Under the pieces are notes generated by a model, which saw nothing but the letters and a program-made list of their open reading frames with translations, ran no database searches and was not told where the DNA came from. The translations under genes and the position numbers were made by a program. Below, one piece after another: positions 1 through 28,161 of a stretch of 28,161 nucleotides of DNA; position 1 is the first letter of the stretch, and each line of letters starts with the position of its first letter. The DNA is from a virus: the IMG/VR virus record IMGVR_UViG_3300031767_000002, positions 1-28,161 of that record. The stretch is one strand, 5' to 3'.

Positions 1-140
1 AGCAGCATCAGCAGCATCAGCACCAGCAGCAGCATCAGCAGCAGCAGCACCAGCAGCACCAGCAGCATCAGCAGCATCAGCAGCAGCATCAGCAGCAGCA
101 GCACCAGCAGCAGCACCAGCAGCAGCACCAGCAGCAGCAT
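1..140. repeat. CAG-based trinucleotide repeat tract
   Basis: About 140 bases are built almost only from CAG, CAC and CAT triplets. The tract runs into the window edge, so its full length is unknown. It encodes the Gln/His stretch of the partial gene. Tracts of this kind are prone to slippage and to assembly collapse. Confidence 0.85.
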
Positions 141-269
141 ACTGCTGAGCATCAGCAGCAGCGTGCTGCGCTGGCGTACCGCTGCCCGCGCTGTGGTGCT
201 GCGTTGACGCAGCAGCATTACGGGGCTGCGCGGCGGTACGGGTATTGCGGGAAGTGTAAGGAGAAATGA
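3..269 (+). CDS. C-terminal part of a Gln/His-repeat protein with a zinc ribbon (partial)
   Basis: This frame is open from the window edge to a TGA at 267-269, so the start lies outside the window. The first 46 or so visible codons are almost only CAG (Gln) and CAC/CAT (His), in an irregular QHQQ/QQQH pattern. A short zinc ribbon follows: CPRCGAAL, about 17 residues, then YCGKCKEK, giving two CxxC knuckles. The zinc ribbon picks this frame over the Ser/Ile and Ala/Ser frames of the same repeat. The His-rich tract could bind metal, but no function is recognised. The repeat length may vary between isolates. Confidence 0.6.
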   Translation, partial: QHQQHQHQQQHQQQQHQQHQQHQQHQQQHQQQQHQQQHQQQHQQQHTAEHQQQRAALAYRCPRCGAALTQQHYGAARRYGYCGKCKEK

Positions 270-298
270 AAAGCCCCATCCGGCAACGGATGGGGCTT
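262..298 (-). terminator. Rho-independent terminator of the minus-strand gene 319-597
   Basis: The arms 271-282 and 287-298 are perfect 12-bp complements (AAGCCCCATCCG / CGGATGGGGCTT) around a GCAA tetraloop. Read on the minus strand, the hairpin is followed by a T-rich run (TTCATTTC). It starts two bases after the stop of the plus-strand zinc-ribbon gene and may also stop that transcript, but the plus side has no T-tract. Confidence 0.8.
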
Positions 299-318
299 GA
301 TGGGATGCGGCGGGTCGT

Positions 319-597
319 CTAGATGACGCCCGCTCTGCGGAGGATGAATGCGTAGTGTTCTTTTGCCTCTTCGAGATTGTCGTATTCGTACACTTCGGCA
401 GTGCAATCGTAGCCTCGGCGCTCTATGAAATAGATGACGACCGAGCCGGTTTCAGTGCGGAACACACGGTACTGGATATCGTCCCCGTCGATATTGAACC
501 GCACCGAGCCTATCTCCGACCCGTTGAAGGTGGCGACCTCGTAGTTGTTGTCGCCGGTGAAACTTCGGTACCCGCGCCAGATAGAGATTGTTGCCAT
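319..597 (-). CDS. Small protein of the phage W-x-G family, unknown function
   Basis: 92 residues. The ATG at 597 is chosen over an upstream in-frame start because the promoter at 643-671 lies inside the longer reading frame and AAGGAC precedes this ATG. It is a paralogue of the genes at 773, 1164, 3526 and 4217. They share an N-terminal ISIWRG-like strand, a central VFRTETGSVVIY segment (strand, turn, Gly, hydrophobic strand) and a C-terminal YDNLEEA helix start. No signal peptide, membrane segment or catalytic motif is visible. It is transcribed divergently from 773 and ends at a strong terminator. A host-takeover or anti-defence role is possible from its position, but this is a guess. Confidence 0.75.
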   Translation of the reverse strand: MATISIWRGYRSFTGDNNYEVATFNGSEIGSVRFNIDGDDIQYRVFRTETGSVVIYFIERRGYDCTAEVYEYDNLEEAKEHYAFILRRAGVI

Positions 598-642
598 TTG
601 TGTGCCGTCCTTTCTTGACGTGTGTTTATCGTTTACGTCTCT

Positions 643-671
643 ACTATACCGCACACGCCGCGATTTGTCAA
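643..671 (-). promoter_or_regulatory. Sigma70-type promoter for gene 319-597
   Basis: On the minus strand: TTGACA (671-666), a 17-base spacer AATCGCGGCGTGTGCGG and TATAGT (648-643). CGAT begins 12 bases after the -10, as in three other promoters here. Confidence 0.85.
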
Positions 672-682
672 GCCCCAATTTC

Positions 683-707
683 GCGGAAAATCCGGCGGAT
701 TTTCCGC
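683..707. promoter_or_regulatory. Perfect palindrome between divergent promoters (operator candidate)
   Basis: The arms GCGGAAAATCC (683-693) and GGATTTTCCGC (697-707) are perfect inverted repeats with a 3-base centre. The palindrome ends one base before the -35 of the plus promoter and starts 11 bases after the -35 of the minus promoter. A dimeric regulator bound here could affect both. An AT-rich activating element is an alternative. Confidence 0.5.
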
Positions 708-736
708 TTGACAACCGGCGCGGGGTGTGGTAAAGT
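708..736 (+). promoter_or_regulatory. Sigma70-type promoter for gene 773-1108
   Basis: TTGACA at 708-713, 17-base spacer ACCGGCGCGGGGTGTGG, TAAAGT at 731-736. The spacer differs by one base from that of the promoter at 3867-3895. CGAT follows 12 bases after the -10. Confidence 0.85.
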
Positions 737-772
737 AGGGGCGTGATCGATAATTACTAAGGGAGGTCAAAA

Positions 773-1108
773 ATGGCTACGATCAACATCTGGAAAGGAA
801 CCAAGCGCGTCGTACGCGGCAATACATATAAGACCGTCGCGTACGTTGAGTTTGACGGTGAGTGTTTGGGAGTCTGTTGGGAAGAGTACGACTCCCGCGG
901 CGTAGAGACGACGGTGTTTCGTTCTTCCGATGGGCGTATAATCGTCCACCAGGAGAGGTGGAGCAGATGGGAGGGCGAGGAAACTCGCGCAGATGTTTTC
1001 GTTTTCCCGTCTATTGAAGACGCAACGGACGCATTCCGGTGGGAGTTGGAGCAGGCGGGGATCATTCCCCGCCCGACGCTCACACTCGAAGAGGTTGACG
1101 GTCGGTAG
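773..1108 (+). CDS. Small protein of the phage W-x-G family, unknown function
   Basis: 111 residues. The ATG at 773 is preceded by GGGAGGT. The N-terminus MATINIWKG almost repeats MATISIWRG of the divergent gene 319-597. The middle has VFRSSDGRIIVHQERW and the C-terminal part has VFVFPSIEDA, matching the family pattern of strand, DG turn, strand, then an LE[ED]A helix. A 13-residue acidic tail is added after the shared part. It is the first gene of a three-gene plus-strand run (773, 1164, 1517) that ends at the terminator at 1865. Function unknown. Confidence 0.8.
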   Translation: MATINIWKGTKRVVRGNTYKTVAYVEFDGECLGVCWEEYDSRGVETTVFRSSDGRIIVHQERWSRWEGEETRADVFVFPSIEDATDAFRWELEQAGIIPRPTLTLEEVDGR

Positions 1109-1115
1109 TCAGTTC

Positions 1116-1151
1116 GGGGCGTTCCGGTTCGCCGGAGCGCCCCTTCGTTGT
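1116..1151 (+). terminator. Intergenic TTCG-loop hairpin, partial terminator or mRNA-stability stem
   Basis: The arms 1116-1127 and 1132-1143 form a 12-bp stem with one G-T pair, closed by a TTCG tetraloop. Only a weak T-rich stretch (TTCGTTGT) follows, and the next gene begins at 1164 with its own strong ribosome site. It is more likely to attenuate transcription or protect mRNA ends than to terminate fully. Confidence 0.5.
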
Positions 1152-1163
1152 AAAGGAGGTTCA

Positions 1164-1520
1164 ATGCGGGTACGGGTTTGGCACGGTTGGCGGGGCGTCC
1201 ACGGTAACAGAGATGTTTCACAGTTCGTCTGGATCGAGCTCGACGGTGAACTGCTCGGTTCCCTCGTCGTTGAGGTCGACGAAGACCGAACGGACGAGCG
1301 GGTATTCTACCAAACGACTGACGGACGGATCGTCGTCGCCGAGCACCGCTACGGCGACTGGGAGAAGGGCGGCGTCGATTACGGGGTAGTGTCGGTGTAC
1401 GCCGACCTCGAAGACGCTGCGCGGCGCGGCTGGTACGAAGACCTCGTGCGGGTCGGCGCGTATGATGCGCCGACGCTGGAACTTGATGAGTGGCTAAGCC
1501 GGTACGAGGAAGAGGAATGA
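1164..1520 (+). CDS. Small protein of the phage W-x-G family with an acidic tail, unknown function
   Basis: 118 residues. The ATG at 1164 follows AAAGGAGGT with ideal spacing, so the longer upstream open frame is not used. It shares VRVWHGW at the N-terminus, VFYQTTDGRIVVAEHRYGDW in the middle and VYADLEDAA near the C-terminus with its paralogues. The last 20 residues are strongly acidic and end in RYEEEE. The stop overlaps the start of the next gene as ATGA, which suggests translational coupling. Function unknown. Confidence 0.78.
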   Translation: MRVRVWHGWRGVHGNRDVSQFVWIELDGELLGSLVVEVDEDRTDERVFYQTTDGRIVVAEHRYGDWEKGGVDYGVVSVYADLEDAARRGWYEDLVRVGAYDAPTLELDEWLSRYEEEE

Positions 1521-1843
1521 AGATCGCTTTTGAACGCACCCCAACCGCGATCTGCGCAGTGCTGTACGAGCCGGGCGAGTGCGACCGCATCATCAGCGTC
1601 TCTCGCGCGAGCGACGCCATCGACGTATTCGCGCTTGACGTTTCTCCCGCCGCGTACAAGCCTCTCGACGCGCTGTTCGCGTTGTCGCGCGTCGTCTGCG
1701 TCGAGATCGAGCGACGCGAAGGCGGCTGGCGCGTTGAGGTCGCGTACTGGAACAAAGGTCTGGGCACGCTTGCGCAATACGAGACGGACGCGGCAACGCT
1801 CTCAGAAGCGCTGGCGCGCTGTGTGTGGGCGCTGGCGAGGTAG
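1517..1843 (+). CDS. Small hypothetical protein
   Basis: 108 residues. The ATG at 1517 overlaps the previous stop and has GAGGAA just upstream. The sequence alternates predicted strands (KIAFERTPTAICAVLYE, VVCVEIERR, GGWRVEVAYWN) and ends in a helix (TLSEALARCVWALAR). The final WRVEVAYW plus helix layout loosely recalls the W-x-G paralogues upstream, but the IW-G and T-x-x-G-x-I signatures are absent. It is the last gene of its operon, with a terminator 22 bases downstream. Function unknown. Confidence 0.65.
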   Translation: MKIAFERTPTAICAVLYEPGECDRIISVSRASDAIDVFALDVSPAAYKPLDALFALSRVVCVEIERREGGWRVEVAYWNKGLGTLAQYETDAATLSEALARCVWALAR

Positions 1844-1864
1844 CGGTGCGGGTTGACGTTGTGG

Positions 1865-1896
1865 AGCGCCGGGCGAACGTCCGGCGCTTTTTGTTT
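1865..1896 (+). terminator. Rho-independent terminator after gene 1517-1843
   Basis: AGCGCCGG (1865-1872) pairs perfectly with CCGGCGCT (1881-1888) around an 8-base loop, followed by TTTTGTTT. It separates the upstream operon from the promoter at 1914. Confidence 0.85.
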
Positions 1897-1913
1897 GCCT
1901 TGAACGTTGGGTA

Positions 1914-1942
1914 TTGACAAACGGTGCGGGTTGTGGTAAAGT
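1914..1942 (+). promoter_or_regulatory. Sigma70-type promoter for the clamp-like gene pair
   Basis: TTGACA at 1914-1919, 17-base spacer AACGGTGCGGGTTGTGG, TAAAGT at 1937-1942. The downstream CGAT motif is present but begins 15, not 12, bases after the -10. Confidence 0.85.
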
Positions 1943-1986
1943 GTAGTCACGGCAATCGATTTACCACAGAGAAAGGAAGAGATGCT

Positions 1987-2661
1987 ATGTCCAGCAGCGA
2001 GCTTGCTCACTTTTTGAACGTCGCCCTCGACATTCAGGCGACGCCGTACCCCGGCGTTCACGTCGATGACGGCGTAGCGGCGGCGACAGACGGGGTGATG
2101 TTGGTCGTCAAGACGTTCAGCGGTGAGTTCCTTCGCGGCGAAGGCGCAATCTCGCCGAAAGCCGCGAAGGTGCTTGAGGCGCTGGCGGAGGCGACGTGGA
2201 TCGGGAGCATCGAGGTTGACGGAAACCGCGTGACCGTAACCGCGCAGACTACGCAGTACGACGAGAAGGCGGGAGGTGAGGTCGCGGGCGAGTACTGTGA
2301 GGTGAAGTTGCCCGAATTCTACTGCCCGCGAGCGCCGGTCGCGCGGATGCTTGGAGTGCTGACGGACGAGAGCCGCGGGTGGGTGCAGATCGTTGAGAAT
2401 CCCCGGATAAAGAACGTCAAAGAGTGGAGCGTGAAGGAGTTCGTTGCGTTGGTGAGTAATCCACGCGAAGGATACGAACTCTTCCGGTTGAAGGACATCG
2501 ATGATGAGCACTGGTACAGCGTCGCCCAACTCCGGCGCGGGCTGCGGCTGTTCGGGAAGAACTCCCGCCTAAGCGTCCGCCGGAACGCCAAAGGCTGGCT
2601 GGCGTTCGGCGATCAGTGGGGGTATACGTTTGCGGTTACGCCGTTTGTCAAGCACGATTAG
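1987..2661 (+). CDS. Two-domain protein resembling a DNA sliding clamp, copy 1
   Basis: 224 residues. The ATG at 1987 has GAAAGGAAG upstream; an earlier GTG would overlap the promoter. The region around residues 25-75 reads VAAATDGVMLVV, then ISPKAAKVLEALAEA, then SIEVDGNRVTVTAQ. This matches the beta-clamp domain pattern of an ATDGxRLAV strand, an IVPRKxLxEL helix and a second strand. The C-terminal half ends YSVAQLRRGLRLFG...LSVRR...TFAVTPF, like a second clamp domain closing in xxVMPM. Bacterial beta has three such domains in about 370 residues; this size fits a two-domain, PCNA-like subunit. A paralogue follows 9 bases downstream. Fold similarity is judged by eye. Confidence 0.5.
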   Translation: MSSSELAHFLNVALDIQATPYPGVHVDDGVAAATDGVMLVVKTFSGEFLRGEGAISPKAAKVLEALAEATWIGSIEVDGNRVTVTAQTTQYDEKAGGEVAGEYCEVKLPEFYCPRAPVARMLGVLTDESRGWVQIVENPRIKNVKEWSVKEFVALVSNPREGYELFRLKDIDDEHWYSVAQLRRGLRLFGKNSRLSVRRNAKGWLAFGDQWGYTFAVTPFVKHD

Positions 2662-2670
2662 GAGACGTAT

Positions 2671-3339
2671 ATGCCAAGTCTAGACATCGCAAACTTTTTG
2701 ACTGTCGCGCTCGATGTGCAGAATGAGGGATATGCCGGAGTTCACGTCTCCGGCGGCGTGGCTGCGGCGACCGACGGCGCGATGCTGGTCGTTGCTGATT
2801 GGGGTTCAGAGTTCCTCCGCGGCGAGGGGACGATATCGCCGCGCGCGGTGCTGGCGCTGGCAGCGCTGGCGGAGGCTACAAATCTCGGCGGTATTGACGT
2901 GGACGGCAACCGTGTGATCGTTGTCGCCCAAAGCACGCGGTATGAGGAGCGGGGAGGGGAAGTGACGGGGGATTTTCAGACTATTCCTCTCCCCGATTTT
3001 TACTGCCCGCACAATCCCGCCGTTGTGCATCTAGTCAGAAACCTGACAGACGCAGAGGAGAGTTGGGTTCCCCTCGCCGAAAATCCCGTTCTGAAGAACC
3101 TTCGCACCTTACGCGCAAATGATTGTGTCGTTCTGTCGGGTTTATACGGCGAAGGGTACGAACTGTTCCACCCGAAAACCGAAGGCGACACGCTGTACTA
3201 CTACAGCGTCGCTCGGCTGCGACGAGGTTTGAAGTTGTTCGGCGCGCGTGCGCGCCTGAGCGTGCGCAGGAGCGCCAGAGGTTGGTTGGTGTTTGAGGAC
3301 GGATATCAGAAGTTTGCGATCGCGCCGTTCGCCGACTAA
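2671..3339 (+). CDS. Two-domain protein resembling a DNA sliding clamp, copy 2
   Basis: 222 residues. The ATG at 2671 follows AGGAG, 9 bases after the stop of copy 1. It is a clear paralogue of copy 1 along its length: LDIANFLTVALDVQ, GVAAATDGAMLVV, GTISPRAVLALAALAEA, GIDVDGNRVIVVAQ, then LPDFYCP, and a C-terminal YSVARLRRGLKLFGARARLSVRR...FAIAPF. The inter-domain part differs most. It shares the promoter at 1914 and ends at the terminator at 3359. If the clamp reading is right, the two proteins may form a mixed ring or serve different partners. Neither protein has an obvious clamp-binding tail. Confidence 0.5.
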   Translation: MPSLDIANFLTVALDVQNEGYAGVHVSGGVAAATDGAMLVVADWGSEFLRGEGTISPRAVLALAALAEATNLGGIDVDGNRVIVVAQSTRYEERGGEVTGDFQTIPLPDFYCPHNPAVVHLVRNLTDAEESWVPLAENPVLKNLRTLRANDCVVLSGLYGEGYELFHPKTEGDTLYYYSVARLRRGLKLFGARARLSVRRSARGWLVFEDGYQKFAIAPFAD

Positions 3340-3358
3340 CCGCAGCGCAAACACCAGA

Positions 3359-3390
3359 ACCGCCGGACGCGCGTCCGGCGGTTTTTGTTT
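3359..3390 (+). terminator. Rho-independent terminator of the clamp-like operon
   Basis: ACCGCCGGAC (3359-3368) pairs perfectly with GTCCGGCGGT (3373-3382) around a GCGC loop and is followed by TTTTGTTT. Confidence 0.9.
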
Positions 3391-3400
3391 ATTCAGCAGT

Positions 3401-3444
3401 GTCACAACACATCATTCTCTTTTATTTATACAGCGTGTTGTGAC
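3401..3444 (-). repeat. 44-bp inverted-repeat element, copy 1
   Basis: GTCACAACAC at 3401-3410 and GTGTTGTGAC at 3435-3444 are perfect 10-bp inverted arms around a 24-base core. The core contains TATAAATAAAAGA on the minus strand. CAGCAG flanks the left arm. It lies between convergent genes, 10 bases after a terminator. Confidence 0.95.
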
Positions 3445-3471
3445 AACAGTGCGCGGGCTTGGCGGCGGCGG

Positions 3472-3508
3472 GGAAAAGAAAACCCCGCGCTTGTCAGGCG
3501 CGGGGGTT
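3472..3508 (-). terminator. Rho-independent terminator of the minus-strand gene 3526-3822
   Basis: AACCCCGCGC (3481-3490) pairs with GCGCGGGGGTT (3498-3508), with one bulged G. On the minus strand the stem is followed by TTCTTTTCCCC. It starts 18 bases past the stop. Confidence 0.75.
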
Positions 3509-3525
3509 CGGGTCGGGTTCGTTGA

Positions 3526-3822
3526 TTAGATGAGGCGCATATCTTTCAGTGCTTGTCGCAACTCGTCATTCTGCGCCGCTTCCTCAAGGTTGCTGAACCG
3601 GAAGATGTGCCCGTAGTGCGGTTCGCCGACGATGCCCGACCAAGTGGTGAGGTGCACGATAATTTCGCCCTCTGTCTGATAAACGTAGTAGGTCTTTCCG
3701 TCAATTACGTCCTCGAACCATCCGATTTCCTCAGCGATTATTTCGGTAACCGTGTACTTGCTGGTGTCGTCGCCTGGCAGAAACGTTCGCTCGCCTTCCC
3801 AGATTTTGTACATCTGCAGCAT
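3526..3822 (-). CDS. Small protein of the phage W-x-G family, unknown function
   Basis: 98 residues. The ATG at 3822 has AGGAGG eight bases upstream; a Met at position 4 is a less well placed alternative. Family marks are YKIWEGERTF at the N-terminus, YYVYQTEGEIIVHLTTWSG in the middle and FRFSNLEEAA near the end. The middle part is more acidic than in the other copies. It has its own promoter (3867-3895) and terminator, and is divergent from 3998. Function unknown. Confidence 0.78.
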   Translation of the reverse strand: MLQMYKIWEGERTFLPGDDTSKYTVTEIIAEEIGWFEDVIDGKTYYVYQTEGEIIVHLTTWSGIVGEPHYGHIFRFSNLEEAAQNDELRQALKDMRLI

Positions 3823-3866
3823 TTTGTGTGCCTCCTAGGTGCTAAGCGCTTATCGATTACGGTTAT

Positions 3867-3895
3867 ACTATACCACACCCCGCGCCGTTTGTCAA
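3867..3895 (-). promoter_or_regulatory. Sigma70-type promoter for gene 3526-3822
   Basis: On the minus strand: TTGACA (3895-3890), 17-base spacer AACGGCGCGGGGTGTGG, TATAGT (3872-3867). CGAT begins 12 bases after the -10. Confidence 0.88.
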
Positions 3896-3933
3896 TACCC
3901 AATTTTCGAGATTTTCCCGCGATTTTTGTGGGG

Positions 3934-3962
3934 TTGACAGACCGGCGCGCGCGTGGTATACT
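3934..3962 (+). promoter_or_regulatory. Sigma70-type promoter for genes 3998-4558
   Basis: TTGACA at 3934-3939, 17-base spacer GACCGGCGCGCGCGTGG, TATACT at 3957-3962. CGAT begins 12 bases after the -10. The divergent -35 boxes are 38 bases apart, close to the 36 bases at the two other divergent pairs. Confidence 0.88.
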
Positions 3963-3997
3963 GTGCGTGTAGTCGATTACGCGAAAGGAGACCACTA

Positions 3998-4216
3998 ATG
4001 CCCAAGCGACGCTCTGCACCAAAGCCGCGCCCCGCGCGCGAGGTCGTTATTGAGGAAGGCGCTGACTACCGCCTCCTCTACGACCGCGAGACGCGCGACT
4101 ACGCGGTTGAGTACCGCGGCGAGCCGGTCGGCTGGCGCGCGTATGTTGAGGACGCGCGCCGACTGGTGGAACAGTTGCGGTACGAAGAGGCGCGACGCGG
4201 CGCGGGAAAGGAGTGA
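3998..4216 (+). CDS. Small basic hypothetical protein
   Basis: 72 residues. The ATG at 3998 follows GAAAGGAG; the upstream in-frame start would lie in the promoter. The first 15 residues are very basic (PKRRSAPKPRPAR). A short strand pair (ADYRLLYDRETRDYAVEYRGEP) follows, then a charged helix (VEDARRLVEQLRYEEARR). The basic tail could bind nucleic acid. The stop directly abuts the next gene. Function unknown. Confidence 0.65.
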   Translation: MPKRRSAPKPRPAREVVIEEGADYRLLYDRETRDYAVEYRGEPVGWRAYVEDARRLVEQLRYEEARRGAGKE

Positions 4217-4558
4217 ATGATGTTTCGAGATATTGTACTAATCAACGGACCCGTCCCGAAGGACGGGGTTGCGGACTACGAAAGATTGCGCATCAAGGCG
4301 CGTCCGCTTGGTCGTCCCTACACTTGGGACAACGGGCGGGCGTGGAACCCCCACACAACGAACGGCGGCTTCATCCTCGTCTTCGAGTGTGAGGACGGGA
4401 CGATCTACGTTCAAGAAATTGAGTGGGAAGTTGACCCATACCCGGACGCGACGCCTGACCCTCGGACGTACTACTACTACGAGCGCTACGACTCGCTCGC
4501 CGAAGCGCGAGCGGGCGGGCGCGGGTGGTTGATAGAGTACGCGCTGGGAAACGAGTAG
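4217..4558 (+). CDS. Divergent member of the phage W-x-G family, unknown function
   Basis: 113 residues from the first of two tandem ATG codons. The second, at 4220, is better spaced from AAAGGAG (4207-4213) and may be the real start. Compared with its paralogues it has lost the IW-G start, but keeps the middle pattern (GGFILVFECEDGTIYVQEIEWEV) and the ending YYYYERYDSLAEA. A longer loop separates the N-terminal strand from the core. It is co-transcribed with 3998 and followed by a terminator. Function unknown. Confidence 0.7.
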   Translation: MMFRDIVLINGPVPKDGVADYERLRIKARPLGRPYTWDNGRAWNPHTTNGGFILVFECEDGTIYVQEIEWEVDPYPDATPDPRTYYYYERYDSLAEARAGGRGWLIEYALGNE

Positions 4559-4578
4559 TTCCGCCCCGCTGTTCCCAC

Positions 4579-4608
4579 ACCCCGCCGGCGTCGGCGGGGT
4601 TTCTGTTT
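4579..4608 (+). terminator. Rho-independent terminator after gene 4217-4558
   Basis: ACCCCGCCG (4579-4587) pairs with CGGCGGGGT (4592-4600) around GCGT, followed by TTCTGTTT. It closes the accessory region and opens a 322-base gap before the next gene. Confidence 0.85.
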
Positions 4609-4618
4609 GTTCAGCAGC

Positions 4619-4662
4619 GTCACAACACTCGATCTTCTTTTATTTATACGCAGTGTTGTGAC
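4619..4662 (-). repeat. 44-bp inverted-repeat element, copy 2
   Basis: Perfect arms GTCACAACAC (4619-4628) and GTGTTGTGAC (4653-4662). The core has TATAAATAAAAGA on the minus strand. CAGCAG precedes the left arm. It lies in the 4559-4881 gap, 10 bases after the terminator. Confidence 0.95.
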
Positions 4663-4682
4663 ACCCGCCGCACCACCTGAAA

Positions 4683-4703
4683 GTAGTACTCCCCCGCGCC
4701 CGC
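4683..4703 (+). repeat. 21-bp repeat accompanying the elements, copy 1
   Basis: This 21-base stretch, beginning GTAGTACTCCCCC, recurs exactly and inverted at 10470-10490. It lies between element copies 2 and 3. The similarity continues patchily through CATCAGCAG to the neighbouring element arm. Confidence 0.9.
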
Positions 4704-4721
4704 TGTTATTCCATCAGCAGT

Positions 4722-4765
4722 GTCACAACACTCTATAGAAATAAAAGAGAAGCAGGTGTTGTGAC
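4722..4765 (+). repeat. 44-bp inverted-repeat element, copy 3
   Basis: Perfect arms at 4722-4731 and 4756-4765. The core has TATAGAAATAAAAGA on the plus strand, opposite to copy 2. Relative to its CATCAGCAG flank, this core is flipped compared with copies 1, 2, 4 and 7. Confidence 0.95.
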
Positions 4766-4814
4766 ACCCCGCGCACGCGCCGCGATCTGGCGTACGAAAA
4801 CGCGGCGCTTCTCT

Positions 4815-4847
4815 GGTACAATTAAAGTGAGGGGCGCACAGCGCCCC
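4815..4847 (+). promoter_or_regulatory. Possible extended -10 promoter and leader hairpin for the head module
   Basis: TGGTACAAT at 4814-4822 resembles an extended -10, but no good -35 is 17 bases upstream. A hairpin follows (GGGGCGC 4831-4837, GCGCCCC 4841-4847) in the leader of gene 4882. Apart from this, the terminator and elements 2 and 3, the gap 4559-4881 shows nothing recognisable. Confidence 0.35.
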
Positions 4848-4881
4848 GCTGAAGAGAGAGAGAGGAGTAGGAGGGCATCAC

Positions 4882-5112
4882 GTGAACCTTCCCTTTTCGC
4901 AACCGCTGGACAAGGTGACCTTTGGCGCACTCGCCGCTGCGACTGTCATCATTCTCACCTGGGCGCTGCGTGAGTTCGCGGGGATCGATTTGCCCGCCGA
5001 GGTGCAATCCGCATTGGCGGTGATTATCGGGTATGTCGTCTCGTATCACATCCCACTGAGCGAGGTTGAGGCTGAGGCAATCGCGCGGAAGTACTATCGG
5101 AATTACAAATGA
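4882..5112 (+). CDS. Small two-helix membrane protein, holin-like
   Basis: 76 residues. The GTG at 4882 follows AGGAGGG. Two hydrophobic segments, about residues 13-31 (VTFGALAAATVIILTWAL) and 41-57 (VQSALAVIIGYVVSYHI), are joined by GIDLPAE. The pattern of TM, [VI]D[VL]PAEV and TM resembles small phage holins of the r1t type. Its place directly before the terminase genes, away from the endolysin at 19145, is unusual. The stop overlaps the next start as ATGA. A different membrane role is possible. Confidence 0.55.
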   Translation: MNLPFSQPLDKVTFGALAAATVIILTWALREFAGIDLPAEVQSALAVIIGYVVSYHIPLSEVEAEAIARKYYRNYK

Positions 5113-5312
5113 CGACGGAAGATCTGCTGACAGACGAAGCCCGCGCCGCGGTGTTGCGCGCGTTGTTTATGATCGTTGTCAACGACAACGAACCGGCAAG
5201 CGCGCGCGTCGCTGCGGCGCGGCTGTTTCTGTCGCAGTTCGATGAGCAACCGAACGCCGATCAGAGCGTAATGGTGATCGTCGATGAGGCGGCGTTCGTC
5301 AAGACGGTATGA
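5109..5312 (+). CDS. Small protein before TerL, possible small terminase subunit
   Basis: 67 residues. The ATG at 5109 overlaps the preceding stop. Mostly helical: TDEARAAVLRALFMIVV, then SARVAAARLFLSQF, then a short strand-like end. The second helix resembles the SARVRAAE helix often seen in small terminases, and position just before the large subunit fits. At 67 residues it is shorter than usual for TerS and no helix-turn-helix can be assigned. Its 3' end overlaps the TerL start by 29 bases. Confidence 0.4.
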   Translation: MTTEDLLTDEARAAVLRALFMIVVNDNEPASARVAAARLFLSQFDEQPNADQSVMVIVDEAAFVKTV

Positions 5313-6495
5313 GATACGTTTGCCCCAGTTGCACGCCGACCAGCGCGCCGTTGCGGAACAGACCAGAAGCGCGCGGTTTGTGCATCTGCGCGCGGGGCGG
5401 CGGTGGGGGAAATCGCATCTGCTGGCGCGAATGCTCACCGAAGCCGCGCTGGTGCGGCGGCAGACGGTCGGGTATTTCGCGCCGACCTACAAACTGATGC
5501 TGCCGGTGTGGGAACAAGTGCGGCGCGTGCTCCGCGCGCCGGTTGCTGATGAACACAAAGCAGAGCGGCGGATTGATACAACCACAGGCGGGCGTGTTGA
5601 GTTCTGGTCGTTGGACAACGAGGACGCCGGACGGTCGCGCGGGTACGATCTGATTGTGGTGGACGAGGCGGGGTTAGTGCGTAATCTGGAAACAATCTGG
5701 CGCGAAAATCTGATCCCCGCGCTGCTCGACCGGCGCGGGCGCGCGGTGCTGGCGGGAACTCCGAAGGGGAAGGGGGATTTCTGGCGCATCCACCAGACCG
5801 CGCTTGACGACCCGCGCTGGGCGACGATCCGGCGTTCAACAAGTGACAACCCGCGTCTCGATCCGGCGGATATTGCGCTGCTGCGGTCCGCGATGACCGA
5901 GCGCGCCGCGCGCCAAGAGTTGGACGCTGAGTTTCTCGACGACGGCGGCGCAGTGTTCCGCAACGTTCGCGCTTGCGTCGGTGAAATTGCGCGCAGCGAC
6001 GAGGCTGCGGTCATCGGCGTGGATTGGGGGCGGTATGAGGACGCGACGGTATTTGTCGCGCTCGACCCGCAGACGCGGTGCGTTGTTGATGTGGAGCGTC
6101 TGGTCGATGTGGATTTCGCAACCCAGCGCCGCGCGCTGCTGGCGTTCTGGCAGCGGAACGGGTGCGGCGCGGTGATTGCGGAGGCGAACAGCATCGGCGC
6201 GCCGAACATCGAAGAGTTGCAGCGCGCCGAGCTGCCGGTGCAGGCGTTTACAACGACAATCGCTAGCAAGCCGCTGCTGATTGACACCCTCGCGCTGGCG
6301 CTGGAGCAGCGAACGATTACGCTGCCCGCGCTGGACTGGCTGCTCGGCGAGTTGGAGATGTTCAGCGTCGAGATCGGCGCGTCCGGTCGCGCCCGCTACA
6401 GCGCGCCGGAGGGGTGTCACGACGACGGCGTGATCGCGCTCGCGCTCGCGGTCTGGGGCGCGTCGCGAAGCGCAGAGGTGCTGTTTGATGTCTAG
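5284..6495 (+). CDS. terL: Terminase large subunit (packaging ATPase and nuclease)
   Basis: 403 residues; drives DNA into the prohead and cuts the concatemer. The ATPase has Walker A AGRRWGKS at residues 37-44, Walker B LIVVDEAG at 123-130 and the coupling motif LAGTPKGKG at 156-164. The RNase H-like nuclease has IGVDWG (Asp247), IAEANSIG (Glu300) and CHDDGVIALAL (Asp380/381). The N-terminus is compact, with the first core strand by residue 33. The ATG at 5284 has no clear ribosome site and overlaps the upstream gene by 29 bases, so coupling or a start a few codons later (TTG 5320) is possible. The stop overlaps the portal start. Confidence 0.93.
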   Translation: MRRRSSRRYEIRLPQLHADQRAVAEQTRSARFVHLRAGRRWGKSHLLARMLTEAALVRRQTVGYFAPTYKLMLPVWEQVRRVLRAPVADEHKAERRIDTTTGGRVEFWSLDNEDAGRSRGYDLIVVDEAGLVRNLETIWRENLIPALLDRRGRAVLAGTPKGKGDFWRIHQTALDDPRWATIRRSTSDNPRLDPADIALLRSAMTERAARQELDAEFLDDGGAVFRNVRACVGEIARSDEAAVIGVDWGRYEDATVFVALDPQTRCVVDVERLVDVDFATQRRALLAFWQRNGCGAVIAEANSIGAPNIEELQRAELPVQAFTTTIASKPLLIDTLALALEQRTITLPALDWLLGELEMFSVEIGASGRARYSAPEGCHDDGVIALALAVWGASRSAEVLFDV

Positions 6496-8395
6496 AACGA
6501 CTGCACAACTCGTACTGTCGCCGTTTGAGCGCTACGACATCAAAGCGCTCAACTTGGAGGATTTTCTGCCCTCTGCGTGGACGGACGTATTCGGCGACGG
6601 TGATGCGGTCGACGTGGAGACGGCGTATGAGCGCGTCGCGGTGGTGCGGACGGCGGTGACGTTGCGGGCGAACGCTCTCGCGTCGCTGCCGTGGGAGATT
6701 ACGACGCGGCGCGGTACGCTGGTCGCATTCGACGCAGAGCGACTGGCGGCGCTCATTCGCGGAATTGAGATCGATCTGTGTCTGTACGGCGCAGCGTATC
6801 TGCTGCGCGATCCGGCAGCGCCGCTTGGTCTCCGTCGTCTGCACCCGCGTACCATCACTCCGATCACCGATTCCAAACGCGGGCTGGTCGGGTTTGTCCG
6901 CCGCGCGAACAATACTGAAATCCGTTTAGAGCCGGGAACAGAACTACTGCACATCTGGGAACCGTCTGTAAGAAGCGAAGTCGAACCCGGCGTCGGACTG
7001 GTGACCACCGCACTCACGCAAGCCCGCGCTTTGCTCGCGGCGGAGAGGTACCAGATGGCGTACTTCGAGCGCGGGGCGGTGCGCCCGACGGTGTGGATGT
7101 TTGCGCAACGCCCGACCGATGCGGAACGTTCGCGCTTTGAGCAGTGGCTAAGGCAGTTGGTGAGCGGCATCCGCAATGCGTTCCGGCACCTCGCGCTGTC
7201 GAGCGAGATCAAAACCGTCACGCTGGGGGATACACTGTCCGACGCAGTGCAGCCGGAACTGTTGCAGCGTGCGGCGGAACTGATGCTCACCGCGTTTCAA
7301 GTGCCGATGTCGCTGGTGTTCTCCAGCGCGAGCAACTACGCGACCGCGCGACGCGATTATCAGACGTTCATTCTTCTAACAATCCTCGCCCGCGCGCGCG
7401 AGGTCGCGGCGATGCTCCAGCCGCACTTCGCGGCGTACAATCAGATGTTACGCTGCAACGAGGCGCGGATCGACGCCGTGCAGAATGAGGAGTTGGAGAA
7501 GGCGGAAGCGATCCAGCGCTTGACCGGACAGCCGGTGCTGACGCTGAACGAAGCCCGCGCGCGGCTTGACCTCCCGCAGTTTGTCGAGGACGCAGCGGAT
7601 CAAGAGTTGCTGCGTTTGCGCAACCGGCTGGCGATAGCGCGGGAGGCGGTGGCTGCCGGTCTCGACGTAAGAACGGCGTTGCGGCTGGCGGGCGTCAACG
7701 GCGCGGCAAGTGCGGAACCGGAAGAGATTGAAGCGAAGGCGTTGAAGAAAGAGGCGGAACCGGAACTGCTGCCGCACGAGGTGCAACTCTACCGCGACCT
7801 CAAGCGCGCGTTTCTGCAATTACGCCAAGTTATGCTTGACGGCGCAGACGAGATTACGGCGCAGATGTTCAGCGAGACGCTCTATCCCGCAATGCGCCGT
7901 AATATCGAGACGATTGCGCGTCTGTTCGCAGACGAGATGCGCGCAGCGATCGGCGTAACCGTCAACGTCGATGCGCTGCTGGCGGATTGGGCTGAGGAAG
8001 CGACGCGCCGCCAGGTGGAAGAGTTGCTCTATCCGTACACGCGCGACTACATCGCCCGCGCGGTTGCTGCTTGGCGACGGATGCCGGGCGCGGATCGCGC
8101 CGAACTCGTTGCAATGATCGAGCCGGTCGTTGGTGCGAAGCGCGCCGAGACCGTCGCCATCACCGCTGCGACCGAAGCCGCAGCCGCGGGCGTGCGGGCG
8201 TACCGCGACGGGATGCGCGCTGAGCATAATCTGGAGTACGTGATGATTTGGGAGACCGCGAATGATGAGCGCGTGTGTCCGATCTGCGGGGCGCTCCACG
8301 GCAAGCGTGAGGACGAGTGGGGCGGGCGGAGCGGGCCCCCGGCGCACCCGCGCTGTCGGTGCGGCGTCAGACTGGAGCGGATCGATGCGGGTTAG
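6488..8395 (+). CDS. Portal protein fused to a MuF-type C-terminal domain
   Basis: 635 residues from the ATG at 6488, which follows AGAGGTG; a TTG three bases earlier is less likely. The first 400 or so residues fit the HK97 portal family: RTAVTLRANALASLPWEI, then the HIWEPS and PGVGLVTTALTQARALLAAERYQMAYFERGAVRP stretches, then FQVPMSLVFSSASNYATARRDYQTFI. The C-terminal end carries the MuF zinc-like motif CPICGALHG (Cys597, Cys600) and HPRCRC (Cys623, Cys625). A charged linker around residues 395-420 joins the two. The portal makes the head's DNA entry ring; MuF proteins are minor head proteins. The start overlaps the terL stop by 8 bases. Confidence 0.9.
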   Translation: MSRTTAQLVLSPFERYDIKALNLEDFLPSAWTDVFGDGDAVDVETAYERVAVVRTAVTLRANALASLPWEITTRRGTLVAFDAERLAALIRGIEIDLCLYGAAYLLRDPAAPLGLRRLHPRTITPITDSKRGLVGFVRRANNTEIRLEPGTELLHIWEPSVRSEVEPGVGLVTTALTQARALLAAERYQMAYFERGAVRPTVWMFAQRPTDAERSRFEQWLRQLVSGIRNAFRHLALSSEIKTVTLGDTLSDAVQPELLQRAAELMLTAFQVPMSLVFSSASNYATARRDYQTFILLTILARAREVAAMLQPHFAAYNQMLRCNEARIDAVQNEELEKAEAIQRLTGQPVLTLNEARARLDLPQFVEDAADQELLRLRNRLAIAREAVAAGLDVRTALRLAGVNGAASAEPEEIEAKALKKEAEPELLPHEVQLYRDLKRAFLQLRQVMLDGADEITAQMFSETLYPAMRRNIETIARLFADEMRAAIGVTVNVDALLADWAEEATRRQVEELLYPYTRDYIARAVAAWRRMPGADRAELVAMIEPVVGAKRAETVAITAATEAAAAGVRAYRDGMRAEHNLEYVMIWETANDERVCPICGALHGKREDEWGGRSGPPAHPRCRCGVRLERIDAG

Positions 8396-8735
8396 CGTTG
8401 CTGTCGATCTGGATAACGCATTGCGCAAACTGCTGCCGCGTGCGGCGCGGATCGAAGCCGCGCTTGACGCGGGCGCGACCGCTGCGCACGGTGTGATGCA
8501 AATCTATCCGCCCCCGCCCGCCGGATCGCGTTATCGGCGGACGGGCAATCTGCGGCAGAAGTTGAGGATCAAGAAACTGTCGCGAACGTCGCGGATCGTC
8601 GAGAACACCGCGTCGTATGCTCGGTATGTGTACGGAATGCCGCAAGCGCGGGTGCATCGCGGACGCTGGGCGTCGCTGAGGGACGCGGCGGAAGCGGCGA
8701 AGAAGGAAGCAATCGCGGTGCTGAAGGGGAGGTGA
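8385..8735 (+). CDS. HK97 gp10-like neck or tail-completion protein
   Basis: 116 residues. The ATG at 8385 has GGAG upstream and overlaps the portal stop, so the longer upstream frame is rejected. The segment YPPPPAGSRYRRTGNLRQKLRIKK, then IVENTASYARYVYG, then RGRWASLRDAAEAAKKEA matches the gp10-like pattern of YxRTGxLrxs, a strand with Y-A-x-YV, and a long C-terminal helix. In most siphophages this gene follows the connectors; here it sits between portal and protease. Confidence 0.65.
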   Translation: MRVSVAVDLDNALRKLLPRAARIEAALDAGATAAHGVMQIYPPPPAGSRYRRTGNLRQKLRIKKLSRTSRIVENTASYARYVYGMPQARVHRGRWASLRDAAEAAKKEAIAVLKGR

Positions 8736-8739
8736 GGAG

Positions 8740-9219
8740 ATGGAGTGGCAGACCGCGCCCGGCGCGGCGCTGAAAGCAATCGAGAGCGGCGACGTTGAGG
8801 GGTTGCTCGTGGTGTTCGGCAGTCCCGAAACGACTGATCTCGAAAACGAGTTTTTCACCGCGGAAACAGACTTCGGGCGTCTACGCGAAACCCCGATTTG
8901 GTTGAACCACGCGCAGCCCGTCAAAACCGCGTCGGGGTTTATCTTGATAGAGGAACCGATCGGCTACGGCGCGTTGGAAGTCACCGATGAGGGGGTGATC
9001 ATTCGCGGGCTGCTTGATGCAAAGTATCGCTACCTCGCCCAGATCGCGCCGGAGATGGGCTGGTCGAGCGGGACGGCGGCGCATCTGGTGGTGCGTCAGC
9101 CGGTCGGGAAAGCGCTCCACATCAAACGCTGGCTGCTGGGGCTGGATGCGAGCATCACGCCGACGCCCGCAGAGCCGCGCACAATGATTCGGAATGCATA
9201 TCGGTTAGTCATCAAGTAG
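8740..9219 (+). CDS. Prohead maturation protease, HK97 (U35) type
   Basis: 159 residues. The ATG at 8740 follows GGGGAGGTG. The protease cuts scaffold and capsid segments during head maturation. Visible marks are the N-terminal GLLVVFGSPETTDLENEFF, the catalytic His candidate in WLNHAQ (His57), and the catalytic Ser region APEMGWSSGTAAHLV (Ser109/110), followed by LLGLDASITPTPAEPRT near the end. Size and position before the capsid gene fit the family. There is no separate scaffold gene, so a scaffold function may lie in the capsid N-terminus. Confidence 0.85.
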   Translation: MEWQTAPGAALKAIESGDVEGLLVVFGSPETTDLENEFFTAETDFGRLRETPIWLNHAQPVKTASGFILIEEPIGYGALEVTDEGVIIRGLLDAKYRYLAQIAPEMGWSSGTAAHLVVRQPVGKALHIKRWLLGLDASITPTPAEPRTMIRNAYRLVIK

Positions 9220-9234
9220 GAGGGAAGTAAGGAG

Positions 9235-10398
9235 ATGACGGAGATTGTGATGAACCAATCGGAACTCGCTGCCGAGATCGCTGCGCGGCTGCGTGACGAA
9301 GTGGCGGCGGCGGTGAAGGCGCAGAGCGTCGGCGTGGCGACAACCGCAACCACTGCGGAAGGCGAAGGCGTATCGTTCGGCGACTTCTTGAAGTGCGTAG
9401 CAACCAACGACGTTCAGCGTCTGCGCGCGGTCTACAAGAGCGCGAAGGCGTTGGACGAAACCACCGGCGCAAGCGGCGGGTTTCTGGTGCCCGCCCAGTT
9501 CGAGGAACGCATCCGCGCGGTCGGCGCGCCGATGCTGTTCGACCAGTTGGTTGCCGCCGGACGCGGTCCGCTGATGCTGCGCACCAACGCGGCAGAGTTG
9601 GCGCTGCCGGTTCTGGAGCAAGACCAAGCGCCGAACGTCGAGAGCAGCGCGCTGGTGGGCGGCGTGCGGCTGGTCTGGCGTGAACAGAGCGCAGACGTTG
9701 CGGAAAGCGAACCGCGCTTTGAGCAGCGCATCTTCCGCCCGCACGCGGCGGACGCCTATGTTGCAGCGTCGACGGAACTCATTTCCGACGCGCCGCAGGC
9801 GCTTGAGGACACGCTTGTTACACTGTTCGGGCGCGCGTACGCGGTGCTGAGAGCGCGGGTGATGCTGCGCGGCACCGGCGTCGGACAGCCGCGCGGGATT
9901 GTGGGGCATCCCGCGACGATCAGCGTCGCCCGCTCCACCACCGGCACACAAGTCGAGCGCGACACCGACACCGTTCTGGCGATGATCCAGCGCCTGCTGC
10001 CCGGCAGCGCTACCGCGGTCTGGATCGCACACCCGTTTTGGCGCTCGCGGCTGATGGCGACGCGGCTGGGCGATACGCTGCTCTATACCGTCAACGGGCA
10101 GTCGTTGGTGTACGGCGATACGCTTGCCGGTATCCCAATCGCGTACAGCGAGCACCTGCCGGCGGTAACCGGCGCGGGATCGCTGGTGCTGGCGGATTTG
10201 TCGTACTACGCAATGGTGGAGCGCGCGGGGTTCAGCGTCGCGTTCAGCGAACACGTGCGATTTTTGAAGCGTCAGTCGGTCTGGTTGTTCGGCGTGCGGA
10301 TTGACGGCGCGCCGCTCGTCAACGCGCCGCTGATCCTCGCCGACGGCGCGGGTACGAACACCGTCAGCCCGTTCGTCGAGATCGCAGCCGGGCAGTAG
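9235..10398 (+). CDS. Major capsid protein, HK97 fold
   Basis: 387 residues. The ATG at 9235 follows TAAGGAG. The first 75 residues are helical and charged (ELAAEIAARLRDEVAAAVKAQ), as in the HK97 delta domain that the protease removes. The mature part starts near LDETTGASGGFLVPAQF. Later marks are the spine-helix region SDAPQALEDTLVTLFGRAYAVLRARVMLRGTGVGQPRGIVG and SVWLFGVRIDGAPLVNAPLI near the C-terminus. Three copies of the 44-bp element follow the stop. Confidence 0.9.
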   Translation: MTEIVMNQSELAAEIAARLRDEVAAAVKAQSVGVATTATTAEGEGVSFGDFLKCVATNDVQRLRAVYKSAKALDETTGASGGFLVPAQFEERIRAVGAPMLFDQLVAAGRGPLMLRTNAAELALPVLEQDQAPNVESSALVGGVRLVWREQSADVAESEPRFEQRIFRPHAADAYVAASTELISDAPQALEDTLVTLFGRAYAVLRARVMLRGTGVGQPRGIVGHPATISVARSTTGTQVERDTDTVLAMIQRLLPGSATAVWIAHPFWRSRLMATRLGDTLLYTVNGQSLVYGDTLAGIPIAYSEHLPAVTGAGSLVLADLSYYAMVERAGFSVAFSEHVRFLKRQSVWLFGVRIDGAPLVNAPLILADGAGTNTVSPFVEIAAGQ

Positions 10399-10409
10399 TA
10401 AGCAAGGGC

Positions 10410-10453
10410 GTCACAACACGCTATAGAAATAAAAGAAGATCGCGTGTTGTGAC
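10410..10453 (+). repeat. 44-bp inverted-repeat element, copy 4
   Basis: Perfect arms at 10410-10419 and 10444-10453; the core has TATAGAAATAAAAGA. The stem extends two bp inward on each side (GC/GC). It starts 12 bases after the capsid stop. The right flank GCTGCTGATG is the inverse of the CATCAGCAG flank at copy 3. Confidence 0.95.
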
Positions 10454-10469
10454 GCTGCTGATGACACCG

Positions 10470-10490
10470 GCGGGCGCGGGGGAGTACTAC
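10470..10490 (-). repeat. 21-bp repeat accompanying the elements, copy 2
   Basis: Exact inverted copy of 4683-4703, here between element copies 4 and 5. Exact conservation over 21 bases in untranslated DNA 5.8 kb apart suggests duplication or function. Confidence 0.9.
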
Positions 10491-10508
10491 GTTTGGGTGA
10501 GGCGGACT

Positions 10509-10552
10509 GTCACAACACTGCATATAGATAAAAGAAGATGCGGTGTTGTGAC
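10509..10552 (+). repeat. 44-bp inverted-repeat element, copy 5
   Basis: Perfect arms at 10509-10518 and 10543-10552. The core is the most divergent, with TATAGATAAAAGA. No CAGCAG flank is present. Confidence 0.95.
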
Positions 10553-10590
10553 GGCGGTTGAGGACAACGGCTGATCAGAAAACGGGCGCT

Positions 10591-10633
10591 GTCACAACAC
10601 GCTGTATAAATAAAAGAGATGCGGTGTTGTGAC
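10591..10633 (+). repeat. 43-bp inverted-repeat element, copy 6
   Basis: Perfect arms at 10591-10600 and 10624-10633; the core is one base shorter and contains TATAAATAAAAGA. It ends 24 bases before the start of gene 10658, with only a ribosome site between, so this copy lies where a promoter for that gene would be expected. Confidence 0.95.
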
Positions 10634-10657
10634 GGCGCACGAGAGGAGGGACATACA

Positions 10658-11074
10658 ATGCTTGTTCAGGAGACCATTCAGCCGCTGTTGCGGTACTTCA
10701 GCACAGGCGTCACGCAAGATACGAACACGCCGGTCGTCAGTATCGCAAACGCGCAGGCGGTGCGGATCGTTGCGCACACCGGAGCCGTAGCGGGGTCGGC
10801 GACGCTGCGGGTGTTCGTAAATAACGTGAACGACATAACCGGCGCGGTTCAAATACCGAGCAAGGCGGTTCCGTTGGCGTCGAACTCGTCTTACGAGATT
10901 TTCGTTTCCGGCGCTGAGGCATACGCAGCGATTGCGCGCGCGGCGTTTCTGTACGTACAAATCGACGTAGTGGAGAACTCGTCTCCGAGCGTTCCGATCG
11001 CAATCGAAGTCTCGGCGTTCCCAGGGCGCAGCGTTCCCGCATCGCTGCCGGCGAACTGGACGCGCGTGCTGTGA
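10658..11074 (+). CDS. Putative head structural or decoration protein, unknown family
   Basis: 138 residues. The ATG at 10658 follows GAGGAGGG; an earlier in-frame start lies inside element copy 6 and is rejected. The sequence looks like an all-beta domain: AQAVRIVAHTGAVAGSATLRVFVNNVND, VPLASNSSYEIFVSGA, AAFLYVQIDVVENSS. There are no cysteines in the beta region and no membrane segment. Its position between capsid and connector suits a decoration protein or a small head-stabilising protein, but no family is recognised. Confidence 0.6.
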   Translation: MLVQETIQPLLRYFSTGVTQDTNTPVVSIANAQAVRIVAHTGAVAGSATLRVFVNNVNDITGAVQIPSKAVPLASNSSYEIFVSGAEAYAAIARAAFLYVQIDVVENSSPSVPIAIEVSAFPGRSVPASLPANWTRVL

Positions 11075-11082
11075 GGTGACGG

Positions 11083-11655
11083 ATGTACGCGACGTTGGCG
11101 CAGTTGAGGGAATACCTTAGCGTCACAACAACTGTTGATGACGCGCTGCTGACCGATCTGCTCACACGCGCAACCGCGATCATCGAGCAGACGACGCGCA
11201 AAACCTTCACTGCGCCGGCGGCGTCGTCTCGGACGTTCGGACGCGAGGCGATGCTGTGGGACGCGCAGTTGCGGCGGGATTACTTACTGTTGCCGTCGGG
11301 CGTCTACATCGCGCAACTGGTCAGCGCGACCGACGGCGACGGTGATGCGATCACGCTTACCGAAATCGACACGCACCCGCCCGACGCGCCGTACACCGTT
11401 CTCGCGCGGCGCGACCGGCGCTGGTGCGGCGCGTCGCAGCAAGCGACGATTACCGCGCGCTGGGGGTACAGCATCAACCCGCCGGCGGATATCGTTCACG
11501 CGACGATCCGGCTGGCGGCGTGGATGTACCGACAGCGGGGGACGGCGAACGATCCGGATCGCCCGACGGTCGCCGACGGCGGGCTGGTGCTGCTGCCGTC
11601 GGCTCTGCCGGACGATGTACGCGCGATATTGGAGCGCTACCGCGATGTCGTATAG
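11083..11655 (+). CDS. Head-tail connector (gp6-like adaptor)
   Basis: 190 residues. The ATG at 11083 follows GAGGTGA. The N-terminus MYATLAQLREYLSV, then DDALLTDLLTRATAIIEQTTRKTF, is the classic start of gp6-type adaptors: short helix, then a long helix that ends before a beta part. A second helical stretch near residue 135 (ADIVHATIRLAAWMYRQRG) and a final short helix (DDVRAILERYRDVV) fit as well. It binds the portal ring at the neck. The stop overlaps the next start by 11 bases. Confidence 0.75.
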   Translation: MYATLAQLREYLSVTTTVDDALLTDLLTRATAIIEQTTRKTFTAPAASSRTFGREAMLWDAQLRRDYLLLPSGVYIAQLVSATDGDGDAITLTEIDTHPPDAPYTVLARRDRRWCGASQQATITARWGYSINPPADIVHATIRLAAWMYRQRGTANDPDRPTVADGGLVLLPSALPDDVRAILERYRDVV

Positions 11656-12106
11656 TACGGTTGTAGACGTTATCGAGTTGCTGGCGGGGCTGGCGGTGCA
11701 GTACAACAGCGCCGTCGTTCCCGTTCGGCGACTATCGACGCAACCGAACTGGTCGGACGCGGCGCAGTTGCCGGTGCGGATCATCCCCGCACTTGGCGGA
11801 CTGCGTCTGGTTGAGGGGGGTGTCTACACTCCAACGCGCGCGACGCGGGCGGTGTGGGAGATTGATGATCTCTTACTCGTGCGTGATGTCGGGATGGGGC
11901 GCGGCGTTGCGGATACGGCGGCGGCGCTGGCGGACTACATCGAAGACTACGTTGCGCGACTGCGTTTCGCGTGGTTGACGCGCGGCGACGTGCAGTTGCT
12001 CAACGTGAGTGGAATAGTGGACGTTATCAAGTACGGCGAGCGGGCGTATGAGGGCGTTGCGATGACGACGCGCTTTGCGCACCTCATCCGCGCGCCGTCG
12101 GTATAG
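11645..12106 (+). CDS. Putative tail terminator or tail completion protein
   Basis: 153 residues. The ATG at 11645 overlaps the upstream gene; the longer upstream frame is antibiotic-like low-complexity shadow and is rejected. N-terminal helix VVDVIELLAGLAVQY, a beta part with TRAVWEIDDLLLVRDVG, a helix (ADTAAALADYIEDYVARLRFAW) and a closing strand (YEGVAMTTRFAHLIR). Order after the adaptor and before the tail tube, plus the strand-helix layout, fits tail terminators, which cap the tail tube at the neck. Assigned mainly by position. Confidence 0.5.
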   Translation: MSYSTVVDVIELLAGLAVQYNSAVVPVRRLSTQPNWSDAAQLPVRIIPALGGLRLVEGGVYTPTRATRAVWEIDDLLLVRDVGMGRGVADTAAALADYIEDYVARLRFAWLTRGDVQLLNVSGIVDVIKYGERAYEGVAMTTRFAHLIRAPSV

Positions 12107-12116
12107 GAGGTAGGGG

Positions 12117-12632
12117 ATGTCGCACTCAGGCGTTATTGCCGGTCTGTACGCCGGGAACTACGCGGTCGAGATTTCGACCAACGGAACGACGTGGACTGCG
12201 GTTTCAAACGCAACCGTCAAAATAGACGACGTTGAACTTTCGCGCCCAAGCGGTGAGGCGTATGTCGGCGGTTCAAGCGATTATGCGACGGTGACCGTCG
12301 GTAAACGCGAACCGATTGAGATTACGCTGACGTTTTTGTACAACGAGGATACGAACTCTGCGGCGAATACGATCTTTGGTCAGTTCCAAAGCGCCTCGCC
12401 GCGCCTCGGCGTGCGCTGGTCGCCGCGCGGGTTAGTCGGCAGCGCACGCGCGTACGGAACGAGCAACGACGGCGGAACGTCGTTTGGGGTGGGGGTGATC
12501 ACCAACGTCACACTGAGCGCGCTTGACCCAAGCGACGCAGATCCGTATGTCGCGATGGTGACGGTGCGAACTCCGTCGCTGCGTCAGTACACGCTCGGAT
12601 CAAGCCCGACCAACCTCAACCCGGCGTCATAA
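12117..12632 (+). CDS. Major tail tube protein
   Basis: 171 residues. The ATG at 12117 follows AGGAGG and GGGG. It is almost all beta: GNYAVEISTNGTTWTAVSNATVKIDDVELSRPSGEAY, then ATVTVGKREPIEITLTFLYNE, FGVGVITNVTLSALDPSDADPYVAMVTVRTPSL. The pattern of paired long strands and the position just before the frameshifted chaperones are typical of siphophage tube proteins. It stacks as rings around the tape measure. Confidence 0.75.
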   Translation: MSHSGVIAGLYAGNYAVEISTNGTTWTAVSNATVKIDDVELSRPSGEAYVGGSSDYATVTVGKREPIEITLTFLYNEDTNSAANTIFGQFQSASPRLGVRWSPRGLVGSARAYGTSNDGGTSFGVGVITNVTLSALDPSDADPYVAMVTVRTPSLRQYTLGSSPTNLNPAS

Positions 12633-12644
12633 GAGGAGGATGAT

Positions 12645-13094
12645 ATGACCAAACCGGCTGAGATATACGACATCGATACAATCCGCGTTGACCGCAACGC
12701 GCTGACGATCCGCGACGCCGCGAGCGTGCTCAACAACGAATTGACCGCACCGGTGGTGGCGCGGTTGGTGCGCAAAGCAATCGGCACGCAAGCAGACCGG
12801 TTCCCGCTGCGGGCGCTGAAGGCTGTGTACGAACGGGTGTTGCCGCAGATTTTCGAGCCGGACGAGGCGGTACGGTCGCGGGTGGCGGGGTTGACCCCGG
12901 CGGTCGGCGAGATCACCCTCGGCGAGTATCACGAGTTTCTCGACGCGAGTGAGCGCAAAATTGCGTTCCCGCCGGTCGCCGCGACGCTGCTGATCAAAGC
13001 ATACGGCGAGGACATCCTCAACGAACCGTATGCGGCGGCGGCGCTGCTGCTCAAAAAGATTTTTGACAGCGTCGCCGAAGAGGGAAACGAGTAG
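12645..13094 (+). CDS. Tail assembly chaperone, short form (G)
   Basis: 149 residues. The ATG at 12645 follows AGGAGG. Helical protein with no membrane segment: LTIRDAASVLNNELTAPVVARLVRKAIG, PLRALKAVYERVLPQIF, PPVAATLLIKAYGEDIL, AAALLLKKIFDSVAEEGNE. It sits between tail tube and tape measure, where G/GT-type chaperones that solubilise the tape measure are found. A GGGAAAC slippery site two codons before the stop allows a -1 frameshift into the next frame, giving a longer form. Confidence 0.75.
   Translation: MTKPAEIYDIDTIRVDRNALTIRDAASVLNNELTAPVVARLVRKAIGTQADRFPLRALKAVYERVLPQIFEPDEAVRSRVAGLTPAVGEITLGEYHEFLDASERKIAFPPVAATLLIKAYGEDILNEPYAAAALLLKKIFDSVAEEGNE
13082..13088 (+). other. -1 programmed frameshift site GGGAAAC
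   Basis: In the zero frame the codons read gaG GGA AAC, an exact X XXY YYZ heptamer of the type used by phage lambda G/GT (GGGAAAG). The -1 frame is open from here to 13300, whereas a TGA at 13064-13066 closes it just upstream. The zero-frame stop is at 13092-13094. Confidence 0.85.
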
Positions 13095-13300
13095 CGCGGG
13101 CGACGGCGCTGGGGTTGCTCGACCTCGCGCCGCTGCCCGCCGCGTACACAGAATTGGTGTTGTGCAGAGACATCTACCACTGCACGCCCGACGCGCTTGA
13201 TCGTCAGTCGCTCCGGCGCGTCGCGCAGCATCTTGCGGCGCTGCGCGCGGAGCGGCGGCATCAAGCGCTGGTCGCGGCGCATCAACGGAAACGGCGATGA
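13088..13300 (+). CDS. Tail assembly chaperone extension (T), made as a G-T fusion by frameshift
   Basis: The -1 frame adds 70 residues (RVARATALGLLDLAPLPAAY..., ending AAHQRKRR) to the first 148 residues of the protein started at 12645, giving a fusion of about 218 residues. The only ATG/GTG-type starts inside it lack a convincing ribosome site. The C-terminal part is helical and basic (LRRVAQHLAALRAERRHQALVAAHQRKRR), as in other T domains, which contact the tape measure. The stop overlaps the tape measure start as ATGA. Confidence 0.78.
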   Translation, partial: RVARATALGLLDLAPLPAAYTELVLCRDIYHCTPDALDRQSLRRVAQHLAALRAERRHQALVAAHQRKRR

Positions 13301-15564
13301 GCGATGTCGTCATCAAACTGAGCGCGGTTGACGCAGCAAGCGGCGTGCTGGAGCGCGTCGCCCAAAACGTTCGCGGCGTCGGGAAAGCCGCAGACGCGCA
13401 GCGCGGCGCGTTCGGCGCGCTGGAGCAGGTGGCGGTCGGCGCGCTGCGGCAGATCGGCGCGGCTGCGGTCAATCTGGCGGCGACGGGGATTGCTGCGCTT
13501 GGAGATCAACTGCGTTCGAGCGTCGACGTTGCCGCGAACTTCGAGAGCGCTCTCTTCAAGTTCCAGGCGGTGGCGGGCGACTCGCTGACGAAAGCCGGAC
13601 TGTCGTTTGATGATGTCAAGCAGAAAGCGCTTCAGTTAGGTTCGTCAACGCAGTTCAGCGCACAACAAGCGCTGGATGCGATGACCGAACTGGTGAAAGG
13701 CGGCGTCAACGTCAAAGATGTGATGGGCGGCGCGACGGATGCGACGCTTGCGCTTGCGGCGGCGGCGCAACTCAACCTCGCCAACGCTGCCACAATCGTT
13801 GCGAAGCAGTTGGGCGTCTGGGGCGAGACCGGCGTGACCGCCGCGAACGTCGCCGACCTTCTCGCGTCCGCCGCGAACGCGAGTACGGTGGACGTTGAAG
13901 AACTCGCGCTCGGTCTGGCGAACGTCGGCGGCAGCGCGAAAGTCGCCGGACTGTCGTTCCAGGAGACAGTCCAGACGATGGCGCTCATCGCGCCCTCATT
14001 CAGCAGCGCTGCCGATGCCGGTACGTCTTTGAAAACGTTTTTGCAGCGTCTGATCCCGACGACCAAAGACGCAACGCGGATGATGGTCGAGTTGGGGCTG
14101 GCAACGGAAGACGGGAAGTCGCGATTTTTCGACGCAAAAGGCAACTTTATCGGGATGGAGGCGGCGGCGCGGTTGTTGCACGACGCAACGAAAAACCTCA
14201 GCGAGGAGCAGAAATTTCTCGCATTGAACACCATCTTCGGAACCGACGCAATCCGCGCAGCGGCGGCGATTGCGGGCGCGGGAGCGGCGGGCTACAACGA
14301 GATGGGTCAAGCGATGAAAGACGCGGGCGGCGCGGCGCAAGCGGCGGCGATAATGCAGCAAGGGTATAAGTTCACGCTTGACCAGTTCAACGCCGCCGTT
14401 GAAACGTTGCAGATTACGATTGGAAGCGCACTGCTGCCGCATCTCACGCAACTGGTTGCGGCGGCGGCGGAAGGCGTCAACACCTTCACCGCCTGGGCTT
14501 CCGGGATTCTGAGCGCCGCCGATCCCGTCGCGGCGCTCGCGGCGCAGATCGGGCTGGTCGGGGTGACGACCGACGGCGTGCAACAGACGGTCGCCGTTGC
14601 TGCGGTTGCGATCTTCGCAGCGTGGGACACGCTGAGCGCCGCACTTGCGCCCTCGGCACAGACGGCGTGGAGCGCGGTTCAGTCTACCGTCCAGACCGCG
14701 CTTGCCGCAGTGCAGCAGGCGGTGCAGTTTGCGACTGCGCTGGCGGTGCGCGTCTGGAACGCACACGGCGCGGATATTCTTGCGTTTACGCAACGGACGT
14801 GGGACGGGGTGATGAGCGTCGTCGTCGCTGCCGCGCGGTTCGTTCAAGCCGCGATTGAAGCGCTGACGACGGCGGCGCAGTGGGTGTGGCGCAATTTCGG
14901 AAACGAGATCACCGCCGTCGCGCGGTTCGCGTGGGATCAGATCAAAATATTGACAGATACCGCGCTTGCCGTACTGCGAGGTTTGTTCGACGCGGGCACT
15001 GCGGCGCTGCGCGGCGATTGGAGCGCGGCGTGGGAGGCGATCAAGCGCGCCGCAGAAGCGCTCTGGAATGGGATACGCGCATCTGCGGAAAATCTGATGA
15101 GTACGCTCTCGTCGCTTTTCCAGACGCTGTACCCGCGCCTTGAAGCCGCGTTCCGCCAGGCGCTTGCCGCTGCGCCGTCGCTCGGCGCGGCGCTGATCGA
15201 CGGAATACGCAGCGGCGTGGAGAGCGCGGCGCGCGGGCTGGCGGACGCGGCGGCGCGAGCGGCGAAGGCGGCGCTCGACGCGGCGAAGTCGGCGCTCGGC
15301 ATCCGCTCGCCGTCGCGCGTTGCGGCGCGCGAGGTCGGCGTACCGCTCGCAGAGGGTATTCTGCGGGGATTGACCGAGGGGTTAGCGCCGCTGCCGCTGC
15401 TGACGCACGACGCGGTGACCGCCCCGCCTCCGGCGTCGGCGACGGTCAACGTCGGCGGCATCACCGTCAACGCCGCGCCGGGAATGGACGAACGGCGGGT
15501 GGCGACGCTGGTGCGTAGTGAAATTGATAATCTCACCAGATTAGCGCGATTCGGGAGGGTGTGA
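13297..15564 (+). CDS. Tail tape measure protein
   Basis: 755 residues. The ATG at 13297 overlaps the chaperone stop. It sets tail length and is carried in the tail lumen. The N-terminal 400 residues fit the TP901-type tape measure core: VAANFESALFKFQAVAG, GSSTQFSAQQALDAMTELVKGG, DVEELALGLANVGGSAKVAGLSFQETVQTMALIA, then TSLKTFLQRLIP. The middle is Ala-rich with long helices and Trp-spaced repeats (AQTAWSAVQSTVQTALAAVQ; RNFGNEITAVARFAWDQIK). At about 1.5 angstrom per residue the tail would be near 110 nm. Confidence 0.92.
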   Translation: MSDVVIKLSAVDAASGVLERVAQNVRGVGKAADAQRGAFGALEQVAVGALRQIGAAAVNLAATGIAALGDQLRSSVDVAANFESALFKFQAVAGDSLTKAGLSFDDVKQKALQLGSSTQFSAQQALDAMTELVKGGVNVKDVMGGATDATLALAAAAQLNLANAATIVAKQLGVWGETGVTAANVADLLASAANASTVDVEELALGLANVGGSAKVAGLSFQETVQTMALIAPSFSSAADAGTSLKTFLQRLIPTTKDATRMMVELGLATEDGKSRFFDAKGNFIGMEAAARLLHDATKNLSEEQKFLALNTIFGTDAIRAAAAIAGAGAAGYNEMGQAMKDAGGAAQAAAIMQQGYKFTLDQFNAAVETLQITIGSALLPHLTQLVAAAAEGVNTFTAWASGILSAADPVAALAAQIGLVGVTTDGVQQTVAVAAVAIFAAWDTLSAALAPSAQTAWSAVQSTVQTALAAVQQAVQFATALAVRVWNAHGADILAFTQRTWDGVMSVVVAAARFVQAAIEALTTAAQWVWRNFGNEITAVARFAWDQIKILTDTALAVLRGLFDAGTAALRGDWSAAWEAIKRAAEALWNGIRASAENLMSTLSSLFQTLYPRLEAAFRQALAAAPSLGAALIDGIRSGVESAARGLADAAARAAKAALDAAKSALGIRSPSRVAAREVGVPLAEGILRGLTEGLAPLPLLTHDAVTAPPPASATVNVGGITVNAAPGMDERRVATLVRSEIDNLTRLARFGRV

Positions 15565-15565
15565 G

Positions 15566-16774
15566 ATGCGAATACGGCAAATCGGAACGCTTGTTTTCAA
15601 CGCGAACACCAACATCGTTGTTGACGAAACCAACCAAGACGCGCCCGGCATCGGATTTCGCGTAAATAGTCTTTTCGACCCGCAACCGTTCGCGGTGGAG
15701 ATCGCGTTTCGGAGAGAGACGCGGCAGCAAACGCTCAACGCAGTGAACGCGCTTGCGCGCGAGTTGTACAGTTATGCACAACGGCGTCAGAATGAGCGCA
15801 TAGCGGTCGCGGGCGGCGCGCAGGTGATCGTTGAGGACGAGATCGGCGGAACGTCGCTGCGGTCGTATCTGCGCGACGCTGCGGTTACTCTGCTGAGCGT
15901 TGAGGCAACCTCAACCGGATTCCTTGCGCGGGTGCGGGTGACGGGGACGCTGATCAATCCGTTTGTAAACTATACGGCTACCGGGACATCTGTTTCTAAT
16001 TTTAGATTATACGAACGGCGTATAGTCACATTGACGGGAACAAGCGATGGGTATCTCTATAAAAATTATATAGATTTCACAGCATCGAACATTCCGGGTT
16101 TATACAACGCACTGCTGGCGATAGAAGAATTAGAGAGCGCCACGGGAACCAGCAGAATAGAGGTGTTTAGTCCAACTACAAACAACAACAATGTAGTTAT
16201 GCAACCCTTCAGCGCGGGATGGCAAACGTTGACGCGCGGGGTTTTGTCTTCGGGGGGAAGCGCGACGTTCACATACAACATCCCCGCAACACTCTCGCGG
16301 GATGTTTATCGTGTATTCATAGAGATTTTCTGTCAAAACACGCCGGTGAATGCGAGATATATCGTGTCGTGGCCCGGTCAGCCGCAGATTACGGAGACGA
16401 TTACGGGAGATCGCTCGTGGTACACGCCTGCATTGCTCGCACCAGACACATCAACGCTCCCCCTAACTCTCGAAATCCAGAACGTTCCGAGCGGGACGAT
16501 GATAATGCCGCTGGTGCTTATCCCGATGGACGGCGTTTATGTTTGGAACGTCGTCTCGTCGCCGACATTGAGTTGGTACCGCATTGTCGATCTCCAACTC
16601 GCCATAAACACTCCGTTCGCTTCAAACCCCCCCGGAATCATATACGGCGCGCCGGGATTTGTGTCGAGCCGCTACATCGCGGCGTTCAACGGTGTGATGT
16701 CCCCTAATACCGGATCTGCCTCGTCGTCGTTGTTCATTTATTCACACCGGATTGAACCCGCCTCGTTCGCGTGA
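15566..16774 (+). CDS. Distal tail (Dit-like) protein with a compositionally distinct C-terminal domain
   Basis: 402 residues. The ATG at 15566 follows GGGAGGGTGTGAG. Residues 1-130 look like a Dit-type tail-tip domain (VVDETNQDAPGIGFRVNSLFDPQPFAVEIAFRRETRQQTLNAVNALARELYSYAQ, then a TLLSVEATSTGFLARVRVTGTLINPF strand pair). From about residue 133 (base 15960) the DNA becomes clearly AT-richer and the protein is a Thr/Ser/Asn-rich beta domain, perhaps a carbohydrate-binding module as in evolved Dit proteins. Function from position and layout only. Confidence 0.55.
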   Translation: MRIRQIGTLVFNANTNIVVDETNQDAPGIGFRVNSLFDPQPFAVEIAFRRETRQQTLNAVNALARELYSYAQRRQNERIAVAGGAQVIVEDEIGGTSLRSYLRDAAVTLLSVEATSTGFLARVRVTGTLINPFVNYTATGTSVSNFRLYERRIVTLTGTSDGYLYKNYIDFTASNIPGLYNALLAIEELESATGTSRIEVFSPTTNNNNVVMQPFSAGWQTLTRGVLSSGGSATFTYNIPATLSRDVYRVFIEIFCQNTPVNARYIVSWPGQPQITETITGDRSWYTPALLAPDTSTLPLTLEIQNVPSGTMIMPLVLIPMDGVYVWNVVSSPTLSWYRIVDLQLAINTPFASNPPGIIYGAPGFVSSRYIAAFNGVMSPNTGSASSSLFIYSHRIEPASFA

Positions 16775-16784
16775 GGAAATAGAT

Positions 16785-18239
16785 ATGCTTGTTGCAATCA
16801 CCAGACCGCATCAGCAATTCCCCGTCCCGCTCACCGTCGCGGATTACGAGTTCTCAACATCCGACGACGGCGACGAGCGCGGGCGCGTCACGCTGCCGCC
16901 GACATTTGCGCGCATCGGCGTGATGACGCAAATCGGCGATGAGTTGATCGTCTACTGTACGCAACTCTCGAAAACGATCTGGCGCGGGCAGATCGAGCGG
17001 ATTGAGGAAACGAAAGACGGCAGCATCACCTGGCACGCGCTGGGGTTCGGCGCGCTGCAACGAGACGCGCGGATTTCGGTGGTGCAGAATATGACCGATA
17101 TGAGACGCTGGCAACCGGTCGGCACGGGGTTTATGTCGAGCAGCGGGTACGAGTCACGCGGGGATTTGTGGGAGTATGAGGTCGTTACGATTGGAGGTTC
17201 GTTATTTACAAGGATTAGAACAAAAAGAACGTTTAGTATTTCAAACACAACGCTCTTTTTTCTTGCATATCTATACAACCAACCGGAACGTTATGTAACA
17301 ATCACAGCAAATGAACGCATAAACGTACTCATAACAACCTTAAGCGGGCTGGCGACCGGTGTCTGGGTCGCGCCGGTAACGAACATACCGTCACCTAATG
17401 CGTACACACTAACGCTTGGGACGTTTACCGGAATCGGATCTTCCGGAGTTGTTACTGTAGGAAACTGTTTCGGTTGGGTCATTGGCGTGCGCGCCAACAC
17501 CGGAAGCGAAACAACGGCAGGTGCGACATCGGTTGCGTTTCGAGCGACGATCAACGACGCGGACGGCGTCGGCATCAACGGCGCATTACTCGCTATTGCG
17601 CTAACCGGACGCGGCGGGTGTTGCGACGTGTATTTACCACCCCAAACGAACGTAACCCTGGAGAAGCCTGACGCAAATCTACGAGAGATTGTCGAGCAAA
17701 GCGCAGTTGCGTCACTCAGGTACCACCGCAAGCGCTTCCTGCGCGACCGCCCGCTGCCGGTAATCGATTTTCGTACAGACAGCACGTTAGTCTGGCGCTT
17801 TCCCGAAAAAACGCGCGTTACTGACATCTCCAAAGCGCCGAACCGCGTGTACGGGCAGTATCGCGGCTACTGGACGGATCATCTAACATCAACGACATCA
17901 ATTTTATCACTAGAACTCCGTCGTCAACAGCTTGCCTGGCGCGTCGGCAGCGTCGGTGAGTACGGCAGTAAAGCGGCTGCGGAAGATCGCCGCAACGAAG
18001 CAGCGGTCGCGCTGGATCGTCAGATCGCGCCGACAACGGTAGAGTTGGATAATTCACGCTACGAACTGATGACGCGCGAAGGCGTTACGGTTCCGAACTG
18101 GGCTGCTGATGTCAGCGATTACGCAATCGTTCCGGGGTATTTCCGTAACGCGAAAATCACAGCGCGCGTCATCACACGCGAGCGAACGACGTATACCGTT
18201 TCGTTCAATCCCGACGACTTTGTGACGGCGCTGAGGTGA
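16785..18239 (+). CDS. Tail-tip/baseplate protein (Tal-like)
   Basis: 484 residues. The ATG at 16785 with GAGGAAAT upstream is preferred to an earlier TTG that overlaps the previous gene. The N-terminus (HQQFPVPLTVADYEFSTSDDGDERGRVTLPPTFARIGVMTQIGDELIVY..IWRGQIERIEETKDGSITWHALGFGALQRD) has the layout of the gp27-like fold of siphophage tail-tip proteins. A low-GC insert lies near 17190-17350. The C-terminal part (LVWRFPEKTRVTDISKAPNRVYGQYRG; TARVITRERTTYTVSFNPDDF) resumes the beta fold. No peptidase motif is seen. Confidence 0.6.
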   Translation: MLVAITRPHQQFPVPLTVADYEFSTSDDGDERGRVTLPPTFARIGVMTQIGDELIVYCTQLSKTIWRGQIERIEETKDGSITWHALGFGALQRDARISVVQNMTDMRRWQPVGTGFMSSSGYESRGDLWEYEVVTIGGSLFTRIRTKRTFSISNTTLFFLAYLYNQPERYVTITANERINVLITTLSGLATGVWVAPVTNIPSPNAYTLTLGTFTGIGSSGVVTVGNCFGWVIGVRANTGSETTAGATSVAFRATINDADGVGINGALLAIALTGRGGCCDVYLPPQTNVTLEKPDANLREIVEQSAVASLRYHRKRFLRDRPLPVIDFRTDSTLVWRFPEKTRVTDISKAPNRVYGQYRGYWTDHLTSTTSILSLELRRQQLAWRVGSVGEYGSKAAAEDRRNEAAVALDRQIAPTTVELDNSRYELMTREGVTVPNWAADVSDYAIVPGYFRNAKITARVITRERTTYTVSFNPDDFVTALR

Positions 18240-18252
18240 AAGGAACATAACA

Positions 18253-19152
18253 ATGCGGCAACTCTTTCCCTACATCGGCGGAAAATACACCATCGCGCCG
18301 GAAATCAACCGACGGTTCGGCGCGATTGATACGCGCATCGATGCGTTTACCGGATCGTCGAGTTGGATACTCGCGTCGCCGCCGACCAAATACGAGATCG
18401 TCAACGATCTCGACGGCTACGTGGTCAACTACCTGCGCGCGGTCAAGTACGCGCCGGATGAGGTTGCGCGGCATCTGGACTTTCCGCGTGCAGAGTTGGA
18501 GTTGATCGCGTACCACCACTATACCCGAGACAAACTGCCCGAACTCGTCGCCCGGCTCGGCGGCGATCCGAACTACTACGATCCGGGTTTGGCGGCGAGG
18601 TGGGCGTATATGATGGCGTATAAACTCGACCCGTCGCTCACCAAGCCCGGCGGCTGGCTGGTGCGTGACGGGCGGTTGATGTACGAACGCAGCGCTGGGC
18701 GAATACGCGGCAGTATGACCTCAACGCCGCGTCTCCTTACACGTCTCGTCAGAGAGCGCCGCATTTCCGAATACGTCGCCGCTCTGTCCGAACGTCTAAA
18801 CAACGTTCAAGTATTCTGGAACGATTTCGAGATTGTCGCCGGGAAAGCGAAACAACCGGAATTCGGCATCGTCGGCATTCTTCTCGACCCGCCGTATCCG
18901 CGCCACCTGCGCGACTTCGACTACGACACCGACAACGCAGACGTTTGGCATCGCGCCGCGCGCTGGGCGGTCGCCAACGGCGACAACCCCAAACTGCGCA
19001 TCGCGGTCTGCGGCTACAACGACGCCGACAGCGATGCACTGTTCCCGTCTGCGTGGCGGCGGTTCGTCTGGCGACGCAGCGGCATCGGTCAGAACAAAGA
19101 CCGCGAGTGCATCTGGTTCAGTCCGCACTGCGGGGGAGGCAGAGATGATTGA
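18253..19152 (+). CDS. DNA adenine methyltransferase, D12 class
   Basis: 299 residues. The ATG at 18253 follows AAAGGA. It transfers a methyl group to adenine N6 in DNA. Motifs are FPYIGGKYTIAPEI at residues 5-18 (the D12 YxGGK start), DAFTGSSSW at 30-38 in the AdoMet site, YEIVNDLDGYVVNYLRAV at 47-64, and the catalytic DPPY at 212-215. Motif I has GSSS where F-x-G-[GS]-G is usual. It lies between tail and lysis genes as a morphogenesis-linked orphan, with no restriction enzyme beside it. It may protect phage DNA from host restriction. The stop overlaps the next start by 8 bases. Confidence 0.85.
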   Translation: MRQLFPYIGGKYTIAPEINRRFGAIDTRIDAFTGSSSWILASPPTKYEIVNDLDGYVVNYLRAVKYAPDEVARHLDFPRAELELIAYHHYTRDKLPELVARLGGDPNYYDPGLAARWAYMMAYKLDPSLTKPGGWLVRDGRLMYERSAGRIRGSMTSTPRLLTRLVRERRISEYVAALSERLNNVQVFWNDFEIVAGKAKQPEFGIVGILLDPPYPRHLRDFDYDTDNADVWHRAARWAVANGDNPKLRIAVCGYNDADSDALFPSAWRRFVWRRSGIGQNKDRECIWFSPHCGGGRDD

Positions 19153-19627
19153 CGATAATCCGCTTATCTTCGCGCCGCACAGCATCAGCGCCGCGACATT
19201 CCGCCGCGTGCTGCGCAGCGCGCGCAGTCCGGCGTTCCTTGAGACAGAGATGCTGCTGGCGGTATTGGACGACTGGGGCGCGGATCGCGGCATCGCGCTG
19301 GCGTTCTTCGCGAAGGAAAGCAGTTTCGGAACACGCGGCGTTGCGGTACGCACGCGCAATTGGGGCAACCTCCGGCGCGGCAAGCGAATGATTGCACAGA
19401 CGCCGCACCCGTTTGCCGTTTACGCGCGCTGGACGGACGGCTTGAACGACTGGTGCGAGTTGCTCAAAGAGCACTACTGCAAGCGACGCGGGTTGTGCCG
19501 GTTGCGCCAGATACTGCCGCGCTACGCGCCGTCGTCAGACGGCAACAACCCGGAGCGTTACGCAGATTTCGTTGTGGCGCTCGTTCGGCGTTGGCAGAGA
19601 GAGGAGCAACGAGATGGACATCATTGA
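19145..19627 (+). CDS. Lysozyme-like endolysin
   Basis: 160 residues. The ATG at 19145 overlaps the methyltransferase stop. The core reads ALAFFAKESSFGTRGVAVRTRNWGNLR (Glu58 candidate catalytic residue) then FAVYARWTDGLNDWCELLKEHY and PRYAPSSDGNNPERYADFVVALV. This is the pattern of the glucosaminidase/transglycosylase lysozyme superfamily: E-S-x-G, N-x-G-N, a FxxY..w.DG helix, and N-P-x-x-Y near the end. It would cut peptidoglycan at lysis. No signal peptide. Two small membrane proteins follow. Confidence 0.7.
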   Translation: MIDDNPLIFAPHSISAATFRRVLRSARSPAFLETEMLLAVLDDWGADRGIALAFFAKESSFGTRGVAVRTRNWGNLRRGKRMIAQTPHPFAVYARWTDGLNDWCELLKEHYCKRRGLCRLRQILPRYAPSSDGNNPERYADFVVALVRRWQREEQRDGHH

Positions 19628-19943
19628 AATCTTCCGGCTGCTGGCTGCGGGGCACAACGGGCTGACCGCGCTTGATTACGCCTGGAACGCGCTGTTTGGC
19701 GCAATCGGCGCGGCGACGGCGTACCTCGCCGACACCAACGGCGAGGTGTTTCTACCGCGTTACGACGCCGAACAGCACAGCGTCGAGTTGGGCGCGCTGG
19801 GGCGGGTGCTGGTCGGCGCGGGGGCGGGGACGCTGGTCGGCTATTCCGGCTACGTCCCGTTCATCGCGGGTGTCGTCGCGCCGACGCTGCTACCGGCGCT
19901 GATCGATAAGATCGCTTGGTTTGTGGAGCGGAGGCGGAAATGA
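19614..19943 (+). CDS. Small membrane protein, holin candidate
   Basis: 109 residues. The ATG at 19614 follows GAGGAG and overlaps the endolysin stop. Hydrophobic segments lie about residues 24-38 (WNALFGAIGAATAYL), 61-79 (ALGRVLVGAGAGTLVGYSG) and 82-99, with a basic end ERRRK. The placement with an endolysin supports a role in lysis. No family recognised. Confidence 0.6.
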   Translation: MDIIEIFRLLAAGHNGLTALDYAWNALFGAIGAATAYLADTNGEVFLPRYDAEQHSVELGALGRVLVGAGAGTLVGYSGYVPFIAGVVAPTLLPALIDKIAWFVERRRK

Positions 19944-20110
19944 AACTCGATATACTGCTGCTGGTCAGCGCGTTCGCGCTCGCGTTCGTCCACCCCGACG
20001 CGGCGCAAGTCGCTGCGTCCGCAGTGCTGCTGCTACTGATGGTGCGGATCGAGCGGGGGCGACGGGCGAGGAAAAAGAAAAGCGCCCCGGTTGTTCACCG
20101 AGGCGCGTAG
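19940..20110 (+). CDS. Small membrane protein with a basic tail
   Basis: 56 residues. The ATG at 19940 overlaps the previous stop as ATGA and has GGAGGC upstream. Two hydrophobic stretches (DILLLVSAFALAFV, AAQVAASAVLLLLMV) are followed by a strongly basic tail (RIERGRRARKKK). The pattern suits a second holin or a holin regulator. Its last codons overlap the terminator of the convergent gene. Confidence 0.55.
   Translation: MKLDILLLVSAFALAFVHPDAAQVAASAVLLLLMVRIERGRRARKKKSAPVVHRGA
20072..20106 (-). terminator. Rho-independent terminator of the minus-strand gene 20123-20485
   Basis: GCGCC-C-CGGT (20082-20091) pairs with ACCG-A-GGCGC (20097-20106), with one C-A mismatch. On the minus strand a TTTTCTTTTTC run follows. 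It lies inside the end of gene 19940-20110. Confidence 0.75.
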
Positions 20111-20122
20111 TCGGCGAGTGGT

Positions 20123-20485
20123 TTAGAAACGCTGAATGTTGAGGATGAGGTAGTTGAGCGCCTCGTCCGGCGTGCTGCCCTCGCCGCGACGGAATTCTTT
20201 TTGTTCTCCGTCTTGAATGTAGGCGTCGGCAAACCAAAAACCTGCATTGGTTTGCCAGATTTCGAGTTTGTTGATTTTCGGGTCGTTCAGTAAAACCGCA
20301 ACCAACGCCCCGGACAGTATTTGATACTGTTCGGGGATGTGCGTATCGACCAACAACCTGTGATTGATAAACCGATAAGAAAACTTTTCCGGTAAGGGAC
20401 TGGTCGGGCTGTGCGATATGACGAACACCGCATCAGGTTCGTCGGAACGTGTAATTTTGACTGACTTGAGCAATAGAACTGTCAC
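20123..20485 (-). CDS. Small hypothetical protein, paralogue of 20579-20932
   Basis: About 120 residues, from a GTG at 20485 that lies 6 bases after the -10, so the mRNA may be leaderless. A TTG four codons later would match the paralogue's start better, and neither has a ribosome site. The longer frame up to 20545 crosses the promoter and is rejected. Shared with the paralogue: SVKITRS start, LVDTHIPE, LSGALVAVLLNDPKINKLEIWQTNAGFWFADAYI, then RRGEGSTPDEALNYLILNIQRF. The EIWQ-x-x-x-G-x-W strand and TPxEA helix faintly recall the W-x-G family. Function unknown. Confidence 0.6.
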   Translation of the reverse strand: MTVLLLKSVKITRSDEPDAVFVISHSPTSPLPEKFSYRFINHRLLVDTHIPEQYQILSGALVAVLLNDPKINKLEIWQTNAGFWFADAYIQDGEQKEFRRGEGSTPDEALNYLILNIQRF

Positions 20486-20491
20486 GCTGAT

Positions 20492-20520
20492 AGTATACCA
20501 CGCCTCAGCGCGGTTGTCAA
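20492..20520 (-). promoter_or_regulatory. Sigma70-type promoter for gene 20123-20485
   Basis: On the minus strand: TTGACA (20520-20515), spacer ACCGCGCTGAGGCGTGG (17), TATACT (20497-20492). The spacer is a near-palindrome. Confidence 0.88.
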
Positions 20521-20524
20521 GAGG

Positions 20525-20558
20525 GAAAAGAAAAGCGCCCCGCATCGGTGCGGGACGC
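20525..20558 (-). terminator. Rho-independent terminator of the minus-strand gene 20579-20932
   Basis: A hairpin at 20535-20558 (GCGCCCCGCA / TGCGGGACGC, one mismatch, TCGG loop) is followed on the minus strand by TTTTCTTTTCCC. It lies just upstream of the promoter of the next minus-strand gene, so each of the two genes is a separate unit. Confidence 0.8.
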
Positions 20559-20578
20559 AGAAGGCGGGGGATCTCGGG

Positions 20579-20932
20579 CTAGTATCTCTGGATATCGTAA
20601 ACAAGTTCGATCACCGCGTGCAGCGGAGTTTCACCCTCACCTTTCCGCAGTCGCCGAACGCCCCCGAAATCGACGAGCGCATCGGCAACCCAGACGCCGT
20701 TATCGGCTTGCCATATTTCGACATCGACGACGGCGAAACTGCGGAAGAGGGCAACAACCAGAGCGCCGAGCCGGTGCCAATCGGGTTCTGGAAGGTGAGA
20801 ACCGATAAACAACTCATAATTCAGCGGACGGATGATGTCTTTGTTCGTCGCGGGCGTCTTTTCAGAGCGAGACACGACCCGCACCAGTTCGGAATACTCC
20901 TTGAACCGTTCGACTTTTACCGAAGTGACCAT
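20579..20932 (-). CDS. Small hypothetical protein, paralogue of 20123-20485
   Basis: 117 residues. The ATG at 20932 has AAGGAGG upstream and lies 42 bases after the -10. Aligned with its paralogue over the whole length: TSVKVERF, ELFIGSHLPE, LGALVVALFRSFAVVDVEIWQADNGVWVADALV, LRKGEGETPLHAVIELVYDIQRY. No membrane segment, no cysteine, no catalytic pattern. It is divergent from the replication operon. Function unknown. Confidence 0.72.
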   Translation of the reverse strand: MVTSVKVERFKEYSELVRVVSRSEKTPATNKDIIRPLNYELFIGSHLPEPDWHRLGALVVALFRSFAVVDVEIWQADNGVWVADALVDFGGVRRLRKGEGETPLHAVIELVYDIQRY

Positions 20933-20974
20933 TTCTCTTACCTCCTTTTCGATATAGATGATTGTCACACCAAC

Positions 20975-21003
20975 AGTATACCGCGCTGAAGCGCGGTTGT
21001 CAA
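20975..21003 (-). promoter_or_regulatory. Sigma70-type promoter with palindromic spacer for gene 20579-20932
   Basis: On the minus strand: TTGACA (21003-20998), 17-base spacer ACCGCGCTTCAGCGCGG, TATACT (20980-20975). The spacer contains a perfect 7-bp inverted repeat CCGCGCT-GA-AGCGCGG (20981-20996), a candidate repressor site. Confidence 0.85.
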
Positions 21004-21039
21004 GAGCCAAATCTCAACCGAAATTCCCGCCGAAAGCCC

Positions 21040-21068
21040 TTGACAGATAGGAACTTGTGTGCTAGGCT
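21040..21068 (+). promoter_or_regulatory. Promoter of the replication module
   Basis: TTGACA at 21040-21045, 17-base spacer, weak -10 TAGGCT at 21063-21068. The divergent -35 boxes are 36 bases apart. An 87-base leader with a small hairpin near 21093-21110 precedes the ATG at 21156. The poor -10 suggests a need for activation. Confidence 0.6.
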
Positions 21069-21155
21069 AACGACCGGCGTAGTAGACTAAAAGGCGACGC
21101 TCGCCGCGTCTTATCTTATAGTAGGACGCCCGGACTTAGAGAAGGAGGAGAACAT

Positions 21156-24059
21156 ATGTCCCTCTCATTTACAGATTACCTCGACTTACTGTACGGCGAC
21201 GATACCGCCGCATATACGACCGTCAGCGTCAAACTGGCTGATGGTCGTTTTGTGTGTCAGACGTTCAACCTCTCACAGCGCGCAGAGATCATCAAGCATA
21301 TCGAGAAACACCTCGTATACGACATCTACATCAAGCGCGCTTCACAATACGTTCGCCCGGATCGCGGCTCATCGGGAACCGCCGAAATCGCCTACTACCA
21401 GCGCGTCATCACCGCCGACATCGATATTCAATCCGAAGCCCACAAACCGCAGACGCTGCCGCGCTCAAAAGACGACGCACTGAAACTTCTGGCGGAGAGC
21501 GGGCTGCCGGAACCAACGCTGGTGGTGCACACCGGCAACGGCTTGATGCCGATGTGGGTGCTGCGCGAACCTCGTTGGGTCAATGACGTTGCGCCGGTGC
21601 AAGCAGGCGTCGAAGCGCAACTGCGCATCGCCGCCGCGCGGTACGGCTGGACGCTGGACAACACGAGCGACGCGGCGCGGTCGATCCGCGTCGTTGGATC
21701 GTACAACTGGAAGCAGCGACCGCAGAAGAAGCCCGTCACCGTCATCCGCAACAGCGACCGCTACTACGACCTCGCCGATTTCGCCGCGTTCGCCCGCCGT
21801 CCGCTCCTTGCGCCGAAGCGCGTCGGCGGCGCGGCAACGCGCGAGACAATCGAGACGCTGCTGCGGTATATACCCGGAGACGGTCTGGAGTACAATATGT
21901 GGCTGGCGGCGGTCTGGGCGATCCAGTCCGCGCTGCCGGAAGACGTTGCAACCGAGGTGCTGGACAACTGGACATACGACTGGGAGAAGCACCGGAAGCC
22001 CGATCACGTCGAGAGCGGGATCGGGGTGTTGATCAACCTCGCCCGACAGTACGGTTTTGAGGGTACAGTGCCGGGTCTGCGCGGCGGGTACGTCGTATCG
22101 CCGGAACTGCCCGACGCGATGAAGATCAATCAGCGTTATCTGGATATCGAGATTGACCCGGACGACGATTATCCGAATATCGTCGTCATCAAGTCGCCCA
22201 AGGGCACCGGAAAGACGCAGTGGCTGGCGGAAGCCGCGAAGTGCTACCCGCGCGTGCTGTCGGTGGGGCATCGCGTCTCGCTGGTGCGCCAGAGCGCTGC
22301 GCGGCTGAACCTCACGCCGTATTACGAGGACGGGCGCTGGATTACGAACGCGCCGCGCGTCGCGACGACCATTCACAGTCTCGACAAAATCGAAACAGAC
22401 GCGCCCTACGATCTCGTGATCATCGATGAGATCGAGCAGGTGCTGAAAGCAATCGTCAACGACCGCAACCTGAAAAGCCGGAAAGTCAGTGCAGTCGGGG
22501 CGCTGATGGAGCACCTGCGCAAGGCGCGGCTCATCATTTTCGCCGACGCCGATGTTGGCGAAGCGACGCTGACGTTCATTCAGTCTGCATTTCCTAACCC
22601 GAAGATAGCCTACGTCGAAAATGAGTATGTCCACCGTATGATAGATCATCTCGTACTGCTGCCGTCGCCGGAAGACGTACTCCAGAAGTCGCTGGAGTGG
22701 TACGAAACCAATGCGTGGAAAATCGCGCTTGCGTGCAACACCCGCGCCGACGCCGACCGTGCGGAATTGTTCTACCGCCAGTTTCTGCCGGACGCGCGAA
22801 TACTGAAGATTACGTCTGAAACAAGCGAGAATAACAACGAGACGCTTGAGCGCATCAACGATATTCTGAGAGACGTTGATGTGTGCATCTACTCGCCGTC
22901 GGTCGGCACCGGCGTCTCAATTGACATAGAGGGATTTGCGTTGTTCGGCATCGCACGCAACGGCGTCGGCGTCGGCGACGTTGACGACTTCCGCCAGCAG
23001 TTGGGGCGCATCCGCAACCCGCTTGAGCGCGAGATCAACGTGTACGTTGAGACCAAGCGAATGAACGAACCGACCTCGCCCGAAGCGTACCGCGATCTGG
23101 CGAAGTTGCGCGAGTTGGAAGCCGACTTCCGGGTTTCGCGCGCGAACGGCGCGGCGGAACCGGCAACGGAGTGGGATCGCGTCTACCTCGATCTGTACTG
23201 CGTTGTCAAAGCGAAAACAGCGGCGCAGAAGAATGCGTTTTTTGATAACTTTGTCGGCGCGTATGCGGCGGAAGGCGTTGAGGTTTGGGACGACCGCGAC
23301 AAGCCGAATCTACCGACCGACCGCCGCCGCGAACTCGCAAAGTCGCTGCGTGAGCAGCGCGAGGAGAAGGAACGCGAGCGCGCCGAACGGATCGCCAACG
23401 CGCCGACGCCGGATGATGCGAAAACGGAAGAGCAAAAGCGCGACGCAGAGCGGAAGGTTGAACTGGAAGAGCGGTACGGTATCGAGGTTGACGCCGATCT
23501 GGTGTTAGATGACGAGCGCGGCGCATACGGCGCGGCGCAGCGCTTCGCTGCGGTGGAGGACGCAGAGGTTGCGAAGGCGCTGGACGAGATCGAGGCGACG
23601 CGGCGGTTCAGTGCGGATCGCAACCGATTCGCGCTGTTTGCGATTTGGTTCAATATGCTGCTTGCGGCGTTGCGACTGCGGATTGAGGAAGGTGCAGAAA
23701 TTGCAATTACTGAAGAGTTCGTCGATCTCGTTGAACGCAACCGACTGCTGATCCACGCCGCGCTGGGGATCAAGGTGCGCGAAGACTTTCGCCGGAAGCC
23801 GATGTCGTTTATCAGCGCACTGTTCCAGAGGATCGGCGTCGGCATCGAAGGGAAACAGCAGCGGGTAGACGGCGGGAAGCGCGTGCGCGTCTACCGGCTG
23901 GTCAACGTCGAACGGGCGCGCCTGCGCACCACCGGCATCCGCAAGCGGTACGCAGAACGCGCCGCGCCGGTGTTTGAGTTTTTGGGGACGCCTGTCACAA
24001 CACATCATATAAATAAAAGAAAGACTGCTGTTGTGACATCTGCTGCTGCTGTATACTAG
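21156..24059 (+). CDS. AEP primase fused to an origin-binding-type SF2 helicase
   Basis: 967 residues. The ATG at 21156 follows AAGGAGGAG. Primase domain: catalytic DxD in TADIDIQ (Asp88, Asp90), VVHTGNG at 123-129, and DAARSIRVVGSYNWK at 172-186. A PriCT-like segment follows (LLRYIPGDGLEYNMWLAAVWAI, 235-256). Helicase: Walker A SPKGTGKT at 347-354, VLSVGHRVSL at 367-376, ATTIHSLDK at 403-411, DEIE at 424-427 and QQLGRIR at 614-620. These match the herpes UL9-like origin-binding family. Residues 725-785 form a charged coiled coil. The last 20 or so codons include 44-bp element copy 7. It would open the duplex and prime synthesis for the polymerase at 24479. Confidence 0.85.
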   Translation: MSLSFTDYLDLLYGDDTAAYTTVSVKLADGRFVCQTFNLSQRAEIIKHIEKHLVYDIYIKRASQYVRPDRGSSGTAEIAYYQRVITADIDIQSEAHKPQTLPRSKDDALKLLAESGLPEPTLVVHTGNGLMPMWVLREPRWVNDVAPVQAGVEAQLRIAAARYGWTLDNTSDAARSIRVVGSYNWKQRPQKKPVTVIRNSDRYYDLADFAAFARRPLLAPKRVGGAATRETIETLLRYIPGDGLEYNMWLAAVWAIQSALPEDVATEVLDNWTYDWEKHRKPDHVESGIGVLINLARQYGFEGTVPGLRGGYVVSPELPDAMKINQRYLDIEIDPDDDYPNIVVIKSPKGTGKTQWLAEAAKCYPRVLSVGHRVSLVRQSAARLNLTPYYEDGRWITNAPRVATTIHSLDKIETDAPYDLVIIDEIEQVLKAIVNDRNLKSRKVSAVGALMEHLRKARLIIFADADVGEATLTFIQSAFPNPKIAYVENEYVHRMIDHLVLLPSPEDVLQKSLEWYETNAWKIALACNTRADADRAELFYRQFLPDARILKITSETSENNNETLERINDILRDVDVCIYSPSVGTGVSIDIEGFALFGIARNGVGVGDVDDFRQQLGRIRNPLEREINVYVETKRMNEPTSPEAYRDLAKLRELEADFRVSRANGAAEPATEWDRVYLDLYCVVKAKTAAQKNAFFDNFVGAYAAEGVEVWDDRDKPNLPTDRRRELAKSLREQREEKERERAERIANAPTPDDAKTEEQKRDAERKVELEERYGIEVDADLVLDDERGAYGAAQRFAAVEDAEVAKALDEIEATRRFSADRNRFALFAIWFNMLLAALRLRIEEGAEIAITEEFVDLVERNRLLIHAALGIKVREDFRRKPMSFISALFQRIGVGIEGKQQRVDGGKRVRVYRLVNVERARLRTTGIRKRYAERAAPVFEFLGTPVTTHHINKRKTAVVTSAAAVY
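23994..24037 (+). repeat. 44-bp inverted-repeat element, copy 7, inside the primase-helicase gene
   Basis: Arms GTCACAACAC (23994-24003) and CTGTTGTGAC (24028-24037), the only copy with an arm mismatch. The core has TATAAATAAAAGA. CTGCTGCTG follows on the right. It is translated as part of the C-terminus of the primase-helicase. Confidence 0.92.
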
Positions 24060-24069
24060 GGGGGCGGCG

Positions 24070-24516
24070 GTGCGCTCGTTTGACGAACAAGCCGCATTCG
24101 GGCTGCCCTACGAACGCCTGATCGCGCAGACGGCGGCGCTGCTGCTCTACCCGCAGCGTCTCGATCTGACGCTGGTGCGGCTGGACGCCTACGCGCCGCT
24201 GGATTTTCTGATCGTTGACGACGAGCGACCGATCGCGGCGCTGGAAGTCAAACGCCGGTCGGTGCGCTCTGATGCGTATCCGACGACGATTATCCCGCAA
24301 TCCGTCGTTGACGCGGCGCGTCGCTTGACAATCCCCGTCTATGCTGCTATTCTCTTCACCGACGGACTGGCAGTATTCGATGTGCTGCGCACGCCCTCAA
24401 GCGTTCGCTGGCTGCGCACGCGGCGCGGGGCGCTGCGGAAGCACCGCGAATACGACATCTCAGAAAGGTTGGTGAAAGTTGAGGAAGTACATCAACGACA
24501 GAGACGAAGCGCTTGA
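24070..24516 (+). CDS. Predicted PD-(D/E)xK nuclease
   Basis: 148 residues, from a GTG at 24070 preceded by AGGGGGG. The catalytic core reads LDFLIVDDERPIAALEVKRRSV: Asp, then E-V-K, the PD-(D/E)xK pattern, followed by IIPQSVVDAARRLTIPVYAAILFTDGLAVFDV. Such folds occur in restriction, repair and Holliday-junction enzymes. A TATACT sits at 24052-24057. The 3' end overlaps the polymerase start by 38 bases. Substrate unknown. Confidence 0.6.
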   Translation: MRSFDEQAAFGLPYERLIAQTAALLLYPQRLDLTLVRLDAYAPLDFLIVDDERPIAALEVKRRSVRSDAYPTTIIPQSVVDAARRLTIPVYAAILFTDGLAVFDVLRTPSSVRWLRTRRGALRKHREYDISERLVKVEEVHQRQRRSA

Positions 24517-26773
24517 TGCGGTACAATCGCTGATCGAATGCGAAGCGCTTGCGTTCGACATCGAAACGCAGCCGCTCTTTCACTATCCGAAAGAGCGAAC
24601 CAAGACCGCGTATAAAGCGTACTTCGCATACCTCAAGCGAAACCGGTGGGGTCTGACGTTTAACCCCGACCCCGACGATCTCCCCGACCCGCTCCCCCCG
24701 CCGGTGGATCACCTCGCCGAGAAGCAGCGTCTGCAGCGTCTCCTCGCCGACGCCCCGCGCGGCGGGAAGACCTCGGCGCGGCGCATCAACGATCTGGAGG
24801 ACGCGCTTGCAGCGCTTGACGACGAGGTTGTACCGGCGTGGGTGATGCGGCATATCGCCGGTCTCCTACTATCCGGCGACTACAACAACGACCCGGTGCG
24901 ACCCGGATTAGACCCGCGCACCTCGCGCGTCTTTCTGGTGCAGTTTGCAACGCCCGACGGCAAAGCGTTTTGTTTCAACGTGCGGCGCGTCGGTCTGGAT
25001 GTTTTCATCCCGATCTTCGAGCGCGTGCCGCTGGTCGGCGCGAACCTCGCCTTTGATGTGCAGTTTGTGCTGCACACCGTCGGCGTTTTCCCAAAAGTTG
25101 AGTGGGATGTGGTTGTTGCCGACCGCGTCATCACGCTTGGTCTCGACGTTCCGCACTCGCTCGCAGCAGTAACCGAACGCTGGATCGGTGAGAAGTTGGA
25201 CAAAAGCGTTCGCGAGACGTTTGCCAACCCGCACGCGCTTGAGCCGAACCCGGTGCAAGTCGAGTACGCGCTGAAAGATGTCGAGGTTCTCTTTGCGATC
25301 CAACGCCGCCAGCAGCAGCGCGCTGAGGCGCTGGGCGCGCTGGACGCGGTGAGGCTGTTCGTCAGCCTCACCGTTCCGACCGCAGCGATCGAGTACTGCG
25401 GACTGCGCATCGACGCCGTCCGCTGGAACGAACTTGCGGACGAGGCGGAGCGGCGGCTGCGCGCTGCTGCTGAGCAGTTTGCGGAATACCTCGGCGTCGA
25501 ACCGGAGGATTTGACGAAGCGCGAACTCGTAAAGACGACGGCGAGAATGCGCGGGATTGACATCGCCTCGCTTGACAAACAAGAGTTAGGCGAATTGGAG
25601 CGAGAATACGAAGACGATCCGGAAAAGCGCCGCTTCTTCGATCTCTACCGCGCCTGGTCGCACTGGCAGAAGCGGGTGACGACCTACGGGCGGTCGTTCC
25701 TCGCGCATATCCACCCGCTCACCGGTCGCATCCACCCGCATCTCAAAATTGCGGGTGCGGACACCGGGCGGTTCGCGTGCGGGGAACCTAATCTGTTGAA
25801 TATCCCGCGCGGCGAGGGGGACGATCTCGACTACCGCAGCGCCTTTCTCGCGCCGGAGGGGTACGTTTTTGTGAACGCCGACTACGCCGCGATGGAACAG
25901 CGCATCGCGGCGGACTTGTCGGAAGACCCGGCGTTGCTGGCGCTGTTCCGCGCGGGCGGCGACAACCACAGCGTCACTGCGGCGCTGATGTTCCACTTGC
26001 GGCGCGGCGACGTTGCGGAGCCGAAGCCGACAACGTTGACGTTTCAGCAGACGCCGGTTGAGGGATACATCATTCCGGCGGGCTGGGACGCGCAGCGCAC
26101 GGTGCGGTTTGTGTTGGAGAGCGGGCTGGCCGACCTTATCGGTAAGAAGTATAAGAAGTCAACGCGCCAGACCGCGAAGGTCGTCGCCTTCCTCTACTTC
26201 TACGGCGGCACCCCGGTAGGGCTGGCGAAGAAGTTACATCTGTCGGTCGAAGAGGCGGGACAATTCTTCAGAGACTTCAGATCGGTGTATCCGGTGTTGT
26301 CGAATTGGTTTGCGGACGCCGCCCGCGCGCCGTTCGAGCAGTCCGCCAGGCGCGTCGACGGCACAACCGCCGGATATATCACAACGTATGCCGGTCTGCG
26401 CCGCTGGTTTACGTTGCCGAAACCTACTGCGACAAATAAAGAGCAGTGGCGGCAGCGTGGCGCGATCCAGCGCCAGGCGATGAACCACCCTTGTCAAGGC
26501 GGCAATGCGGTGATTATGGCGCAAGCGATGTCAGACGCCTTCCGTCTCTGCGCGCCGCGCGAGGGTGACGTTGAGGCGACGTTAGGAATCGAACGAATGA
26601 TCATCGCGCCGATCTATGACGAAGCCCTCGCTATCGTACCGGAAACGCTGTCTGAAGAAGACGCGCAGCGCTGGTTGGAGCAAGTGATGATGAACGCTGC
26701 GCAGCGGTATATGACGCAGTGCCCGCCTGCGGTTGAAGCAAATCCGATTTCTAAGAACTGGAGGAAATACTGA
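24479..26773 (+). CDS. DNA polymerase, family A, with 3'-5' exonuclease and an N-terminal insertion
   Basis: 764 residues. The TTG at 24479 is the first start after an in-frame stop; no ATG lies near. Proofreading motifs: DIET at 27-30, NLAFD at 189-193, YALKD at 263-267. About 112 residues, rich in Pro, Asp and Arg, separate DIET from GLDPRTSRVFLVQF at 143, where other exonucleases continue directly. Polymerase motifs: DYAAMEQR at 468-475 (A), RQTAKVVAFLYFYG at 563-576 (B), IYDEALAIVP at 712-721 (C, Tyr where His is usual). The phage replicase. It overlaps the nuclease upstream and is 1 base before the next ATG. Confidence 0.92.
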   Translation: MRKYINDRDEALDAVQSLIECEALAFDIETQPLFHYPKERTKTAYKAYFAYLKRNRWGLTFNPDPDDLPDPLPPPVDHLAEKQRLQRLLADAPRGGKTSARRINDLEDALAALDDEVVPAWVMRHIAGLLLSGDYNNDPVRPGLDPRTSRVFLVQFATPDGKAFCFNVRRVGLDVFIPIFERVPLVGANLAFDVQFVLHTVGVFPKVEWDVVVADRVITLGLDVPHSLAAVTERWIGEKLDKSVRETFANPHALEPNPVQVEYALKDVEVLFAIQRRQQQRAEALGALDAVRLFVSLTVPTAAIEYCGLRIDAVRWNELADEAERRLRAAAEQFAEYLGVEPEDLTKRELVKTTARMRGIDIASLDKQELGELEREYEDDPEKRRFFDLYRAWSHWQKRVTTYGRSFLAHIHPLTGRIHPHLKIAGADTGRFACGEPNLLNIPRGEGDDLDYRSAFLAPEGYVFVNADYAAMEQRIAADLSEDPALLALFRAGGDNHSVTAALMFHLRRGDVAEPKPTTLTFQQTPVEGYIIPAGWDAQRTVRFVLESGLADLIGKKYKKSTRQTAKVVAFLYFYGGTPVGLAKKLHLSVEEAGQFFRDFRSVYPVLSNWFADAARAPFEQSARRVDGTTAGYITTYAGLRRWFTLPKPTATNKEQWRQRGAIQRQAMNHPCQGGNAVIMAQAMSDAFRLCAPREGDVEATLGIERMIIAPIYDEALAIVPETLSEEDAQRWLEQVMMNAAQRYMTQCPPAVEANPISKNWRKY

Positions 26774-26774
26774 A

Positions 26775-27467
26775 ATGAACACCTTTTTCGGCGTCCAAAT
26801 CCAAAAACCGCAACCGCTCGTTGACGCGATCCGCGCCGCCGTCGCCGCGAAGCGCCGCCCGGTCGCGGCGCGGGATCGGGTGTACGCGAGCGAGATTTCC
26901 GCGTGCGACCGGCGCATCACGTTCGCGCTGTTAGGCTGCGAACCGGACGCGCCGCGCTCAGATAGCCCGTCGGCGCTGCTGGGCGACGCGATCCACGCGC
27001 ATCTCGAAGCGCTGCTGGTCGAGGCGTTTCCGGGGCGCGTTGAAACAGAGGTGCGGGTCGTCGGCGGCGCGATCTCCGGGCGGATCGACGCGCTGCTGGT
27101 CGAAGACGACAACACGCTGACGGTGATCGACATCAAAACCGTCAGCGCGAAAGAGTGGGCGTCGCGGTCAAAGATCGAGGAGTATGTTGATCAGATCAGC
27201 GTCTACGCGGCGCTAACCGACGCGCAGACCGGCGTGGTGCTGTTGGTCAACCGCGACACCGGCGAGATGGAAGAACTCCGGTTCGCGGTTGACCGCGCCC
27301 GCGCTGAAGCGTTGCTGTATAAGGCGCTGCGACTTCAGTCACTGGCGTTTGATGGTCGTATTGCTGAAGCGGTTGCTTGGGGGACGGAAGAATGCCGCTG
27401 GTGCCCGTTCCGAAAACGGTGTGAGCCGCTTGACAAAACGGGCGTTCTGGAGTATACTGCGGACTAA
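26775..27467 (+). CDS. Cas4/RecB-like Fe-S exonuclease
   Basis: 230 residues. The ATG at 26775 follows GGAGGAAAT; an earlier in-frame start lies in the polymerase gene. Cas4-type layout: one Cys after the first helix (ISACDRRITF, Cys44), GRIDALLVEDD, VIDIKTV (D-x-K core), YVDQISVYAAL, and a C-terminal CRWCPFRKRC triplet of cysteines that would complete a 4Fe-4S site. In phages such enzymes resect DNA ends in recombination or replication. There are no CRISPR genes nearby. A promoter for the next gene lies in its 3' end. Confidence 0.82.
   Translation: MNTFFGVQIQKPQPLVDAIRAAVAAKRRPVAARDRVYASEISACDRRITFALLGCEPDAPRSDSPSALLGDAIHAHLEALLVEAFPGRVETEVRVVGGAISGRIDALLVEDDNTLTVIDIKTVSAKEWASRSKIEEYVDQISVYAALTDAQTGVVLLVNRDTGEMEELRFAVDRARAEALLYKALRLQSLAFDGRIAEAVAWGTEECRWCPFRKRCEPLDKTGVLEYTAD
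27430..27458 (+). promoter_or_regulatory. Sigma70-type promoter for the SSB-like gene
   Basis: TTGACA at 27430-27435, a 17-base spacer (AAACGGGCGTTCTGGAG) and TATACT at 27453-27458, within the end of the nuclease gene. The leader to the ATG at 27503 is 44 bases. It lacks the CGAT element. Confidence 0.75.
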
Positions 27468-27502
27468 GGCGAGAGCGCCGAAGTGATAGAAAGGAAACGG
27501 AA

Positions 27503-27979
27503 ATGTTCAAGGAACTGATCAGCAACGGCAATCACAGAGAGCGACCGGAATTGAACGGCGCGTACATCGGGCGGTTTCTCGGCGTCAAAGAGCGCCAACG
27601 CCCGACGTTCGAGACGAGGAATGCTACTGAGCCGGTGATGGAAGACGTGTTCGTCTTCGAGTTCGATATCGAAGACGATGACGGTCAGCAGGTGAGGGTG
27701 TCGAAATGGGTGCGCAAACCGAAACGGTTGACACATCCGAGCAAGAACGGAAAAGTCACCAATCTGTATCGGGTTCTTGCTGCGCTCTACGGCGTTGCAC
27801 AGATGACCGACGCGCAACTAGAGCGCGCAGAGGAATTCGTTGAGAACGAGGCGATTGGGCGCGAGTATCAACTCACGCTGGAGACCAAACCCTCCGGGTG
27901 GGTTGAGATCGTCCACATCGCCCCCGTCCGTAAGGCGCGCAACCGGAAGAAAGAAGAAGATGAAGAAGTCCCGTTCTGA
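27503..27979 (+). CDS. Single-stranded DNA-binding protein-like
   Basis: 158 residues. The ATG at 27503 follows GAAAGGAAA. The N-terminal two thirds read as an OB-type beta domain (GAYIGRFLGVKERQRP, MEDVFVFEFDIEDDDGQQVRVSKWV, EYQLTLETKPSGWVEIVHIAPV). A basic stretch and an acidic tail ending in EEDEEVPF follow. That tip is like the DDDIPF end by which SSB proteins recruit partners. A separate promoter allows high levels. It overlaps the next gene by 20 bases. Confidence 0.6.
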   Translation: MFKELISNGNHRERPELNGAYIGRFLGVKERQRPTFETRNATEPVMEDVFVFEFDIEDDDGQQVRVSKWVRKPKRLTHPSKNGKVTNLYRVLAALYGVAQMTDAQLERAEEFVENEAIGREYQLTLETKPSGWVEIVHIAPVRKARNRKKEEDEEVPF

Positions 27980-28161
27980 ACCTCGCTGGAAAAGAAAGGA
28001 GCGCGAAGCACTCAAAGCCTTGCAAGCATTGTTCGGGCGGGTGAGCGATCCGTCGCTTGCCCGCCTTTTGACGCCGACGGGGCGCGTCGGGCACCTCACG
28101 CGCTTCGGGGTTGATGGATTTGTCGGCGACAATCCGGGATTTGCGGTAGAAGTGAAAGCGA
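27960..28161 (+). CDS. Predicted PD-(D/E)xK nuclease, truncated by the window end
   Basis: 67 codons are visible from an ATG at 27960 inside the end of the SSB-like gene, with no stop before the window edge. A basic N-terminus (KKSRSEPRWKRKEREA) leads to VGHLTRFGVDGFVGDNPGFAVEVKA, an Asp followed by E-V-K, as in VRR-NUC or Holliday-junction-resolvase-like nucleases. The ribosome site GAAGAAGA is weak, so coupling with the SSB-like gene is likely. Confidence 0.6.
   Translation, partial: MKKSRSEPRWKRKEREALKALQALFGRVSDPSLARLLTPTGRVGHLTRFGVDGFVGDNPGFAVEVKA

Follow-up and report, generated by a model that had tools for sequence, protein, structure and literature searches.

A 44-bp interspersed palindromic element in a phage clade with a polar core that lies in both orientations at three sites

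Introduction

Positions 4619–4765 of a 28,161-bp virus contig (the window, i.e., the whole stretch of DNA analysed here) span copies 2 and 3 of a short palindromic element, whose cores face in opposite directions. This locus raises the question of whether such a core can turn round between its own arms, by what route, and what its direction means for the virus. The window carries terminase, portal, capsid, tail, primase-helicase and DNA polymerase A genes. The relatives with which it is compared are uncultured, partial and mutually related metagenome contigs, so that element counts from them are not counts of independent events; gene calls come from a simple script based on codon usage.

Element copies in the window

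The element has the form GTCACAACAC-N24-GTGTTGTGAC, in which inverted arms enclose a polar core with the motif TA[GT]AAATAAAAGARRA. A pattern search of both strands finds seven copies, and the strand of each is set by its A-rich core. The seven copies are not due to chance because the pattern read backwards has no match in the window; a candidate eighth copy at 16332–16373 was ruled out by three arm mismatches and an absent core. Copy 1 (3401–3444, minus strand), at site A, lies between convergent genes and is flanked by two terminator-like hairpins. Copy 2 (4619–4662, minus), at site B, stands directly behind a terminator-like hairpin at 4579–4600, and copy 3 (4722–4765, plus), at site C, has a holin-like gene on its 3′ side (4882–5112, plus; phrog_9284). 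Behind the major capsid gene lies an array that begins with copy 4 (10410–10453) and continues with copy 5 (10509–10552) and copy 6 (10591–10633, with a 23-nt core), all on the plus strand. Copy 7 (23994–24037, plus) has one arm mismatch and is translated in frame as VTTHHINKRKTAVVT, the C-terminal tail of the 967-aa primase-helicase.

The core of copy 3 is indeed reversed relative to its own CAGCAG flank, as the earlier note held: the CATCAGCAG flank, within CATCAGCAGT at 4711–4721 (plus), abuts the core on its 5′ side. Taken in the direction of the core, CAGCAG/CTGCTG adjoins the 3′ arm of copies 1, 2, 4 and 7, whereas it adjoins the 5′ arm of copy 3. Across 304 distinct copies in relatives, this motif occurs on the 3′ side in 90 and on the 5′ side in 30, while these words read in the wrong sense turn up 2 and 0 times. 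The 21-bp repeat (4683–4703 and 10470–10490) that had been read as making the flanks of copies 3 and 4 homologous is real and lies inside a 36-nt inverted match (86%), but its place needs correction: the match joins the spacer between copies 2 and 3 (4668–4703, plus) to that between copies 4 and 5 (10470–10505, minus). Because the repeats sit between pairs of elements, it is a whole element–spacer–element module that the two arrays share in inverted order. The flip is therefore not provable within this genome alone, whereas comparison with relatives does prove it.

In the interval from copy 3 to the holin gene, a promoter-like stretch (4788–4822, plus; ctggcgtacgaaaa ... TACAAT/TATAAT) was recognized by eye in the alignment. 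Kept in most relatives (ctggNgtacNaaaa, then TATAAT/TACAAT), it is, to judge from its sequence, probably a late promoter without a normal −35 box. Elsewhere in the same part of the window, positions 1924–2661 and 2671–3339 encode tandem paralogous proteins, one of which weakly matches DNA polymerase processivity factors (E 0.008); the pair possibly represents two adjacent sliding clamps. Small paralogous proteins with the sequence MATI[S/N]IW... are encoded at 319–714 (minus), 773–1108 (plus) and 3526–3822 (minus), and near these genes strong sigma-70-like promoters (TTGACA-N17-TATACT or TATAGT) occur in both orientations with a GC-rich inner sequence. Relatives have a 225-aa HTAQHTAHTDT-repeat protein, and a CAG-repeat stretch at 1–138, which could encode a His/Gln-rich segment, may be the end of a homologue of it.

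A clade-wide family of elements

The family comprises 361 copies collected from 64 related viral contigs (0.9 Mb), with about 10–11 element sites per genome in the phage clade. The consensus of the core is NNNNTA[GT]AAATAAAAGARRANNNN, and its length is 24 nt in 341 of the 361 copies. Arms are 10–11 bp long and near-invariant, with an essentially invariant left arm and a slightly varying right arm. Each arm is itself, by eye, a TGT-N4-ACA dyad, which is a common form of protein-binding site; we infer from this form that the arms may bind a protein. Element copies fold as DNA hairpins (z −3.4 to −8.3), and arm positions 1–10 have no compensatory changes. Arms with a gap of 20–26 nt occur in 83 stretches of viral_contigs. 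A search of 84,980 bacterial and archaeal genomes gave only three matches, none convincing; these Actinobacterial sequences have the arms in common with the element, their cores are unrelated, and they look like chance. The element is absent from distant phages with 25–40% identical terminase or capsid proteins, and GenBank holds no close phage relative by DNA at the copy 3 locus and none for the portal protein. The numbers of the source metagenomes may point to hot-spring phototrophic mats.

The map of the element is broadly constant across the clade: two to five copies lie behind the capsid gene, two to three inside an FtsK-like ATPase gene, one at the end of the primase-helicase gene and one behind a neighbouring early gene, with further copies at sites A, B and C. 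Near the capsid arrays there are also core-less hairpins of the form GTCACAACAC-TTC-TGTTGTGAC (L042:3481–3502, G027 contig 8128–8149 and similar) and solitary arms, which are apparent deletion products of the element. One site exists both with and without the element (G006 contig 21948 versus G017 contig 12147–12163). Its filled form is flanked by TAGGAGGT repeats, the mark either of a target duplication of 8 bp or of two ribosome-binding sites between which a deletion took place; a clear insertion with target duplication was not found.

Copies within genes

Copies within coding sequences are read almost without exception in one frame, which gives VTTPxxNKREAxVVT (72 versus 2 others, one of the two being a false element). 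In the forward direction this frame is open in 278 of 358 copies, compared with 10 and 7 for the other two; some reverse frames are open within the element, but are used by no gene. The ATPase is FtsK/SpoIIIE-like (PHROG E 1e-17), and its linkers in relatives hold two to three in-frame copies. A protein-pattern search turned up 42 distinct coding copies, and in every one the left arm is perfect, down to its three silent positions; what is constrained is therefore the DNA and not the peptide. The reading frame is a likely reason why coding copies never flip.

Core orientation among relatives

Core orientation is polymorphic at sites A, B and C and fixed nearly everywhere else. In element-selected contigs, orientation relative to the late genes is split 12/6 at site A and 31/31 at sites B and C, while counts are 168+/0− behind the capsid gene and 16/0 behind the primase-helicase. 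Other sites give 87/7; all seven exceptions come from a distant subfamily with a diverged core, and two more copies are undecided. Since this first contig set was picked by the element itself, the count was repeated on loci picked by proteins. All 45 capsid-selected loci with enough sequence carry an array, with 149 of 149 copies in one orientation, and the 31 terminase-selected loci have 18 plus, 12 minus and one absent copy at site C. The relatives thus do not show the single fixed orientation that the earlier note had set against its own proposal of a flip. On a tree of the holin–terminase region, which recombination may distort, site C orientation changes at least seven times among the 31 phages (shuffled mean 9.8), and sister pairs at 99% SH-aLRT differ in it. 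At site B, the core opposes gene direction in 12 of 13 homologues. Copies between tandem genes are aligned with transcription in 202 cases versus 36.

Inversion, exchange and rival explanations

Comparison of all copy pairs for homology of both 40-bp flanks (threshold 18; 99.9th percentile of 9.5 in a null of reversed flanks) yields 1140 pairs with the same and 100 pairs with opposite core orientation, and chaining of these 1140 + 100 pairs gives no parity conflict. Copy 1 of the window and its counterpart in G013, for example, have flanks alike at 39/45 and 98/100 positions around reversed cores that are alike at 22/24; for G022 and L081 at site C, the values are 154/157 and 24/25 for the flanks and 20/24 for the reversed cores. 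Flanks are homologous right up to the arms, so the breakpoints are at the arms. Recombination at the arms as the cause of the flip, which the earlier note had suggested, therefore stands to the extent that both orientations occur at an orthologous site between flanks homologous up to the arms. A simple arm-to-arm route within the same copy is less secure: none of 74 opposite-orientation pairs has identical cores (best 22/24), versus 86 of 124 same-orientation pairs (69%) at the same sites. Of the marks of hairpin-loop inversion, a loop lying both ways at one site between homologous flanks is found, and an exact reverse-complement loop is not found among the 74 opposite pairs. Cores at least 22/24 alike make up 26% of opposite pairs at one site compared with 1.9% of random cross-site cores; opposite cores at one site are thus far more alike than random, which points to in-place inversion. 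Conversely, because no opposite pair is identical, exchange with another copy must account for at least some of the pattern.

These observations can be combined in an account in which the core of a lineage-specific hairpin element would occasionally invert between its own arms, by hairpin or template-switch loop inversion, and cores would also be swapped between copies via the arms, which would reshuffle alleles and orientations without any programmed switch. Where polarity matters, in genes with one open frame and in co-transcribed arrays, reversed copies are absent and were presumably selected out; selection presumably also explains why the untranslated capsid arrays keep a single polarity. 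Sites A, B and C, which lie next to terminators and ahead of the probable late promoter, retain either orientation. Taken as a whole, this account stands evenly poised between being right and being wrong. A quite possible alternative is that exchange alone is at work, with recombination or gene conversion at the arms importing an oppositely oriented copy within the overall mosaic reshuffling of these phages. A flipped core is never the same as the local allele, and import might account for many or even all of the cases. Swaps of cores without a flip are also seen between copies with identical (G001/G016, both 40-bp flanks, core 20/24) or near-identical flanks (L044/L083, core 17/24), G003, G002 and G010 have B and C fused, the minus core at site C of G001 and G016 resembles the neighbouring B core, and an inter-element spacer is common to distant arrays. 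Exchange alone sits less easily with the best flipped pairs, which keep 22/24 core bases with 98/100 flank identity, and with the excess of closely similar opposite cores over random cross-site ones.

A programmed switch, in which a phage or host recombinase flips the copy 3 core and so controls the holin/terminase promoter downstream, is very unlikely. Both orientations do occur about 55 bp upstream of the conserved promoter-like stretch and the holin–terminase genes, and orientation changes often on the tree. Yet tyrosine (PF00589) and serine (PF00239) recombinases and the Y1 transposase (PF01797) had no match in 21 incomplete contigs in which control families were matched; this lack of an integrase, resolvase or Y1 transposase makes a dedicated switch unlikely, with the proviso that the contigs are incomplete. 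Orientation changes are, moreover, accompanied by allele changes, and copies in capsid arrays never flip. Two sites on the same DNA molecule that are separated by 24 bp also lie too close together for ordinary synapsis. Repeat-confused assembly could in principle make chimeric inverted cores, and metagenome contigs are the whole data set, but such an artefact is scarcely credible: one minus core at site C is common to G007, G021, G031 and L075, which come from different metagenomes, and flips occur at sites A, B and C and in none of the 149 capsid-array copies, where repeats are densest.

What the element may do

At site A, which has a terminator-like hairpin on either side, the arms have stayed nearly wholly intact, which argues for a role at the DNA level without need of transcription. 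An RNA-hairpin function is disfavoured by this and by the lack of compensatory changes in the arms. The core as a promoter was also considered, since it contains TATAAATA, which we take to resemble T4 late promoters; copies in both orientations between two convergent terminators at site A weaken this idea. For T7-like RNA polymerase (PF00940) there is no match, but the family was matched in no control either.

A tentative possibility is that the element is a polar protein-binding site of the stoperator type, acting as a repressor site or roadblock that is read one way relative to transcription. Copies are dispersed and aligned with transcription in operons, arms are kept as sequence and contain dyads, they remain intact between the site A terminators, and coding copies are under the same constraint at wobble positions. 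A polar, transcription-linked role would also fit the orientation rule of the capsid arrays. Less in keeping with this reading, early-region proteins in these incomplete contigs have no helix-turn-helix match in Pfam or PHROGs, and stoperators are 13–14 bp long without dyad symmetry (PMC6550527). It is more doubtful that the element is selfish palindromic DNA of the Rickettsia palindromic element type, without function for the phage. In-frame copies in the FtsK-like ATPase and the primase-helicase tail, decayed forms near the arrays and the one possible empty site with its TAGGAGGT repeats would suit a selfish element, but positions are conserved clade-wide, 45 of 45 capsid loci carry an array, a clear insertion has not been found and near-invariant arms are unlike decaying selfish DNA.

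Comparison with known systems

Several known systems share parts of this architecture. In herpes oriS, inverted 10–11-bp boxes surround an AT-rich spacer, a layout similar to that of the element with its 10–11-bp inverted arms, so that a replication origin may be considered as a reading. The primase-helicase (21156–24059) matches the herpes origin-binding helicase family PF02399, with a match that covers the helicase part only. PeSL cassettes of T4-type phages are small regulatory hairpin cassettes with early promoters that are thought to aid module shuffling; they are hairpin-bearing and small like the element, whereas the element core sits between terminators at site A. Phage switches of the Gin/Cin type also hold a segment between inverted repeats in two orientations, but the segment of the element is a gene-free 24 bp, no recombinase was found, and flips are accompanied by allele changes. 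REP/BIME and MITE sequences are likewise short palindromes between genes, repeated in arrays of direct and inverted order; for the element, in contrast, no Y1 transposase, no clear target duplication and, in the bacterial and archaeal genomes searched, no convincing match was found.

Minute inversions in chloroplast spacers (trnH-psbA), with 25–27-bp loops between 18-bp repeats (PMC2903610), and template-switch loop inversions in rRNA genes (PMC8794818) have a loop of about 25 bp that lies both ways between unchanged flanks and reverses frequently among close relatives, as in the phages. The phage element differs because it is dispersed and multi-copy, its flipped loops are altered and most of its copies never flip. 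Rickettsia palindromic elements, as outlined in passages of PMC10969869 that cite Ogata 2000 and 2002, are short palindromes that lie between genes and in frame in unrelated genes. The same in-frame occurrence is found here in two unrelated genes, those of the FtsK-like ATPase and the primase-helicase, but Rickettsia palindromic elements are about 150 bp long and bacterial, while the phage element is 44 bp long with clade-conserved positions, a polar core and fixed spacing. Stoperators of Cluster A mycobacteriophages are bound by a monomeric repressor, and reversal of the site abolishes repression (PMC6550527, PMC9283540). Like the element, they occur as many dispersed, mostly intergenic sites per genome that are oriented with transcription and for which polarity matters; in contrast, the element has two inverted arms around a core rather than a 13–14-bp dyad-free site, and some copies lie inside genes. 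None of the compared families fits on all tested features, and the element is best described as an interspersed palindromic element with proposed loop inversion.

Significance

It seems improbable that the element is a new polar phage DNA signal for an unknown protein, with about 11 uses per genome, in frame where needed, and that core inversion at sites A–C switches late-gene expression. This phage family provides a natural experiment in which the same 44-bp signal occurs at about 11 sites, with a direction that is fixed at most of them but variable at three. Why polarity matters, and how short segments between short inverted repeats invert, thereby become testable. The element also adds a phage case of in-frame palindromic DNA within protein genes, in which the left arm is conserved even at silent positions.
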